DNA from: Thalassospira lucentensis MCCC 1A00383 = DSM 14000
GTDB taxonomy: Bacteria; Pseudomonadota; Alphaproteobacteria; Rhodospirillales; Thalassospiraceae
Reading direction: 5' to 3'
NCBI RefSeq assembly: GCF_000421265.1
Contig: NZ_ATWN01000006.1
Location: forward strand, 186,001-250,000
DNA: 64,000 nucleotides
The notes beneath the pieces are model-generated. The model was not told where the DNA came from. It ran no database searches and worked only from the letters and a program-made list of their open reading frames with translations. Below, piece by piece: positions 1 through 64,000 of the stretch (position 1 is its first letter; each line of letters starts with the position of its first letter). The translations under genes and the position numbers were made by a program.

Positions 1-637
1 GCCCGGAGAATGAAAAATCACACCCCGGACGGCCGCGCAAGGGACGCGGCAGGCCAAACCGGTTCGGGTTGCCCTTTTCCGCAATTTTTTCAAGCGCCGG
101 ACCACCGGGGTAGCCAAGCCCCATCATCTTGGCGGTCTTATCAAAGGCTTCGCCGACCGCATCGTCAATCGTCGTGCCAATCCGTTTATAACGCCCGACA
201 CCCTCGACAATCAGCACCTGACAATGACCGCCTGATACCAGCAGCAATAAATAGGGAAAGGCAACATCGTCGGTCAACCGCACAGTCAGCGCATGACCTT
301 CAAGATGATTAACCGCCATGAACGGCTTTTGTGCGGCAAAGGCGATGGCCTTGGCGGTCATGGTCCCGACCATCACCCCGCCAATCAGGCCCGGTCCGCC
401 TGTACAGGCCACCGCATCAAGATCATCAAAATCAACCCCGGCATCATCCATCGCCTCGGCGACAAGCCGATCAAGATGCTCAAGATGCGCGCGTGCTGCA
501 ATTTCGGGCACCACGCCGCCATAGGGGCGATGATCATCAAGCTGGGATAAAACGCGGTTGGACAAAATTTCGCGCTTGTCATTAACAACAGCAGCGGCCG
601 TTTCATCACAGCTTGTTTCGATACCAAGTACGATCAT
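1..637 (-). CDS. tsaD: tRNA N6-adenosine threonylcarbamoyltransferase TsaD (3' end outside window)
   Basis: This is the first 212 codons of a protein usually about 340-360 residues long; the C-terminal part lies beyond base 1. It begins [16 protein letters not shown], the hallmark N-terminus of the Kae1/TsaD family, and has the metal-binding HLEGH motif near residues 111-115 followed by a VSGGH segment. TsaD transfers the threonylcarbamoyl group from threonylcarbamoyl-AMP to A37 of ANN-decoding tRNAs, together with TsaB and TsaE in the cytoplasm. It is transcribed divergently from hemC, a common alphaproteobacterial arrangement. The ATG at 637 starts exactly at the conserved family N-terminus. 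Only the truncation by the window edge limits the call. Confidence 0.95.
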
Positions 638-982
638 GCTTTTGATCCGGTCAGGGGTGCGCCGAAACCCTCGGCTTTGGGATGACAATACTACGCTTGG
701 GGATGATGTAGCGGAAACTTTACCTGCTTTCCACCCCCGACGGGCGCATTTGCCATATGCAGTTATCGCGTTTCAGGTCTATTTTGACAGTCTCAGGGGC
801 TTGTTTCGCCGCCCATTTACCCAAGCCTCGCAAAACTATCGAAACTCTCTCTAGGCCGACATACGTCAATGAAATCGCATTTTCTGACACTATAATAGCA
901 ACGTCAGACCAATCGATTTTTACCAAGACGCAGACCGCCGCACCCCTTGTTTTCAAACAACTTTAAGACTAAAACTCCTGTC
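638..982. other. Divergent intergenic region tsaD / hemC
   Basis: This stretch of about 345 bp separates tsaD from hemC and should hold both promoters. Open frames here give no recognisable protein and overlap one another on both strands. The only strong signal I see is a consensus -10 hexamer for hemC at 891-896. No tRNA or structured RNA was recognised. Confidence 0.6.
891..896 (+). promoter_or_regulatory. Candidate -10 box for the hemC operon
   Basis: A perfect TATAAT lies 86 bp upstream of the hemC start. No convincing TTGACA -35 element is seen 16-18 bp upstream, so the call rests on the -10 alone. Confidence 0.4.
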
Positions 983-1927
983 ATGACAGATACAGCAAAA
1001 CTTCGCATTGGCACCCGTGGTTCACCCTTGGCATTGGCACAGGCCCACGAGGTCCGTGATAAACTGGCCGCCGCCCATCCCGAACTTGCCAGTGAAGGTG
1101 CGATCGCCATCACGGTCATTACGACAACCGGCGACAAAATCCTGGATCGCGCATTGTCGGAAATCGGCGGCAAGGGACTGTTTACCAAGGAAATCGATGA
1201 TGCCCTGATGGGGGGTGACATTGATCTTGCTGTCCACAGCATGAAAGACGTTCCGACAGTCCTGCCTGATGGCATGATCCTGCCGACGATTTTACCGCGT
1301 GAAGATGTGCGTGATGCATTTATTTCGCTGAAATATAAAAGCTTTGCCGAAATGCCTGCCGGTTCCGTGATCGGATCGGCGTCGCTGCGCCGTCAGGCCA
1401 TGATCCTGAACAAATATCCCGATCTTAAGGTCATCACATTCCGCGGCAATGTGCAGACCCGGCTTCGCAAACTTGGCGAAGAACAGGTCGATGCGACCTT
1501 GCTGGCGATGGCTGGTTTGAACCGTCTGGGCCAACCCGAAATTGCCACCGCCCCGATTGCCGAAGACGATATGCTGCCCGCAGTTGCCCAAGGGGCAATT
1601 GGCATCACCATCCGCGAGGATGACACACAGGCCAAAGACTGGATATCCGCCCTTCATTGCGAAAAGTCGGCGATCCGTGTGGCCGGCGAACGCGCAGCCC
1701 TGTTCGCGCTTGATGGCTCCTGCCGCACCCCGATTGCCGCCCTTGCCGAGTATCATGAGGATGGCAGCATGCGGTTGCGGGTTTCAATCGTGCGCCCGGA
1801 TGGCAGCGAACGGCTTGATACCGAACGCCATATTGCAAAGCCAGACATGGCAACCGCATCTGCCGCGGGAAAAGATGCCGGGGAAGAGCTTAAACAACGC
1901 GGTGGTCCGGACTTTATTTCGGCCTGA
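983..1927 (+). CDS. hemC: Hydroxymethylbilane synthase (porphobilinogen deaminase)
   Basis: The 314-residue product polymerises four porphobilinogen molecules to hydroxymethylbilane in haem biosynthesis. It has the family N-terminus LRIGTRGSPLALAQA, the KDVPT and LPREDVRDAF segments, and the cofactor-attachment motif LDGSCRTP with the dipyrromethane-binding cysteine near residue 247. An upstream in-frame ATG at 947 would add 12 residues, but the ATG at 983 puts the conserved motif at the expected distance and is preferred. hemD follows after 23 bp, so the two are probably cotranscribed. Confidence 0.97.
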   Translation: MTDTAKLRIGTRGSPLALAQAHEVRDKLAAAHPELASEGAIAITVITTTGDKILDRALSEIGGKGLFTKEIDDALMGGDIDLAVHSMKDVPTVLPDGMILPTILPREDVRDAFISLKYKSFAEMPAGSVIGSASLRRQAMILNKYPDLKVITFRGNVQTRLRKLGEEQVDATLLAMAGLNRLGQPEIATAPIAEDDMLPAVAQGAIGITIREDDTQAKDWISALHCEKSAIRVAGERAALFALDGSCRTPIAALAEYHEDGSMRLRVSIVRPDGSERLDTERHIAKPDMATASAAGKDAGEELKQRGGPDFISA

Positions 1928-1950
1928 CTCGCAACATAACGGGACAGAAA

Positions 1951-2679
1951 ATGGGACCACTGGTTTTAAACACCCGGCCCAAAACCGATTCCGCCGATCT
2001 TGAAGCATCCCTTCAAACGCGCGGCTACCGGGTTCTGTCTGCACCGATGTTGGAAATTGAGTTTCCAGCACAAACCAGGCCTTTTGACCCGACCCCGTAT
2101 CAGGCCCTCATTTTTACATCCGCCAACGGGCTGCGGGCCTTTGCCCGTCTGTCACAGGATCGCTACCAAACGGCTTTGTGTGTTGGCGATGCCACTGCCC
2201 GTCTGGCCGCCGATATGGGGTTTAACCGGATCGAAAGTGCCAATGGCGATATCCACGACCTCGCCGCGTTGATCCGGGAACGGATTAGTCCCGCAATGGG
2301 CCCGCTTTTCCATCCCGCAGCGCGCAAGACGGCAGGTGATCTGGGCGAAATCCTGCGTGACGGCGGGTATCAGATTGACCGCCAAATCGTCTATACCGCC
2401 CACGCCAGCCAGACCCTGCCACAACAGATTTTAGATGCCATCACTGCGCATCATATTGATGCAGTTTTATTTTTCTCTCCCCGCACAGCCGAAACCTTTG
2501 TTAAGCTGGTCAAAAGCTACAAGCTGGAAGGGGAACTGACAGATACCTGTGCAATTTGTCTCAGTCCGGCAGTGCAATTGCGAACTGCCGACCTTACATG
2601 GCAAAGAACGTACGTTGCATCAAAGCCAACACAGGAATACCTTCTTTCTATACTAGATCAGTCATTTTCCAGCGTGTAA
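1951..2679 (+). CDS. hemD: Uroporphyrinogen-III synthase
   Basis: This 242-residue protein cyclises hydroxymethylbilane to uroporphyrinogen III with inversion of ring D. HemD proteins are poorly conserved, but the opening LVLNTRPKTDSADL, the IFTSANGLRAFA segment, the LFHPAARKTAGDL stretch and the C-terminal VLFFSPRTAETFVKL match the two-lobed family. The length is typical for the family. It lies directly after hemC, and the Mic60-like gene starts 39 bp downstream, consistent with one haem operon. Confidence 0.92.
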   Translation: MGPLVLNTRPKTDSADLEASLQTRGYRVLSAPMLEIEFPAQTRPFDPTPYQALIFTSANGLRAFARLSQDRYQTALCVGDATARLAADMGFNRIESANGDIHDLAALIRERISPAMGPLFHPAARKTAGDLGEILRDGGYQIDRQIVYTAHASQTLPQQILDAITAHHIDAVLFFSPRTAETFVKLVKSYKLEGELTDTCAICLSPAVQLRTADLTWQRTYVASKPTQEYLLSILDQSFSSV

Positions 2680-2718
2680 CTGCGCTATGGAACAACCGCA
2701 AACTGCAATGGTCCGATC

Positions 2719-4266
2719 GTGAAAAAACCAGAAACGCCAAAATCAGACGCTTCCGCAAAACCGGTCGACACCCAGAAATCGACCGAGACCATCTCTGTCG
2801 ATAGTAGTGGCAATGCCAGTTCGGATGCGAAACCCGCATCAAAGCCAACGACGGCCCAGACAGACACCCAGACAGGCACAAAGTCCGACACACAATCTGG
2901 TGCAAAACCCGATACGGCAAAATCGCCCTCCCAGCCGGGATCAAAGCCGACAGACAAACCTGGCGCAACATCATCGGCAACGGCCAAACCGGAAATAAAA
3001 CCGGCATCGGCCCATCGCAACAGCCAATCCAGTGACAAAAGCAGCAAAACCGATGGTCCCGCACCAGAACGCAAAGGTTCCGGCGGCAAGGCGCTTTTGC
3101 TGTTTGTGATCATCATTGTCGGTGCCATTGCCGCTGGCTGGTTGACCCGTGCGATCTGGTGGCGCGATGCAGAGCCGGTTTTGAGCCAATATGTCCCGAC
3201 GGTTATTCTTGATGAAATAACCCCTGAAGGGTTCAAGGATGACGGTGCAATCACAGCAACCAATGCACCAAGTCAGCCGGAAATGCCTGATCAGAACGAT
3301 CAGAACGATCAGAACAATACCATCCCGGCCCCGGATGAAGACGCAACCATGGCCGAAAAAGACGATGGCATGGTCATTGAAGAAGACAGTCTTCCCGCGG
3401 TTGACGGTGATACAAATAGCGTTTCAAGCGCATCACCCCTGCCGGATGGATCGGTTGTTGTTGATCCGGAACTGACCGAACGCCTTTCGCGGCTTGAAGG
3501 CACAATTGATGCGTTGCGCGAACGCCTTAACAGCGAACGCGGCGGCACGTTGAACAACACAGTTGCCCGCCGTATGGCGGAAATTGAAACCCGCACTGCC
3601 CCCATCGAAGAACTAGCCCGCGTCGAAAGCGAACTTGCCGGTGTCGCCAACGAAATGCGTGAAATGTCGGCACGCCTGTCAACCATGGAAGAAGAAGTCC
3701 GCGCAACCGCTGGCCTTCGGGTTGAAAGCCGCGGACAGGCAATTGCCATGGCTGTCACCATCCTGCGTGATGCTTTGCAGCGCGGTGGGCCATTTATCAT
3801 CGCCCTAAATCAGCTTGAACGCAGCAGCGGCGATGACCCCCTTATTGCTGAACAGATTACCACCCTGAAACCGCTTGCCGATCAGGGGGCACCGACCATC
3901 GAAAAACTGCGTCAGTCCTTCCCGGTCATGGCACAGGAAGCCGTTCAGGCCGCCACCGATGATCATTCGGGCAGCGTGCTTGATGCGACGTGGGCCAACA
4001 TTAAAAAACTGATCCCGATCCGCCGTGTCGATGCGGCAGGCGAGGAATCACTTGAAGGGCGTCTGGTAACGGCTGAAAACGCGCTTGAGCATGACGACCT
4101 AGATGCCGCCATTGCCGCCCTTCAGGGTGTTGAAGGTGACCATGCATCGGTCGCGGTTGCCGACTGGTTGGCGGCTGCGGAAAATCGTCAAATTCTCAAC
4201 AGCGCCATCGCATCCCTTAGTGCGCATGCGATTGATCTTCTGACCGGGTCGGAGGATAGCCAATGA
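2719..4266 (+). CDS. Mitofilin/Mic60-like inner membrane protein (COG4223)
   Basis: The 515-residue product has a long Ser/Thr/Lys/Pro-rich hydrophilic N-terminus (about residues 1-120), a single transmembrane segment (about 124-146, LLLFVIIIVGAIAAGWL), an acidic linker with a DQN triplet repeat, a coiled coil (about 250-345) and a C-terminal mitofilin-like region. This is the architecture of the alphaproteobacterial homologues of Mic60, the mitochondrial cristae-junction protein, which sit between hemD and hemY as here. The start is a GTG; no in-frame ATG lies upstream. Its stop overlaps the hemY start as ATGA, so translation is probably coupled. The membrane-shaping role is inferred from family knowledge. 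Confidence 0.85.
   Translation: MKKPETPKSDASAKPVDTQKSTETISVDSSGNASSDAKPASKPTTAQTDTQTGTKSDTQSGAKPDTAKSPSQPGSKPTDKPGATSSATAKPEIKPASAHRNSQSSDKSSKTDGPAPERKGSGGKALLLFVIIIVGAIAAGWLTRAIWWRDAEPVLSQYVPTVILDEITPEGFKDDGAITATNAPSQPEMPDQNDQNDQNNTIPAPDEDATMAEKDDGMVIEEDSLPAVDGDTNSVSSASPLPDGSVVVDPELTERLSRLEGTIDALRERLNSERGGTLNNTVARRMAEIETRTAPIEELARVESELAGVANEMREMSARLSTMEEEVRATAGLRVESRGQAIAMAVTILRDALQRGGPFIIALNQLERSSGDDPLIAEQITTLKPLADQGAPTIEKLRQSFPVMAQEAVQAATDDHSGSVLDATWANIKKLIPIRRVDAAGEESLEGRLVTAENALEHDDLDAAIAALQGVEGDHASVAVADWLAAAENRQILNSAIASLSAHAIDLLTGSEDSQ
3289..3315 (+). repeat. Three tandem 9-bp units inside the Mic60-like gene
   Basis: The unit GATCAGAAC occurs three times without interruption and encodes (DQN)3 in the periplasmic linker after the membrane segment. 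Copy number could vary by slippage in steps of three residues without breaking the frame. Confidence 0.9.
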
Positions 4267-5723
4267 TCCGCCTGCTGACCTTTATCCTGATTACGGCCGT
4301 CTTGGTGGGCTGCACTGTCTGGTTTGCCGATAATCCCGGCAGAATGACGGTGGTCTGGCTTGGCTATCGCTTTGACGGATCGATTGGCATGGTCGCCTTG
4401 GCCCTTTTGGCCCTGACGGCCATATGTGTTCTGATCTGGCGTGGCTGGACCATCATTGCCAATTCACCGGGCTGGGTCGGTCGTCTGCTCGGCAGTCGCC
4501 GGCGCAAAAAAGGCCAGCAGGCCCTGACCATGGGGTTGTTGGAACTGGCATCGGGCGATGTGCGTCAGGCCCTTAAACATACCCGTGCGGTGGATCGTTA
4601 TCTTGAAGACGATACACTGACACGGCTGTTGACCGCACAGGCAGCGGAACTTGACGGCAACAACGATGCGGCCAAGCGCCAGTTTGAAGCCATGCTGGAA
4701 AAACCAGACTCGGCGTTCTTTGGCCTGCGCGGCTTGCTGCAATTATCACTTAAGACCAACGACCGCGAAGACGCCCTTGATTACGCCGAACGTGCGCACC
4801 GTTTACGCCCGCGCAATCCGGCGGTGATTGTCACATTGTTCGACTTGCTGCTGACATCCAAACGGTGGGACCGCGCGCTTAGCCTTTTGGTTGATGCGCA
4901 AAAGGCCGAGGTTTTTGGTGAAAAGGAACTGACACGTCGTCGTGCACTTCTGATTACCGCCAAGGCCGAAGACGCCATCGCGTCAGGTGAAAATGCCGAA
5001 GCTATCAAACTCCTGCGTAAGGCATTGAACTCGGCAGATGACTTTACCGGTGCGGCTGTTTTGCTGGCCGGGCTTTATCGTGACCTGAAACAGGAAGCCA
5101 AAGCCCGCGACGTTATCCTGCACAGCTGGCGCACAACGCCATCTGCCGCCCTTAGCGCGATCTATCTTGATACGCTGACCGGTGATCCGCTGGCACAGGT
5201 CAAATCAGTTGAAAAACTGGCTGCCACCAACCCGGACCATGTCGAAAGCCAGATTATTCTGGCCGAGGCCGCCCTTCTGGCCGATTTGTGGGGCATGGCG
5301 CGCAGCAACCTTGAAAAGGCCATGACCCGTAAGACCGAAGCCCGCCATTACCGTTTGCTGGCCGATCTGGAATTGCGTGAAAAGCAGGATGGTGCGAAGG
5401 CCCGCGACCTTCTGGTTAAGGCAAGCCACGCCAATCCGGACCCCGATTGGCGCTGTGGGGCCTGTGGGACTGAAACGGATCGCTGGGTGGTATCCTGCCC
5501 GTCCTGTCATTCGTTTGGCAGTGTTGAATGGCGGAGCCCCCTTCGCGTGCATCAGGCGCCGACATCAACCGCGCCCGATGCAGGCAATCCGCCGTCAAAG
5601 GACGCCGCAAAAGACCCGGTTGCCATTGGACAGAATGCCACCATCATTGATCACAGCAACGATGATGACGGCAACGGCAACAGTGCCAACAACCCGCAAG
5701 AAGGCAATCAACCTGCCCTTTAA
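4263..5723 (+). CDS. hemY: HemY-family TPR protein with C-terminal CxxC zinc-ribbon-like motif
   Basis: The 486-residue protein has two N-terminal hydrophobic segments (about residues 2-22 and 40-60), the HemY_N signature around WFADNPGRMTVVWLGY, and then TPR-like helical repeats to about residue 390. A short cysteine cluster follows at about 396-415 (WRCGACG...CPSCHSFGSVEW), resembling the rubredoxin-like metal-binding segment of LapB-type TPR proteins. The tail is low complexity and rich in Asn and Asp. It completes the hem locus. HemY proteins of this kind are membrane TPR proteins linked genetically to haem synthesis, and the enzymatic role is unproven. This is not the Bacillus protoporphyrinogen oxidase that shares the name. 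Confidence 0.88.
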   Translation: MIRLLTFILITAVLVGCTVWFADNPGRMTVVWLGYRFDGSIGMVALALLALTAICVLIWRGWTIIANSPGWVGRLLGSRRRKKGQQALTMGLLELASGDVRQALKHTRAVDRYLEDDTLTRLLTAQAAELDGNNDAAKRQFEAMLEKPDSAFFGLRGLLQLSLKTNDREDALDYAERAHRLRPRNPAVIVTLFDLLLTSKRWDRALSLLVDAQKAEVFGEKELTRRRALLITAKAEDAIASGENAEAIKLLRKALNSADDFTGAAVLLAGLYRDLKQEAKARDVILHSWRTTPSAALSAIYLDTLTGDPLAQVKSVEKLAATNPDHVESQIILAEAALLADLWGMARSNLEKAMTRKTEARHYRLLADLELREKQDGAKARDLLVKASHANPDPDWRCGACGTETDRWVVSCPSCHSFGSVEWRSPLRVHQAPTSTAPDAGNPPSKDAAKDPVAIGQNATIIDHSNDDDGNGNSANNPQEGNQPAL

Positions 5724-5766
5724 GACGTCCAATTGGTCAATTTAGCCTAAGCAAACCTATCAAAAC

Positions 5767-5798
5767 AAAAACCCCGGGGACGAACCCCGGGGTTTTTT
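5767..5798. terminator. Bidirectional intrinsic terminator between hemY and purH
   Basis: The inverted repeat AAAACCCCGG / CCGGGGTTTT is flanked by A and T runs on both sides. It therefore works as a terminator in both orientations, as expected between two convergent genes. Confidence 0.9.
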
Positions 5799-5820
5799 AA
5801 TGCCAAAATCACCGTCGCAC

Positions 5821-7398
5821 TTAGTGGCGGAAGTGACGCATGCCGGTAAACACCATAGCAATGCCGTGCTCGTCGGCTGCTGCAATGACTTCTTCGTCAC
5901 GCATCGAACCACCCGGCTGGATCACCGCCGTGGCACCGGCTTTGACCGCTGCCAGAAGACCATCGGCAAACGGGAAGAATGCATCAGATGACACAACCGA
6001 ACCCTTGGTCCGCACGACATCTTCGCCTGCATTTTTGCTGGCTTCTTCGGCTTTCCACGCGGCAATGCGCGAACTGTCAACGCGGCTCATCTGCCCCGCA
6101 CCAACACCAACGGTCTTGCCGTCTTTAACATACACAATCGCATTTGATTTGACGTGTTTGCCAACGCGGAAGGCAAACAGAAGGTCATTAAGCTCGGCCT
6201 CGGACGGCGTGCGCTTGGTAACGACTTTAAGTTCGTCACGTTTAACCCGACCCGCATCACGGTTCTGAAGCAAATATCCCCCCGCCAGCGAACGCAGCGT
6301 CATGTCTTCACCTTCCGGATCGGCCATGCCACCGGTAATAAGAACACGCAAGTTCTTCTTGGACGACAGAACTTCACGGGCGGCATCATCCGCATCCGGG
6401 CAAATCACCACTTCGGCAAACAGTTTGGCGATTTCTTCGGCGGTCGCTTTATCAAGGGTCCGGTTGACCGCAATGATACCACCAAAAGCCGACACCGGAT
6501 CACATGACAGCGCCTTGTGATAGGCATCAATCAGGCTTTCGCCCTCTGCCACACCACACGGATTGGCGTGCTTGATGATGGCAACAGCCGGTTTTTCATC
6601 AAATTCGGACACCAGTTCAAACGCGGCATCGGTGTCGTTGAGGTTATTAAACGACAGTTCCTTGCCCTGAAGCTGGGTCGCGGTCGAAACACCCGGACGG
6701 TTTTTACCATTGGTGTAAAATGCGGCCTGTTGATGCGGGTTTTCGCCGTAACGAAGGGTTTGCTTCAGTTCGGCAGAAACATTCAAACGCTGCGGGAAGG
6801 TTTCACCCAGTTCACCGGCAAACCAGCTTGAAATCGCCGAGTCATAGGCGCCCGTGCGGGCAAATGCCTTGGCGGCCAGAACGCGGCGGGTTTCCGCCGT
6901 CGTGGCACCGGCATTGTCGTTCATTTCCGCAACGACGCGGTCATAATCGGACGGATCAACAACAACCGTCACCGACTCATGGTTCTTGGCCGCCGAACGG
7001 ATCATGCTGGGCCCACCGATATCGATGTTCTCGATGCAGGTATCGAAATCGGCACCCTTGGCAACGGTTTCTTCGAACGGATAAAGGTTCACACACACCA
7101 GATCAATCGGCGCAATGTCGTTGTCTTTCATTGCCTGCATATGGCTGGCAAGCGGACGACGGCCCAAAAGGCCCCCATGAATTTTCGGATGAAGCGTTTT
7201 AACACGACCATCCATGATTTCAGGAAAACCGGTGTGATCGGCAACTTCCTTAACCGGGATACCGGCCGCTTCAATCGCCTTGGCAGAACCACCGGTCGAC
7301 AGGATTTCAACACCCTGTTCATGAAGGGATTTGGCAAATTCGACCAGACCGGTCTTGTCGGAAACGGAAATAAGCGCGCGCGCAATACGAGCAGTCAT
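5821..7398 (-). CDS. purH: Bifunctional AICAR formyltransferase / IMP cyclohydrolase
   Basis: The 525-residue enzyme carries out the last two steps of IMP synthesis. The N-terminal IMP cyclohydrolase domain opens with [17 protein letters not shown] and contains [14 protein letters not shown] and NLYPFEETV. The C-terminal transformylase domain has the [13 protein letters not shown] motif, [10 protein letters not shown], and ends [32 protein letters not shown]. An in-frame ATG at 7413 would add five residues. I chose 7398 because it gives the family-like start MTARIARAL and has a weak GAAAG upstream, but the choice is not certain. It appears monocistronic. Confidence 0.97.
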
Positions 7399-7727
7399 TG
7401 GGTTCGCTTTCATGCATCAATATGTGATGAAGGTCGCGGACCCATTGATGATATATCGGCCCAATGCGATACCGTGCTGTATGGCTGCTCGTGCATACCG
7501 ATGGTATCAATTGCGGGCGAACCGGCCTTTTGGCAGAAACCCGGGCCGACACATGATCAATGAGTCCGAACCATGTTTCGCGCGGACCTTTAGCATGTGC
7601 AGCGCAAAAAGTGGACCCCGAATTCTTGCATGGCCGGTTTTATCAAACCGACCGCGACACCTGCCTGGCCCATAAAAAAATGGGGCAGCCCAAAAGCCAC
7701 CCCGTCCAATCATCGGCAAACATCATA
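7399..7727. other. Intergenic region upstream of purH
   Basis: This gap of about 330 bp lies between two minus-strand genes. It holds the terminator of the downstream-facing hglS gene at 7674-7703 and should hold the purH promoter. I see no purine riboswitch-like element, no clear PurR-type palindrome and no recognisable coding sequence; short open frames here have no family signature. Confidence 0.5.
7674..7703 (-). terminator. Intrinsic terminator of hglS
   Basis: On the minus strand GGGGTGGC pairs with GCTGCCCC (two G-U pairs) around a six-base loop, followed by an A and a run of seven T. It lies 24 bp after the hglS stop codon. Confidence 0.85.
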
Positions 7728-9134
7728 TCAGGCGACGTTTTTCTTCAATCCCAATGCATCGAATGCCAGATCAAGTGATCGTTGCTCCGTCGCACCATAC
7801 AGCATCAATTCGTCCCGGACCGGCGCGCCCAATGCCTGTTCAAACTCATCCTGATTGGAGTGGGTCTGATAATTTTTCTGCGCATCTCCACCAAGATTCG
7901 ATTGAAAAATACCCGCCGCACTCACAGGCAGGAAATCCTCATAAATGATCGGATCTGCACGCAGATATCCTTGATCAACCAACTCATGCGCCGTTCCCGG
8001 CAATTTGCCTTTGCGCGCGGCATCCAAACCGGCCTTGGTCGGGCTGTATTTAAAGAAAGCCAACCCTTCAACCCGAAGCGTTTCATAATCATCGGGGAAG
8101 GCAACGAACCGTTCGCAAAGCTCGGTTTCGTAATCGCGCGCATTTGATCCACCGGCATTGATCTGAACAGCCTGCCGGACGGATGCCAAAAGCGTGTCAT
8201 AGAGCGCCCGCCCCTTGGCCGTCAGGGCAACGCCGCGCTGTTCAATCTCGCCAAAGCGGGCGGTGTGGGTTCCCGGTGTGCCTTTTGGGGTGTCGCCCAC
8301 GAAATAGACCTGTTCTTCCAGCGCCTTGAAACTGGTTTGGCGCAGAAGGATCGGGCAGTTGCGGGTCGGCGGGCCTTCGACAACCGCCTTGGGTGAAATG
8401 CCCCTTTCGGGCATGGCTTTCTGAACCGCATCAATATCCAATGTGCGCGGTGTCAGATGATTGATATGCGGACCTTTGAAACACACCACATCGGCAATCA
8501 AACGATGGGCATCATGCATTTTCTGATACGATTCCAGTGATACTGTCGCGTCACTGTGCCAGCGGAATGTTTCAAGCGCCTGGGTCACAAACTGTTCGGC
8601 CTGCACCTGCGTCAACCCGCCATTCTTTTCCGCCAGATAAATCAGCTTGATCGCATCGGCGGTGAAAATATCGCGCGCCGCCAAAATCTGCTGGGCGTCA
8701 TGGCGCAGTTTTTCATCTTCGATCAGTTCAAGCCGCAAAAGGGATGTAAAAACCCGAAACGGATTGCGCCGCAGTGCCGCGTCATCAATCGGACGAAACG
8801 CCGTCGAATGAACCGGCACACCCGCCACTGACAGATCATAATAGCCCACCGGATGCATACCCATCACCGCAAACAGGCGCCGCATGGTGAACAGTTCTTC
8901 GGGCTTGCCCAGACGGATCGCGCCGTGGCGTTCGACATCCAGTCGATCCAGCTCATCATTGCTTTCCAGCCCTTCACGCAACGCTGCGTTTACCGCAAGG
9001 CTGTCCTGATTAACATCGGCCACCAGTTCCAGAAGTGTTCCATATTGCGGCACTTCGGCACGGTACATGTCCGACATGGCGCTGGAAAACATCGAACGGA
9101 TTTCATCGGGATGGACAAAAGCGTCTGCCGACAT
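7728..9134 (-). CDS. hglS: 2-oxoadipate dioxygenase/decarboxylase, HglS/YdcJ family (DUF1338)
   Basis: The 468-residue product starts MSADAFVHPDEIRSMFSSAMSDMYRAEVPQYGTLLELVADVN, closely matching the N-terminus of E. coli YdcJ. The family, now called HglS, is a VOC-fold Fe(II) enzyme that converts 2-oxoadipate to D-2-hydroxyglutarate, releasing CO2, in bacterial lysine catabolism. The HINHLTPRTLDID segment and RQTSFKALEE are typical family regions. The ATG at 9134 has a GGAGG five bases upstream; a longer frame to 9194 has no such site. No lysine genes are adjacent, but an AmaB-type operon lies 17 kb away. An inverted repeat upstream may be its operator. Confidence 0.9.
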   Translation of the reverse strand: MSADAFVHPDEIRSMFSSAMSDMYRAEVPQYGTLLELVADVNQDSLAVNAALREGLESNDELDRLDVERHGAIRLGKPEELFTMRRLFAVMGMHPVGYYDLSVAGVPVHSTAFRPIDDAALRRNPFRVFTSLLRLELIEDEKLRHDAQQILAARDIFTADAIKLIYLAEKNGGLTQVQAEQFVTQALETFRWHSDATVSLESYQKMHDAHRLIADVVCFKGPHINHLTPRTLDIDAVQKAMPERGISPKAVVEGPPTRNCPILLRQTSFKALEEQVYFVGDTPKGTPGTHTARFGEIEQRGVALTAKGRALYDTLLASVRQAVQINAGGSNARDYETELCERFVAFPDDYETLRVEGLAFFKYSPTKAGLDAARKGKLPGTAHELVDQGYLRADPIIYEDFLPVSAAGIFQSNLGGDAQKNYQTHSNQDEFEQALGAPVRDELMLYGATEQRSLDLAFDALGLKKNVA

Positions 9135-9260
9135 GGAGGCCTCCAAAGAACGGGAACGGACTGGAATTTCGGAATGCCTTATCAAAAAGGTCATTCCTGT
9201 TTGTCATTTTGATCGCAAGATATTGGCGTAAAACACCCGTGACAAACGACGATTCCGCAC

Positions 9261-9287
9261 GAGTTCATTCGCAATGAGAATGAACTC
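9261..9287. promoter_or_regulatory. Inverted repeat upstream of hglS
   Basis: GAGTTCATTC (9261-9270) and GAATGAACTC (9278-9287) form a perfect 10-bp inverted repeat with a seven-base gap. It lies about 130-150 bp upstream of hglS and about 50 bp after the capD-like stop. No T run follows on the minus strand, so an operator is likelier than a terminator. Confidence 0.4.
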
Positions 9288-9334
9288 TTATGAGGCATCC
9301 CAAAAAATGGAAAATGGTGTCACTGGAAAGACGA

Positions 9335-11326
9335 CTAGGCCGATCTTCCCGCGGCCTGATCCAGAGTGCTGCCATCCTCGGCAGACGGACCTGTTACAGC
9401 TTTGGCGTTATCAGCAAAGATCGATTTAACCCCGATTTCGGGTGGCTGGAATTCCGGCACCAACTGACTGATCAACGCCAAAGTGGCGTGGGTATCGCGA
9501 CTGGTTGCACTGGTTTCAAGCGCTTCAAACACCTGTTTGATCAGGTCATAATCAACAACCCGTGGGGCGGCCAACATCACACCGTCCGTCTCGGTTGGTT
9601 CGGGCGGTTCCGAATCGTGGAACAGTTCTTCATAAAGCTTTTCACCCGGACGCAGGCCGGTGACCTTGATCTCGACATCCTTGCCCGGCTGCAATCCCGA
9701 CAGCAAGATCATCTGACGCGCAAGATCAACGATTTTGACCGGGCGCCCCATATCAAGAACAAAGATTTTACCGCCTTCTGTCACACCGCGACGGCCAAGT
9801 TCAGCCGATTGCAAAACAAGCTCAACCGCCTCGGCAATGGTCATGAAGTAACGTGTGATGCCCTCATGGGTGACGGTCAAGGGCCCCCCGGCTTCAAGCT
9901 GGCGCTTAAACAGCGGCACAACCGATCCGGTCGATCCCAACACATTGCCAAACCGCACCGTGACAAACCGCGTAATGCTACGCTGATCTTCGGGCAAGGT
10001 TTCAAGTGCCTGACAATAACATTCGGCCAACCGCTTGGACGCGCCCATGACATTGGCCGGATTAACCGCCTTATCGGTTGAAATCAAAACCATCGTCGCA
10101 ACATTGGCCGCCCGGCAGGCCTCGGCCACATTGCGCGTCCCCAGTGTATTGGTCAGGATACCTTCGTTGGGATTATGTTCGACCAGCGGCACATGCTTAT
10201 ACGCCGCCGCATGGAAAACAATTTCCGGTTTGACGTCATCAAAAACAGTATCAATCCGTGTGCGATCCCGAACGTCACCCAGAACGCTTTCACGTGGCAA
10301 GTCCGGGTATTTTTCCGCCATTTCCATATCAATGGCATAGAGATTATATTCCCCGGCATCGACCAATGTCAGGCTGGCCGGGCCATAGGACGCAATCTGG
10401 CGCACCAGTTCGGACCCAATCGATCCACCTGCCCCGGTAACAAGCACGCGCCTGCCGCCAATCATGTCGCGGACGCGGTCACGATCCAGACGCGCCTGCG
10501 GACGGCCCAGCAAATCCTCAATCGCCACCGGGCGGATTTGCAGCGGATCGGCAAGGCCTTCGCGCAAATCACCCAATTTGGGCAAACGGGCAAACGTCAT
10601 GCCATATCGGTCGGCAATCTCAAGCCATTTGGCATTGTCAGGATGACGCAGCGCATCACCGGTCAAAACCAAACGGCGCGGCACACCGTGGCGTGATTTT
10701 TCAAGTTTCTGAATGGTTTCTTCAAGCTGATCAACCGTCGCCAGCACATCAATATTGTGCATGTTGCGCCCGACACGGCTTTCCGTCAGCGCGACAATCC
10801 CAATCACCTTGAACGGGGTGTCGGCAGATCGTTGTGTTTCACGGATGAAGGCTTCTGCTTCGTCCCCGGCCCCGATCAACAGAACCGAAAGACGCCGCGT
10901 ACCTTGACGCACCAGCGCACGCGCAGTCGATTTATCCTTGGCGATGCGATAGGCCAACCGCGACCCACCCAGCAACGCCATCAACAAAAACCACTGAATA
11001 AGCGGCGCAGACCGCGGGATCCAGTCCAGACGCGTCGTCAGGAACAAGACGATAAACAAGACCGCCACGGCAACGCTGACCGCCTTGGCAATCCGTGTCA
11101 GATCATTAAGCGACGCATAGCGCCAGATACCGCGATAAAGTCCAAAAAACCAGAAGGATGACGCCGCAATCAGGGTAAACACACCAGCTGAAAACAGGAT
11201 ATTGTCAAAGGCATAAAACTGCACGCCCTCGCCAACCCGCAAATACAATGCCAGCGGGAAAGAAAGTGCGGCCATGACAATGTCATGACCAAAGGCAATA
11301 TGGCTTCGCTGTAAAATGCGCGACAT
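9335..11326 (-). CDS. CapD/WbpM-type nucleoside-diphosphate-sugar epimerase/dehydratase, membrane-anchored
   Basis: The 663-residue protein has four or five N-terminal transmembrane segments (about residues 1-120), a CoA-binding-like Rossmann region (about 130-270) and a second extended-SDR domain with the NAD motif VTGAGGSIGSE near residue 295. AAYKHVPLVEHNP and the STDKAVNPANVMGASKR segment with the catalytic lysine (about 420-430) mark it as a UDP-GlcNAc C6 dehydratase of the CapD/WbpM/PglF group. These enzymes make deoxy-amino sugars for surface polysaccharides. The ATG at 11326 with AAGGGA upstream is preferred to a TTG six codons earlier. The initiating transferase gene follows upstream, so both probably serve one glycan pathway. 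Confidence 0.9.
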   Translation of the reverse strand: MSRILQRSHIAFGHDIVMAALSFPLALYLRVGEGVQFYAFDNILFSAGVFTLIAASSFWFFGLYRGIWRYASLNDLTRIAKAVSVAVAVLFIVLFLTTRLDWIPRSAPLIQWFLLMALLGGSRLAYRIAKDKSTARALVRQGTRRLSVLLIGAGDEAEAFIRETQRSADTPFKVIGIVALTESRVGRNMHNIDVLATVDQLEETIQKLEKSRHGVPRRLVLTGDALRHPDNAKWLEIADRYGMTFARLPKLGDLREGLADPLQIRPVAIEDLLGRPQARLDRDRVRDMIGGRRVLVTGAGGSIGSELVRQIASYGPASLTLVDAGEYNLYAIDMEMAEKYPDLPRESVLGDVRDRTRIDTVFDDVKPEIVFHAAAYKHVPLVEHNPNEGILTNTLGTRNVAEACRAANVATMVLISTDKAVNPANVMGASKRLAECYCQALETLPEDQRSITRFVTVRFGNVLGSTGSVVPLFKRQLEAGGPLTVTHEGITRYFMTIAEAVELVLQSAELGRRGVTEGGKIFVLDMGRPVKIVDLARQMILLSGLQPGKDVEIKVTGLRPGEKLYEELFHDSEPPEPTETDGVMLAAPRVVDYDLIKQVFEALETSATSRDTHATLALISQLVPEFQPPEIGVKSIFADNAKAVTGPSAEDGSTLDQAAGRSA

Positions 11327-11458
11327 GCGGTCCCTTACCGGCAATTTTCTGTTTTTATCTGTTTTTAAAGGATACCCGCTTCACCCGAAGACGGATAAGC
11401 CTTTCTTTTCGCGCCCACCTGAAAACAAGTCAAGCACTCCGCACAGGCCTGTTTTTAC

Positions 11459-12472
11459 TTACGGTTCCGCACGTCCTTTGACCGGCATGCGCAACATCAT
11501 GCCCACCAGCCCAAACACCACCATGGCGGCTGCCACAACCCGCATCCAGCCCGGCGTATCAAACTCGGTAAAACACACCGCAATCAACACCAGATTGGTA
11601 ATCCCGATCATCGCCGAGACGGTCGAATGTTTAAGCCCGCGCTGGGTCGCCTGTTGATAAAAATGCTCACGATGCGCCTGCCAGACCTTTTCGCGGCGAA
11701 GGCCACGCTTGATTAAGGTTATGGTCGCATCAAACAGGTAATATGACGGCAAGATAAGCGCGACCGCCCACGCCCCTTCGGCGGCCAGTTGCAACAGAAC
11801 CCAACCCAGAATAAAGCCAAGCGGGATTGACCCAACATCGCCCAGAAACAACCGGGCCGGATGCCAGTTCCAGATCAGGAACCCCGCCATGATCGATGTG
11901 ACACCAAGCCCGATATAGCCAAGCCCGATGAACTGCGGCAACGGGATCAACAGGGCGAGGATAAACACACCAAGTCCGATCGACCCGGCCTCAACCCCGG
12001 TAATGCCATCAATCCCGTCCATGAAATTAAACAGATTGATGAACCAGACCCACGCCAGCACGACCAAAACATGATCAAGCCAGTCCGGAACGATCCCGCC
12101 CAGAACCGGCTTATCCATGGCAAAAACACCAGTGATCACCGCCAGAAACTGACAGGCAAACCGTATCGCTGCGGATAAATCACGCCGGTCATCGAGCCAG
12201 CTTAAGACGCCAAGTCCGGCCCCGGCGGCAAGCATCAACCAGGGACCAATATCGCGCACCCCGGTATGGATAAACACCGCCGCCACCAGAACAATCAAAA
12301 GCGGGGTCACCGCCAACCCACCGCCACGCGGGGTCGGCACGGCATGACTGGACCGGTGGTTGGGCATGTCCAAAATCGCCTTGCGCCGCAAATACACCAG
12401 CACCGCCCACGTCAACAACATGGCACCGATCAGAAAAATACTGGAAAAGGTCGCAAGTCCGGCAAACGTCAT
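11459..12472 (-). CDS. WecA/MraY-like undecaprenyl-phosphate sugar-1-phosphate transferase (GT4 superfamily)
   Basis: The product is a polytopic membrane protein of about 337 residues with roughly ten helices. It has the family motifs HAVPTPRGGG, LSWLDDRRDL (Asp-rich), FNFMDGIDGI (catalytic NxxNxxDGxDG-like), FLGDVGSIPLGF and AHREHFYQ near the C-terminus. It should transfer a sugar-1-phosphate to undecaprenyl phosphate to start O-antigen or exopolysaccharide synthesis at the inner membrane. The start is uncertain: ATG 12472 has little ribosome-binding signal, and ATG 12511 or GTG 12538 would add 13 or 22 residues. It sits 132 bp from the CapD-like gene on the same strand. Confidence 0.88.
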   Translation of the reverse strand: MTFAGLATFSSIFLIGAMLLTWAVLVYLRRKAILDMPNHRSSHAVPTPRGGGLAVTPLLIVLVAAVFIHTGVRDIGPWLMLAAGAGLGVLSWLDDRRDLSAAIRFACQFLAVITGVFAMDKPVLGGIVPDWLDHVLVVLAWVWFINLFNFMDGIDGITGVEAGSIGLGVFILALLIPLPQFIGLGYIGLGVTSIMAGFLIWNWHPARLFLGDVGSIPLGFILGWVLLQLAAEGAWAVALILPSYYLFDATITLIKRGLRREKVWQAHREHFYQQATQRGLKHSTVSAMIGITNLVLIAVCFTEFDTPGWMRVVAAAMVVFGLVGMMLRMPVKGRAEP

Positions 12473-12715
12473 CGTTTGGGTGATCCCTTGTTTCGGTCCT
12501 GATTGGCCCATGGTTTGCCCGTGGGTTACGACCGGCACGCCATCAGCAGATTGTTGCGTCTGGAGTAGCCGGGACCTGTCCCCATCGCAAGGCTTTTCAA
12601 CCCGGCATCGTGGTGATTGGCAGGTCAGCCATGCCGACCCAACAGATGCTTGGTGCTTTACACTTGGCTATCGCCGCCTTAACTACAGTCATAACATAAA
12701 ACCGGAGATACCCCT

Positions 12716-14062
12716 TTGACTGAACGCCGTTCCCGTCCCGCCCATCGCAATGCATCCCGCCATCCTGCGGTCGAGGCACCCGATCCACGCATGCTGGCGC
12801 TAAAAACGCTGCAGGAACTGCGTGGCGGCGAAGTGACACTGGACGAACTTCTGTCAAAGCATGGCTATGGTCTGCCGTCACTGGATCGCAATTACCTGCG
12901 CCATTTGCTGGGCACCACATTGCGCCATATGGGCGAAATTGATGCGGTTCTGGCGCCGCGCTATCAACCGCCACAGGACCGGGTTGCCGCCCGCCTGACC
13001 AACATCATGCGCCTTGGCGTTGCACAGTTGTTCTTTATGGACACATCCGATTACGGTGCGGTCGACAGCACAGTCAACCTGACCCGCGATGCCGGATTGC
13101 ATAAATATGTGAAGCTTGTGAATGCGGTCCTGCGCAGTTTGCAGCGCGATGGCTTTGAATGGCCCGAAGGCGTCGAAGACTGGCAGCTTAACATCCCGGC
13201 ATGGCTGCGCGGATCATGGAAAAAGGCCTATGGTGCCGAAATCGCGCAAGGCATCGCCGAGGCCAGCCTTGGCCACGCCATGCTCGATCTGTCGATCAAG
13301 GACCGTTCAGAATCGGAAGATTGGGCCGAACAGGTCGATGGCCTTGTCCTGCCGACCGGATCTGTCCGGCTTGAAAGTGGCCGACGCATTCGCGACCTTC
13401 CGGGCTATAAGGACGGCAAATGGTGGGTACAGGATGCGGCAGCCGCCATCCCGGCCACCCTGTTTTCTGCCTATAAAGACAAAACGATCTACGACCTTTG
13501 TGCCGCACCGGGTGGCAAAACAATGCAATTGGCGGCCCTTGGCAGCAGCCCGATTGCGGTTGATAAATCCGAAGGCCGCCTCAAACGCGTTTACGAAAAC
13601 CTTGAACGTGTGGAACTGGGGGCGGCCGTGGTCACCGGGGATGCCACCGATCTGGCTCCTGACACCCCGCCCGCCGATGCGGTGTTGCTCGATGCCCCCT
13701 GCTCGGCAACCGGCACCATTCGTCGCCACCCCGATATTTTGTTACGTCAAAACGATAAACTGATGCGATCGCTTTTGCCGATCCAGACCAAACTGCTTAA
13801 TCAGGCTGACAAGCTTTTGAATGTCGGCGGTGAGTTGATCTATTGCACCTGTTCGCTGCAACCCGAAGAAGGCGAGCATCAGATCAAATCGTTCCTGGCC
13901 GACCATCCCAAGTATGAACGCAAACCCATCACCGCCGAAGAACTCGGTGGCTGGGATGAGGCCATCAATGCGGATGGCGAATTGCGCGTTCTGCCGGTCC
14001 ATATGCAGGAATACGGCGGCATGGATGGCTTTTTCTGTGCGCGACTTGTCAAAAAGGGCTGA
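12716..14062 (+). CDS. rsmB: 16S rRNA m5C967 methyltransferase (RsmB/Fmu family)
   Basis: The 448-residue protein joins an N-terminal NusB-like RNA-binding domain (about residues 25-150) to a C-terminal SAM-dependent methyltransferase. The SAM loop is DLCAAPGGKTMQL near residue 260, motif IV is LLDAPCSATGTIRRHPDI near 326, and the nucleophilic cysteine is in the TCSLQPEEGE motif near 378. It methylates C967 of 16S rRNA in the decoding region. The start is a TTG with GGAG eight bases upstream (12704-12707); the first in-frame ATG would cut into the NusB domain. rpe follows after 133 bp on the same strand. Confidence 0.93.
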   Translation: MTERRSRPAHRNASRHPAVEAPDPRMLALKTLQELRGGEVTLDELLSKHGYGLPSLDRNYLRHLLGTTLRHMGEIDAVLAPRYQPPQDRVAARLTNIMRLGVAQLFFMDTSDYGAVDSTVNLTRDAGLHKYVKLVNAVLRSLQRDGFEWPEGVEDWQLNIPAWLRGSWKKAYGAEIAQGIAEASLGHAMLDLSIKDRSESEDWAEQVDGLVLPTGSVRLESGRRIRDLPGYKDGKWWVQDAAAAIPATLFSAYKDKTIYDLCAAPGGKTMQLAALGSSPIAVDKSEGRLKRVYENLERVELGAAVVTGDATDLAPDTPPADAVLLDAPCSATGTIRRHPDILLRQNDKLMRSLLPIQTKLLNQADKLLNVGGELIYCTCSLQPEEGEHQIKSFLADHPKYERKPITAEELGGWDEAINADGELRVLPVHMQEYGGMDGFFCARLVKKG

Positions 14063-14195
14063 TTTCGCAGCCAAATGGGCCACCCAACCACAAACAAGGC
14101 TGCCATAACCGTCCATTCGGATGACAGGGCGGGTTTTTTGCGTTAAGACAAGCGCCAAATTCCCATATCCCACAGTGTTTCAGGACCCGTGACGC

Positions 14196-14861
14196 ATGAC
14201 CACGTCGAACATTAAAATTGCCCCTTCGATCCTTTCGGCCGACTTCGCCCAGTTGGGTGTTGATGTCCGTGCGGTTGACGCCGCCGGTGCGGATTACATC
14301 CACATTGATGTGATGGACGGCCATTTTGTGCCCAACATCACGATTGGCCCGGACGTGGTCAAGGCGCTGCGCCCGCACAGCGACAAGGTGTTTGACGTGC
14401 ATCTGATGATCGCCCCGGTCGATCCCTATATCGAAGCCTTCGCCAATGCCGGTTCCGACATCATCACCATCCATGCCGAAGCAGGCCCGCACCTGCATCG
14501 CAGCCTGCAACTGATCAAGTCGCTGGGCAAAAAAGCCGGTGTGTCGCTCAATCCGTCAACCCCGGAATCTGTGATTGAATACGTCATGGACATGGTTGAT
14601 CTGGTGCTGGTCATGACCGTCAATCCGGGCTTTGGTGGTCAGAAATTCATTCCAAGCCAGCTTGAAAAAATCAAACGCATCCGCAAGATGATTGATGCCA
14701 CCGGGCGCGACATCGACCTTCAAGTCGATGGTGGCGTAAACCCGGAAATCGCACCGCAGGTGATCGAAGCTGGCGCGAATGTTCTGGTCGCAGGCTCGGC
14801 CACCTTCAAAGGCGGTCCGGGCGAATACGCCAACAACATCAAGGCAATTCGCGGCGCCTAA
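14196..14861 (+). CDS. rpe: Ribulose-phosphate 3-epimerase
   Basis: This 221-residue TIM-barrel enzyme interconverts ribulose 5-phosphate and xylulose 5-phosphate in the pentose phosphate pathway. It shows [14 protein letters not shown], the metal-binding [17 protein letters not shown] and DVHLMI segments, [11 protein letters not shown], and the phosphate-binding QVDGGVNPE and VAGSATF motifs. Length is standard. A strong hairpin follows 26 bp after the stop, so the rsmB-rpe unit probably ends here. Confidence 0.97.
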
Positions 14862-14887
14862 GCCACATACACCCTCGCATGTTTTTT

Positions 14888-14934
14888 ATCAGGGCCGGAA
14901 CCTCATCGTTGGTTTCGGCCCTGATTGCGTTTTA
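14888..14934 (+). terminator. Terminator after rpe
   Basis: A long stem joins ATCAGGGCCGGAACC and GGTTTCGGCCCTGAT with one mismatch and an eight-base loop. The T tract after it is interrupted (GCGTTTTA), so efficiency is uncertain. Confidence 0.7.
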
Positions 14935-14986
14935 TGCGCATTTGAAATCACCGCATAAGGGTTTGATAAATTTTTTCTATCACCCC

Positions 14987-15027
14987 ATTAGGTCTGCATA
15001 CTTGACCTAATTTGCGTTATCGCAAAT
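14987..15027. promoter_or_regulatory. Two adjacent palindromes upstream of the YdeP-like gene
   Basis: ATTAGGT (14987-14993) and ACCTAAT (15005-15011) form a perfect 7-bp repeat with an 11-bp gap, a spacing reminiscent of LysR-type T-N11-A boxes. It abuts a second perfect repeat, ATTTGCG-TTAT-CGCAAAT (15010-15027), which ends 10 bp before the ATG at 15038. The second could act as an operator or as an mRNA hairpin at the ribosome-binding site. No regulator gene is adjacent. Confidence 0.5.
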
Positions 15028-15037
15028 AGATGCCCCC

Positions 15038-17332
15038 ATGAATGAAATCTTTATTGGCAAGAAATCATCGGCTGCGGGTGGATGGGGTGCGCTGAAAAGT
15101 TGCGGCAAGCAGCTTTTGCAAAGCGGCAGCGCCCTTAGCGGTGCACGCACGATGCTTAAGGCAAATCAGCCCAACGGTTTTGATTGCCCCGGTTGCGCGT
15201 GGGGCGATCCCGAGCATGGATCATCGTTTGAGTTTTGCGAAAACGGTGTCAAAGCCGTGTCGTGGGAAGCAACGCAAAAGCGCGCCACACCGGCATTCTT
15301 TGCCAACCATACGGTTTCTGAGCTACGCAAGCTTTCCGATTATGAGCTGGAACTGAACGGCCGCCTGACCCACCCGATGCGCTATGACGCGCAAAGCGAC
15401 ACATACCTTCCGGTCGCGTGGGAAGATGCCTTTGCCGAAATTGGGGGCATTCTTAAAAACCTGAATTCCCCCGATCAGGCCGAGTTTTACACATCCGGCC
15501 GGGCCAGCAACGAAGCTGCTTATCTCTATCAATTGTTCGTACGCCTTTATGGCACCAACAATTTCCCCGATTGCTCCAACATGTGCCACGAAGCAAGCGG
15601 CATTGGCCTGCGTCAGGCAATTGGCGCTGGCAAAGGCACGGTCCTGCTCGAAGATTTCGAAAAGGCAGATGCCATTTTCGTGCTGGGACAAAACCCCGGT
15701 ACCAACCATCCGCGCATGCTGGGTGATTTGCGCCGGGCCGCCATTCGTGGGGCTGAAATCGTTGTCTTTAACCCGGTCCGTGAACGCGGACTGGAACGGT
15801 TTTCCGACCCGCAAGCCAAACTTGAAATGCTGTCAGGCGGATCAACCGACATCGCCAGCCATTATTACCAGCCCCTTCTAGGCGGTGACATGGCCGCCGT
15901 GCGCGGCATGAGTAAGGCCGTGTTTGCCGCCGAAGATGCCGCCATCGCAGCTGGCCTTCCGCCCGTGCTTGATCATGATTTCCTTGATGAACATTGCGAA
16001 GGCTTTGCCGAGTATCGCGCCACTGTCGACGCCACAAGCTGGGACGAGATCGAAGACCAGTCGGGCCTGTCCCGGCACGACATCGAACAGGCGGCAAATG
16101 TGTATATGTCGGCAGAAAAGGTGATTTGCACTTGGGCCATGGGTGTCACCCAGCACCTACATTCCGTGGCCACCATCCGCGAAATTTCCAATTTCATGTT
16201 CCTGCGCGGCAATATCGGCAAACCCGGTGCCGGCCTCTGCCCGGTGCGCGGACATTCCAATGTGCAGGGCGACCGCACCGTTGGCATCAACGAAAAACCC
16301 GCCGATGCCTTCCTTGATGCACTGGAAAAGGAATTCGGCTTCACCGCACCGCGCAAACACGGCCACAATGTGCTGGGTGCGATTGGCGCGATGCTGGATG
16401 GCAGTGCCAAGGCCTTCATCGGGCTTGGCGGCAATTTCGCCCGCGCAACGCCCGACAGCGCACTTGTCGCCAAGGCACTTAAAAACCTGAAACTGACGGT
16501 CAACATCGCGACCAAGCCCAATCATTCACATCTGATGCCAGGCGAGGTCAGCTTTATCCTGCCGTGCCTTGGGCGGACCGAAATTGATCTGAATTCAGCC
16601 GGTCAGTCACAGGTCGTCAGCGTCGAAGACTCGATGAGTATGGTCCACGGGTCGGCGGGCATCAACCGCCCGGCATCGCCGCATCTATTATCCGAAGTTG
16701 GCATTATTGCCGGGATTGCCGAGGCAACCCTTGGCACCCAGACCGTGTCATGGCCTGCCCTTGCCGATGATTACGAACGCATCCGCAGCCATATCGAAGC
16801 CACCATTCCGGGCTTTGACGATTACAACACCCGCCTGCGCACGCCACGCGGGTTCCTCCTGCGCAACAGTGCCGCACACCGGGAATGGAACACACCGACC
16901 GGCAAGGCCAATTTCTTTGCCGGTACCCTTCCCGCCAGCACGGTGCACCAGCAGGCCCGCACAGCACAAACCCGTTTCGCGCTTCAGACATTCCGTTCGC
17001 ACGATCAGTACAACACCACCGTTTATGGTCTTGATGACCGCTATCGCGGTGTGTACGGCGGACGCAACGTCATCTTTATCCATCCCGATGATCTTGCATC
17101 ACTTGGCGCACAATCTGGCGACCGGGTGAATGTCATTGGCGAATATAATGATGGCGTTAAACGCGTTGCGCCTGATTTCCGGTTCGTTTCATACGATATC
17201 CCACGCGGCAGCGTTGCGGGCTATTACCCGGAACTGAATGTGCTGGTACCGCTGGGCAGTGCCGGCGATCAAAGCGACACGCCAACATCAAAATCGATCA
17301 TGGTGTCGTTTCAAAAGGATGCGGCGGCGTGA
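15038..17332 (+). CDS. FdhF/YdeP-family molybdopterin oxidoreductase
   Basis: The 764-residue protein belongs to the DMSO reductase superfamily, closest to E. coli YdeP. The N-terminus lacks the usual four-cysteine iron-sulfur motif and has only CPGCAW (Cys50, Cys53). The stretch GTNNFPDCSNMCHEASG aligns with the active-site region of formate dehydrogenase H, placing Cys183 where that enzyme has its metal-binding selenocysteine, followed by His184. LGQNPGTNHPRML, GNIGKPGAGLCPVRGHSNVQGDRT and the C-terminal molybdopterin-binding domain complete the family picture. There is no Tat signal, so it is probably cytoplasmic. YdeP is linked to acid resistance in E. coli; the substrate is unknown. Confidence 0.88.
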   Translation: MNEIFIGKKSSAAGGWGALKSCGKQLLQSGSALSGARTMLKANQPNGFDCPGCAWGDPEHGSSFEFCENGVKAVSWEATQKRATPAFFANHTVSELRKLSDYELELNGRLTHPMRYDAQSDTYLPVAWEDAFAEIGGILKNLNSPDQAEFYTSGRASNEAAYLYQLFVRLYGTNNFPDCSNMCHEASGIGLRQAIGAGKGTVLLEDFEKADAIFVLGQNPGTNHPRMLGDLRRAAIRGAEIVVFNPVRERGLERFSDPQAKLEMLSGGSTDIASHYYQPLLGGDMAAVRGMSKAVFAAEDAAIAAGLPPVLDHDFLDEHCEGFAEYRATVDATSWDEIEDQSGLSRHDIEQAANVYMSAEKVICTWAMGVTQHLHSVATIREISNFMFLRGNIGKPGAGLCPVRGHSNVQGDRTVGINEKPADAFLDALEKEFGFTAPRKHGHNVLGAIGAMLDGSAKAFIGLGGNFARATPDSALVAKALKNLKLTVNIATKPNHSHLMPGEVSFILPCLGRTEIDLNSAGQSQVVSVEDSMSMVHGSAGINRPASPHLLSEVGIIAGIAEATLGTQTVSWPALADDYERIRSHIEATIPGFDDYNTRLRTPRGFLLRNSAAHREWNTPTGKANFFAGTLPASTVHQQARTAQTRFALQTFRSHDQYNTTVYGLDDRYRGVYGGRNVIFIHPDDLASLGAQSGDRVNVIGEYNDGVKRVAPDFRFVSYDIPRGSVAGYYPELNVLVPLGSAGDQSDTPTSKSIMVSFQKDAAA

Positions 17333-17631
17333 CCGGGACTGTGTCCGACACCGCGCCCGAAACTGCCCCCGAAACCCCGTCCGATAGCGAACAATTCATG
17401 GATCTGGTTGCGCGCCTTATCACCGCGCAACCGGAACTCACCCCGATACAGGCGGGCATCATCATCGCAGCAGAGCAAAATATTGCCCGCGACAGCCGCA
17501 CATTCGCCCGCCTTCTCGGTCTTGCCCATGCGCTTGTCCTGCGCGAGATCACCACACTTTGCGATCAAAACCGCCTGACCATCACCAAACAGGATGCACG
17601 CACCCTGCGAACGTTTTACGAGATAATCTGA
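17329..17631 (+). CDS. Small protein translationally coupled to the YdeP-like enzyme (unrecognised)
   Basis: The 100-residue frame starts with a GTG overlapping the oxidoreductase stop as GTGA. The first 22 residues are Thr/Pro/Glu-rich and probably disordered; the rest, from about MDLVARLITAQPELTP, looks all-helical with Ala, Leu and Arg. I do not recognise a family. The tight overlap suggests an accessory protein or small subunit for the oxidoreductase. An internal ATG at codon 24 (17398) would give a 77-residue product and cannot be excluded as the start. Confidence 0.6.
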   Translation: MTGTVSDTAPETAPETPSDSEQFMDLVARLITAQPELTPIQAGIIIAAEQNIARDSRTFARLLGLAHALVLREITTLCDQNRLTITKQDARTLRTFYEII

Positions 17632-17673
17632 ACCCTAATCTCCTCTGAGCGCAATCATCGTTTGCTAAATAAT

Positions 17674-17689
17674 TGATATAAGAGTATCA
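17674..17689. promoter_or_regulatory. Candidate hipBA operator
   Basis: TGATA-N6-TATCA lies 30 bp upstream of hipB in an AT-rich promoter-like stretch. HipB-type regulators bind short inverted repeats in their own promoter; the E. coli site is TATCC-N8-GGATA. The resemblance in layout is suggestive only. Confidence 0.4.
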
Positions 17690-17718
17690 TTTAAACATGA
17701 AATAACGGGTTAATTGAT

Positions 17719-18039
17719 ATGGTAATATTACTTGAGTCATTTTCACCAGAACAAAGCGCACGCAATGTCGGGCTCGCGGCCAAGCAATTGCGCCTTTCAC
17801 AGAACCTGACACGCAAGGACCTGGCCTCACGTGCGGGTGTCCCTGTTCCGACCTTGCGCAAATTCGAAGATACCGGTCTGGCACCGTTCCTGACCGTTAT
17901 GCGTCTGGCGCACGCGCTCTCTCGCGATGCGGTTCTGGGGGAAATTTTTGCGCCTGCTGATGATCTTCCCAGCAGCATTGACGAAATGCTGGAAAGCGAA
18001 AATACCAAGCCCCGCCAACGTGCAAGGCGCAAAACATGA
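17719..18039 (+). CDS. hipB: HipB-like XRE-family antitoxin
   Basis: The 106-residue protein has a Cro/CI helix-turn-helix at about residues 17-70 (GLAAKQLRLSQNLTRKDLASRAGVPVPTLRKFE) and a short basic, probably disordered tail (RQRARRKT). It precedes and overlaps a hipA gene by ATGA, the usual toxin-antitoxin organisation. It should bind and neutralise the HipA kinase and repress the operon. The start at 17719 follows an AT-rich leader without a strong Shine-Dalgarno sequence. Confidence 0.85.
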   Translation: MVILLESFSPEQSARNVGLAAKQLRLSQNLTRKDLASRAGVPVPTLRKFEDTGLAPFLTVMRLAHALSRDAVLGEIFAPADDLPSSIDEMLESENTKPRQRARRKT

Positions 18040-19358
18040 CCGATCTTGAACCGTGGAAACTTGGCGCGCCCTTGACCATCACGATGGAAGATGTCGCGAC
18101 CGGCAAGAATGGCGCCACGTCTTTGCCGATTGGCAGGCTCGCCTGGTCGAGGGAACAGCGCCGCGCGATCTTTGAACCCTCAGCAGAGGCCGTGCGCACC
18201 GCCGTCCCCCTTTCCCCGTTCAGCATTGATATAAAATCCGGTGTCAGTGCAGGGGATCACACCGAGTTTGGTGGTCTGCACGGTGTATTTGCTGACAGCT
18301 TGCCCGACGGATGGGGTCGTTTGCTTGTCGATCGCGAGGCCGAATCACGCGGCCTGCGCCGCAGCGACCTTACCCCCGTTGACCGACTTGCGATTGTTGG
18401 CGTGTCGGGCATGGGCGCTCTTGCATATCGACCGGAAGCCGACCGGCAACAGGACAAGGCCGATATGGACCTGGCCCTTCTTGCCGATGCGGTACAACGC
18501 ATTCTGGGCGAGGCCCGCGAACCAACCATCGCCGATGCCGTGAAACTCCGTGCGGCCCTTGGCGGTTCTGGCGGTGCCCGTCCGAAAATCGTCTGTCAGA
18601 TTGCCGAACAGGGCGGGGATAACGCCACATTGCGCCCTGCCAATGCCAAACCCGACCCGGAATTCGGGCACTGGCTTGTAAAATTTGCAACCAAAGAGGA
18701 CGGCCCATATGCCGCCCAAATCGAACATGCCTATGCCCTGATGGCGGCATCAGCCGGGATCAATATGCCAGAAACACGTTTGGTCAGAGCCAAGGACGGG
18801 CGATGTTTTTTTGCCATTCGCCGGTTTGACCGTGACGTGATCAAAACACCCCAAAAGACCGTCTTGCGCCGATGGCATATGCTTTCGGCATCCGGCGCAC
18901 TCCAAAGCGAACACAGCAAATTCGCCTTTGGCTATGAACTCCTTCTGACATGGGCATGGAAGCTCACCAAAGACCAGATCGCCGTCGAAGAAATGTTTCG
19001 CCGTGCGGCCTTTAATGTAATGGCGCATAATCGCGACGATCACGGGCTTCAACATCGTGCAATGCTTGACATGGATGATGCAAAAACGTGGCGATGGCGC
19101 GTCTCACCGGCCTATGACCTTACCCCGTCCGATGGACCCGGTGGCGAACACAGCCTGACAATCGCGGGGGCTGGCAAGGACATTACCCGTGATCACCTTA
19201 TGAAACTTGCCGAACAATCGCCAATTCCGGCAGGCCGGGCAACCACGATCATTGATCAGGTGTCAGAAACTGTCGCGCGCTGGAACGAATTTGCAGAACG
19301 CGTCGAGCTTCCCCGCGCACCATGCAACAGCATCACGCAACTCCACAGCATCCTATAG
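18036..19358 (+). CDS. hipA: HipA-family serine/threonine kinase toxin
   Basis: The 440-residue protein has the HipA N-terminal domain (SGVSAGDHTEFGGLHGVFADSLPDGWG, about residues 70-97) and kinase domain. The glycine-rich loop near residue 173 (GGSGGARPK) contains the serine position that is autophosphorylated in E. coli HipA. The catalytic segment FNVMAHNRDDHGLQH (about 325-339) and the metal-binding SPAYDLTPS (about 357-365) are intact, so the kinase looks active. HipA proteins phosphorylate aminoacyl-tRNA synthetases such as GltX and promote growth arrest. Its substrate here is not known. The C-terminus runs to within 29 bp of a convergent gene. Confidence 0.9.
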   Translation: MTDLEPWKLGAPLTITMEDVATGKNGATSLPIGRLAWSREQRRAIFEPSAEAVRTAVPLSPFSIDIKSGVSAGDHTEFGGLHGVFADSLPDGWGRLLVDREAESRGLRRSDLTPVDRLAIVGVSGMGALAYRPEADRQQDKADMDLALLADAVQRILGEAREPTIADAVKLRAALGGSGGARPKIVCQIAEQGGDNATLRPANAKPDPEFGHWLVKFATKEDGPYAAQIEHAYALMAASAGINMPETRLVRAKDGRCFFAIRRFDRDVIKTPQKTVLRRWHMLSASGALQSEHSKFAFGYELLLTWAWKLTKDQIAVEEMFRRAAFNVMAHNRDDHGLQHRAMLDMDDAKTWRWRVSPAYDLTPSDGPGGEHSLTIAGAGKDITRDHLMKLAEQSPIPAGRATTIIDQVSETVARWNEFAERVELPRAPCNSITQLHSIL

Positions 19359-19387
19359 GCCCCGAAAGCACAAAGGCCCATATCCGA

Positions 19388-19651
19388 TCAGAAATCGATA
19401 CACCGCCCCTTGCTTTCCCAATCGCCAAAGCGGGTGGGTTCCGGGCCTTTCGGGCCGCCGATTTCGCGCTGTTTTGCTGCGGCTTCCTTTGCGGCCTTGG
19501 CTTCGGCAAGGGCGTTGATCGCGTCCTGAGACAAGGCCGGGGCCATATCAGCACCCGCGATCTCTTCGTTCTTTTCTTCACTTGTTTTCGGTTCGGCCTT
19601 TTCTTTTGGCTCTACCTGATGAATGACGGTCTCGCGAAACTTTCCGGTCAT
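19388..19651 (-). CDS. DUF1674 / succinate dehydrogenase assembly factor 4 homologue
   Basis: The 87-residue protein is charged and low-complexity in its first half, rich in Lys, Glu and Ala. It ends with EIGGPKGPEPTRFGDWESKGRCIDF, the diagnostic C-terminal signature of DUF1674/SdhAF4. The eukaryotic members help flavinylated SdhA mature; the bacterial ones are assumed to do the same. The ATG has AGGAG eight bases upstream. It is isolated, convergent with hipA and divergent from tex, with no sdh genes in the window. Confidence 0.88.
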   Translation of the reverse strand: MTGKFRETVIHQVEPKEKAEPKTSEEKNEEIAGADMAPALSQDAINALAEAKAAKEAAAKQREIGGPKGPEPTRFGDWESKGRCIDF

Positions 19652-19898
19652 TCGGCTTCTCCTATTTTAGGGCCTGCACCCTGTAATTCACATTTGCCCA
19701 AGAAATAGCGTCCTGACCACCGTTGGGCAAGCCTGCGTATGGTGCAGCCGAACCGCGCAAAATGCATGGGATTTCAATCCTTTGGAATCAAACGTGGAAT
19801 CGTATTCTGGTCTGATGGAAAAATTTGGCGAAAACTGACTCTTTCCGTGTGCCCTCAAAGCCGCTATTTCAGGCATACGAGCAAAACAAGGAGAAACC

Positions 19899-22328
19899 AT
19901 GCGTCCAATTCCTCAGCGTATCGCCGAAGAACTTTCGGTTCGCCCCGAACAGGTCATTGCCACCATCGAGATGCTCAATGAAGGTTCGACCGTTCCGTTT
20001 ATCGCCCGCTACCGCAAAGAAAAAACCGGCGGGCTTGATGACACCCAATTGCGTACGCTGGAAGAACGCCTGAGGTATCTGACCGAACTTGAAAGCCGCC
20101 GGTCCTCCGTGCTTGAAAGCATCCGCGAACAGGACAAACTCACCCCCGAGCTTGAAGCCGCCATTAACGAGGCCGACACCAAGACCCGTCTTGAAGATTT
20201 GTACCTGCCCTATAAGAAAAAGCGCCGCACCAAGGCCCAGATCGCCCGCGAAGCCGGGCTGGAGCCGCTGGCCGATGGTTTGTTTAGCAACCCGACCCTT
20301 GATCCGGAAACCGAGGCGGCAAAATACGTTGACGCGGAAAAAGGCGTCGAGGACACCAAGGCCGCCCTTGATGGCGCGCGCCAAATCCTGATGGAACGCT
20401 TTGCCGAGGATGCCGACCTTGTCGCCAAGCTGCGTAACCTTTTGTGGAATGACGGTGAAATCACCGCCAGCGTGATTGAGGGCAAGCAGGCCGAGGGGGC
20501 AAAATTCTCCGACTATTTCGAACATTCGGAAAAAGTCAAAACCTGCCCGTCGCACCGCGCACTTGCCCTGTTCAGGGGGCGCAACGAAGACATCCTGCAA
20601 CTTAAACTGACCTTGGGTGCCGAGGACGAAGCCCGCCCGCGCAGTCAGGCAGGCCGGGCCGAAATCATGATCGCGGCCCACGTCGGGATTGCCGACAAGG
20701 GCCGTGCCGCGGATAAATGGCTTGTCGATACCGTGCGCTGGACCTGGCGGGTCAAATTGTCACTGTCGATCGAGCTTGATCTGTTTGGGTCGCTGCGTGA
20801 CAGTGCTGAAGAAGACGCAATCAAGGTCTTTGCCAATAACCTCAAAGACCTTCTTTTGGCCGCTCCTGCCGGGCAAAAGGCCACCATGGGTCTGGATCCG
20901 GGTGTGCGCACCGGGGTCAAGGTTGCCGTGGTGGATGCCACGGGCAAACTGGTCGATACCGCGACGGTTTACCCGTTCCAGCCGCGCAATGATGTCGACG
21001 GTGCGATTAACACCATGGCCGCCCTTGCCGCCCGTCATAAGATCGAGTTGATCGCGATTGGCAATGGCACGTTTTCGCGTGAAACCGATGACCTTGCCGG
21101 GCAGATGCTTAAACGCTTCCCGGCCCTGACCGCGACCAAGGTCATTGTGAATGAGTCGGGTGCATCGATCTATTCCGCATCGCAATTTGCCGCCGAAGAA
21201 TTCCCCGATCTCGATGTATCCTTGCGCGGGGCCGCATCAATCGCGCGCCGTTTGCAGGACCCATTGGCCGAACTGGTCAAGATCGAACCAAAATCCATCG
21301 GGGTTGGGCAGTATCAGCACGACGTATCGGAAACCAAACTGGCAAAATCGCTCGATGCCGTGGTTGAGGATTGCGTGAACGGGGTGGGTGTTGACCTCAA
21401 TACCGCATCAATCCCGCTTTTGACCCGTGTGGCGGGGCTTAGCGAAACACTGGCGCGCAATATCGTCGGATATCGCGATTCAAACGGCGCATTCCAGTCG
21501 CGTACAGACCTTAAAAAGGTCGAACGTCTTGGTCCCAAGGCGTTTGAACAATGTGCGGGCTTCTTGCGCATTCGCGGGGCCACCAACCCGCTCGATGCAT
21601 CTGCCGTTCACCCGGAAGCCTATCCGCTGGTCAAAAAGATCGGCGCACAGGCTTCAAAATCGCTTGCCGATCTGATTGGCGATTCGGCCTTTATCAAAAC
21701 GCTGCGCGCCGAAGATTACGCCGACGAGACATTCGGTGTGCCAACCATCCGCGACATCATTGCCGAGCTGGACAAACCCGGCCGTGACCCGCGCCCGGAA
21801 TTCAAGACCGCCAAATTCACCGATGGTGTCAATGAAATCAAGGACCTGAAAGCAGGTATGAAGCTTGAAGGAACCGTCACCAACGTCACCAATTTCGGCG
21901 CATTTGTCGATATTGGCGTGCATCAGGATGGCTTGGTCCATATTTCCCAACTGGCCGACAAATTTGTCGAAGACCCCCGTCAGGTGGTCAAGGCCGGTCA
22001 GATCGTTTCGGTCACTGTGATGGAAGTCGACGCGCCGCGTAAACGCATCGGGCTGTCGATGAAATCGGCGCCGGATTACGAAGGCACACGCGAACGCCGA
22101 AATGACAGCCAAGCCGCCGCCCCACGTGGCGGGCAGGCACATTCAGGCACCCGCCCCAACCACAATCGCGGCAATACTGGTGGCGCTGGTGGTGCTGGTG
22201 GCGGACATAATGCACGCGGAAATTCTGCGCGGAATTCTGCTGGTGGATCATCTTCTGGGTCATCTGGCGGCGACGCTGGTGGTGCGATGGCCGCAGCCCT
22301 GAAGGCCGCGATGGAACGCCGTAAATAG
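19899..22328 (+). CDS. tex: Tex-family S1 RNA-binding transcription accessory protein
   Basis: The 809-residue protein has the Tex N-terminal helical domain ([17 protein letters not shown] near residues 32-48), the YqgF/RNase H-like domain ([17 protein letters not shown], about 330-346), helix-hairpin-helix repeats (about 480-560) and an S1 domain at about 652-722 ([28 protein letters not shown]). The last 80 residues are an unusual Gly/Asn/Ser-rich low-complexity tail ending in AMERRK. Tex binds nucleic acid and affects transcription and stress tolerance. A good AAGGAG precedes the ATG. A strong terminator follows, so it is probably monocistronic. Confidence 0.95.
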
Positions 22329-22370
22329 GCACTGCGCATACGCGCACCCCGCGTTCTAATCGGAATATAA

Positions 22371-22412
22371 AAGGCGGCGGGATATGGCATACACCATCCC
22401 GCCGCCTTTTTT
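22371..22412 (+). terminator. Intrinsic terminator of tex
   Basis: AAGGCGGCGGGAT (22371-22383) pairs perfectly with ATCCCGCCGCCTT (22396-22408) and is followed by a T run. Confidence 0.92.
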
Positions 22413-22487
22413 ACGGCATTCGGATATAACGCACCATACATAGGGCGAATTGACACAAAGCACGGAAAAACCCATGTTGCAGGTTCA

Positions 22488-22594
22488 CCAAGGGGAGCCT
22501 CGACAGGAGGCTGAGAAACTGCCCCGTGCAATCAAAGCACATGCGCAGTGACCCGTTGAACCTGATCCAGTTCATACTGGCGTAGGGACGGTGC
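22488..22594 (+). ncRNA. TPP riboswitch (THI element)
   Basis: The conserved TPP aptamer is readable: GGGGAGCC near 22492, CAGGAGGCTGAGA near 22504 and GACCCGTTGAACCTGATC near 22549, then CATACTGGCGTAGGGA near 22573. The spacing between the pyrimidine and pyrophosphate sensor helices is normal. It lies about 95 bp upstream of thiM and should switch the thiM-thiE operon off when thiamine pyrophosphate is abundant. Confidence 0.95.
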
Positions 22595-22649
22595 GAACGT
22601 TGCCAACATTTTAAACAACGTTCTCCATCATTCCGACTTCGAACTGGGT

Positions 22650-22680
22650 CTCCAACGCTGCGACACAAGACGCATTGGAG
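22650..22680 (+). promoter_or_regulatory. Ribosome-binding-site sequestering hairpin of the TPP riboswitch
   Basis: CTCCAACGC (22650-22658) pairs with GCATTGGAG (22672-22680) except for one mismatch. The right arm contains the GGAG Shine-Dalgarno sequence of thiM. A perfect upstream repeat, GAACGTTG / CAACGTTC (about 22594-22622), is a possible competing structure. This suggests control at translation initiation. Confidence 0.55.
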
Positions 22681-22687
22681 CCTCGAT

Positions 22688-23497
22688 ATGACGACCGACC
22701 TTACCCAAACCACAACCGATCTTTATGAACGCATGCGTGCGACCAATCCATTGGTCCAGTGCATCACCAATTATGTTGCGATGAACTACGCCGCCAATGT
22801 CTTGCTGGCGGCGGGTGCCTCCCCCGCCATGGTCCATACGCCCGAAGAATCCGGTGAATTTGCCGCCATCGCCAGTGCATTGACCGTCAATATCGGCACC
22901 CTGTCGCCCAACTGGGTTGAAGGCATGATTGCCGCGGCAAAATCGGCCAATGATGCAGGCAAACCATGGGTGCTTGATCCGGTCGCGCATTTTGCAACCG
23001 GATATCGTCAGGGCACCACAACCGAACTCCTGAAACTCAACCCCACCATCATTCGCGGCAATGCATCGGAAATCATCGCCCTTGGCGGCGGACAAAGTGC
23101 CGGTCAGGGTGTCGATAGTGGCGATCCGGTCGAACAGGCCGAAGACGCCGCACGCACCCTTGCCACCGCGCAAAAGGCGATTGTGGCCGTCACCGGCGAG
23201 GTTGATTTCGTTACCGATGGCACGCGGTCGGTGCGCATTGCCGGTGGATCGGACCTGATGCCAAAAATCACCGCCATGGGCTGTGCGCTAACCGCCCTTA
23301 CCGGCGCCTATGTCGCCATTGCGCCGGATCAGGCGTTTGAAGCCACCGTTGCCGCCCTTGCCAATTTTGCCGTTGCAGGCGAAATCGCCGCCCAATCGGC
23401 AAACGGCCCGGCATCGTTCATGATCGCCTTTGTCGACGGGCTCTACACCCTTGATGCTCCAACCTTTAAAGCCAACGCCCGGATCACTGCCCAATGA
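22688..23497 (+). CDS. thiM: Hydroxyethylthiazole kinase
   Basis: The 269-residue ribokinase-fold enzyme phosphorylates 4-methyl-5-(2-hydroxyethyl)thiazole in thiamine salvage. Typical segments are PLVQCITNYVAMNYAANVLLAAGASPAM, VLDPVAHFATGYR, IIRGNASEI and the C-terminal MGCALTALTGA with the catalytic cysteine. The TPP riboswitch directly upstream supports the assignment, and thiE overlaps its stop codon. Without thiC or thiG nearby the pair looks like a salvage module. Confidence 0.96.
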   Translation: MTTDLTQTTTDLYERMRATNPLVQCITNYVAMNYAANVLLAAGASPAMVHTPEESGEFAAIASALTVNIGTLSPNWVEGMIAAAKSANDAGKPWVLDPVAHFATGYRQGTTTELLKLNPTIIRGNASEIIALGGGQSAGQGVDSGDPVEQAEDAARTLATAQKAIVAVTGEVDFVTDGTRSVRIAGGSDLMPKITAMGCALTALTGAYVAIAPDQAFEATVAALANFAVAGEIAAQSANGPASFMIAFVDGLYTLDAPTFKANARITAQ

Positions 23498-24141
23498 AGA
23501 CCTTTGACCTTTCGCTGTATCTGGTTCTCGACCCTGATCTGTGCCGGACCCATTCGATGGTTGAAACCACCATGGCCGCAATCGCCGGTGGGGCAACGAT
23601 TGTTCAGCTGCGCGACAAGAAAGTCGGCACCGAGGGCCTGATCCGGATCGGACGGGAATTGATGGATGCCATGGCGGGCAGCGGTGTGCCGTTGATTGTG
23701 AATGACGATATCGATGCGGCCATCGCGATTGGCGCCGATGGGCTTCATGTTGGTCAGGATGACATGCCGTCACGAACCGCCCGCGAACGTCTTGGCCGCG
23801 ACAAGATCATCGGCCTTTCAATTGAAAATGAAGCCGTCGCCCGCAAAGTTGACCCGGCGATTGTCGATTATGTCGGCGTCGGCCCTGTCTTTGCCACCGC
23901 GACCAAACCCGATCACAAACCCGCCATCGGCTTTGACGGTTTGGCGCAGCTGATCAAGATTGCCAAACTGCCATCCGTTGCCATTGGTGGACTTAAACAG
24001 GATCATGTCGATCCGGTTTTTGCCGCCGGGGCCGACGGGCTTGCCGTGGTATCGGCCATTTGCGGGCAACCTGATCCCGAGGCCGCAGCACATAAAATCG
24101 CAACCGAAATTATGGCCACAAAGTCGGCATTGACCCCTTGA
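23494..24141 (+). CDS. thiE: Thiamine phosphate synthase
   Basis: This 215-residue TIM-barrel enzyme joins thiazole phosphate and HMP pyrophosphate to make thiamine phosphate. Visible motifs are TIVQLRDKKV, the metal-binding VNDDIDAAIAIGADGLHVGQDD, YVGVGPVFATATK and the phosphate-binding VAIGGLKQDHV. It overlaps thiM by ATGA and shares the riboswitch. A hairpin about 50 bp downstream probably ends the transcript. Confidence 0.96.
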   Translation: MKTFDLSLYLVLDPDLCRTHSMVETTMAAIAGGATIVQLRDKKVGTEGLIRIGRELMDAMAGSGVPLIVNDDIDAAIAIGADGLHVGQDDMPSRTARERLGRDKIIGLSIENEAVARKVDPAIVDYVGVGPVFATATKPDHKPAIGFDGLAQLIKIAKLPSVAIGGLKQDHVDPVFAAGADGLAVVSAICGQPDPEAAAHKIATEIMATKSALTP

Positions 24142-24190
24142 AATCTGGCGAATGTGCCATGTGACCCAAAGATATTTGCATGATTCTGCC

Positions 24191-24231
24191 CAATGCCCGT
24201 TTCCGTAAATGGTTGCGGGCATTGAATGTTT
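24191..24231 (+). terminator. Probable terminator of thiM-thiE
   Basis: CAATGCCCG (24191-24199) pairs perfectly with CGGGCATTG (24216-24224) and is followed by a short T4 tract. The loop is long, so this is a moderate call. Confidence 0.5.
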
Positions 24232-24361
24232 TGGTCCATGCATGGCTGCCCATCGTCCAAAGCACGAACCGGCACGGAAATGCCTCAATTGCGCCGCGAA
24301 TTCTTCTGCTTCGGGGGGCATCTTTGGGGCATGGAAAATGCACAAACGCGCGAGGGATATC

Positions 24362-24667
24362 ATGTTGAAATCTTTGCGTAGCAAACCGGTTGCCATTGCC
24401 CTCGCCTCTATCTTCATGGGCGCGACAGCCGCCTTGGCTGCAATCAAGATCGCCCCGAAACCGACGACAGACAGTGTGACCGTCTATTCGGAAATACCCC
24501 AGGGTCAGGTGATTCTAAGCCATCAGGACGGCACGATTGCCTTTAATCGAAATTGCAAAAGATTCCCCTGTCAGCTTGATATCTCATCGCTGTCAAAGGG
24601 TGAATACGATGTCATGATCCGCAATGGCACCGACATCCAGCAAATGGTCGCCTTGTACAAGGAATAA
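24362..24667 (+). CDS. Small exported protein of unknown function
   Basis: The 101-residue product has a clear Sec signal peptide (LKSLRSKPVAIALASIFMGATAALA, cleavage probably near residue 26) and a mature part of about 75 residues predicted to be mostly beta, with two cysteines five residues apart (NCKRFPC) that could form a disulphide. I recognise no family. An upstream extension of the frame to 24209 is not credible because the signal peptide would be internal; the ATG at 24362 follows a GAGGG. The stop codon lies inside a 14-bp tandem duplication. Confidence 0.7.
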   Translation: MLKSLRSKPVAIALASIFMGATAALAAIKIAPKPTTDSVTVYSEIPQGQVILSHQDGTIAFNRNCKRFPCQLDISSLSKGEYDVMIRNGTDIQQMVALYKE

Positions 24668-24683
24668 TTTACAAGGAATAATT
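24656..24683 (+). repeat. 14-bp tandem duplication across a stop codon
   Basis: TACAAGGAATAATT occurs twice in immediate succession (24656-24669 and 24670-24683). The first copy contains the end and stop of the small exported protein gene; the second repeats them out of use. Confidence 0.9.
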
Positions 24684-25007
24684 CCCGATCAACCCGATGG
24701 TGGCATCGTCCCCGTCCCCATCCCCATCCCCGATGCCGGGTGGAAAATTTGCACTCTTTCGGGAACGTTTTTCCATCTGACAAGTTCATCATACAGGGTT
24801 GGACAATCGCCCGTTGCCACACGCGACATTGCATTAAAGCGCTGTTGTCCTAGATAAAGGCCACAGACATCTTCTTTGCCGCGATGATGAAAGCCCGCAA
24901 CAAAGGTTTACAACAGGTTGCACGGGAATTTAACTTTCACCCAGCGCGCAAAAAGGGATATGTTGCGTTACCGCACAGACCAATAATGAAAGTCGAGGAA
25001 CTGTATC
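24668..25007. other. Intergenic region upstream of sodB
   Basis: This region of about 340 bp holds the second copy of the 14-bp duplication and a C-rich run (CCCC-AT/GT repeats near 24712-24730), and should hold the sodB promoter. No Fur-box-like palindrome and no convincing coding frame were seen. Confidence 0.5.
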
Positions 25008-25613
25008 ATGGCATTTGAACTCCCAGCACTTCCGTATGCACACGACGCGCTTGCACCCGTCATGTCGGCTGAAACCCTTGAGTTTCACCATGACAAACAT
25101 CACAACGCCTATGTTGTGAATGGCAATAAGCTGCTCGAAGGGTCGGGCCTTGAAGGCAAGTCACTCGAAGAAGTCGTTGTTGCTTCCTATGGTGACGCGG
25201 CCAAAGCCGGTCTTTTCAACAACGCTGCCCAGCACTGGAACCATATCGAGTTCTGGAAAATGATGAAGAAAAATGGCGGCGGCAACCTTCCGGGTGAACT
25301 GGAAAAGAAAATCGTCGAAGATTTCGGCTCTGTCGACGCCTTCAAAGAAGCCTTCGTACAGGCCGGTGTCACCCAGTTCGGTTCGGGCTGGTGCTGGCTG
25401 GCAATGGACAAATCGGGCAAACTGGTTGTGACCAAAACCCCGAATGCGGAAAACCCGCTGGTCCACGGTCAGACCCCGCTGCTCGGGTGTGATGTTTGGG
25501 AACACTCCTATTACATCGATTACCGCAATGCGCGCCCTGACTACGTCAAAGCGTTCCTCGACAGCCTGGTAAACTGGGAATATGTCGCAGAACGTTTCTC
25601 CAAAGCTGGCTAA
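25008..25613 (+). CDS. sodB: Superoxide dismutase, Fe type
   Basis: The 201-residue cytoplasmic enzyme dismutates superoxide. Metal ligands are in the expected places: His in EFHHDKHHNAYV near residue 27, His in NNAAQHWNHIEFW near 74, and Asp and His in DVWEHSYYIDYRNARPDYV near 157-161. QFGSGWCWLAM and the NAAQHWNH context fit iron-type more than manganese-type enzymes. A GAGGAA precedes the ATG and a strong terminator follows, so it is a single-gene unit. Confidence 0.96.
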   Translation: MAFELPALPYAHDALAPVMSAETLEFHHDKHHNAYVVNGNKLLEGSGLEGKSLEEVVVASYGDAAKAGLFNNAAQHWNHIEFWKMMKKNGGGNLPGELEKKIVEDFGSVDAFKEAFVQAGVTQFGSGWCWLAMDKSGKLVVTKTPNAENPLVHGQTPLLGCDVWEHSYYIDYRNARPDYVKAFLDSLVNWEYVAERFSKAG

Positions 25614-25644
25614 TCAAGCCTTACGCTTTGAGACAGAATTAAAG

Positions 25645-25673
25645 AAAGCGGCTCCTTCGGGGGCCGCTTTTTT
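25645..25673 (+). terminator. Intrinsic terminator of sodB
   Basis: AAAGCGGCTCC-TTCG-GGGGCCGCTTT, with a stable tetraloop and a T run, lies 32 bp after the stop. Confidence 0.93.
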
Positions 25674-25710
25674 ATGCGTGATTGCGATCCCGACCTAATT
25701 GGCGAAGGCA

Positions 25711-25746
25711 ATCAAAAGAAAACCCCGCCGGAAAACCGGCGGGGCT
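25711..25746 (-). terminator. Intrinsic terminator of the amaB operon
   Basis: On the minus strand CCCCGCCGG-TTTT-CCGGCGGGG is followed by TTTTCTTTTGAT. It closes the three-gene catabolic operon 27 bp after the aldehyde dehydrogenase stop. Confidence 0.92.
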
Positions 25747-25772
25747 TGGATCGTCACTGATCGGGCGAGAAA

Positions 25773-27272
25773 TCAGATATCGAATTTAATCCCCTGCGCC
25801 AACGGCAACTCACGGGAATAGTTAATCGTGTTGGTCGCGCGGCGCATGTAACCTTTCCATGCATCCGAACCGGACTCGCGTCCGCCACCGGTTTCTTTCT
25901 CGCCGCCAAACGCACCGCCGATTTCCGCACCCGACGGGCCGATATTGACGTTGGCAATCCCGCAATCAGACCCGACGGCAGAAAGGAACAGTTCGGTTTC
26001 ACGAAGATCGGTCGAGAAGATGCAGCTCGACAACCCTTGCGGCACGTCATTCTGAAGCGCGATGGCTTCTTCAAGCGTCTCATAGGTCATGACATACAGG
26101 ATCGGTGCAAAGGTCTCATGCTTCACCGTGTCCGTCTGACCGGGCATTTCAACCACCGACGGAGTGACATAGAACGCATTCGGGTATTTGGACTCCAGTG
26201 TGCGTTCACCACCATGCACCGTCCCACCATCTGCCTTGGCCTTGGTCAGGGCGGCCTGCATGTTGGTGTAGGCATCTTCGTCAATCAGCGGCCCCACCAG
26301 CACACCGTCTTCAAGCGGATCACCGATGGAAACCGATTTGTAAGCCGCGATGATTTTCGGCAACAACTCGTCCTTAACATCCTTATGGACAATCAGGCGA
26401 CGCAAGGACGTGCAGCGCTGACCACAGGTACCAACAGCCGAGAACACCACCGCACGCACCGACATGTCGATATCGGCTGACGGGGTGACGATCATGGCGT
26501 TATTGCCACCAAGCTCAAGGATGGTGCGGCCAAAACGCTGGGCCACACGCGGGGCAACTTCGCGGCCCATGCGGGTCGAACCGGTTGCCGAAATCAGCGA
26601 AACATCCCGGCTGTCGGTCATGATTTCACCGATTTCACGGTCGCCAACAACCACCTGATGCAGGTTGGCCGGGGCATCGCCAAATTTCGCGATCGCTTTT
26701 TCAAGGATCTTCTGACAGGCAAGGGCGGTAACCGGGGTTTTTTCCGATGGTTTCCAGATCACGGCATTGCCGCACGCCAGCGCAAGCGCGGTGTTCCATG
26801 CCCATGGTGCCACCGGGAAGTTAAACGCGGTAATCAGGCCAACAACGCCCAGCGGATGCCAGTTTTCCATCATTTTGTGGCCCGGACGTTCGGACGCAAC
26901 CGTCAAACCATAAAGCTGACGCGACAGACCAACTGCGAAATCGCAGATATCAATCATTTCCTGAACTTCGCCAAGACCTTCCTGATAAATCTTGCCACAT
27001 TCAAGTGACACCAGACGGCCCAGTGGTTCCTTGGCTGCGCGCAGTTCTTCGCCCAGAATACGCACCAGCTCACCACGGCGCGGGCCGGGCACCTGACGCC
27101 ATGCGCCAAACGCCTTTTTGGCATTGCCGATGATGTCGGTCATTTCGGCCGACGTGGTTTCGGGCACGGTCGCAAAGGTTGACCCGTCAACCGGGGTCCG
27201 GACGTTCAGCGTACCACTGGCGATTTCGGCGTCAGACAGACCAAGCTCGGTCAGGATGGATGTGTAACTCAC
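25773..27272 (-). CDS. amaB: ALDH7-type L-aminoadipate-semialdehyde / piperidine-6-carboxylate dehydrogenase
   Basis: The 499-residue NAD-dependent aldehyde dehydrogenase resembles antiquitin and Pseudomonas AmaB: EVQEMIDICDFAVGLSRQLYGLTVASERPGHKMMENWHPLGVVG is typical. LELGGNNAM gives the general-base Glu, and GTCGQRCTSLRRL gives the catalytic Cys near residue 287. The enzyme oxidises alpha-aminoadipate semialdehyde, in equilibrium with piperidine-6-carboxylate, to 2-aminoadipate in lysine and pipecolate breakdown. The aminotransferase and FAD oxidase genes upstream fit that pathway. The exact substrate is inferred from family and context. Confidence 0.88.
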   Translation of the reverse strand: MSYTSILTELGLSDAEIASGTLNVRTPVDGSTFATVPETTSAEMTDIIGNAKKAFGAWRQVPGPRRGELVRILGEELRAAKEPLGRLVSLECGKIYQEGLGEVQEMIDICDFAVGLSRQLYGLTVASERPGHKMMENWHPLGVVGLITAFNFPVAPWAWNTALALACGNAVIWKPSEKTPVTALACQKILEKAIAKFGDAPANLHQVVVGDREIGEIMTDSRDVSLISATGSTRMGREVAPRVAQRFGRTILELGGNNAMIVTPSADIDMSVRAVVFSAVGTCGQRCTSLRRLIVHKDVKDELLPKIIAAYKSVSIGDPLEDGVLVGPLIDEDAYTNMQAALTKAKADGGTVHGGERTLESKYPNAFYVTPSVVEMPGQTDTVKHETFAPILYVMTYETLEEAIALQNDVPQGLSSCIFSTDLRETELFLSAVGSDCGIANVNIGPSGAEIGGAFGGEKETGGGRESGSDAWKGYMRRATNTINYSRELPLAQGIKFDI

Positions 27273-27320
27273 AGTAAAACTCCCTTCTTTTAAAACTCTT
27301 TGGCGATCATCGCCGACCGC

Positions 27321-28637
27321 TCAATCCGCAATTCCGGCCAGTTCAGGCAACAATTTGCCGATAATGGCAAAGGCCTCATCGACCTGATCAAACGGAATGG
27401 TCAAAGGTGCCAACAGGCGCACCACATTGGCGTGTTCACCACTTGGCATTAACAATAGCCCGTTTGCGCGGGCCCCTTGCAATAAGGTTTGCAGACGCTT
27501 GGCCGATGGTGTGCCGTCATCTGCAATGATTTCAAAGGCGCGCATCGCGCCAATTCCGCGCATGTTGCCGATCACATGCCCACCGGGCAGATCGCGCAAC
27601 CATGCAATATGGGTCGCGTATTTCTCGCCAAGCTGTTTGGCCCGAACAAGGATCTTGTCATCGCGCAAAACATCAAACACCCCGGTCGCCGCCGCACAGG
27701 CCACCGGATTGCCCGAATACGTCCCGCCAAGCCCGCCCGGGGCCAGCGCATTCATCACATCTTCGGCCCCGGTGATCGCCGCCAGCGGAAAACCCCCACC
27801 GATCCCCTTGCCCATGACAAGGATATCGGGCGCCACCCCGGCATGCTCCATGGCAAACATCTTGCCCGTGCGGGCAAAGCCCGACTGAATTTCATCGGCA
27901 ATCAAAACCATGCCGTTGGCATCACACAGACGGCGCAGTTCAATCAGGAATGCCGCGTCACAGGCGCGAAATCCGCCTTCGCCCTGCACCGGCTCAATCA
28001 CAATTGCGCCGACCGATCCGACATCCGCTGACACCGAAAACAGCCTATTAATCGCCTCCATGCCATCCTCAACCGATACACCGGTTTCGGGGCAAGGATA
28101 TGGCAAATGCCAAACCGGCCCCGGAAGCGGGCCAAGCCCGGTTTTATAAGGCTTGGTTTTCCCCGTCAGCGCCAATGTCGCAAGCGTGCGCCCATGAAAA
28201 CCACCTTCAAAGGCAATCACCCCGGTCCGCCCGGTAAAGGCACGCGCGAGTTTAAGTGCGTTTTCCATCGCCTCTGCCCCGGAATTGGTCAGCATGGATT
28301 TTGCCGGACCTTCAATCGGACAATTGGCCGCCAGCCAGTCGGTGACCGCAACATACGGCTCATGAGGCAGCGCGTTAAAGCAGCTATGGGTAAAACGGTC
28401 GCACTGCTTGGCCACCCGCTCCATCACCACCGGATGGCGATGACCCACGGTTAAAACACCAATCCCGCCAATAAAATCGATATAGCGGTTGCCATCAACA
28501 TCCCAGGCCTCGGCATTCAATGCCCGATCCAGATAGACCGGATGAAGATTGCGCACACCAGACGACACCGACCCTGTCTTGCGATCACGGAGCATGGTGC
28601 TGGCGTTTACTTCTGTGGTGCGATCATCACGGGGCAT
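27321..28637 (-). CDS. Class III PLP aminotransferase (GabT-like; possible 2-aminoadipate transaminase)
   Basis: The product of about 438 residues is a fold-type I omega-aminotransferase. It shows YIDFIGGIGVLTVGHRHP, TNSGAEAMENALKLAR, EGGFHGRTLATLALTGK, LIADEIQSGFARTGKMFAMEH and the PLP lysine in DILVMGKGIGGGFPL near residue 277. GabT-type enzymes use 4-aminobutyrate or related amino donors with 2-oxoglutarate. In this operon 2-aminoadipate or a lysine derivative is a likely substrate, by inference. ATG 28637 is preferred because GGAG lies upstream; ATG 28688 would add 17 unconserved residues. Confidence 0.85.
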   Translation of the reverse strand: MPRDDRTTEVNASTMLRDRKTGSVSSGVRNLHPVYLDRALNAEAWDVDGNRYIDFIGGIGVLTVGHRHPVVMERVAKQCDRFTHSCFNALPHEPYVAVTDWLAANCPIEGPAKSMLTNSGAEAMENALKLARAFTGRTGVIAFEGGFHGRTLATLALTGKTKPYKTGLGPLPGPVWHLPYPCPETGVSVEDGMEAINRLFSVSADVGSVGAIVIEPVQGEGGFRACDAAFLIELRRLCDANGMVLIADEIQSGFARTGKMFAMEHAGVAPDILVMGKGIGGGFPLAAITGAEDVMNALAPGGLGGTYSGNPVACAAATGVFDVLRDDKILVRAKQLGEKYATHIAWLRDLPGGHVIGNMRGIGAMRAFEIIADDGTPSAKRLQTLLQGARANGLLLMPSGEHANVVRLLAPLTIPFDQVDEAFAIIGKLLPELAGIAD

Positions 28638-28705
28638 GTGGGGCGTGCTCCGGCCATTTGGGTTAAAGGGTTGATTTCGCAATATCATTTCGAAACCGAA
28701 TTAAA

Positions 28706-29893
28706 TTAAATAACATTGAGCTCAAGCACCGGCGCATTGTCGCGAATGCGTTGATAGCCAAACACCGACAGATCAAGGGTTTCATAGCCCCCCGTTGTGA
28801 TCAGTTCAGCAATACCGCGCCCGACTGCCGGACTTTGCTGCAATCCGTGGCCGGAAAATCCGTTGGCGAAAATGAAATTCGCAACATCCGTATGGCGGCC
28901 CAAAATCGCGTTCTGATCGAGCAAGTTATAGGCATAATGCCCGGCCCAGGCATTGATGACCTTGATCGCCTCAAACCGTTCGCACCGTTCATACAGACCC
29001 GGCCAGATGATGTCGTCAAACAGGCTGTGATCGACGTCAAAATCCCAGCATTCCGGGTCGCGCTCCTTGGGCGGGGCGATGCCGGTGATGAAAAATTCGC
29101 CTTCGGGCCGGACATAAAGCCCACTTGGATCAATCAGCATCGGGCAACTGGCATTGATGTCGGCCGCATCCCGGCAATCAAACACGAAAATGCAACGTTT
29201 GCGCGGCTCGACCGGAATTTCAAGACCCGCCATTCCGGCCAGTTTGGAACACCCGGTTCCCGCCGCATTGACAAGCTGGCCACAGCCAAACCGGCGACCG
29301 TCTTTTAACACAACACCGGTAATCTGATTGCCATCGCGCAGGACCTCGACCACTTCACCGTCGATATACTCCGCACCGCGACGGCGCGCCTGTTTGCGGA
29401 ACGACTGCATCAGGCAATAGGCATCAAACCACCCCTCGCCCGTGCGGCCCCAACAGCCCGCCGCCAAATCCGATGTCGTCATCCATGGGTATTTGGCCGC
29501 CAGCTCATCGGGCTCCATCCAGACAATATCGCCGCCAAATTCGGTCTGGGTCGCATGGTTATGGCGCAGGATATCGCGCCCGTCATCGGTCGCCAGAACC
29601 AGATAGCCCTTTTCATGCAGGGAAATGTCAACGTCCGGGTCAAGGTCACGTTTCAGATTGCGCAAAAAATCAATGCCATAACCCGACATTTCAATATTGA
29701 TCGGGGTTGAAAACTGCTGGCGGATCGATGCGGCTGACAAGGCGGTCGAACAAAATTCGTAATTGGGATCTTTTTCGATCACCAGAACCCGGCCCTTGAA
29801 ATCATCCCGGCCGGTCAGATGCCATGCGATGGAACTGCCAATAACCGCACCACCGACAATGATCACATCGTAATTTTGCGCTTCTGAACCCAT
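28706..29893 (-). CDS. DAO-family FAD-dependent oxidoreductase (possible L-pipecolate oxidase)
   Basis: The 395-residue flavoprotein has the N-terminal dinucleotide fold VIIVGGAVIGSSIAWHL (about residues 9-25) and a D-amino-acid-oxidase/glycine-oxidase-like body with YVRPEGEFFITGIAPP and the C-terminal NFIFANGFSGHGLQQSPAVGRGIAELI FAD-binding segment. It is first in an operon with an aminotransferase and an AmaB-type dehydrogenase, which suggests an AmaA-like role oxidising L-pipecolate or a similar cyclic amine. Sarcosine-oxidase-like activity on another amine cannot be excluded. An AAGGCGAGA precedes the ATG. Confidence 0.82.
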   Translation of the reverse strand: MGSEAQNYDVIIVGGAVIGSSIAWHLTGRDDFKGRVLVIEKDPNYEFCSTALSAASIRQQFSTPINIEMSGYGIDFLRNLKRDLDPDVDISLHEKGYLVLATDDGRDILRHNHATQTEFGGDIVWMEPDELAAKYPWMTTSDLAAGCWGRTGEGWFDAYCLMQSFRKQARRRGAEYIDGEVVEVLRDGNQITGVVLKDGRRFGCGQLVNAAGTGCSKLAGMAGLEIPVEPRKRCIFVFDCRDAADINASCPMLIDPSGLYVRPEGEFFITGIAPPKERDPECWDFDVDHSLFDDIIWPGLYERCERFEAIKVINAWAGHYAYNLLDQNAILGRHTDVANFIFANGFSGHGLQQSPAVGRGIAELITTGGYETLDLSVFGYQRIRDNAPVLELNVI

Positions 29894-30077
29894 TCTCGCC
29901 TTCTACCCGATAAACTGTGCAGGCCTTCTGGCCGTTCTTTATATTTCAGGATGCGCAGGATGACCAAAAAAGGGTCTTGAAAGGGTTTCTCCTTCCAAAT
30001 AATTATCAATTCCCGATCATCATGCGCTCTGGCCCATGACCCGAACGCTTCATCTGGCGGTGCGCGGGGGGCTTGGA

Positions 30078-30092
30078 ACCGTTTAAAACGGT
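30078..30092. promoter_or_regulatory. Palindromic candidate operator between the catabolic operon and lysR
   Basis: ACCGTTT-A-AAACGGT is a perfect 7-1-7 palindrome in the 276-bp divergent promoter region, 78 bp upstream of lysR and about 185 bp upstream of the FAD oxidoreductase. The location suits a site for the adjacent LysR regulator, although the compact palindrome is not a classical T-N11-A box. Confidence 0.5.
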
Positions 30093-30169
30093 ACGCCTTG
30101 GAAGAACAGCAAACAAACGATATATTCGCACCACATCATTCCATTTAGTCATGAACCGGAATTTGCCCC

Positions 30170-31069
30170 ATGCGTCGCGTCCTGCCATCCCTGACCGCCC
30201 TGCAATTCTTTGAAAGTTCGGCACGCCATCTTTCCTTCACCCGTGCCGCCGAAGAATTGAACGTGACCCAAAGTGCGATTAGCCGCCAAATCCGTGCGCT
30301 CGAAGAATATCTGGGACGTGATCTGTTTCGCCGCATCAAGAAACGTCTGAAACTGACCGCAGCAGGCGAAGCCTACGCCGCACAGGTGCGCGATCTTCTG
30401 GATCGGGCCGAGGCCGCAACCTTGCAGGTCATGGCCTATTCCGATGCGGGCGGGATGCTCACGGTCGGGACATTACCGACATTTGGCGCACGCTGGCTGG
30501 TGCCGCGTCTGGGCGATTTCAAAGCCACATGGCCCGATATTCAGTTAAACCTGATCACCCAGACCCGCGAATTTAATTTCGACCGCGAAGGCATCGATAT
30601 CGCCATTCATTTTGGCGATGACAATCTGCCGGGCTGCAAGTCCCATCGTTTGATGGGCGAAACCCTGATCGCGGTCTGCGCACCCAAAATACTGAAAGAA
30701 AACGACGATTTACCCATTGCCCGTGAACGGGTGCGCAATTGCACATTGCTGCAACATTCAACCCGTCCGCGCGCATGGCAGGACTGGCTGGCTGCAACTG
30801 GCGTTGCCGTGGTCGATGAGTTGGCCGGTCCCCGGTTTGAACATTTCCACATGGTCATTCAGGCCGCTGTTGCCGGACTTGGCTTGGCCCTTTTGCCGGA
30901 ATTTCTGGTACGTGAAGAACTTGAAAGCGGGCGGCTGGTTGCCCCGTTTGATGTCTCAATCCCCAACCATCACGCCTATTACGTTGTTTATCCGCAGGAA
31001 AAGGAAAACAACTTTGCCGTGCGGGCCTTTCGCGACTGGATTCTCAGTTCCTCACAGAGCATTGATTAA
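30170..31069 (+). CDS. LysR-family transcriptional regulator (GcvA-like)
   Basis: The 299-residue protein starts with a GcvA-type helix-turn-helix (LPSLTALQFFESSARHLSFTRAAEELNVTQSAISRQIRALEEYLGRDLF, residues 5-53) and continues with a periplasmic-binding-fold effector domain (LTVGTLPTFGARWLVPRLGDF, VAGLGLALLPEFLV). It is divergent from the FAD oxidoreductase-aminotransferase-dehydrogenase operon and is the likely local regulator. The effector is unknown; a pathway intermediate such as pipecolate or aminoadipate is a guess. Confidence 0.9.
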   Translation: MRRVLPSLTALQFFESSARHLSFTRAAEELNVTQSAISRQIRALEEYLGRDLFRRIKKRLKLTAAGEAYAAQVRDLLDRAEAATLQVMAYSDAGGMLTVGTLPTFGARWLVPRLGDFKATWPDIQLNLITQTREFNFDREGIDIAIHFGDDNLPGCKSHRLMGETLIAVCAPKILKENDDLPIARERVRNCTLLQHSTRPRAWQDWLAATGVAVVDELAGPRFEHFHMVIQAAVAGLGLALLPEFLVREELESGRLVAPFDVSIPNHHAYYVVYPQEKENNFAVRAFRDWILSSSQSID

Positions 31070-31218
31070 TAAAACCCATCTGAAAACGGGGCGGAAATGC
31101 TTGCCAAGCAATCTTGTTTAGAAAAACCTGAACCTGCCGCCACCTTGAACTGTGCCAGCAAATCCCCAAATCAACGAGTCAACCAACAGCACGTCAAAAT
31201 TCAACTTCGGGTCCACAT

Positions 31219-31764
31219 ATGAAGTATCAAACCATGGCTTCAGTCAAAGATGCGCCCACCGACACAGTAACCTTGGACAAACAGTCATTCCTGACTGAAA
31301 TGATCCGCGACCTGAGTGGCACCCTGCAAGATGTGATCGGGATCGAAGAAGCATCCGGCATGATCAGCATTGTTGGCGCGACAATCGGGAAAGACCTGAA
31401 CGCGCAATATCGCCAACAGTTCGCAACAGATCAAATGACAGTCGATCAGGTTTGCCATACCCTTGTCGACTTAAAACGCCGCATTGACGGCGGGTTTAAA
31501 GTCACCGAAGTCACCAGAGAAGCCATCATTCTGGAAAATACCGCATGTCCGTTTGGCAAGGCGGTCATTGGGCGCAAGTCAATGTGCATGATGACGTCAA
31601 ACGTCTTTGGCAAGATTACCGCTGAAAACCTTGGATATGCCCGGGTGGAACTTAAGGAAACAATTGCGCAAGGCGACAAAGGATGCCGTGTTGTGATCAA
31701 ATTAAATCCGTCAGATTCCATAGATGAAATTGATGGGCGTGAGTATTTCAGGGAAGATGACTGA
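31219..31764 (+). CDS. Methanogen-output-domain-like (MetOD1) protein
   Basis: The 181-residue soluble protein has an N-terminal helical part (about residues 22-90) and a beta-rich C-terminal half with the motif TACPFGKAVIGRKSMCMMTSNVFGKI (about 112-135). This resembles the CPF-G...C motif of the methanogen output domain 1 family seen in bacterial signalling proteins and recalls V4R-like domains. The two or three cysteines may bind a metal or small ligand, by inference. Its last codons overlap the start of the diguanylate cyclase gene, so it may be a partner or sensor for that enzyme. A second in-frame ATG lies at 31234. Confidence 0.65.
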   Translation: MKYQTMASVKDAPTDTVTLDKQSFLTEMIRDLSGTLQDVIGIEEASGMISIVGATIGKDLNAQYRQQFATDQMTVDQVCHTLVDLKRRIDGGFKVTEVTREAIILENTACPFGKAVIGRKSMCMMTSNVFGKITAENLGYARVELKETIAQGDKGCRVVIKLNPSDSIDEIDGREYFREDD

Positions 31765-32776
31765 AGACCTTCCCCCACACGTCAGCCAAACAACAATGTC
31801 CCTGATTTCTGCGATCAGTGACCCTGTGGTCGTATGCAAGGTTACCGGCGAAATCGCATTCCTTAATCCGGCTGCCCGCCGTTTCCTTCAGGACACCGGA
31901 ACGGGCGGTTCTGATGCTGTTGAAGATGCAAGTATTCTCGATCTTTTCCCAGACAACGTCTCGAACTTAAGCAAAGTTATGTCGTTATGCCGAACTCAAA
32001 GCGGAATATTTCCCGGCAGCTTGCATATCGCACATACCGACGAAAATGACCGAAACCAATCACGTTTACCATTTCAAGGATCGATGCTTCGGCTGCAAGG
32101 CCATCAGCCAAGTCACGTGCTGCTGCGCTTCATTGCGTCCAGTTCCGTATCCCGGCACCAGTTTGAAGAACTCAATGCGACCTTGCGCAAAAAGAACAGG
32201 CAGCTTCTTTTTGAACGCGAAAAGTCGCGAAAGGACACGCTGACCGGCCTGTGGAAGCGTTCCACCCTGTTTAGCGAACTTCCGCGTTACATTCAGCGCA
32301 TCGAGGATCAGGAAAGACCAACGTCTTTCGCGGTTATTGATCTGGATAATTTCAAAGAAATCAATGACCTTCATGGTCACCCTTGTGGCGATAAGGTCTT
32401 GGCATGTTTGGGGGAATTGCTTCTTCAGGAATGTCGTTCCCTTGACAAAGTTGCAAGAATTGGCGGTGAAGAATTCGCATTGATCCTGCCCAATACCAGC
32501 TTCTTGGAAGCCGATAAAGCATGCCAACGCATCAGAGAACGGATTAAACAAACCCATGTCCAATACGAGGGTCACGAAATCCAGATAACCGCAAGCTTTG
32601 GCCTGACAGAGATTACAATCGGCGAGGCAGCAGAAGAGGTCTATAAAAGGGCTGATTATGCCCTATATGCGGCGAAAAAAGCCGGTAGGGACAAAGTCGC
32701 GGTGATTGAGCCAGGATCCAGCAGATCACGCATCACACAGGCTGAAAATATCCAGATATCTAAAGAACATCCATAG
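31757..32776 (+). CDS. PAS-GGDEF diguanylate cyclase
   Basis: The product of about 339 residues has an N-terminal PAS-like domain (SLISAISDPVVVCKVTGEIAFLNPAARRFL, about 15-120), a coiled linker and a GGDEF domain. The active-site motif is GGEEF at residues 236-240. RSLD at 227-230 is an RxxD inhibitory site exactly five residues before it, so the enzyme looks both active and product-inhibited. It should make cyclic di-GMP. It has no membrane segment and overlaps the upstream gene by 8 bp. In-frame ATGs at 31724 and 31733 would lengthen it; 31757 is favoured by the AGGGAAG just upstream. Confidence 0.9.
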   Translation: MTEDLPPHVSQTTMSLISAISDPVVVCKVTGEIAFLNPAARRFLQDTGTGGSDAVEDASILDLFPDNVSNLSKVMSLCRTQSGIFPGSLHIAHTDENDRNQSRLPFQGSMLRLQGHQPSHVLLRFIASSSVSRHQFEELNATLRKKNRQLLFEREKSRKDTLTGLWKRSTLFSELPRYIQRIEDQERPTSFAVIDLDNFKEINDLHGHPCGDKVLACLGELLLQECRSLDKVARIGGEEFALILPNTSFLEADKACQRIRERIKQTHVQYEGHEIQITASFGLTEITIGEAAEEVYKRADYALYAAKKAGRDKVAVIEPGSSRSRITQAENIQISKEHP

Positions 32777-32954
32777 ATGACCTGATCATTGATGTGTGCC
32801 TGTTGGCGTGAAACAGGCAAACATCGCAAACACGAAATTGTGTTGCTGATCGAGGTCCTCAACCCTAAAGTCAACATTCTAAAGTATAGGGTTTGCTGTT
32901 CTGACGGTCAGCCATAAAGACCAAAGTCGGGAACAGGTTAAGAGGGGATAGGGT

Positions 32955-34661
32955 GTGTCGCTGCTTGAGGATCGTCTTGAACGTTACAATGTTTTGCCCG
33001 CAACCTTTGAGATTTTGCACAAGGCATCTCGTGATGTTCAGGGTGGGTCGGCAACACGGGCCGCGCAGTTCTACGAAATCATTTCGCAAAACCCGCCCCC
33101 ACATCAGGCTGTTATTGATGATGCGGTCCGTAAAGACCTCACCAACAGCCTGCAAACCCACTGGCAAAACCTGTTTGATGGCAAACTCGACGACGCGTTC
33201 GTCCGACAATCGATTGAAATTGGTCGACGCCACGAAGAATACGGCATTACCCCAAAGCTTTACATTGCCGCTTATAACGCCGTTACCGATGCGCTGATTG
33301 AAACCATCATTTTGAAATTCCGCTGGCGGGCATCGGATGCCGCCCGGATCGTCACGTCCCTGACATCGGTGATGTTGCTTGATATCGAACTGACCCTGAC
33401 GGCCTATTGCGATGCCAGTGCGCACAACCGCCACACCACGTCGGAAAATGCCTTTGCCGATCAGCAGCTCGATCGCACCATGGACCTGTCGGTCGCGATT
33501 AATGAAAGTGCGATTTCCAATGCCCGGATGATGAATGTCATCGAGGATGTTGACCGCCGCGCGCAATCAATCTCGGCCGCCGTCGATCAGATGGTATCAG
33601 GCATCAGCAACATTGCCGAAAATGGCAAGGTTGCTGCGGAAAATGCCCAAGATGCCATCGAAGTCACCCGCACCGGACAGGAAACCGTGCGCGAAGCCGT
33701 TTCAAGCATGGCCGAAATCGCCCATGCGGTCAGCGATGCGTCCAAACGGGTCGATGTTCTGGCCGAGGCATCGCAAAAAATCGGCGAAATCGTTGAACAG
33801 ATCGAAGCCATTGCATCGGAAACCAACCTTCTGGCGCTTAACGCAACCATCGAGGCCGCCCGCGCCGGTGAAGCGGGTAAGGGCTTTGCCGTGGTTGCCA
33901 ACGAGGTCAAAGCCCTAAGTCAACAAACCGCGCGTGCCACCGAAAGCATCCGCGAACGCATTGCCAATCTTCAGGGCGAAACAGATGGCATTGTCGATGC
34001 CATGAACCTTGGCACCGATGCGGTATCACGCGGACAGGATGTCATGGGGGAAGTCGCCCGCGAAATCGGCGAAATCGGTTCCAAGATGGAAGACACCACC
34101 CAGCGCATCGCCGATATTTCCAATATTCTGGATGAACAAAACATCGCAACCGATGCGGTGCGCGATGGCATCACCGGTATTGCCAATCAAACCGGCGGTC
34201 AGGTCAGCGCGATCCGGTCGGCCATTGAAACCGTTGGCGAGGTCGAAGGCCTGATTGATAAACAGGTTGCCGAACTGGTGCAATATGACATCCCCAACCG
34301 CACGATCCGAAGTGCGCGGGCCGAACATGCCGTTTATTTCAAAACCGTCGCCGAAGTTCTGGCCGGGCTGACCGATGCGGACAAGGTCGAGATGGGGACG
34401 TCTGATACCTGCCGGTTTGGCAAATGGTATGACAGCCCGGCGGCCGATCCGTTCCGCAAACTGCCCGGATTTGCGGCCGTCCGTGCCCCGCACGAAGCCC
34501 AGCATACCGCGGGTCACGCGGCCCTTCGTGCCTTTGCCAATCGCGATCAGGACGCCGCCGAAACGGCCTTTGCCCAGATGGAAAATGCAACGCAGGATGT
34601 TTTGGCCGCGCTAAAACAACTGGCCGAAGAAGCCCGCGACGTTCACCCCGATGCCGCCTGA
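32955..34661 (+). CDS. Soluble globin-coupled chemoreceptor with C-terminal CZB zinc-binding domain
   Basis: The 568-residue protein begins with a protoglobin domain (about residues 10-160) whose likely proximal haem ligand is His93 in [18 protein letters not shown]. It continues with an MCP signalling hairpin ([37 protein letters not shown], about 278-314). It ends with a CZB domain: His456, Cys486 in DTCRFGKWY, and His513 and His517 (HEAQH). No transmembrane helix is present, so it is a cytoplasmic aerotaxis-type receptor. CZB domains bind zinc and sense hypochlorous acid or zinc in other bacteria. The GTG start has GAGGGG upstream. Its 3' end overlaps hmuV on the other strand by 19 bp. Confidence 0.9.
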
Positions 34662-35449
34662 CTGACCAGCACAGCCCCACCATCTGGATCGGGAATGGCC
34701 CGGATGGGGCTTTTAAACACAGTCGAAAGCAAGTCGGGGGTCATGACGTCCTGAACCGCTCCTTGCGCGACCATTTCGCCAGCTTGTAAAACAGCAACCC
34801 GGTCGGCATAGGCCGTGACCTGATTAAAATCATGCAGAATCATCAAAACCCCCACCCCGTTCTGGCGAGCTTCGCGCCGCGCGACCGAAAGCAAGGCATG
34901 CTGATGGGCAACATCAAGTCCCGATGTTGGCTCGTCAAGTAACAGGAATCTTGCCCTAACCGGGGCGTGATCCCCATCCATCCCCCATACCTGCACAAGT
35001 GCCCGAGCAAGATGGACGCGTTGCTTTTCCCCACCCGACAACGCCGGATAGGCACGATCTGCCAGATGCCCGATATCGGCAAGGGCAATGGCCCGTTCGA
35101 CCAGTGTCTGGTCATGCATGCGCGTTGATATCTTGCGAAACGGCGACCGGCCAAGGGCCACGACATCGCGCACGGCAAAGGGGAATGTCATTGACGTTGC
35201 TTGTGGCATCACTGCACGTTCCTGCGCCAACGTCAGGGCCGGCAGCTTTGACACATCGTGACCGTTCTGGGTGACTGTCCCGTCGGCAACGCCGTGTTCA
35301 CCGGCAAGAACCTTTAACAAGGTTGATTTTCCCGCCCCATTTGGCCCCAAAACCGCCAAAACTTCACCGGCGGCCAATGAGACGGAAATATCGCGCAACA
35401 AATACCGCCCACGGGCCAGAAAACTGATGTTGTGCGCCGTCAGGGTCAT
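34643..35449 (-). CDS. hmuV: Haemin ABC transporter ATP-binding protein
   Basis: This 268-residue ATPase energises haem import with HmuU and HmuT. Walker A is GPNGAGKST (about 35-43), the Q-loop is [11 protein letters not shown], the signature is [15 protein letters not shown] and Walker B is [14 protein letters not shown], with the switch His in MILHDFN. The insertion [12 protein letters not shown] before Walker B is typical of HmuV. It overlaps hmuU by ATGA. It is the last gene of the haem operon and overlaps the convergent chemoreceptor gene. Confidence 0.95.
34673..34714 (+). terminator. Possible chemoreceptor terminator embedded in hmuV
   Basis: AGCCCCA (34673-34679) pairs with TGGGGCT (34705-34711), followed by TTTT on the plus strand. 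It lies 12 bp after the chemoreceptor stop but inside the hmuV coding sequence. The loop is large, so the call is tentative. Confidence 0.4.
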
Positions 35450-36531
35450 ATCCGCCGCCTTTTCTTTTCACGCATCAACAGACCCAGGAAAAACGGCCCG
35501 CCGACAATCCCGGTGACAAGCCCAATCGGCAATTCGGCAGGCAAAACAATGATCCGGGCGACCGCATCCGCCCCGGTCAGGATCGCCGCCCCGCAAATCG
35601 CCGATGCGGGCAGGACATAACGGTTATCGGGCCCGGTGACCAAGCGCACCAGATGGGGGGCAACCAGCCCGACAAAGCCGATAATGCCCGATACCGCCAC
35701 CGCCGCCCCGACGACCAATGCGGTCACCACGGTCGCCCGGCGTTTCAGACGTTCAACCTCGATCCCAAGATGGCGGGCTTCGGCCTCGCCCAGTAAAAAC
35801 AGGTTCAGCGACGTCCCCAGACTGACAAGATATCCCGCACCAAGGGCTATGATCAGCAAGGCCGGTCCGTCCGCCGGTCCATTGCCCGAAAGTGCGCCCA
35901 TTTGCCAGAATGTCAGACTGCGCAACTGGGCATCGTCGGCCATATAGGTAAAGACACCCACCCCGGCAAAGGCAATGGCATTGATCGCCACCCCGATCAG
36001 CAACATGATCGCCGCGTCGGTATGCCCGTCCTGACGTGATAAAACCCGAATCACCCCGGTTGCTAAAACAGCCCCGGCGAATGCGGCCACCGGCACCCCA
36101 TAGGGGCCCACAACCGGGTAATAGCTGCCCAGAACAATATGACCGGCAACAATCATTGCCACCGCGCCAAAGGCGGCACTGGCCGAAACCCCGATGATGC
36201 CGGGATCGGCAATCGGATTGCGAAACAGGCTTTGCATCACCGCACCCGCAAGGCCAAGGCCCGCGCCGATGACAATCGCGCGCAGAATCCGGGGCAGCCG
36301 CAAATGATCAAGGACACGGGCATCAAATTCCTCAATCCCCGTTCCCATCAAACCCATGCGGTGCAGGATGTGATGGATGACATCGCCCAGATCAATCGGG
36401 GCACCACCCGTCCCCAGCGATATCACCGTCACCACCAACAGCCCCAATGCCAGAAACATCAGAACCATGACGGACCGATTGATTGGTATGTGCATCCAAG
36501 GCGATGCCACCATCTTCTTCACGCCACTCAC
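35446..36531 (-). CDS. hmuU: Haemin ABC transporter permease
   Basis: The 361-residue BtuC/FecCD-type permease has about nine or ten membrane helices. Family segments are LRLPRILRAIVIGAGLGLAGAVMQSLFRNPIADPGIIGVSASAAFGA, FWQMGALSG and ISGIIGFVGLVAPHLVRLVTG, the coupling region that contacts HmuV. It overlaps both neighbours (hmuT upstream and hmuV downstream) by four bases, so the three are translationally coupled. Confidence 0.95.
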   Translation of the reverse strand: MSGVKKMVASPWMHIPINRSVMVLMFLALGLLVVTVISLGTGGAPIDLGDVIHHILHRMGLMGTGIEEFDARVLDHLRLPRILRAIVIGAGLGLAGAVMQSLFRNPIADPGIIGVSASAAFGAVAMIVAGHIVLGSYYPVVGPYGVPVAAFAGAVLATGVIRVLSRQDGHTDAAIMLLIGVAINAIAFAGVGVFTYMADDAQLRSLTFWQMGALSGNGPADGPALLIIALGAGYLVSLGTSLNLFLLGEAEARHLGIEVERLKRRATVVTALVVGAAVAVSGIIGFVGLVAPHLVRLVTGPDNRYVLPASAICGAAILTGADAVARIIVLPAELPIGLVTGIVGGPFFLGLLMREKKRRRI

Positions 36532-37388
36532 TGTGCCTGTTCAGCCTGATGCAAAGACGTCGCCAAAGCCCGGATTTCCGATGCCGATGACGGACCAAAC
36601 CCCAAAATCGTCGACGACGACACAGTCAGGACATGACCCTTTTCCACGGCCTTGTTCAGGCCAAGAACCGCATGATTTTTCAATCCGTCAATTCCGCCCA
36701 ACTGATCGATTGTTGATTGGGCGACCAAAACATAATCCGATGTATCTGCGGCAATGATTTCCGATGACACCGGTTTAAAACCGTCAAACGCGGCCATGGT
36801 ATTGCGCCCGCCAATCAAATCGATGATTTCAGCTGCGGTTGTGTTTTTCCCGGCTGAAAGCGGCTTGCCATGACCGACCGCCATCAAGAAAACGATGCTT
36901 GGGTGATCGTTGGTGGCAAGGCTGGCCAGACTGGCAATATCGTCGTTCACCTGTTTGGTCAAAAGGGCCGCTTCATCCTGACGCCCCAAGGCTTCTGCCA
37001 CCATGGCAATCGCATTGGGCAGGTTTTCCATCCGATCAAGCGACGGCAGTTTGACGATCTTGATGCCAAGATCGGTCAGCTCCTGTAACACCGGGTCGGG
37101 ACCGGACTTTTCCACCGCAACAATCAAGTCAGGTTTCAGGCTGATGATGCCCTCTGCTGCCAGTTGGCGCATGTAACCAACTTTGGGTAAACTCGGCACC
37201 GGGTCTGGCCGCGTACTTGTGGTATCGGTCGCAATCACGCTGCCCCCGGCGCCAAGGGCAAAGACAATCTCGGTCGCAGGTGCGCCCACCGTGATCACGC
37301 GTTGGGGCTGCTCAGCCGAAAATGCCGGCAGGCACAAGCCAATCAACCCGATGACGGCCAGCGTAAATCCAAAAATCGCGCGCATCAT
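36528..37388 (-). CDS. hmuT: Periplasmic haemin-binding protein
   Basis: The 286-residue protein has a signal peptide (MMRAIFGFTLAVIGLIGLCLPAFSAEQ, cleavage near residue 25) and a class III substrate-binding fold: RVITVGAPATEIVFALGAGGSVIATD, the VGYMRQLAAEGIISLKPDLIVA segment with the likely haem-binding Tyr, and SAGKNTTAAEIIDLIGG. It delivers haem to HmuUV. Its start codon directly abuts the hmuS stop. An alternative ATG one codon later is equally possible. Confidence 0.95.
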   Translation of the reverse strand: MMRAIFGFTLAVIGLIGLCLPAFSAEQPQRVITVGAPATEIVFALGAGGSVIATDTTSTRPDPVPSLPKVGYMRQLAAEGIISLKPDLIVAVEKSGPDPVLQELTDLGIKIVKLPSLDRMENLPNAIAMVAEALGRQDEAALLTKQVNDDIASLASLATNDHPSIVFLMAVGHGKPLSAGKNTTAAEIIDLIGGRNTMAAFDGFKPVSSEIIAADTSDYVLVAQSTIDQLGGIDGLKNHAVLGLNKAVEKGHVLTVSSSTILGFGPSSASEIRALATSLHQAEQAQ

Positions 37389-38462
37389 TTACTCCGCCAC
37401 TTTGGCCGCTGCTGATGAATAGCGCGGCAGGCCTTCGGCCAGTTTTTGCCAATCGGGATTTTCCGGGTCCTTGGGTTTGCGCTCACCACAGAAAATCACG
37501 AAATTGTTTAGCTCTGCGTCATAAAGCTCGACCGTGGTCACCTGACCTTCGCGGATCGGTTTGCGCACGATCCAGGCTTGCGCAATCAAATCCATCCGCA
37601 AATGCAGGGTAAAACTCGGATCCATGATGTTGATCCAGTCGCCCATTTCACGAATGGTATTGATCGGACCGGTATGGATTTGAATGGCACCACTGTTACC
37701 GACAAACACCATGATCGAAAGGTCGCTTTTGGCAGCCGTTTCCAAAAGCGTTTTAAGCGCGTCATTGCTCAGCCGTTCGGCGAATTCTTCGCCAACCAGT
37801 CGCAAGCCCTGCTGACGGTCAACATTGAAATCTTTCAACAAACCATGGAACTGATGGACATCGGTCATGCGGCGCCAATGGGCACGCAAGTTTTCGACAT
37901 CAACATCCCCATCCTTGCGGGTTACGGGCTTGGGCAAGGGTGGCAGGACCTCAATACCCGGTGTTTGGTTTTTGGCCTTAAAATCGGCAATCAGGGTGTC
38001 ATAGGCAGCTTCATTGGAATGACCGGTCAAAAAGACTTTGTGAATGGCCGTGCCATCGTGATCAAAGAACTGGAAACTGCGCCGACGCCCCGCCCGCGGA
38101 TTGTGGGTTTCCACCGCAAATCCATGCCCCCAACGCCCCAGAAACAGGCGCAGGTCAATATCACCATTGAGCACAAGACCCATTTCACCGTTGATGCTGA
38201 CCTTGCCAAACGTGCCGGTTTTTTCATGCACGACATTGACGTTGCGGGTGAGTATCTTGACCTCGCCCAGTTCTTCCAGCCGGGAAATCAGATCACCCCA
38301 GTCCGCATCAAGACGCGTAACGTTCTGCCCAATGCCTGCGGCAACCAGTTCACCCTCGGTCAAACCAAGTTCGGCGGCAATATCGACGGCATAGCCTTTT
38401 GCCTCACCGGCAGAGAATGCCGACCAGGCTTCATCGGCTGTTTTAAAATTGTTTTGTGTCAT
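37389..38462 (-). CDS. hmuS: Haemin-degrading factor, HemS/ChuS/HmuS family
   Basis: The 357-residue cytoplasmic protein contains two related HemS domains (about residues 40-170 and 215-345), seen as VHEKTGTFGKVSINGEMGLVLNGDIDLRLFLGRWGHGFAVE and VGNSGAIQIHTGPINTIREMGDWINIMDPSFTLHLRMD. It binds incoming haem and, in relatives, opens it or hands it on. It lies between the receptor gene and hmuT. TTTAAGGAGG upstream is a strong ribosome-binding site placed right after an intercistronic hairpin. Confidence 0.94.
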   Translation of the reverse strand: MTQNNFKTADEAWSAFSAGEAKGYAVDIAAELGLTEGELVAAGIGQNVTRLDADWGDLISRLEELGEVKILTRNVNVVHEKTGTFGKVSINGEMGLVLNGDIDLRLFLGRWGHGFAVETHNPRAGRRRSFQFFDHDGTAIHKVFLTGHSNEAAYDTLIADFKAKNQTPGIEVLPPLPKPVTRKDGDVDVENLRAHWRRMTDVHQFHGLLKDFNVDRQQGLRLVGEEFAERLSNDALKTLLETAAKSDLSIMVFVGNSGAIQIHTGPINTIREMGDWINIMDPSFTLHLRMDLIAQAWIVRKPIREGQVTTVELYDAELNNFVIFCGERKPKDPENPDWQKLAEGLPRYSSAAAKVAE

Positions 38463-38484
38463 GGCGTTTAAGACCCTCCTTAAA

Positions 38485-38517
38485 GATCAGACGATGCAGA
38501 GGCGGCATCGTCTGATC
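38485..38517 (-). repeat. Perfect hairpin between the haem receptor and hmuS
   Basis: GATCAGACGATGC and GCATCGTCTGATC form a perfect 13-bp stem with a seven-base loop. It lies between the receptor stop (38526) and the hmuS ribosome-binding site. There is no long T run, so an mRNA-processing or partial-termination element is more likely than a full terminator. Confidence 0.85.
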
Positions 38518-38525
38518 GGCGGTGA

Positions 38526-40592
38526 TTAGAATTTCATGCTTGCGGAAATTTTGACGTTGCGGCCCGGCTCATACAGGGTCGCGGCACTGGTGCGATATTT
38601 CTGATCGAGGATGTTATCCACACCGAAATTAACAGTCAGACCGTTGACGACCTCATCCGCATGCCAATTGGCAAACAGATCAAACGTCGCATAGCCATCG
38701 CGCTCATCTTCGTCGTCGGGAACACGGTTTTGTGCGTCAACCATATTGGCACGACCACCAACTTCGACACCCTCGTCAACAAACCGGTAGCCACCGGAAA
38801 CCGAAACCTTATCGCCAGAAATATTGGACAGATATTCACCGGTTCGCGCGTTTTCGCCACGAATACGGGCTGCGGCAAGACCCGCAAAAACAACACCGGT
38901 GTCATAGGTCAGCTCGGCCTCAAAGCCCTTGATTTCGGCTTCTGGCAAGTTGCTGCTGGTTGTCGTGCCCCCGGCAATGTCGGTCGACTGTTCGATGTAA
39001 TCTTCGACCTTGTTGCGGAAGTACGAAACCTTTGCCCGCACGGCATCGCCGCCAACGATCAGGTCATCTGTCTTGAAGTTTGTGCCAAATTCCCACGTTT
39101 TCGCCGTTTCGGCATCAAGGTTCGGGTTCGGGACAAAGAAGTTGTTATTGCCCGGCCCCATCGAGAAATGGAGCCCGTCATTATAAAGCTGATTGAGCGT
39201 CGGGGCGTTAAAGGCTTCGGCATAGCTGACATAAGGCTGCATCCAGCTTGTCACCTGATAACTGGCCGAGAAGCGTGGGGAAACGGCCTGATCGGTACGG
39301 TCTTCCTGTCCATCTGCCGAAAGATCAAAGGAATCAAACCGGACCCCTGCCCCGAGTTCGAGGCGCTCGGTCACCGCATAGGTGTTGTCGATGTAAACGC
39401 CTGAAATCAGCATTTCCGCATCCGGGAACCAACCCGGTGTTGGCTCCCCATCCCGGCGCCCTTCCTGACTGTCGCGGAAAACCTCGCCGCCGACCGTTGT
39501 GAAAAGCTCCCCGCCGCCAAGGTCAAAACGGACGGTGTTGCTGCCTTCCAGACCAACTGTCTGAAGTTCCCGCCGATCATCGCGACCATCACTGATGCGG
39601 ACTTCATGGATGTCGTTGTCCATGCCATACAGCCGGACTTCTGCATCGACCCAGTCATTGGCACTGTCATCGTATTCATACCCAACAACAGCCGTGGTCT
39701 GCGTACTTTCGCGGTCCGTCAGATTGGAGGTGCTGGTACCATCAGGTGCGGACGGTAATTCATGATCATCGCTATATCTTTGAAGCGATAGGGTCAGGCG
39801 ACTGACGTCATTGATATCAAGCCCGGCCTTGAATAACCCATTGATGTAATCATCGTCGGTATAGGGTTGTTCTTCGCCGTTACCGGCCTCGAAATCATCG
39901 GTGTTCTTGCGCGTCACACTGACAAGAATGTCGGAATTGTCGGTCGGGCGACCATAGGCCATGCCGTTCCATGTCATCCCGTGATCCACAGAGGTATAAC
40001 CAGCTTTGACGCGCGCACCGATGTTTTGACCGGGTTCAAGCATGTCGTTGGCATCGACTGTTGTTAAAGCCAGCACACCGCCAAGTGCGCCCGTCCCCTG
40101 CATGGTCGATGCCGGACCGCGATACACCTCAACCTGCTTTACGACCTCAGGATCAATAAACAGACCGCCCTTGTGCCCGACATTCAGGTTTGCCCGCGCC
40201 CCATCGACGCGGATGACAACCCGATTGTCTGTCAGACCACGAATGATCGGCATCTGAACTGTGCTGCGCGGACCACCAGAGACCTCGACACCGGGCATCC
40301 CGCGCAGGATATCGCCAAGATTGTCTGGCTGACGGCGTTGGAGTTCTTCCTGATCGACAATGGAAATCGATGCCGGGGCATCAATCACCGATGTGCCTGT
40401 TTTGCTGGCCGTGACCGAAATCGCATCCAGCACAATTGTCCGTTCCGACACAGGTTGCGCCGCGTCATCGGATGTCTGATCGGTGGTTGTTTTTGGTGTT
40501 TCGTCGGTGGCGTCCTGTGCGTGTGCTGAAACGCAAAGCGCAAGCATGGATACCGTCGCCATAAGCAGGCGCGCAGAAGTCGTTCGAACCAT
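38526..40592 (-). CDS. hmuR: TonB-dependent haem/haemoglobin outer membrane receptor
   Basis: The 688-residue protein has a signal peptide (cleavage after AHAQ, residue 26), a TonB box-like region, a plug domain (APASISIVDQEELQRRQPDNLGDILRGMPGVEV, about 75-190) and a 22-strand barrel ending NVKISASMKF. The NPNL box of haem receptors is present (FFVPNPNLDAETAKTWEFG, about residues 485-503). The preceding FRAP-like box reads FNAP near 460, with a His in GLHFS between them as in known haem receptors. It is downstream of hemP and upstream of the haem ABC genes. An AGGGGAAC precedes the ATG. Confidence 0.94.
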   Translation of the reverse strand: MVRTTSARLLMATVSMLALCVSAHAQDATDETPKTTTDQTSDDAAQPVSERTIVLDAISVTASKTGTSVIDAPASISIVDQEELQRRQPDNLGDILRGMPGVEVSGGPRSTVQMPIIRGLTDNRVVIRVDGARANLNVGHKGGLFIDPEVVKQVEVYRGPASTMQGTGALGGVLALTTVDANDMLEPGQNIGARVKAGYTSVDHGMTWNGMAYGRPTDNSDILVSVTRKNTDDFEAGNGEEQPYTDDDYINGLFKAGLDINDVSRLTLSLQRYSDDHELPSAPDGTSTSNLTDRESTQTTAVVGYEYDDSANDWVDAEVRLYGMDNDIHEVRISDGRDDRRELQTVGLEGSNTVRFDLGGGELFTTVGGEVFRDSQEGRRDGEPTPGWFPDAEMLISGVYIDNTYAVTERLELGAGVRFDSFDLSADGQEDRTDQAVSPRFSASYQVTSWMQPYVSYAEAFNAPTLNQLYNDGLHFSMGPGNNNFFVPNPNLDAETAKTWEFGTNFKTDDLIVGGDAVRAKVSYFRNKVEDYIEQSTDIAGGTTTSSNLPEAEIKGFEAELTYDTGVVFAGLAAARIRGENARTGEYLSNISGDKVSVSGGYRFVDEGVEVGGRANMVDAQNRVPDDEDERDGYATFDLFANWHADEVVNGLTVNFGVDNILDQKYRTSAATLYEPGRNVKISASMKF

Positions 40593-40627
40593 GATGTTCC
40601 CCTGTAAGGCAGCTTTGGACCATTTAT

Positions 40628-40643
40628 TGGCTGGCTGGCTGGC
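40628..40643. repeat. Tetranucleotide repeat (TGGC)4 in the receptor leader
   Basis: Four uninterrupted TGGC units, followed 20-30 bp later by a partial copy, lie 36-51 bp upstream of the receptor start, between hemP and hmuR. Confidence 0.9.
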
Positions 40644-40712
40644 TTGTGCAGGGCACTGGCGCGCTGGCTGGCGGAAGGCGTGATGTGAGAAGGATTGCGT
40701 CGACTGACGCTG

Positions 40713-40880
40713 TTATTTCGTAAGGATCAGTTTGTTATTCGATGTCAGGCGCAGGTGATATTCATCCCCCTGATGAATAATGATAATTTCCCGATCATCC
40801 CCCATCAACTCGCTGACTTGCATGTATTTGACCGCGCCGGATTTGTCGTCTCTTGACGGTCTGGCTGCGATGTGGGGCAT
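40713..40880 (-). CDS. hemP: Haemin uptake protein HemP
   Basis: The 55-residue protein MPHIAARPSRDDKSG... has the HemP core VSELMGDDREIIIIHQGDEYHLRLTSNNKLILTK, in which the last 30 residues are nearly invariant in the family. HemP is small, soluble and needed for haem uptake; in some proteobacteria it activates the receptor gene. The ATG at 40880 has AAGGAG eight bases upstream. A longer frame to 41000 would run through the promoter and is rejected. It leads the haem operon behind a Fur/Irr-like palindrome. Confidence 0.95.
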   Translation of the reverse strand: MPHIAARPSRDDKSGAVKYMQVSELMGDDREIIIIHQGDEYHLRLTSNNKLILTK

Positions 40881-40902
40881 CGCAAACTCCTTGTTTGTTT
40901 CT

Positions 40903-40927
40903 AATGTAATTGATAATGATTTGCATT
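40903..40927. promoter_or_regulatory. Fur/Irr-like iron-responsive operator of hemP
   Basis: AATG-TAATTGATAATGATTTG-CATT is an imperfect 25-bp palindrome containing GATAATGAT, matching half or more of the Fur consensus GATAATGATAATCATTATC. It lies 23-47 bp upstream of hemP, where it would block the promoter under iron-replete conditions. Confidence 0.7.
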
Positions 40928-40985
40928 CTATATGCCTGTTGCGAATGCAAGTCAAGAACACCTTGTGATGATTGTCACACACATC

Positions 40986-41026
40986 AAAACACCCCGGCAT
41001 GAGGCCAATTCATGCCGGGGTGTTTT
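40986..41026 (-). terminator. Intrinsic terminator of the CynX-like gene
   Basis: A perfect 17-bp stem (40986-41002 with 41110-type symmetry ending at 41026: AAAACACCCCGGCATGA / TCATGCCGGGGTGTTTT) with a seven-base loop ends in AAAA/TTTT on either side. It separates the MFS gene from hemP. Confidence 0.93.
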
Positions 41027-41051
41027 ATCTCTGGTCACGCAGTGCGCGGTT

Positions 41052-42278
41052 TTATTCTCCGCCAATTTTCTCAGGCGATCCGGCACGCATGGCGGCACAT
41101 ATCTGGATCGCAACCACGACAAACAGGAAGTACAGGGCAACCTGCCAATCGCCCAAAAGATCATGCAGCGCCCCGAACAAAACCGGACCAATGGCCGCAA
41201 ACAAATAACCGACCGACTGGGCCATGCCGGAAAGACGGGCCGAGGTTTGCGGGTCCGCCCCGCGCATCCCAACCAGGGTCAGGGCAATACTGATCATGCT
41301 GCCCTGACCAAGGCCAAGACAGACCGCCCAAAGATACGGAAGTTCCGTCGTGGCAAAGACAAAGCCGGGCACCGCAATGATCAAGGGGATGTGCAGGCAC
41401 AACATCGCCAGTTTTTTATTGCGGAATTTTGAATAGATCAGCGGGGCGGCAAAGGCGGCCGGAATGCCAAACACGTTAAACAAAGTCAGAAGCGTTGCGG
41501 CTTCGGCCTCGGAAATACCGCTGTCGATGAAGACCTTGGCCACCCACGCAGTGCCAGTGTAAAACATCAACGACTGACACCCGAAAAACAGTGCCAGCCA
41601 CCAGGCTTCGACATTTTTCCACAGCGATATTTTGACCAGAGATGCCGGCGCAACCGCCTTATGGCGATAACGCAACATCGGCAGCCAACAGATAAAGGCA
41701 ATCGCGGCAAACACCGCCCAGATACCAAGTGACCAGCGCCAATCCCCATCGGCCGCATTGCGGATCGGAATGGAAATAAACGCCGCAACCGTGGCCCCGG
41801 TTGACATGGTAAACGTGTAAAGTGCTGTCACCAGTGCCACACGGGTCGGAAAGCTGCGCCGCACCAACGACGGGGTCAGAACATTCAAAACGGCAATCGC
41901 CGCCCCCAAAATGATCGTGCCAACCACCATGATGTCATAGGCACCACTGGCGCGCAGCCCCTGCCCGACGGCAATGAAAAACAGCATCGCAAGCAAGGTC
42001 GCCTCAAGCCCGAATTTTTGCCCCAGCCGGGGGGCAAAAATCGACAAAACCCCGAAACTCAACACCGGCAAGGTCGTTAACAGACCAAGCTGGGTTCCCG
42101 AAAGGGCAAGGTCGGTTCCAATAATCTCGGCCAGCGGGCCAAGACCGACAATGCTGCCGCGCATATTGGCTGCCAGAAGCAGGATCGCGATCAAAAACCC
42201 GATATGGGCACCAAGGCGATGAAACCCGCGCCCGGCATTATTTTGCGGTTCATCCGTGGGGGCAGTTTTGTCAGTCAT
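41052..42278 (-). CDS. CynX/NimT-family MFS transporter
   Basis: The 408-residue protein has about 12 transmembrane helices and the CynX-type N-terminal segment LLLAANMRGSIVGLGPLAEIIGTDLALSGTQLGLLTTLPVLSFGVLSIFAP. Members export or import small anions such as cyanate or confer nitroimidazole resistance; the substrate here is unknown. No cyanase or carbonic anhydrase gene is adjacent, which argues against a cyanate role. It ends in a strong terminator and appears monocistronic. Confidence 0.9.
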   Translation of the reverse strand: MTDKTAPTDEPQNNAGRGFHRLGAHIGFLIAILLLAANMRGSIVGLGPLAEIIGTDLALSGTQLGLLTTLPVLSFGVLSIFAPRLGQKFGLEATLLAMLFFIAVGQGLRASGAYDIMVVGTIILGAAIAVLNVLTPSLVRRSFPTRVALVTALYTFTMSTGATVAAFISIPIRNAADGDWRWSLGIWAVFAAIAFICWLPMLRYRHKAVAPASLVKISLWKNVEAWWLALFFGCQSLMFYTGTAWVAKVFIDSGISEAEAATLLTLFNVFGIPAAFAAPLIYSKFRNKKLAMLCLHIPLIIAVPGFVFATTELPYLWAVCLGLGQGSMISIALTLVGMRGADPQTSARLSGMAQSVGYLFAAIGPVLFGALHDLLGDWQVALYFLFVVVAIQICAAMRAGSPEKIGGE

Positions 42279-42718
42279 CGGGGGGCTCCGTCTGGATCAG
42301 GGATGATCCGGGTAAGGTCGAAGGGTGGCGCGCATGACCATACTGGCTTGCACAGATTGAATGCAACAGGTTCTGGAAACGGTCTTGGCAATGGTCTTGA
42401 CCCTGAGGTCTGAGCCGAATGCGCTGTGCGTTAAATCTGATCGATTGTGCCGACGTGAGTTTTCTGTGACCCAAGATTCCTTGCATCGTCTGTCTCCCTG
42501 AGATGCGGCCAAACGCAAAAAACCCGCAAAACATGATGTCTTGCGGGGTGCGGTGCAGGCGGTTTTGTCCTGTTGATTTGTCCCTTATGTCACAAATAAA
42601 AGAACAAATCAAGAACTTTTGGAAATTTTAGCATCACCGCGCCGGGGACGGGAACAGAAACAGCGTGATATCAGCGCCTCAAGGCCCTGCATCATGGTCC
42701 CTGCATCAGGCATGGAGC
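42279..42718. other. Intergenic region between LysE-type and CynX-like genes
   Basis: This 440-bp gap between two minus-strand genes holds a terminator-like hairpin at 42517-42547, far (170 bp) from the LysE-type stop. Short frames on both strands have no recognisable motif. The stretch between 42612 and 42548 on the minus strand could hold a short transcript ending at that hairpin, but no firm promoter is seen. The remainder should contain the CynX-like promoter. Confidence 0.45.
42517..42547 (-). terminator. Terminator-like hairpin
   Basis: On the minus strand CCCGCAA-N11-TTGCGGG is followed directly by TTTTTT. It could end the LysE-type transcript or a small RNA. Confidence 0.7.
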
Positions 42719-43348
42719 TTATAAAACCACCCCCCACAGAACACGCAGGGCAACGACAACAAACAAAACCGCGATGATGCGTTCAATCCATGCGGCATGG
42801 TCGCGCAACCATGGCAGAACCGCGCCATGCGAAAGCCCGATCGCCACCAGACAGTACCAGCCCGCATCAATCGCCGCAGCGGTGAATGCCAGCAGGAACT
42901 TGCCGCCCCATTCAAATTCCGGCGAGACAAACTGACTAAACAGGGCGAGGAAAAACAGCGCGATTTTGGGATTGAGAAACGCGATCATGAACCCGTCGCG
43001 TGCGGCCTGCATGACCGACCCGGATAGTTGACCGGCCCCATCGACGTTAAACTTTTCCCCTGATCCGGCCGCACGCCATGCCTTGATGGCAAGCCAGATC
43101 AGATATAGCGCGCCGAGAATGCTGACCGCATTGTGAAACACCGGCACGGTTTGAAACAGGATACCAAGGCCGGTCATGGTGATGACGGCATAAAACCCGA
43201 TGCCCACCCCATGGGCCAGCGCACAGGCAAAACCGGCTTGTCGCGATTGCCCCACCGAATAGCGCAACACAACCGCAAGGCTCGGCCCCGGTGTCATTGC
43301 CCCCAGAACACAGATGGTTGCAACCGACAACCACGCCGCAAAGCTCAT
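42719..43348 (-). CDS. LysE/RhtB-family amino-acid exporter
   Basis: The 209-residue protein has six hydrophobic segments and the family N-terminus WLSVATICVLGAMTPGPSLAVVLRYSVGQSRQAGFACALAHGVG, plus FLNPKIALFFLALFSQFV. It should export an amino acid or homoserine-lactone-like compound across the inner membrane; the substrate is unknown. ATG 43348 with AAGGA upstream is preferred over the frame extension to 43375. Confidence 0.9.
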   Translation of the reverse strand: MSFAAWLSVATICVLGAMTPGPSLAVVLRYSVGQSRQAGFACALAHGVGIGFYAVITMTGLGILFQTVPVFHNAVSILGALYLIWLAIKAWRAAGSGEKFNVDGAGQLSGSVMQAARDGFMIAFLNPKIALFFLALFSQFVSPEFEWGGKFLLAFTAAAIDAGWYCLVAIGLSHGAVLPWLRDHAAWIERIIAVLFVVVALRVLWGVVL

Positions 43349-43750
43349 GACGTTTCCTTTAAATGGTGCGGGCACTTTGTCCCGCGATGTATCGCGACGT
43401 TCTGTCAGCTTTAATTGACCGCAAAGCTATCTTTTTGGCTGAACCGTTTCAACGGAAATGAAGCGCCGGATCATGCATAAGCATGTCCCCCTGTCATCGA
43501 CTGTAAAACAGGGTTCAAAGTGTTGCTTTGACAATCAAAACGCCCTTTTACGCGGCACATTTGACGTTTCATGCATCTGGCCCCATCGGCTTTTCCCTAA
43601 AAAATTTGCCAATTCAAACACTTGATGTGTCTTGCCTTTGGATCGCCTTATCTGCCCGATTTTCCGCGCAAAGGCGCCCAACCCTGTTCCCAATTCTGGT
43701 TCAGCCTGTCGCAATGACACGGGTTAAAACAAACGGGAAGGGTATCGAAA
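43349..43750. other. Divergent intergenic region
   Basis: This region of about 400 bp lies between the LysE-type gene and the glycine-zipper lipoprotein. Small inverted repeats occur at 43383-43396 (CGCGAT-GT-ATCGCG) and near 43444 (CCGTT-TC-AACGG). A TTGACA hexamer at 43528-43533 could be a -35 element for the lipoprotein, but no good -10 follows at 17 bp. No credible coding sequence was found. Confidence 0.45.
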
Positions 43751-43984
43751 ATGCGACAGGCAGCCATGATTGTCGTCCTTGCAGGTGCGCTGGGCCTTTC
43801 GGGCTGTAGCGGCCTGAATGACCGTAATCAGAAAATGCTAAGCGGTGCGGCCATTGGTGCGGGTGTCGGTGCGGTCGGAACCGTGCTTACCGGCGGGTGT
43901 GTTACCTGCGGCACGGTGATTGGCGGGGCGGTCGGCACAGGTGTCGGTTACATCATGCATGAAAACGAAGAGGCCCGAAAATGA
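43751..43984 (+). CDS. Glycine-zipper lipoprotein
   Basis: This 77-residue protein has a lipoprotein signal with lipobox LSGC (Cys19) and a mature part dominated by a glycine zipper (GAAIGAGVGAVGTVLTGG...GTVIGGAVGTGVGYI) that should form a membrane-inserting hairpin. Two extra cysteines (GGCVTCG) lie in the turn. It is probably anchored in the outer membrane and structural. It overlaps the next gene by ATGA. The GGAAGGG upstream supports the start. Confidence 0.8.
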   Translation: MRQAAMIVVLAGALGLSGCSGLNDRNQKMLSGAAIGAGVGAVGTVLTGGCVTCGTVIGGAVGTGVGYIMHENEEARK

Positions 43985-44586
43985 TCAAGAAGATCATTCT
44001 GGTGGCAACAGCCATAAGTCTCTCGGCACCGGTCGCCATGCCCTCAACGGCGAAAGCCGACCCGCCACCTTGGGCTCCTGCGCACGGGTATCGTGACAAG
44101 CATGCCTCAAAGCATGGCCATAAGCGGCACTATGACCGTGATTATCGCACGAGCCGGGGGGATTTGTTTGTTCCGGACGGCAATTTCCTGCGCTGTAACC
44201 GCGATGTGATTGGCGCGATTGTTGGCGGGGGTGCTGGCACCGCACTCGGATCAACTATTGGTAAGGGTGATGGACGGGATGCCGCAATGATTGGCGGCGC
44301 CATTCTTGGCCTATTGGGTGGGTATGCCCTTGGTCAGAACCTTGATCAGGCCGACAGTGCCTGTACCGGTTATGCCCTGAAGCAGGTTCCAGACGGGCAA
44401 TCGGTCCATTGGCGCAATCCGGAGTCGGGCCAACCATATCAGATGGTCCCGCAACGCAGCTGGGAAACCAGCGAAGGCCGTTATTGCCGCGAATATACCG
44501 CGACCACCGTCATCAGCGGAAAACGACAGGAAAGCTATGGCACGGCCTGTATGCAGCCTGATGGATCGTGGCAGATCGTCTCGTAA
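43981..44586 (+). CDS. Exported glycine-zipper 2TM / 17-kDa surface-antigen-like protein
   Basis: The 201-residue protein has a signal peptide (cleavage after AKA, about residue 26), a His/Arg-rich segment (HGYRDKHASKHGHKRHYDRDYR), a glycine-zipper hairpin (VIGAIVGGGAGTALGSTIGKGDGRDAAMIGGAILGLLGGYALG, about 76-118) and a C-terminal domain with several cysteines (CTGYALKQ...YCREYTATTVISGKRQESYGTACMQPDGSWQIV). The last part matches RT0821/Lpp0805-type surface proteins. It is translationally coupled to the glycine-zipper lipoprotein; an envelope role is likely. Confidence 0.8.
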   Translation: MIKKIILVATAISLSAPVAMPSTAKADPPPWAPAHGYRDKHASKHGHKRHYDRDYRTSRGDLFVPDGNFLRCNRDVIGAIVGGGAGTALGSTIGKGDGRDAAMIGGAILGLLGGYALGQNLDQADSACTGYALKQVPDGQSVHWRNPESGQPYQMVPQRSWETSEGRYCREYTATTVISGKRQESYGTACMQPDGSWQIVS

Positions 44587-44631
44587 TCACGCGGCCCCCT
44601 GATCAGATTACATGACGGCTATTTATGCTTC

Positions 44632-44658
44632 AAAAGCCCGGCAATGCCGGGCTTTTTT
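44632..44658 (+). terminator. Intrinsic terminator of the glycine-zipper pair
   Basis: AAAAGCCCGGC-AAT-GCCGGGCTTTTTT, 46 bp after the stop. Confidence 0.93.
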
Positions 44659-44743
44659 GCATTCCGGGCTGGATGTTTTTCATCTTAAAATTGTTAAATT
44701 TCAAAGCTCTATTCGTTATATTCCTCCCTCTATCGTAATTTGT

Positions 44744-44760
44744 TTTACGTTAACGTCACA
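44744..44760. promoter_or_regulatory. MerR-type operator candidate, site A (SCP2 promoter)
   Basis: A perfect palindrome ACGTTAACGT (44747-44756) lies about 60 bp upstream of the SCP2 gene. The surrounding 17 bp (44744-44760) are the exact reverse complement of 49001-49017 upstream of the merR gene. Confidence 0.75.
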
Positions 44761-44818
44761 TTCCGCTACAGTTGAGCCACAATCATAAAAAAACACCGTC
44801 TTTAAGAGGGAGGCGTTC

Positions 44819-45115
44819 GTGGATGACATCCTCGAAACTGTAAAACAGAAACTGCCGCAGTTGCGCGGCCTGAATGCTGTTGTCGCATTTGATTGCGGCG
44901 ATGACGGTCAGATTGTGGTCGATGCCACCGGTGATGAGCCGGAAATCACCGATGATGACCTGTCGGATGCGGATTGCATTCTGAAAATCAAAAAAGCCAA
45001 CCTCGAAAAACTGATCAACGGAAAACTCGATCCGATGCTGGCCTTCACCATGGGCAAGCTCAAGATCAAGGGATCCATGGGAGTTGCGGCGAAATTATCG
45101 TCCATGCTGGACTGA
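44819..45115 (+). CDS. SCP2 sterol-carrier domain protein
   Basis: This 98-residue protein is a single SCP2 domain: VVAFDCGDDGQIVVDATG, DADCILKIKKANLEKLINGKLDPMLAFTMGKLKIKGSMGVAAKLSSML. It should be a soluble lipid or acyl-CoA carrier. The GTG start has GGGAGG six bases upstream, and no in-frame ATG fits. It is first in a run with the DUF6134-like and FadL genes and carries the same palindrome in its promoter as fadD and merR, which points to a fatty-acid role. Confidence 0.92.
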   Translation: MDDILETVKQKLPQLRGLNAVVAFDCGDDGQIVVDATGDEPEITDDDLSDADCILKIKKANLEKLINGKLDPMLAFTMGKLKIKGSMGVAAKLSSMLD

Positions 45116-45136
45116 TCTGTTCTACGGGGGAACACC

Positions 45137-45802
45137 ATGCGGAACCGCGTCTTACAACGCACCGTATCGGCTTTGGCGGCAGGATCTGTCGCCCTTCTTA
45201 TGGCGTCATCGGCTTATGCTGGTGACATCCTGAATTTCCGCGTTCTTAAGGACGGGGAACCGATTGGCTATGAGAAAGTCGACATCACCCAAACGGCAAA
45301 TGGCCGCACGGTTGAGGTTGAAACCCTGACCGATGTCCGGGTGCTGTTTCTTCAATTCCACTATGACCACCAGCGGACCGAGCAATGGCACGGAAACCAG
45401 CTGGTTTCGGTCAAAACCACCACCAATGATGACGGCACACACTACACCTATCAGGCGAACTATCAGGCAGATTGCTATGATGTTGCCGGAAAAGGTGTCG
45501 GGAAGCGCAACACCTGTGACGGCGCCTGGCCACTGACCTTGTGGCTTGAAGACGTCACAGACAAATCGCATCTCTATAGCGTCATCAACGCCGAACCTTA
45601 TGCGGTGCAAACCAACAAGATCGGTGACGAAATACTAATGGTCGAAAACCGGGAAACACCGGCGACCCATTATGTAATGTCCGGCGATGTCGAACGCGAC
45701 CTTTGGTATGGCAGCGACGGATATCTTCTTAAAACCAGTTTTAAAAGAAAGGGTTACGACATCGATTTTATCAGAGTCGATGCGATAGCCCTTCAAGAAT
45801 GA
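45137..45802 (+). CDS. Exported DUF6134-like protein
   Basis: The 221-residue protein has a signal peptide (LQRTVSALAAGSVALLMASSAYA, cleavage near residue 28) and a beta-rich periplasmic body beginning FRVLKDGEPIGYEKVDITQTANGRTVEVET and ending WYGSDGYLLKTSFKRKGYDIDFIRV. That pattern recalls DUF6134 and, more loosely, DUF3108 proteins; the family name is from memory and tentative. It starts 22 bp after the SCP2 gene and precedes fadL, so a role in handling or shuttling lipid in the periplasm is a context-based guess. Confidence 0.65.
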   Translation: MRNRVLQRTVSALAAGSVALLMASSAYAGDILNFRVLKDGEPIGYEKVDITQTANGRTVEVETLTDVRVLFLQFHYDHQRTEQWHGNQLVSVKTTTNDDGTHYTYQANYQADCYDVAGKGVGKRNTCDGAWPLTLWLEDVTDKSHLYSVINAEPYAVQTNKIGDEILMVENRETPATHYVMSGDVERDLWYGSDGYLLKTSFKRKGYDIDFIRVDAIALQE

Positions 45803-45857
45803 CAGCGGGCGCTTTGATCAAAGAATTTTGGCGCTTTACGATTAAGGGAGAAACTTT

Positions 45858-47168
45858 ATGTCCAAGTTCAACAAAGGTTGCCTGTGGGGAGCAGCGTCGG
45901 GTACCGCACTTCTATGCGCACTCGCCACCGCCGGAACAGCACAGGCATCAGGCTTTCAGGTCCGCGAAACCAGTGGCACGCTGCAGGGATCGAGTTTTGC
46001 GGGTATGTCGACGCTCTCTACCGATGCGTCCACGATGTCCTATAACCCCGGCACCGTTGGTCAATATAAAGAAACGACCTACAGTACGGGTGTCACCGTC
46101 ATTCGGCCTGTTGCCAAGGCAAAAAATGTATCTGCATCCGGCGGCACGCTAAACAATACGCAAAGCTTTAGCAGTCCAAGCGACGAGGATATGGCAAATG
46201 ACGCTATCGTTCCAAACGCACATGCTGTCTGGAAGCTCAATGATCAATTGAATCTGGGAATGTCCATTACATCGCCGTGGGGCCTTGTAACGGATTACGA
46301 GGGTGACTTCGCAGGTCGGTTTTACGGCACGACTTCCTCGATTAAGACCATCAATATGAAGCCTGTGTTGGCATATCGTTTTGATAATGGTTTGTCGATC
46401 GGTGCAGGGCCACAGATCCAGTATATGGATGCTGAACTCTCAAAAGCTGTAGATAATCTTGCTGGCGCAGGCGAAGGCAGCAGCAAAGTTAGCGGGGACT
46501 CCCTTGATTATGGCTGGACTGCGGGCATCAACTGGGAGATGACCCCATCTACGACATTTGGTCTGTCTTATGTTTCCGAAGTTGAACACGAGCTAAAAGG
46601 TAAAATCGATTTCGACAGCGCTGCGGAAGGTTTTGCAGCACCTTATGTAGATAGAAATGCAACAGCAACCGTCTCAACCCCCGAGTCAGTTACGTTTGGC
46701 ATCGCTCAGAAGCTAGACGAACAATGGACTGTAATGGCAGATGCGCAGTGGACCAATTGGAACACGATTGACACATTAACCTTCAAATTTGATGGTTTGA
46801 CGAACGCTGCCGCTGCGACCTCCAATTCCAGTTCTGATGAATATAAATGGGGAAGTGCGTGGTTCGGATCGCTTGGTGCCCGCTACAAATATGATGAGAA
46901 TTGGGCCTTTACCGGTGGTATTGCATTTGACGAAACGCCCATCAAAACCCAGTACCGCAATGTACGCCTCCCTGACTCCAACAGGTACTGGACATCATTG
47001 GGAGCCTCTTATCAGGTTTCCGATTGGGCAGTGGTCAGCCTCGGCTACACTCATATCTTTGCGGATGAAGCGCGCGTTGACCACACGACCTCGACGCTCG
47101 GCACGTTCCAAGCCGATTACGAGGCCCACGTCGACATCATCGCCCTGCAGGCGAACTTCAAGTTCTGA
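45858..47168 (+). CDS. fadL: FadL/OmpP1/TodX-family outer membrane lipid transporter
   Basis: The 436-residue protein has a signal peptide (cleavage near ATAGTAQA, residue 29) and begins its mature part SGFQVRETSGTLQGSSFAGMSTLSTDASTMSYNPGTVGQYK, the FadL family N-terminus with the hatch-domain NPA-like motif. It ends in a beta signal, VDIIALQANFKF. It should carry long-chain fatty acids through the outer membrane. Its middle (about 46350-46850) is visibly richer in A and T than its neighbours. It sits between the DUF6134-like gene and fadD. Confidence 0.92.
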   Translation: MSKFNKGCLWGAASGTALLCALATAGTAQASGFQVRETSGTLQGSSFAGMSTLSTDASTMSYNPGTVGQYKETTYSTGVTVIRPVAKAKNVSASGGTLNNTQSFSSPSDEDMANDAIVPNAHAVWKLNDQLNLGMSITSPWGLVTDYEGDFAGRFYGTTSSIKTINMKPVLAYRFDNGLSIGAGPQIQYMDAELSKAVDNLAGAGEGSSKVSGDSLDYGWTAGINWEMTPSTTFGLSYVSEVEHELKGKIDFDSAAEGFAAPYVDRNATATVSTPESVTFGIAQKLDEQWTVMADAQWTNWNTIDTLTFKFDGLTNAAAATSNSSSDEYKWGSAWFGSLGARYKYDENWAFTGGIAFDETPIKTQYRNVRLPDSNRYWTSLGASYQVSDWAVVSLGYTHIFADEARVDHTTSTLGTFQADYEAHVDIIALQANFKF

Positions 47169-47187
47169 TCTGCTATACTGTTCGGTG

Positions 47188-47227
47188 CGGGGGAGCGGAT
47201 GCTGCCCCGACCGGGCCCGTTTTTTTT
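47188..47227 (+). terminator. Probable terminator after fadL
   Basis: An imperfect GC-rich hairpin (GGGG...CCCC around 47190-47207) and a CGGGCCCG stretch precede a run of eight T. It separates fadL from the fadD operator. Confidence 0.5.
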
Positions 47228-47236
47228 GCCCGTAAA

Positions 47237-47252
47237 GTGACGTTAACGTAAT
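47237..47252. promoter_or_regulatory. MerR-type operator candidate, site B (fadD promoter)
   Basis: GTGACGTTAACGTAAT contains the perfect ACGTTAACGT core (47240-47249) and matches 15 of 16 bases of the copies at 44744-44759 and 49002-49017. A weaker copy (GAGTTAACGC, 47254-47263) overlaps the fadD ribosome-binding site. Confidence 0.75.
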
Positions 47253-47265
47253 GGAGTTAACGCGA

Positions 47266-48957
47266 ATGAACCAGATGAACGTTCAAGAATCCCCGACCCT
47301 GATCAATGGCGTTGACGTAAGCTCGCCGGTTTACACCTGCCCGGTTCATGAGATTTTCGACCGGGCTGCAGCACGTTTTCCCAATCGTCCCTGTATTGAT
47401 TTTCTGGGTCGGATTTACGATTACAAAACCATCAAGGATCAGATTGATCGCGCCGCCGAAGGCTTTAAACAGCTTGGCATCCGCAAAGGCGACAAGGTTG
47501 GTTTGTGCCTGCCCAATACGCCGTATTATGTGGTGTGCTATTACGCGATCCTGAAATGCGGCGGCGTGGTGGTCAATTTCAATCCGCTGTATGCAAAGCG
47601 CGAGATCGCCTATCAGATCGAGGATTCCGGCTGTCGCCTGATGGTGACCCTGAACCTTAAACAGATTTATCCCAAGGTCGCGGCCTGTCTGGATCAAACC
47701 TGTCTGAAGCGGATTGTCGTTTGTGAAATGAGCGACATTCTGCCGCCGATCAAAAGCGTTCTGTTTTCATTGTTTAAACGCAGTGAACTGGCCGACGTCC
47801 CGACCGATTTGCGCCATATTGCCTATGATCGTGTTATCGGCTGCAAGCCGATTGATACGGCGGCCGATATCGTGGTCGATGATCTGGCAGTACTCCAATA
47901 TACCGGCGGCACGACTGGTCGCCCCAAGGGGGCGATGCTGACCCACGCGAACCTCAGTGCCAATGTTGATCAGCTGACCCGCTGGATGCCAGACGCCAAT
48001 CCCGGATATGAGGTCACGCTTTGTGTCCTGCCGTTCTTCCATGTCTTTGCCATGACCGTGGCGCTTAATACATCGGTCAACATGGGGTCGGAACTTGTTC
48101 TTCAACCCCGCTTTGAGCTTAATGCCTTGCTTAAGGCGCTCGATAAAAAGCGGGCAACGATCTTTCCGGGCGTTCCGACGATCTATACCGCCATCAACAA
48201 TTCGCCAGAAACCCCCAAACACGATCTGTCACACATTCGATGCTGTATTTCAGGCGGTGCGCCGCTTCCCGTTGAGGTCAAACACCGGTTTGAGGAAATC
48301 ACCGGATCGAAAGTCGTTGAAGGATACGGCCTTACCGAAGCCAGCCCGGTTTGTACCTGTAATCCGGTCAAAGGGGTCAACAAGGAAGGCTCAATCGGTC
48401 TGGCCATGCCGGGGGCTGAAATCGAAATTCGTTCGTTAGAACACCATGCTCAACCCGTGCCACTGGGTGAAAAGGGCGAGGTCTGCGTGCGTGGGCCGCA
48501 AGTTATGCCGGGGTACTGGCAAAACCCCGCCGCGACCGAGGAAACCTTTGTCGATGGATGGCTCCGGACAGGCGACGTCGGCTATCAGGATGAAGATGGC
48601 TATACCTTCCTTGTTGATCGGTTGAAGGACGTCATTCTGTGCAGTGGATACAACGTCTATCCCCGCGCGATTGAGGAAGCCCTTTATCTGCATGAACAAA
48701 TCGCCGAGGTCACCTGTATTGGTGTGCCCGACCCCTATCGTGGGCAGGCGCCAAAGGCATTTGTCCGTCTGAAGGATGGCGTGACAGATATTACCGCCGA
48801 AGATTTGCGGGCATTCCTTGATGATAAAATTTCGCGAATCGAAATGCCGCGCGAGATTGAAATCCGTGAAGAACTTCCCAAAACCATGGTCGGCAAATTG
48901 TCGAAAAAAGAGCTGGTTGAGGAAGAGCGCCTAAAACGTGAGGGGACACGTCAATAA
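47266..48957 (+). CDS. fadD: Long-chain-fatty-acid-CoA ligase
   Basis: The 563-residue ANL-superfamily enzyme activates fatty acids to acyl-CoA. Motifs are the P-loop YTGGTTGRPKGAMLTH (about 211-226), GYGLTEASPV, DGWLRTGDVGYQDEDGYTFLVDRLKDVI with the hinge, and the C-terminal catalytic lysine region KTMVGKLSKKEL. ATG 47266 is chosen because GGAG lies nine bases upstream; the frame can be extended five codons to 47251, but that ATG overlaps the operator. It stands alone between two copies of the shared palindrome. Confidence 0.94.
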   Translation: MNQMNVQESPTLINGVDVSSPVYTCPVHEIFDRAAARFPNRPCIDFLGRIYDYKTIKDQIDRAAEGFKQLGIRKGDKVGLCLPNTPYYVVCYYAILKCGGVVVNFNPLYAKREIAYQIEDSGCRLMVTLNLKQIYPKVAACLDQTCLKRIVVCEMSDILPPIKSVLFSLFKRSELADVPTDLRHIAYDRVIGCKPIDTAADIVVDDLAVLQYTGGTTGRPKGAMLTHANLSANVDQLTRWMPDANPGYEVTLCVLPFFHVFAMTVALNTSVNMGSELVLQPRFELNALLKALDKKRATIFPGVPTIYTAINNSPETPKHDLSHIRCCISGGAPLPVEVKHRFEEITGSKVVEGYGLTEASPVCTCNPVKGVNKEGSIGLAMPGAEIEIRSLEHHAQPVPLGEKGEVCVRGPQVMPGYWQNPAATEETFVDGWLRTGDVGYQDEDGYTFLVDRLKDVILCSGYNVYPRAIEEALYLHEQIAEVTCIGVPDPYRGQAPKAFVRLKDGVTDITAEDLRAFLDDKISRIEMPREIEIREELPKTMVGKLSKKELVEEERLKREGTRQ

Positions 48958-48964
48958 ATTCAAT

Positions 48965-49034
48965 GCGTTAACGTCACATCACACACAGAGAAAAAATCAA
49001 TGTGACGTTAACGTAAACTAATTGACGTTAAGTG
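48965..49034. promoter_or_regulatory. Triple operator array upstream of merR (sites C1-C3)
   Basis: Three related elements lie in 70 bp: GCGTTAACGT (48965-48974, 9 of 10), ACGTTAACGT (49005-49014, perfect) and ACGTTAAGTG (49025-49034, partial). The second is embedded in TGTGACGTTAACGTAAA, identical to site A in reverse. The last lies 29 bp from the merR start, consistent with autoregulation. Confidence 0.75.
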
Positions 49035-49062
49035 AAAAATAGGTACCATGGGGGGCGAGAAC

Positions 49063-49467
49063 ATGACGAAATTAGACGACCGGTTTTACACCGTGCCAGA
49101 ACTGGCCGCTGATCTTGGCATCACGCCACGCACCATTCGGTTTTACGAACAAAAGGGTCTCGTAAATCCGCAACGTGCAGGTACCACACGGGTTTATACC
49201 CGGCAGGATCGCGCCAAGATGCTGATCATTCTGCGCGGCAAGCGACTGGGGTTCAGCCTTAGAGAGATCGCTGATTATCTTGATCTCTATGGTGCAGACC
49301 CCACCCAGGCAGAACAGATCAGAATGCTGCTTGGCCAGGTTCGCGAACGGATGTCGGATCTGGAAGAACAACGCCAGGCCCTGGACGTCACATTGGATGA
49401 ATTGCGCGAGATCGAACAACAATCGATTGATGCGCTTAAAGAAAAAGGACTCGATCCGGTTTCGTAA
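49063..49467 (+). CDS. MerR-family transcriptional regulator of fatty-acid degradation (inferred role)
   Basis: The 134-residue protein has the MerR helix-turn-helix (YTVPELAADLGITPRTIRFYEQKGLVNPQRAGTTRVYTRQDRAKMLIILRGKRLGFSLREIADYL, residues 9-73) and a dimerising coiled coil (QIRMLLGQVRERMSDLEEQRQALDVTLDELREIEQ). There is no metal-binding cysteine pair at the C-terminus, so it is not a metal sensor. It resembles LiuR-type MerR regulators of acyl-CoA catabolism. Three palindromes precede it and fadA follows after 45 bp. ATG 49063 with GGGGGG upstream is preferred to ATG 49048. Confidence 0.88.
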   Translation: MTKLDDRFYTVPELAADLGITPRTIRFYEQKGLVNPQRAGTTRVYTRQDRAKMLIILRGKRLGFSLREIADYLDLYGADPTQAEQIRMLLGQVRERMSDLEEQRQALDVTLDELREIEQQSIDALKEKGLDPVS

Positions 49468-49512
49468 CAATATATCCGAAATCGAGGACAGCTCAGGAAG
49501 GAAGACATCGCC

Positions 49513-50649
49513 ATGACCAACGCCGTAATTGCCGGATATGTCCGCTCACCCTTTACCCCGGCCCGCAAAGGGGCTCTTGCCAAGGTCCGTCCTGACGATC
49601 TTGCGGCACAGGTTGTCAAAGGTCTGGTCGAAAAGACCGGGGTCGATCCCAAAGATATCGAAGACCTGATCCTTGGCTGTGCCTTTCCCGAGGGCGAACA
49701 GGGTTTTAACGTTGCCCGTCTGGTGACCTTCCTGGCCGACCTGCCGCGCTCGGTCGCGGGGGTTACCGTCAACCGGTTCTGTGGGTCATCGATGCAGTCG
49801 ATCCATCAGGCGGCGGGTGCCATTGCGATTGGTGCCGGGGATGTCTTTATCTGTGCCGGTGTCGAAAGCATGACGCGCGTGCCGATGATGGGCTTTAACC
49901 CGTTGCCCAACCCGGATCTGTATAAGGAAATGCCCGAGGCCTATATGGGTATGGGCGATACGGCCGAAAATGTTGCGGCGAAATACAGCCTGTCGCGCGC
50001 CGATCAGGAAGCCTTCGCGGTTGAAAGCCACAAGCGGGCTGCATCCGCACAGGCCGCAGGCAAATTCACCGATGAAATCATCCCGATCCAGACCAAAGAT
50101 GGTGTTGTTTCCGAAGATGGTTGTATCCGCGCTGAAACCACCGCGCAAAGCCTTGCCGACCTGAAACCGGCATTCAAGGCCGATGGTGTTGTAACGGCGG
50201 GCACGTCTTCGCCGCTGACCGACGGGGCATCGGCGGTTCTGGTCTGCTCGGAAGACTATGCAAAGAAACACGGCCTGACCCCGCTTGCGCGGATCAAATC
50301 GGTTGCGGTGGATGGGTGTCTGCCGGAAATCATGGGCATTGGCCCGGTGGGTGCCTCGAAAAAGGCCCTGTCACGTGCCGGCCTTTCCGCATCCGATATT
50401 GATGTCACCGAACTGAACGAGGCGTTCTCTTCACAGGCGATGGCCAGCATTTCCGACCTTGGTCTGGACGGGGCAAAGGTCAATATGGACGGCGGTGCGC
50501 TGGCCCTTGGTCATCCGCTGGGTGCGACCGGTGCGCGTATTGTCGGTAAGGCCGCAGCCATCCTGAAACGGGATGGCGGCAAATACGCCCTTGCATCGCA
50601 ATGCATTGGCGGGGGTCAGGGGATCGCGACCATTCTGGAGGCGATGTAA
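49513..50649 (+). CDS. fadA: Acetyl-CoA acyltransferase (3-ketoacyl-CoA thiolase)
   Basis: The 378-residue thiolase shows the nucleophilic Cys in VNRFCGSSMQSIHQAAGAI (about residue 92), VESMTRVPMMG, NEAFSSQA, GGALALGHPLGATGAR with the active His (about 336) and the second catalytic Cys in ASQCIGGGQG (about 366). It cleaves 3-ketoacyl-CoA in beta-oxidation. Its stop overlaps the next start as TAATG, so it is tightly coupled to the hydratase/dehydrogenase. Confidence 0.95.
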   Translation: MTNAVIAGYVRSPFTPARKGALAKVRPDDLAAQVVKGLVEKTGVDPKDIEDLILGCAFPEGEQGFNVARLVTFLADLPRSVAGVTVNRFCGSSMQSIHQAAGAIAIGAGDVFICAGVESMTRVPMMGFNPLPNPDLYKEMPEAYMGMGDTAENVAAKYSLSRADQEAFAVESHKRAASAQAAGKFTDEIIPIQTKDGVVSEDGCIRAETTAQSLADLKPAFKADGVVTAGTSSPLTDGASAVLVCSEDYAKKHGLTPLARIKSVAVDGCLPEIMGIGPVGASKKALSRAGLSASDIDVTELNEAFSSQAMASISDLGLDGAKVNMDGGALALGHPLGATGARIVGKAAAILKRDGGKYALASQCIGGGQGIATILEAM

Positions 50650-52985
50650 TGCCCAACGTAACATCAGACATCAAACAGGTTGCCGTGATCGGCGCCGGTG
50701 TTATGGGGGCTTCGATTGCCGCCCATATCGCCAATTCAGGGACCCCGGTCCTGCTGCTTGATATCGTTCCCGACGGGGCCAAAAACCGCAATGCGGTGGC
50801 CGAGGGTGCGGTTGCCAAAATGCTGAAAACCGATCCGGCCCCGTTCATGTCCAAACGGGTCGCCAAACTGATCACATGCGGCAATATCGACGATGACCTT
50901 GATAAAATTGCCAAATGTGACTGGATCATCGAGGCGGTTATTGAACGCCTTGATATCAAGCAGGACCTGTATCGTAAAATCGATGCCGTCCGTGCCAAGG
51001 GATCGGTGATTTCGTCAAATACTTCGACCATTCCGCTGGCCACCCTGATTGACGGGATGGATAAGACGTTCGCGCAGGACTTCATCATCACCCACTTCTT
51101 TAACCCGCCGCGCTATATGCGTTTGCTGGAACTGGTGGGATCGGATGCGACCCGTGATGGCGTGATCGACATGGTTGCCGATTTTGCCGATCGCAAACTG
51201 GGAAAGACCTGTGTCACCTGCCATGACGAACCGGGCTTTATTGCCAACCGTCTGGGTGTTTACTGGATTCAGGCCGCCATGGTCGAGGCGATGGACCGCA
51301 AGCTTACCGTCGAAGAAGCCGACAGCGTCATTGGCCGCCCATTTGGCATTCCCAAAACCGGGGTGTTTGGCCTGATGGATCTGGTGGGTCTTGATTTGAT
51401 GCCCCATGTGCAATCCAGCATGGCGGGCGCGCTTGATAAATCCGATCCGTTCCACGCCATTTACCGCGAAAGTGAATTGGTGACCAACCTGATTGCCGAT
51501 GGCTATACCGGGCGTAAGGGCAAGGGCGGCTTTTACCGCCTGAACCGCGATGGTGGCGGGAAAGTCAAAGAATCGGTCGATCTGCAAACCGGTAAATTTT
51601 CCACATCCGAAAAGGCCCGTGTTTCAAGCGTGCGTGCGGCAGGCAAAGACCCGCGCAAAATGATGGAAGCATCCGATAAGGGCGGTCAATATGGGCGCGC
51701 TGTCATGGGCAAAACCCTTGCCTATGCCGCCTTCATTGCCGAGGTCGCGGCCAATTCGATTGTCGATGTCGATGATGCGATGAAGCTGGGCTATGCATGG
51801 AAAACCGGCCCGTTTGAGCTGATTGATGCCATTGGCGTTGATGTGCTGATTGCGATGCTTGAGGAAGACGGCGTTGAAATCCCGGCATTGCTCAAAAAGG
51901 CGGCTGGCAAATCGTTCTATAAGGTCGAAGATGGACAGCTTTTCTATCTTGGCTTTGACGGGGAATATACCGCCGTCACCCGCCCGGATGGCGTCATCCT
52001 GCTTGAAGACATCAAACGCAAATCCGAACGGGTTGCCGGCAACCGTGCCGCATCGCTTTGGGATATTGGCGATGGGGTTGCCTGTCTTGAATTCCATACC
52101 AAGATGAACGCGCTTGATGCCGACGTGCTTGGTGCAATCAAAACATCGATCCGAACTGTCAAAAAGCAGTTCAAGGCGATGGTGATCTATAACGAAGGCA
52201 GCAATTTCTCGGCCGGGGCCAACCTTGGTCTGGCATTGTTTGCCGCCAATATCGCCGCATGGCCGGAAATCGAGAACCTCGTTGAAACCGGTCAGGAAAC
52301 CTATAAGGCGCTTAAATATTCACCCTTCCCGGTTGTTGGCGCGCCAAGTGGTCTTGCCCTTGGTGGCGGCTGTGAGGTTCTACTTCATTGTGACGCGGTT
52401 CAGGCGCACGGGGAAACCTATATCGGGTTGGTTGAACCCGGTGTTGGCCTGATCCCGGCATGGGGCGGATGTAAGGAAATGATCCGTCGCTGGACGGAAA
52501 ATCCGAAATTCGTCAAAGGCCCGATGGCCCCAAGTGCCAAGGCGTTTGAAATCATCTCGGTCGCGACCGTTGCCAAATCGGCGATGGAAGCCAAGGAAAA
52601 CCTGTTTTTCCGCGAATCAGATGGCATCACCATGAATCGCAACCGTTTGCTGGCCGATGCCAAGCAACGCGCGCTTTCGATGGTAAAGGACTACGAAGCG
52701 CCCGAGGAATTCACCTATCGCCTGCCCGGTGAAAGTGCCCGTGTGGCGTTTGAAATGGCGGTCGATGGTTTCCACCGTCTTGGCAAGGCCACCGATTACG
52801 ACCGTGTCGTGGCCGGGGAACTGGCTAAGGTTCTGGCCGGTGGCGATACCGACGTCACCGAAGAACTGTCCGAAGACGACATGCTTGAAATGGAACGCGA
52901 AGGTTTCATGCGGCTGGTCCGCAATGAAGGCACCATGGCCCGGGTCGAGCATATGTTGCTGACCGGCAAGCCGTTGCGGAATTAA
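50649..52985 (+). CDS. Bifunctional 3-hydroxyacyl-CoA dehydrogenase / enoyl-CoA hydratase, FadN-type domain order
   Basis: The 778-residue protein has the NAD-binding dehydrogenase first (VAVIGAGVMGASIAAHIANSG, residues 11-31; TCHDEPGFIANRLG; a second dehydrogenase C-domain up to about 430) and the crotonase-like domain last (GVACLEFHTKMNALD, about 475; FSAGANLGLAL; SGLALGGGCEVLLHCDAV, about 565; GVGLIPAWGG). This is the reverse of E. coli FadB and matches Bacillus FadN. It carries out hydration and oxidation in beta-oxidation. A frame extension upstream into fadA is rejected because fadA ends at the ATG. Confidence 0.93.
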   Translation: MPNVTSDIKQVAVIGAGVMGASIAAHIANSGTPVLLLDIVPDGAKNRNAVAEGAVAKMLKTDPAPFMSKRVAKLITCGNIDDDLDKIAKCDWIIEAVIERLDIKQDLYRKIDAVRAKGSVISSNTSTIPLATLIDGMDKTFAQDFIITHFFNPPRYMRLLELVGSDATRDGVIDMVADFADRKLGKTCVTCHDEPGFIANRLGVYWIQAAMVEAMDRKLTVEEADSVIGRPFGIPKTGVFGLMDLVGLDLMPHVQSSMAGALDKSDPFHAIYRESELVTNLIADGYTGRKGKGGFYRLNRDGGGKVKESVDLQTGKFSTSEKARVSSVRAAGKDPRKMMEASDKGGQYGRAVMGKTLAYAAFIAEVAANSIVDVDDAMKLGYAWKTGPFELIDAIGVDVLIAMLEEDGVEIPALLKKAAGKSFYKVEDGQLFYLGFDGEYTAVTRPDGVILLEDIKRKSERVAGNRAASLWDIGDGVACLEFHTKMNALDADVLGAIKTSIRTVKKQFKAMVIYNEGSNFSAGANLGLALFAANIAAWPEIENLVETGQETYKALKYSPFPVVGAPSGLALGGGCEVLLHCDAVQAHGETYIGLVEPGVGLIPAWGGCKEMIRRWTENPKFVKGPMAPSAKAFEIISVATVAKSAMEAKENLFFRESDGITMNRNRLLADAKQRALSMVKDYEAPEEFTYRLPGESARVAFEMAVDGFHRLGKATDYDRVVAGELAKVLAGGDTDVTEELSEDDMLEMEREGFMRLVRNEGTMARVEHMLLTGKPLRN

Positions 52986-53002
52986 GGACGAGGAGACGGA
53001 AA

Positions 53003-54787
53003 ATGGCAGAATATAAAGCACCCTTACGCGACATGCGCTTCGTCCTGACCGAGCTGTTTGATTTTAACGACATCAATCAGATGCCCGGTTGCGAGGATTT
53101 CACCCCCGACGTTGTCGATGCGGTTCTCGAAGAAGCCGCCAAGGTCTGTGAAGAGGTCCTTTATCCGATCAACCGGTCGGGCGACGAGGAAGGCTGTCAC
53201 TGGGATGACGGGGTTGTTACGACCCCCAAAGGATTTAAGGAAGCCTATAGAACCTTTGCCGAAGGCGGCTGGACCGGCATTGCCTGTGACCCGACCTATG
53301 GCGGGCAAGGTGCGCCAAAATCGATCAATGCGCTGGTCGAAGAAATCATATGTTCGAGCAACCTGTCCTTTGGCATGTATCCCGGCCTGTCTTTCGGGGC
53401 CTATGCCGCCCTGCACAGCCACGCATCAGACGCATTGAAGGACAAATTCCTGCCCAAGATGGTCGAAGGTACGTGGGCGGGCACCATGTGCCTGACCGAA
53501 CCACATTGCGGGACCGATCTTGGTATTATCAAATCCAAGGCCGAACCGCTTGATGACGGGTCTTATGAAATCACCGGGACCAAGATTTTCATCTCGGCCG
53601 GGGAACATGATCTGACCGAAAACATTATCCATCTCGTGTTGGCAAAACTGCCTGACGCGCCCAAGGGCACCAAAGGCATTTCGCTGTTTCTTGTCCCGAA
53701 ATTCATGGTCGGGGATGATGGATCACTGGGTGATCGCAACGCGGTCAAATGTGGTTCCATCGAACACAAGATGGGCATCAAGGCATCATCGACCTGTGTG
53801 ATGAACTTTGATGGTGCGGTTGGCTATCTGGTCGGTGAACCCCATCAGGGCATGCCCGCGATGTTCACCATGATGAACCAGGAACGCCTGTCGGTCGGTA
53901 TTCAGGGGCTTGGTCTTGGTGAGGCCGCCTATCAGGGCGCACGCGCCTATGCCAAGGACCGCCTTCAGGGCCGGGCACTTACGGGGGCGAAATCGCCTGA
54001 CAAGGCGGCTGATTCGATCATTGTGCATCCCGATGTGCGTCGCATGTTGCTAACAGCGAAGGCCACTAATGAAGGCTGCCGGGCGATGGGCATGTGGGTG
54101 GCACGCGCCCTTGATACCGCCAAACATCACGATGACCCGATCAAACGCGAAGAAGCCGATGAATTTGTTCAGCTGATGACCCCGATTGTAAAAGCCCTGT
54201 TTACCGATTGGGGTTTTGATAACGCCAATCTCGGTGTGCAGGTCTTTGGCGGGCATGGCTATATCCGTGAATGGGGCATGGAACAATATGTCCGTGATGC
54301 CCGCATTGCCCAGATTTACGAAGGCACAAACGGCATTCAGGCCCTTGATCTGGTTGGGCGTAAAATGCCCGCCAAGGCAGGCCGTTACCTGCGCCGGTTC
54401 TTCCACCCGGTACAGGAATATATCGAAGCCAACGTATCGAACGGGGAACTGGGCGATTACGTTCAGCCGCTGGCCAAGGCGTTCATGCGCCTGCAACAGA
54501 TCACCGGTGAACTGGCCCAGCGCGGCATGAAAAACCCCGATGAAGCCGGGGCCGCCGCATCTGAATTCCTGCGTCTGTTTGGCTTGGTCGCGGTTGGCTT
54601 TATGTGGGCCCGCATGGCCGAAATCGCACTGGCCAAACGCGATGATGACCCGGACGGGTTCTATAAGGCCAAGCTGATCACGGCGAAATTCTATATGGAA
54701 CGGGTTTTGCCGCAATCAGGGGCGCTGTTTAGTCAAATGATGTCGGGCTCCAGCAACATGATGGCGCTTGATGAGGAGCTGTTCTGA
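53003..54787 (+). CDS. Acyl-CoA dehydrogenase (FadE/DmdC-type, about 600 residues)
   Basis: The 594-residue flavoenzyme introduces the first double bond of beta-oxidation. It has the three-domain fold with AGTMCLTEPHCGTDLGIIKSKA (FAD-binding), YEITGTKIFISAGEHD, NQERLSVGIQGLG and the base-bearing RIAQIYEGTNGIQALDLVGRK (Glu near residue 440), plus the extra C-terminal helical domain seen in DmdC-type members. It follows the FadN-type gene by 17 bp, giving a thiolase-FadN-FadE order like the Bacillus fadNAE operon. Confidence 0.93.
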   Translation: MAEYKAPLRDMRFVLTELFDFNDINQMPGCEDFTPDVVDAVLEEAAKVCEEVLYPINRSGDEEGCHWDDGVVTTPKGFKEAYRTFAEGGWTGIACDPTYGGQGAPKSINALVEEIICSSNLSFGMYPGLSFGAYAALHSHASDALKDKFLPKMVEGTWAGTMCLTEPHCGTDLGIIKSKAEPLDDGSYEITGTKIFISAGEHDLTENIIHLVLAKLPDAPKGTKGISLFLVPKFMVGDDGSLGDRNAVKCGSIEHKMGIKASSTCVMNFDGAVGYLVGEPHQGMPAMFTMMNQERLSVGIQGLGLGEAAYQGARAYAKDRLQGRALTGAKSPDKAADSIIVHPDVRRMLLTAKATNEGCRAMGMWVARALDTAKHHDDPIKREEADEFVQLMTPIVKALFTDWGFDNANLGVQVFGGHGYIREWGMEQYVRDARIAQIYEGTNGIQALDLVGRKMPAKAGRYLRRFFHPVQEYIEANVSNGELGDYVQPLAKAFMRLQQITGELAQRGMKNPDEAGAAASEFLRLFGLVAVGFMWARMAEIALAKRDDDPDGFYKAKLITAKFYMERVLPQSGALFSQMMSGSSNMMALDEELF

Positions 54788-54789
54788 TC

Positions 54790-54846
54790 ATGGCATCGGA
54801 CCGTATCCAGGATAACAGGGCACCCATGCCCGGGGGGATGTCGTGA
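54790..54846 (+). CDS. Possible 18-codon leader ORF coupled to the thioesterase
   Basis: An ATG two bases after the FadE-type stop opens MASDRIQDNRAPMPGGMS, whose TGA overlaps the GTG start of the thioesterase as GTGA. It could carry ribosomes across the gap. No strong ribosome-binding site of its own is evident, and it may be fortuitous. Confidence 0.25.
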   Translation: MASDRIQDNRAPMPGGMS

Positions 54847-55373
54847 ACCTTATTTTCCGACTGATCCGGGTATTGATCCTGTCGCTGGTGCGGTCCCGTC
54901 TTGATCCGCTGGATCCATCTGTTTTGCATTTCCGGGCTTGGCCATTTGATCTCGACATCAACGTGCACATGACCAATTCGCGGTATTTTGCGCTGATGGA
55001 CCTTGGCCGGACCGAGCTTATTTTGCGCAATGGCATCGCCAAACAGATGTTTAAACGCAAATGGCAGCCGGTGGTCTCGGGCTCCACCATGCGGTTTAAA
55101 CGCGCCATCAAACCGTTTCAGAAGTTTGCTGTGGAAACCCACGCACTTTATTGGGATGACAAGGGATTTTATCTTGAACAACGCTTTGTTGCGAACGGAA
55201 AAACCCTTGCCCTTGGTGTTGTAAAGGCCGTGTTTGTCGGCCCCGAAGGCATTATCCGACCCGAAGAAATTTGCCGTCTTGTTGGTGCGGATGAAACCTC
55301 GCCACTGATGCCCGACTGGCTGTCGGGCTGGCCGGATATGGAAAGTGCGATTGAAGCACGCCTTGCGGCCTGA
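54843..55373 (+). CDS. Hotdog-fold acyl-CoA thioesterase-like protein
   Basis: The 176-residue protein has a short hydrophobic N-terminus and a 4HBT-like hotdog domain: FRAWPFDLDINVHMTNSRYFALMDLGRTELILRNG, with the DxNxHMTNSRYF pattern of THEM6/YbgC-like proteins, then VSGSTMRFKRAIKPFQKFAVETHALYWDDKGFYLEQRFV. It should hydrolyse acyl-CoA, probably branched or long chains, and may relieve CoA sequestration during beta-oxidation. The start is a GTG with GGGGGG upstream. It lies in the fad operon. Confidence 0.85.
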   Translation: MNLIFRLIRVLILSLVRSRLDPLDPSVLHFRAWPFDLDINVHMTNSRYFALMDLGRTELILRNGIAKQMFKRKWQPVVSGSTMRFKRAIKPFQKFAVETHALYWDDKGFYLEQRFVANGKTLALGVVKAVFVGPEGIIRPEEICRLVGADETSPLMPDWLSGWPDMESAIEARLAA

Positions 55374-55427
55374 TGCACAGGTAAGCACAGAAAGAAAACC
55401 GGGCAAAAGCCCGCGGGAGGAACTCAC

Positions 55428-56234
55428 ATGGCATCGAATGACGCCGTTTTGCTGTCGATAACCGATCAAATCGCAACCATCACGCTCAACCGGTCTGAGC
55501 GGATGAACGCGCTTGATCAGGCCATGGTCGCCGGACTGTCTGACGCCCTTGATCAGATCGAAGCTGACATTACCAATATCGGCGCGATCATCATCGAAGG
55601 ATCGGGCGGGACCTTTATGGCCGGTGGCGATGTGAAGTTCTTTTATCAGATGGCCCAAACCCCCACCAATGAAGCCCGCCCGCTGATCGAAACCATGATT
55701 GGCGGCGTGCACGACATTATTGCCCGCATTCATGCCCTGCCCCGTCCTGTTGTGGCAAAGCTTGAAGGCGCGGTTGCCGGGTTTGGTATCAGTCTGATGA
55801 ATGCCTGTGACCTTGCGGTTGCCGCCGAGGATACGGTTTTCACCCTTGCCTATATCCATATCGGCACATCCCCCGACGGGGGGGCGACCCATTCGCTGAC
55901 CCGTTTGGTCGGCATGAAGAAGGCCAAGGAAATTGCCCTTTTGGGGGATCGGTTTGGTGCGGACGAGGCCCTTGATTACGGATTGATCAACCGGGTGGTT
56001 CCAACTGCACAGCTGCCATCGGCCACCGCGAAATACGCCACCCGTCTGGCCAATGGTCCCCGCGATGCGATTGCCCGGACCAAGGCGCTGTTGAACGCCG
56101 CCCCGGAAAACGACCTTTCCACCCAACTCGCTGCTGAGGCCACATCATTTGCCGACTGTGCGGTCAGTGCCGATTTCCGCGAAGGTGTCACCGCCTTTGT
56201 TGAAAAACGCAGTCCCCAGTTTGGCAAATCATAA
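55428..56234 (+). CDS. Enoyl-CoA hydratase/isomerase family protein
   Basis: The 268-residue crotonase has ITLNRSERMNALDQAM, the oxyanion-hole segment GGTFMAGGDVKFF, VVAKLEGAVAGFGISLMNACDLAVAAEDTVFTLAYIHIGTSPDGGATHSLTRLVG and LGDRFGADEALDYGLINRVV. The glycine pattern GAVAGFG is normal. The usual catalytic Glu position reads Ser-Pro-Asp in the IGTSPDGG stretch, as in isomerase-like members, so a delta3-delta2-enoyl-CoA isomerase or another crotonase reaction is possible. GGGAGG precedes the ATG. Confidence 0.88.
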   Translation: MASNDAVLLSITDQIATITLNRSERMNALDQAMVAGLSDALDQIEADITNIGAIIIEGSGGTFMAGGDVKFFYQMAQTPTNEARPLIETMIGGVHDIIARIHALPRPVVAKLEGAVAGFGISLMNACDLAVAAEDTVFTLAYIHIGTSPDGGATHSLTRLVGMKKAKEIALLGDRFGADEALDYGLINRVVPTAQLPSATAKYATRLANGPRDAIARTKALLNAAPENDLSTQLAAEATSFADCAVSADFREGVTAFVEKRSPQFGKS

Positions 56235-56257
56235 AAAGAATTCAGGGAAAAACATCC

Positions 56258-57151
56258 ATGGCAAATCTTGCAGGCAAAACACTGTTCATCACCGGCGCGT
56301 CACGTGGCATTGGCAAGGAAATTGCCCTGCGTGCTGCACGTGACGGCGCCAACATCGCCGTGATTGCCAAAACCGATGAACCCCACCCGAAACTGCCCGG
56401 CACCATCCATAGCACCGTCGCCGAAATCGACGCCGCCGGTGGCAAGGGTCTGGCACTTAAAACCGACATTCGCGAAGAAGACCAGATCGCCGCGGCGGTT
56501 GCCAAAACAGTCGAAACATTCGGCGGTATTGATATCCTGATCAACAATGCCAGCGCGATCAATCTGACCCCGACCCTGCAAACGCCGATGAAACGGTTTG
56601 ATTTGATGCATCAGGTCAATACACGGGCCAGCTTTGCCTGTGCGCAGGCCTGCCTGCCGCATCTTCTGAAATCGGATAATCCGCATATCCTGACCATGTC
56701 CCCGCCGCCCAATCTGTCACCGCAATGGTTTGCCAATCACACGGCCTATACCATTTCGAAATACGGCATGAGCCTGGTGACCCTTGGTCTGGCCGCCGAG
56801 TTTGCCGACGAAGGCGTTGCGGTGAATTCATTGTGGCCGGTCACCGTGATTGAAACCGCCGCCTTGAACATGATCCCCGGACTGGAACAGGGCCGTGCGC
56901 GCAAACCTGAAATTATTGCCGACGCCGCGCACGCCATCCTAACGGCGCCATCGCGCGAGGTTACTGGCGGGTTCTTTACCGATGAGGCGGTCCTTGAAGC
57001 CATCGGCATCACTGATTTTGAACAGTACAACCTGACACCGGGAAAATCGCCCTACCCGGACTTCTTCCTTGAGCTTGACCGCAATGGCAAGAACGACCCG
57101 CAGGTTGCAAAACTTCTGGAAAAACTTGGCCGCTTTCACAAAGCCGCCTGA
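56258..57151 (+). CDS. HSDL2-like short-chain dehydrogenase/reductase
   Basis: The 297-residue SDR has the cofactor motif TGASRGIGKEIALRAA (about residues 12-27), NNASAINL and the active-site YTISKYGMS (Tyr164, Lys168). The IAVIAKTDEPHPKLPGTIHSTVAEIDAAGG and PPPNLSPQWFANHTAYTISKYGMSLVTLGLAAEF segments match the human HSDL2 subgroup. Human HSDL2 carries a C-terminal SCP2 domain that is absent here, while a free SCP2 gene lies in the same putative regulon. It is the last gene of the fad operon before a terminator. Confidence 0.9.
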   Translation: MANLAGKTLFITGASRGIGKEIALRAARDGANIAVIAKTDEPHPKLPGTIHSTVAEIDAAGGKGLALKTDIREEDQIAAAVAKTVETFGGIDILINNASAINLTPTLQTPMKRFDLMHQVNTRASFACAQACLPHLLKSDNPHILTMSPPPNLSPQWFANHTAYTISKYGMSLVTLGLAAEFADEGVAVNSLWPVTVIETAALNMIPGLEQGRARKPEIIADAAHAILTAPSREVTGGFFTDEAVLEAIGITDFEQYNLTPGKSPYPDFFLELDRNGKNDPQVAKLLEKLGRFHKAA

Positions 57152-57246
57152 ACACCGTTTGGCGCCGAAGTAGTGTGTGCTTCGGCGTCTTGCAGGGGCC
57201 TGATCTGACCAAGGTGGTTTTATCAGGTTTCTCGCCCGCTGAACTC

Positions 57247-57275
57247 AACCCGCCCTTTGTGGCGGGTTCTTTTTT
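57247..57275 (+). terminator. Intrinsic terminator of the merR-fad operon
   Basis: AACCCGCC-CTTTGT-GGCGGGTT followed by C and six T, about 95 bp after the SDR stop. A second stem (57163-57187) lies between but lacks a T run. Confidence 0.9.
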
Positions 57276-57308
57276 GGAAATTTACCCAGAGTCAGGACAT
57301 GCTTACAC

Positions 57309-57339
57309 AAAAAAGCACCGCCAACATATGTGGCGGTGC
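57309..57339 (-). terminator. Intrinsic terminator of the orphan gene at 57.4-57.9 kb
   Basis: On the minus strand GCACCGCCA-CATATGT-TGGCGGTGC is followed by TTTTTT. It lies 75 bp beyond the stop of the orphan gene and shows that a minus-strand transcript ends here. Confidence 0.92.
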
Positions 57340-57413
57340 CAATCCTTCAGGCTTTGCATATCAACGTTGAGGGTTAAGATGAAAAAGCAAAAGAGCGAAG
57401 GATACGTTCTGTA

Positions 57414-57893
57414 TCAGGAAGCGCGGCGCTCAAGCGTTTGGCGCGGCATTTCACATGATTTCAAACTTGGTGTCGGCAACATCATCTGAACCGACAACGC
57501 AATTGCCAAATCATGATGGGTGCGAGTCTGATCAAGAAAATGCTCTGACCAGATGCCGTCGCGATTGGCCGACAAAAAGGCACAGCGCAGCATCGAAAAC
57601 GTTCCTGAGCCATAGCAATCATGCTGACCGGTTACCTGTGCAAACCAGCCACCAATCGTGTCATGTGCGGCTTGATCCAGAAGGTCCTGCATGTTTGTCC
57701 GGTCATTTGCCGCAAAGCTGTCTTGCGCAAGCGCATCGCGCAGTGCTGTGACCAAACGCTGCTTGGCGGATGCATTGGTCAAACCAAAAGACCGCAGCCA
57801 AGCATGTGCTGTATCTTCGATCAGGCGCGTCATCGCAGCCGATTCAAAAGAAGCGTAAGAAAAGCCCTGTGATGCAATGGTCAGATCAGTCAT
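57414..57893 (-). CDS. Orphan protein downstream of opgGH (unrecognised)
   Basis: The 159-residue protein is soluble and mostly helical with no signal peptide or membrane segment. It contains a His/Cys-bearing middle (GQHDCYGSGTFSMLRCAFL) and HFLDQTRTHHD, and a region AHAWLRSFGLTNASAKQRLVTALRDALAQ. I recognise no family. A strong minus-strand terminator downstream and a 16-bp palindrome upstream support a real, separately regulated gene. The ribosome-binding site at the ATG is weak. Confidence 0.6.
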   Translation of the reverse strand: MTDLTIASQGFSYASFESAAMTRLIEDTAHAWLRSFGLTNASAKQRLVTALRDALAQDSFAANDRTNMQDLLDQAAHDTIGGWFAQVTGQHDCYGSGTFSMLRCAFLSANRDGIWSEHFLDQTRTHHDLAIALSVQMMLPTPSLKSCEMPRQTLERRAS

Positions 57894-58010
57894 TTTTTTG
57901 GCCCCTAAGAAGCTAAGCAGTCATCGGTGATTAACTGTTCGTTAAGAATGATATTCACCTTAAAAAGTCGGGATATTTTGCTCAAATCTGGGCGTTTTTG
58001 TGGCGATATG

Positions 58011-58026
58011 TATTGTTTTAAAACAA
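58011..58026. promoter_or_regulatory. 16-bp perfect palindrome between opgH and the orphan gene
   Basis: ATTGTTTTAAAACAAT lies 5 bp past the opgH stop and 118 bp upstream of the orphan gene. It lacks a T run and is AT-rich, so an operator for the orphan gene is the likelier reading. Confidence 0.5.
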
Positions 58027-58030
58027 TATC

Positions 58031-60160
58031 TTACGACAAAACGTCCGGGGATTTTGCCGCAGATGCATCCCGTCCCGCCATGATCTGATCAAGCGGCTTG
58101 ACCGGCCAGGACAAGATCAGCAGCTTTTCATCGCGCGTCAGGCTTTCAATGCCAAGACGTGCCAGTTTTTCATAAATAATGCCAATCTCGATCGCGGTGC
58201 GGGAATCCGGTTTACGCGCGGGAAGCAATGCCGAATGCAGCGCATTGGCATACGGATCTTCGATCAGGCGCAAAAGCCCGTCCTTCACGTCACCACCACC
58301 ACCATTTTCAGCCGTGATCCGTTCAAGGGCGCGCAGTTCTTCGGGGCTGTCATATTCTTCTGGTGTGACAAAAAGCTTCATCCGGCGTGCGGCCTTGCCA
58401 ATGGCAAGGTTGCTCGAATAATGCGTTAACCACGGCGATAAAACCAAACCGGCCAAAATCGGCGAAAGCCACCAGAAGAACGCTGTATCAACAAAAACGG
58501 CAATCGCCCCCCAAATCAGCCCGATCACAATGATCGTACGATGGGTTTTAAGGGCGGCACGAAATGGCACACCGGCATCGTCGCGTTCCTGCGCATCCCA
58601 GCCAACCTGATTGCCGGTCAGAACCGAAAACACAAATTGCGCATGCAACATCATCATGATCGGCGCCTGCAACGCGGAATACAGCGTTTCAAGCAGGCCA
58701 CTCATAAGCACCATCACCCCGCCATACTGCTTGCGATCCCGACCAAGACACACCATCAGGATCGAGATGATCTTGGGCAGCACCAGCATGCCGATGGTAA
58801 AGATCAAAAGGACCAGCATTTCAAACGACCGGTCCACCGGCCATTGCGGGAACATCGTGAAATGGCCGGGGAAGAAGCTATAGGTCAGCTGCGTATTTTG
58901 CAGTGTCGCAATGGTCGAGCTTAACAACAGCAACAACCAGAGCGGCGACGAGGCAAAGCTCATCACCCCCATAAAGAAATGAAGTCGGCTCAGCGGTTTA
59001 AACCCATCAGCCACCATCAGGCGGGCGTGTTGCATATTGCCCTGACACCAACGGCGGTCACGAATGGCAAAATCAATCAGATTGGGCGGTAATTCTTCCC
59101 AACTGCCTTCAAGCTGCGGGATCAGCCAGCACCGCCAGCCTGCTTTGCGCATAAAGGCTGCCTCGACGAAATCGTGGCTCAGGATATGCCCGCCCATTGG
59201 GGGCTTGCCCGACAGAACCGGAAGCCCGCAGCATTCAATGAACGCCTTAACCCGAATGATCGCGTTATGGCCCCAATAGTTCGAACTGCCCATGCACCAG
59301 AATGACAGACCCGCCGACATGGTAGGGCCATGGACGCGCGAGATAAATTGCAAGATGCGGGCAAAAAGCGTCTGACGGCCGGTCGGTTGCGGCGGACTTT
59401 GAACAATCCCGGCATCCGGATTGTTTTCCATCAGATAGGCCATGTTGACCATGGCATCGCCTGACATCACACTATCGGCGTCAAACACGATCATATGATC
59501 GTAATTGGCCGCATAGGTTTCACAGAATTCCTTAAGGTTGCCCGATTTTCGTTCGGTGTTTTCCGCCCGGCGGCGGAAGAAAATCTTGCCGCGTGCATTC
59601 AGATCGGTACAGGCCTTTGCCCATGCCATTTCTTCGGCAATCCAGATATCGGGATCGCGCGTGTCAGACAGAACAAAGAAATCAAACGCATCTATTTCGC
59701 CCGTGGCAGCAAGGCTTTCATAACTTGCGCGAAGGCCTGCGAACACGCGGTTGGGGTCCTCGTTATACACCGGGATCACAACCACGTTCTTGGATTGCAG
59801 CGGCCCTTTGCGTGCAATGGGTTTAAGACGTTTGAGCGTAATCGCATCAAGCTTCAACCCGCGCAGGATCAACCCGACAATACCGGTAAAGAACGACAGT
59901 GAAATCCAGGCAAAGTTGATGCTAAAGAACGCAACCACCACCATTTCCATGATGGTCAACTGGTCCGCGCCCAAGACATCGGCCATCAGCCACGCAGCAT
60001 AGACCGTTGCGGCAAGCGATGCGCCAAACAGGAAGAATCGCCGTGCCCCAACACCCGGCCCGCGCAGTCTGACGGCTGGGTCATAGGCGACCGCATCGTC
60101 TGGACTGCCTTTCGGATGATCGGGCGTCGGGTCGTTCTGTGGATCAGAAATCCGGTTCAT
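58031..60160 (-). CDS. opgH: Osmoregulated periplasmic glucan glucosyltransferase OpgH/MdoH
   Basis: The 709-residue inner membrane GT2 enzyme makes the linear beta-1,2-glucan backbone from UDP-glucose. It has two N-terminal membrane helices (about 40-105), a cytosolic catalytic domain with VVVIPVYNEDP, VFDADSVMSGD, LSHDFVEAAFMRKAGWRCW and the processive RRWCQGNMQHARL motif, and several C-terminal helices. The order opgG-opgH on the minus strand with a 59-bp gap is the usual operon. Confidence 0.95.
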   Translation of the reverse strand: MNRISDPQNDPTPDHPKGSPDDAVAYDPAVRLRGPGVGARRFFLFGASLAATVYAAWLMADVLGADQLTIMEMVVVAFFSINFAWISLSFFTGIVGLILRGLKLDAITLKRLKPIARKGPLQSKNVVVIPVYNEDPNRVFAGLRASYESLAATGEIDAFDFFVLSDTRDPDIWIAEEMAWAKACTDLNARGKIFFRRRAENTERKSGNLKEFCETYAANYDHMIVFDADSVMSGDAMVNMAYLMENNPDAGIVQSPPQPTGRQTLFARILQFISRVHGPTMSAGLSFWCMGSSNYWGHNAIIRVKAFIECCGLPVLSGKPPMGGHILSHDFVEAAFMRKAGWRCWLIPQLEGSWEELPPNLIDFAIRDRRWCQGNMQHARLMVADGFKPLSRLHFFMGVMSFASSPLWLLLLLSSTIATLQNTQLTYSFFPGHFTMFPQWPVDRSFEMLVLLIFTIGMLVLPKIISILMVCLGRDRKQYGGVMVLMSGLLETLYSALQAPIMMMLHAQFVFSVLTGNQVGWDAQERDDAGVPFRAALKTHRTIIVIGLIWGAIAVFVDTAFFWWLSPILAGLVLSPWLTHYSSNLAIGKAARRMKLFVTPEEYDSPEELRALERITAENGGGGDVKDGLLRLIEDPYANALHSALLPARKPDSRTAIEIGIIYEKLARLGIESLTRDEKLLILSWPVKPLDQIMAGRDASAAKSPDVLS

Positions 60161-60219
60161 TTGGGGCTACCTGAATATGTCTGTGATCAGCGGTCTGATG
60201 GACGGTTCTGAAAACCGGG

Positions 60220-62040
60220 TCAAAAGACCCACGGCATCGTCCAGGTTTCACTTAGGACCTGTTCGTCATACAAAAGGAACGCACGCAAATCGCTGCTGGC
60301 AACATCGCCATCACGCAGCAGATCAAATATCACCCTGACCCCGCCGTTTTCCGGATCGGCCATCAGGCGGATGTTTTCAACCGTGCCATGGGCTGCACTG
60401 ACGTTTGCCTTCATCTTAGCGATGTTTTTACTGAAATAGTCAAGATCACCACCGGCAAAGTTCAGAACGAACCGGGTTTTGGCCGGCTCATCATCGCCTT
60501 GTGGTGCAATCCGCATGATCCGGGTATCTGTCGCCTGTGCCATCTGGTGCAGATCATCACCGTCACGGGTTGCGGTAATGCTGTATTCGATCTGCATTTC
60601 GCCGCCTGCCACGGGTTTGGTTTCCGGCACCCAATAGGCAACGATATTGTCGTTGCTTTCACTTGGGATCGGGATTTCAACCAGTTCGACATGACCCTTG
60701 CCCCAGTTGCCCTTGGGCGTCACCCAATAGCCGGGTTGCTGATCGAAACGACGATCAAGGTCCTGATAATGGTCAAAATCGCGGTCACGCTGCAACAGTC
60801 CAAACCCGCGCGGGTTTTCATCGAGGAACGAACTGATCTGCAAGTTGACCGGATTATCAAGCGGCCGCCAAAGCCATTCACCATGACCATTATTGATCAA
60901 AAGACCATCGCTTGAATGCACTTCCCCGCGATAATCGTCAAAGGTGCGGCGACGCTGTTCGCCAAACAGGAACATGCCGTTCAATGGCGCAAGGCCGACC
61001 TTCTCAATGCCTTCGCGGAAAAACAGATTGGCCCGAATATCGGCTTTGCTGTCCGCACCCGGTATGATGTCAAACCGATAGGCCCCGGTGACGCGCGCAC
61101 TATCAAGCAGCGCGTAAACCGTGATTTTGCGTTCGCCTTTTTTGGGCGCCACAATCCAGAATTCACGAAATACTGGCACTTCTTCGCCCGTTGGACCAGC
61201 CAGATCAAGCGCCAACCCACGTGCCATCTGACCAATCGACTGGCCTTCACCCTGCAAACGGAAATAAGACGCGCCTAAAAACCGCGCCAGTTCATCGTTG
61301 CTGGTGACATCGGACAACGGATAGCGCAGCCGGAACCCGGCATAGCCCTGTGTCGAAAAATCATTCCCCGACAATCCGGCCTCGCCAAAATCAAACAGCC
61401 CGGCGGAATAGGGCACAACCTGCAAATTGCCATCGCGTACAAGATTGATCGCAATCGGCACGTCATACATGTTGCCCGGATGGAACAGCTCAAGCGAGAA
61501 GCCGGAATTTGCCTGACTGAAAAATGCCCTTTGTGACTTGAACCTGATCTGGTCGTATTCTTCCGCACTCAGATTGGCCAAGGCGTCGGGCAAGTCACGA
61601 TGCGGATCCTCAAACGGCTTTGCCGCCAGCGCACGAGCGCGATCAATCACCATTTTCGGATCAAATGCCACCGGAACAGACGTGACCGGCTTGTCCTGAT
61701 CAACAGCAGCCGGGGGAGTTGCGTCAGTTGGGCGCGCCGTTGTGTCGTCTTGCGGAGCGGGTTCATTTTGCGGATTTTGCACCGGGACGACGTCCGCGCC
61801 AGATGGCGCAGCCTCGTCTGCCACAGGCGTTGTTTCGTCTGCCACAGGCGTTGCAACCGCTGCCGCACCGGGCTTCGGCTTTGCCGGCACCACGGCATCA
61901 CCCTGCGCCGCCGCAGCAGGTTTGCTATCCTGCGCCAAAGCCGTATGTGATGTGCCCAGCACAATGGATCCGGCTGCAAATGCAACCAGAAGGACATGTT
62001 TCAAGCTCAGCGCTGAACGCCGTTGACTGTTTTGCATCAT
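60220..62040 (-). CDS. opgG: Glucan biosynthesis protein G (OpgG/MdoG), with long N-terminal linker
   Basis: The 606-residue periplasmic protein has a signal peptide (SALSLKHVLLVAFAAGSIVLGTSHTALAQ, cleavage near residue 36), a Pro/Ala-rich linker of about 90 residues with a VADE repeat, then the OpgG domain: FDPKMVIDRARALAAKPFEDPHRDLPDALANLSAEEYDQIRF, FRLQGEGQSIGQMARGLALDLAGPTGEEVPVFREFWI, and the Ig-like C-terminus. OpgG is needed for branching or export of periplasmic glucans. The linker makes it about 100 residues longer than E. coli OpgG. ATG 62040 (or 62037) puts the signal peptide at the start; an extension to 62157 does not. Confidence 0.93.
   Translation of the reverse strand: MMQNSQRRSALSLKHVLLVAFAAGSIVLGTSHTALAQDSKPAAAAQGDAVVPAKPKPGAAAVATPVADETTPVADEAAPSGADVVPVQNPQNEPAPQDDTTARPTDATPPAAVDQDKPVTSVPVAFDPKMVIDRARALAAKPFEDPHRDLPDALANLSAEEYDQIRFKSQRAFFSQANSGFSLELFHPGNMYDVPIAINLVRDGNLQVVPYSAGLFDFGEAGLSGNDFSTQGYAGFRLRYPLSDVTSNDELARFLGASYFRLQGEGQSIGQMARGLALDLAGPTGEEVPVFREFWIVAPKKGERKITVYALLDSARVTGAYRFDIIPGADSKADIRANLFFREGIEKVGLAPLNGMFLFGEQRRRTFDDYRGEVHSSDGLLINNGHGEWLWRPLDNPVNLQISSFLDENPRGFGLLQRDRDFDHYQDLDRRFDQQPGYWVTPKGNWGKGHVELVEIPIPSESNDNIVAYWVPETKPVAGGEMQIEYSITATRDGDDLHQMAQATDTRIMRIAPQGDDEPAKTRFVLNFAGGDLDYFSKNIAKMKANVSAAHGTVENIRLMADPENGGVRVIFDLLRDGDVASSDLRAFLLYDEQVLSETWTMPWVF
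61814..61853 (-). repeat. 21-bp-period tandem repeat in opgG linker
   Basis: A 19-bp sequence (61814-61832) recurs identically at 61835-61853. On the minus strand it encodes the repeated TPVADE motif of the linker. Confidence 0.9.
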
Positions 62041-62377
62041 TCTCGTTTGAGTTACCCAACCAATGGACTTCTTTGGAATCCTGATTGTGTTTGTGCGCAA
62101 AAAACGAGGCAGGAATGTGTCGCGATAAGGGAAAGAATTCGCAGTCCCCCATAACACACCCTACACGTATGATCTGAATTACGCCCATCCACCCTATACG
62201 CAAAGCGGCATTTTTGCATGGGCTATCGTACTGTAATGCGTGGATTTCCGCCTTGACAGAACCGTGACTTTAAATGGCAAGCTGTGCATTTATGCCGTCC
62301 ATAAAAAAGGGTCGGCCCATTTCAGGGCCGACCCGGACTTCAGATGACTGCGAATGCCGATCTGAAAGACCTCTTAA
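62041..62377. other. Intergenic region upstream of opgG
   Basis: This gap of about 337 bp holds the ggt terminator at 62303-62334 and the opgG promoter. On the minus strand a candidate promoter reads TGTCAA, 17 bp, TACAGT near 62232-62260; it is weak. No coding sequence was recognised. Confidence 0.45.
62303..62334 (-). terminator. Intrinsic terminator of the ggt-like gene
   Basis: GGGTCGGCCC-TGAAAT-GGGCCGACCC followed by TTTTTT on the minus strand, 44 bp after the stop. Confidence 0.94.
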
Positions 62378-63976
62378 TCAATAGCCAACCGCACAGCCAT
62401 CCTTGCGCGGATCGGATCCCGCAACATAGCCAACATCGGTTTTGGCGATCAATTGTGCGCCCCCAAACCCGAAATTGGTGCTGTCTGGTGTTTCGACCGC
62501 AATGGCGTGGCCCTTGGCCTTCAACCCGTCAATGACGTCTGCACCAAGCGATGCTTCGACCGCGACTTCAAGTCCCGAAAGCGCCTGCCAGCGCGGTGCA
62601 TCAACAGCCGTTTGCGGGTCCTGCCCCCAAAGCTGGGTGCGCAGGGTCATTTGCAAATGGCCTTGTGACTGCATCGGACCACCCATGACGCCAAAGCTCA
62701 TCACCGGATTGCCGTCATCGCCCATCAGGAACGCCGGAATGATCGTCTGGAACGGACGTTTTCCGCCCGCAACATGGTTGGGGTGCCCCGGCGTCAGGCT
62801 AAAGCCATGACCGCGGTTTTGCAGGCTGATCGACGTGCCCGGCACCACAACGCCCGAGCCAAAGCCCATATAGTTCGACTGAATAAACGACACCATCATG
62901 CCGTTTTCATCAGCTGCGGTGACATAGACAGTCCCACCATGCTTGGGCGCACCGGCCTTGAAATCCTGGGCGGTATTCGTATCAATCAGTGCAGCACGTG
63001 ATTTCAGATACTCATCAGACAAAAGATGTTCGACCGTCACATCGGTCATATAATCCAGATCGGCGACATAGGCGCGCATATCGGCAAACGCCAGTTTCAT
63101 CGCCTCAATCTCAAGATGCAGCGCCTCGACCGAGTCGGACTCATAATCAGAAATGTTGGTGTGGCGCAAAATGCCCAAGGCAATCAGGGCCGAAATCCCC
63201 TGCCCGTTTGGCGGGATTTCATGCAGCTTCACCTTGCCAAAGCTTTGCGAGATTGTGCCAACCCAGTCGGCCTTGTGATTGGCAAGGTCGTCTTCGGAAA
63301 GGGCTGCCCCATTTTCCTTGGCAAAGGCGGCGATTTTGGCCGCCAGTTTACCACGGTAAAAGCTTTCGCCCTTGGTCTCGGCAATATCAATCAGGCTGTC
63401 GGCGGCGGCTTTATTGACAAACAACTCACCGGCCTTGGGCGCCTTACCGCTGGGCAGGAACGCCTCGGCAAAACCGGGTTGTTTGCCCAGCGTCTGACCG
63501 CCTTTTTCCCATAAGGTCGCAATGATCGGGGAAACGGCAAAGCCACGTGATGCATATTCAACAGCCGGTTCGAACAGCTTTTCAAACGGCAGCTTGCCAA
63601 ATTTATCGGAAATTTCGCGCCATGCGGAAACGGCCCCCGGCGTTGTCACCGATTCCCAACCGCGCTGGGGCATTTTATCAGCCCCGGCAAACCGTTCCGG
63701 AGTCCATGCCCCGGGCGCACGACCAGATGCATTCAACCCATGCAGTTCCTTGCCATCCCAGATGATGGCATAGGCGTCCGAGCCCAGACCATTGCCGGTC
63801 GGCTCCACCACGGTCAGTGCAATGGCCGATGCCAGCGCGGCATCCGCCGCATTGCCCCCGGCAAGCAACATGCGCAAACCGGCCTGTGCGGCCAGAGGTT
63901 GGGACGTGGAAACGATGTTGCGCGCCAAAACCGGTGACCGGCGTGAGGCATAAAGCGCGTCATGACGAAGTTTCAT
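62378..63976 (-). CDS. Gamma-glutamyltransferase / acylase family Ntn hydrolase
   Basis: The 532-residue protein is a GGT-family autoprocessing enzyme. The large-subunit part has VSTSQPLAAQAGLRMLLAGGNAADAALASAIALTVVEPTGNGLGSDAYAI; the small subunit would begin at Thr349 in KHGGTVYVTAADENGMMVSFIQSNYMGFGSGVVVPGTSISLQNRG, followed by GKRPFQTIIPAF and SFGVMGGPMQSQGHLQM. There is no signal peptide, unlike classical periplasmic GGT, so a cytoplasmic acylase or gamma-glutamyl hydrolase with another substrate is likely. AGGAG lies upstream of the ATG and a strong terminator follows. Confidence 0.9.
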   Translation of the reverse strand: MKLRHDALYASRRSPVLARNIVSTSQPLAAQAGLRMLLAGGNAADAALASAIALTVVEPTGNGLGSDAYAIIWDGKELHGLNASGRAPGAWTPERFAGADKMPQRGWESVTTPGAVSAWREISDKFGKLPFEKLFEPAVEYASRGFAVSPIIATLWEKGGQTLGKQPGFAEAFLPSGKAPKAGELFVNKAAADSLIDIAETKGESFYRGKLAAKIAAFAKENGAALSEDDLANHKADWVGTISQSFGKVKLHEIPPNGQGISALIALGILRHTNISDYESDSVEALHLEIEAMKLAFADMRAYVADLDYMTDVTVEHLLSDEYLKSRAALIDTNTAQDFKAGAPKHGGTVYVTAADENGMMVSFIQSNYMGFGSGVVVPGTSISLQNRGHGFSLTPGHPNHVAGGKRPFQTIIPAFLMGDDGNPVMSFGVMGGPMQSQGHLQMTLRTQLWGQDPQTAVDAPRWQALSGLEVAVEASLGADVIDGLKAKGHAIAVETPDSTNFGFGGAQLIAKTDVGYVAGSDPRKDGCAVGY

Positions 63977-64000
63977 TGGAGTCTCCTAATCGCCGTCTTG

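Follow-up and report, generated by a model that had tools for sequence, protein, structure and literature searches.

The window analysed here, a 64-kb stretch of Thalassospira DNA, carries a block of eight genes, all on the plus strand. The first encodes a 98-aa SCP2-domain protein with a GTG start (44819..45115; PF02036, E=8e-20) and is followed by genes for a DUF6134 protein (45137..45802; PF19630, E=3.8e-38), which many of the compared loci also have within this block, and for a FadL/OMPP1-type outer-membrane transporter (45858..47168; PF03349, E=1.6e-88). Next come the genes for a FadD-type acyl-CoA synthetase (47266..48957; PF00501, E=6.1e-96), whose best NCBIfam models are long-chain-fatty-acid--CoA ligases with scores under the cut-offs of these models, and for a regulator (49063..49467), a protein of 134 aa without cysteine that belongs to the MerR family by PF13411 (E=3.4e-17), PF09278 (E=2.5e-12) and PF00376, all above cut-off. 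The block closes with the genes for a FadA-type thiolase (49513..50649; TIGR01930, E=8e-133, above cut-off), a FadB-type 3-hydroxyacyl-CoA dehydrogenase/enoyl-CoA hydratase (50649..52985; PF02737 and PF00378) and a FadE-type acyl-CoA dehydrogenase (53003..54787; PF12806, E=3.6e-36, and PF00441).

An earlier note on this DNA had described a palindrome shared by the regions before SCP2, fadD and merR. We verified the three copies of its core ACGTTAACGT, at 44747, 47240 and 49005, and a search of both strands bore out what had been claimed by eye, that the 64 kb hold no further copy. The three-copy motif in the window is not due to chance (mean chance expectation of 0.05; none of 100 dinucleotide shuffles reached three copies). 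Exact copies of GTGACGTTAACGTAAW were found at 44744-44759 (minus strand), 47237-47252 (plus strand) and 49002-49017 (plus strand); reading the sequence again, we agreed that 44744-44760 and TGTGACGTTAACGTAAA at 49001-49017 are exact reverse complements of each other and that the fadD copy agrees in 15 of 16 bases. Other details had to be narrowed: the palindrome is perfect over a 10-bp core, but over 16 bp just 6 of 8 pairs match, and among the further variants that had been listed, the one at 48965 is a copy with one core mismatch, whereas no more than a half-site is present at 49025 and at 47254 (GACGTTAA and GTTAACGC). Looser scans were not enriched over their controls, with 14 copies against 15.7 expected at up to two mismatches in the window, and 30 versus 39 control matches (52 versus 49 in another scan) at up to one mismatch in the whole genome; only the exact or near-exact copies are informative.

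The predicted operator before SCP2 has the exact core on the minus strand at 44744..44760 and reads TTTACGTTAACGTCACA on the plus strand. It overlaps a possible SCP2 promoter, TTTACG-N17-TACAGT (44744-44772), which was read by eye and was absent from the consensus promoter scan; this position, over a possible -35 followed by a spacer of normal length, fits steric repression. Before fadD, the predicted operator AGTGACGTTAACGTAAT (47236..47252, plus strand) is invariant at columns 47237-47252 in 23 sequences, and the half-site GTTAACGC (47256..47263, plus strand), which adjoins the fadD ribosome-binding site, ends a 27-column invariant run in 23 sequences, although the conservation of this half-site may be partly due to the Shine-Dalgarno sequence. 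An in-frame ATG at 47251 lies within the tail of the fadD operator. No fadD promoter was recognised between this operator and a T-run that we read as the fadL terminator, the latter being absent from the consensus scan. The main predicted merR operator TGTGACGTTAACGTAAA (49001..49017, plus strand, exact core) is accompanied, 40 bp upstream, by a second copy with two mismatches (48962-48977, minus strand), and a second copy at 40-41 bp with at most three core mismatches was present in 18 of 23 sequences. The likely merR promoter, TTGACG-N16-TACCAT (49022..49049, plus strand), came from the consensus scan, which is weak alone, as the region gave 3 such sites and shuffled sequence 4.1. Its -35 TTGACG contains the half-site GACGTTAA and lies at a constant offset from the merR core in 23/23 sequences; its -10 assignment is uncertain, because a start 7 bp past it would, by our reading, omit the ribosome-binding site. 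In terms of these predicted promoters, the merR operator is located just upstream of the presumed -35, with a spacer of 16 bp, and not inside a long spacer.

We compared 22 relatives, all of which carry the same eight-gene block, and SCP2, DUF6134, fadL, fadD, merR, fadA, fadB and fadE were conserved together in 22/22. The motif was retained along with the genes, as the regulon proposed in the earlier note had implied, with the exact core found at fadD in 22/22, at merR in 22/22 and at SCP2 in 18/22 relatives. In the alignment of 23 sequences, mean column identity was 0.976 in the SCP2 operator compared with 0.725 elsewhere, and 0.989 in the merR operator compared with 0.769 elsewhere; across the operators, the motif columns reached 0.976-1.000 against 0.725-0.794 in their surroundings. 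The genome-wide spread of the motif was not random either, since the exact 14-mer, found in 13/13 genomes of the genus, gave 54 matches against 1 for the reversed control.

The association was also observed outside the genus. Of 44 examined loci, the 36 with identities above 65% for FadA and above 50% for MerR made up the set from outside Thalassospira, and the strict pattern matched 33 sites in these 36 fad loci compared with 0 for the reversed control. All but one of the sites (32/33) were located at most 400 bp before a protein match of SCP2, DUF6134, FadL, FadD or MerR; when overlapping pairs were joined, the sites merged to 30 places. At least one site was carried by 22 of the 36 loci, and the strict-pattern motif was absent from the other 14; relaxed variants were present in some of the loci free of the strict motif (filtered matches, 44 loci). 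A wider-class set of 20 loci, picked by MerR similarity, contained 17 motif sites versus 0 in the control, one locus and its two sites (L257) duplicating a member of the 36-locus set (L082), and in 15 of the 20 the stretch also held FadA, FadB or FadE at 50% or above. These results indicated that the motif is conserved well beyond the genus and accompanies MerR-fad loci again within the order and the class. What the computation shows is where the sites lie, that they are conserved and that they are tied to the merR-fad block.

On the basis of the sequence, we proposed that the palindromes are probably the operators of the MerR encoded at 49063, which would govern the genes of fatty-acid uptake and breakdown and repress them until a fatty-acid signal is present. 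A dimer of this MerR would bind the TKACGTWWACGTMA-type sites before three units, namely the SCP2-DUF6134-fadL uptake operon, fadD and its own merR-fadA-fadB-fadE operon, and the bound protein would hold all three low. It would be released when fatty-acid breakdown is needed, the simplest trigger being an acyl-CoA or a related thioester. The limits of the operons, MerR as the binder, repression and the identity of the signal are what we infer here; the presence of a site before merR in 22/22 relatives fits self-control.

The motif is not private to the window MerR. The genes of two MerR paralogs in this genome, at C1:751220 (52% identical) and C2:242207 (45%), are preceded by the near variants TGACGTAAGCGTAA and TTACGTAAGCGTAA. 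The exact 14-mer of the window, in an overlapping triple-ACGT form, precedes a row of thioesterase, acyl-CoA dehydrogenase and thiolase genes (C6:65655) and another thioesterase gene (C1:465706), and a similar form stands before the acyl-CoA dehydrogenase-thiolase cluster near a MerR of the other clade (L249, L250 and L252). For the motif site at C6:156622, no gene could be assigned in its neighbourhood; the copy at C2:297474, one of six exact genomic 12-mers, lies inside a gene read as mutL and was taken as chance. Of the three-unit regulon put forward earlier, it stands that the sites mark the merR-fad block, but they or near variants also occur before other acyl-CoA genes and the paralogs. 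Because paralogs with near operator variants are present in the same genome, the motif alone cannot name its binder. The operators might then be common to three MerR paralogs (the fad MerR, a LiuR-type one and one next to an acyl-CoA ligase), with fatty-acid and branched-chain breakdown cross-wired. Besides the distribution of the sites, such sharing is favoured by the 37/68 and 42/68 helix-turn-helix residues, including RxIRFYE and TRxY, that the two paralogs have in common with the window MerR, and by the clade of the second paralog, with a support of 99/99 in a tree that kept all 88 rows (the length filter removed 0). However, the paralog operators consistently differ from the fad core, with TAAGCGT or TWWGCGT versus TTAACGT at 12/12 genus loci including the own genome, and the window MerR is the only one of the three located in the fad block. 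We consider common operators a serious contender that falls somewhat short of probable. Set side by side, the two operator types are ACGTTAACGT and ACGTAAGCGT. Only tentatively do we suggest that the three paralogs share one operator family with half-sites in register with the promoter, and that competition among them, rather than control by separate regulons, tunes fatty-acid and branched-chain acyl-CoA breakdown jointly; in such a family, the -35 TTGACG would be a half-site 4 or 10 bp past the palindrome.

MerR-family proteins are often activators, and the window MerR could be an activator, or dual, at the merR and fadL promoters, recruiting polymerase from upstream of the -35 upon a fatty-acid signal. 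At the Thalassospira merR, 4 bp separate the end of the operator from TTGACG in 23/23 sequences, and among 52 operators in other genomes searched for TTGAC within 36 bp, the offset was 4 in 10 and 10 in 3. All 13 of these are among the 18 FadL operators, and some of the genomes are closely related; elsewhere within the 36 bp, one TTGAC was found at 15 and one at 18, with 0 in the mirror direction. In the classical layout of MerR activators, the operator lies between a -35 and a -10 separated by a spacer of 19-20 bp, and this layout is not seen at merR, as far as the predicted promoters go. The -35 carries a GACGT half-site, so that a second dimer would block it, and at SCP2 the presumed -35 lies under the operator. 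One paper calls LiuR a repressor of the MerR family (PMC3223726). Activation appears unlikely to us. It is far less plausible that an unrelated regulator binds the palindrome with MerR as a bystander: the assignment of the motif to MerR is based on co-occurrence, but the motif family stands before three MerR paralog genes of one genome and at MerR-fad loci across the class. The lack of enrichment at one or more mismatches could be cited for an origin by chance, or for a conserved element without a regulatory role, but this reading is negligible given the excess of exact copies over the controls inside and outside the genus.

Taken together, this locus is best explained by a MerR-controlled fatty-acid regulon, an explanation that we consider likely. 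It provides a strongly conserved putative operator set for fatty-acid control in the alphaproteobacteria, for which FadR is reported to be absent (PMC5343134), and a compact locus of a marine genus with three promoters on which binding, direction and signal can be addressed; since the paralogs have near-identical sites, the specificity of MerR is directly testable.

Among known systems, CueR and the MerR metal sensors share the DNA-binding family, CueR being among the closest solved sequences (E=4.3e-10). The window MerR differs from them in lacking cysteine ligands, 70 of the 88 homologous rows (all rows, not fad ones only) being cysteine-free, and in that the merR operator is not within the presumed spacer. 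Derepression by an acyl-CoA or fatty acid is known from FadR and PsrA. FadR (GntR), PsrA (TetR) and FadP (TetR) act in the same pathway but belong to other protein families, as listed in PMC5343134, where FadR is also named as one of the factors absent outside gammaproteobacteria. LiuR, which controls branched-chain amino-acid breakdown, is likewise small and of the MerR family, regulates acyl-CoA breakdown and has boxes before its targets; PMC5343134 tabulates it for 103 genomes from 15 taxa, and a LiuR with ILV boxes, one of them before its own gene, is proposed for Rhodospirillum rubrum (PMC7238569). The window MerR resembles the LiuR type in its shared putative operators before catabolic acyl-CoA genes and its own gene, but its putative targets are fatty-acid uptake and beta-oxidation, the comparison being one of targets and clade. 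It differs from LiuR proper in being linked to fad genes and in falling outside the 99/99 clade of acyl-CoA-dehydrogenase-linked MerRs, in a tree without a named LiuR reference; when such a reference was sought by context among L083-L138 (acyl-CoA dehydrogenase, carboxyltransferase, FadA, FadB or FadE above 50%), 0 loci qualified. In a literature search of partly accessible sources, with thin coverage of subscription journals, neither work on this regulator in Thalassospira nor an experimental study of a MerR-fad system in the alphaproteobacteria was found. The window motif presumably resembles the published LiuR motif, and Kazakov et al. in 2009 reportedly predicted that LiuR orthologs control fatty-acid degradation in 22 alphaproteobacterial species. 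Those regulons appear to be of the same kind as the one proposed here, which seems to belong to a form of control that is already described yet rarely tested.

The genes for SCP2, DUF6134, FadL, FadD, MerR, FadA, FadB and FadE lie in this order on the plus strand at 44.8-54.8 kb of the window, and they very likely form a MerR-fad regulon. The positions and sequence identities put forward in the earlier note proved correct: the core ACGTTAACGT occurs at 44747, 47240 and 49005, ahead of SCP2, fadD and merR, respectively (three copies vs 0.05 expected in shuffles), and the 16-mer GTGACGTTAACGTAAW is perfect at all three core positions. Its additional variants at 47254 and 49025 are half-sites only; the 16-mer does have a further copy, with two mismatches, at 48962-48977. 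The DUF6134 gene (45137-45802) adjoins SCP2 and FadL again in many fad loci of the order, a recurrence that suggests a role in fatty-acid uptake, and by our own reading the N-terminus of its product looks like an export signal.

Loss of the motif from relatives that keep the genes had been named as a point that would count against the regulon; we found retention instead. In 22 loci with a MerR 84-96% identical (21 Thalassospira and one Rhodospirillales MAG), all eight genes of the block were present throughout; the fadD and merR cores were exact in all 22 and the SCP2 core in 18, the four remaining SCP2 cores being ACGTATACGT in one locus and sequences with two changes in three. Across the 23 aligned sequences, mean column identity of the 16-bp motif was 1.000 (fadD), 0.989 (merR) and 0.976 (SCP2), compared with 0.794, 0.769 and 0.725 in the remaining columns. 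When 21 genomes were scanned, TGACGTTAACGTAA was found in 13 of 13 genomes of the genus (54 matches vs 1 for the reversed control) and in three of eight others of the order (5 vs 0). The occurrence of the motif is more than chance. A mismatch-tolerant scan of the window gave no enrichment (14 found vs 15.7 expected), and in two mismatch-tolerant scans of the whole genome the signal was gone (30 vs 39 control; 52 vs 49 control).

Outside the genus, a MerR match at E<=1e-15 was present in 149 of 297 genomes of the order, our genus counted in. We examined 44 loci, comprising 40 stretches fetched from non-genus members by match strength or by motif and four named loci from the relatives search; 36 carried a thiolase above 65% and a MerR above 50% identity, and the gene order SCP2-DUF6134-FadL-FadD-MerR-FadA-FadB-FadE is kept in many of them. 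Within these 36 loci (606 kb), TKACGTWWACGTMA occurred 33 times (reversed control 0), or at 30 places once overlapping pairs were merged by our own count, and 32 of the 33 matches lay <=400 bp ahead of a protein match of a block gene. At least one match was found in 22 of these fad loci, and TKACGTWWACGTMA was absent from 14. At the class level, 94 of 289 genomes had a MerR match at E<=1e-20; among 20 stretches fetched, FadA, FadB or FadE was found at 50% or more in 15, and TKACGTWWACGTMA 17 times, in 15 of the 20 (control 0). One stretch (L257) was taken as a repeat of an order-level locus (L082) because both lie on contigs of equal length and show the same two sites. Since the order and class loci were selected by MerR similarity, these counts are not unbiased rates.

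The motif is not private to the fad MerR. The degenerate pattern TKACGTWWRCGTMA has ten mismatch-free places in the 4.74-Mb genome; about one chance match is expected for this 23-bit pattern by our estimate, the scan's control counts taking in one-mismatch matches. Three are the window sites, and two lie at the promoters (TGACGTAAGCGTAA, TTACGTAAGCGTAA) of two further close MerR proteins (C1:751220, 52%; C2:242207, 45%). Another (TTACGTAAGCGTCA) precedes a carboxyltransferase gene (Pfam PF01039), which we read as methylcrotonyl-CoA carboxylase beta; its sole NCBIfam match is methylmalonyl-CoA decarboxylase alpha, under that model's cut-off. The others stand before a thioesterase-acyl-CoA dehydrogenase-thiolase row (C6:65655, L031), a second thioesterase-domain gene (C1:465706, L032) and a DUF2889 gene, which has the palindrome TTACGTTTACGTAA directly ahead of it (C3:235176-235189, L046) and may be an additional member of the regulon; the place at C6:156622 could be tied to no gene.

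At C6:65655 and C1:465706 the operators overlap, with three ACGT units spaced 6 bp apart. L249, L250 and L252 show a like form ahead of an acyl-CoA dehydrogenase-thiolase cluster that has a MerR of another clade nearby, and such operators stand before thioesterase or acyl-CoA dehydrogenase genes in several congeneric genomes as well as in two further members of the order. In another genome (G013, L255) the acyl-CoA dehydrogenase of that cluster is grouped with the carboxyltransferase, an arrangement in keeping with leucine breakdown. A palindrome with one mismatch and ACGT units spaced 6 bp apart was also seen before an AAA ATPase gene and a VWA/CoxE gene (C4:122076-122089, L033). In a tree of 88 MerR rows, the second paralog (C2:242207) and the MerRs of acyl-CoA-dehydrogenase clusters formed one clade (99/99), with two fad-locus rows (L082, L235_13966) near it on long branches. 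The Thalassospira fad MerRs formed a separate group (89/71), and the first paralog was placed among fad rows. The fad-block rows taken together require four changes on this tree, in which many forks are unresolved. Specificity relative to the two paralogs is the most interesting point.

The earlier note further proposed that MerR represses SCP2-DUF6134-fadL, fadD and its own fad operon and is released by an acyl-CoA, which is plausible. Before SCP2, we read a candidate promoter TTTACG-N17-TACAGT (4 of 6 per hexamer), which was not among the matches of the promoter consensus scan; a MerR dimer on the palindrome would cover its presumed -35 and spacer, and this position would fit repression. For merR, the consensus scan and conserved columns point to a presumed promoter TTGACG-N16-TACCAT; all 23 sequences have TTGACG starting 4 bp past the operator, and this -35 includes a half-site; the -10 is uncertain, because by our reading a start 7 bp past it would omit the ribosome-binding site. 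In 18 of the 23, an additional operator copy is present 40-41 bp upstream, a distance close to four turns of the helix, which could let several dimers bind on the same face. A similar layout recurs elsewhere: downstream of 52 operators (with a score of at least 14 of 16, located ahead of SCP2, FadL, FadD or MerR in other genomes, some of them close kin), TTGAC was found at offset 4 in ten and offset 10 in three, all 13 at FadL, and once each at offsets 15 and 18; none of the 52 had it in the mirror direction. Classical MerR proteins act by untwisting a long spacer, and the merR promoter, judged from its layout, does not suggest this mechanism; activation by MerR from upstream is conceivable there. 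The fadD operator is centred 21 bp ahead of the start codon, and no promoter was recognised in the interval separating it from a T-run that we take to be the fadL terminator. Twenty-seven columns through this operator are invariant in 23 sequences, and part of this invariance may reflect the ribosome-binding site. In the segment 47251-47268, the operator tail holds an in-frame fadD ATG at 47251, all 23 sequences share ATGGAGTTAACGC, and the codon at 47266 is GTG in 12 of them and ATG in 11.

LiuR is described as a MerR-family repressor that governs the utilisation of branched-chain amino acids across many proteobacteria (PMC3223726, PMC5343134); for Rhodospirillum rubrum, a LiuR together with ILV boxes has been put forward (PMC7238569), and in the portions of PMC5343134 available to us LiuR is entered only under branched-chain amino acids. 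For the fad MerR, a cysteine-free protein of 134 residues in a fad setting, an acyl-CoA is the natural guess for the signal. Kazakov et al. in 2009 reportedly predicted LiuR orthologs as controllers of fatty-acid degradation in 22 alphaproteobacteria; if so, the present regulon would be a further, well-conserved example of the same kind.
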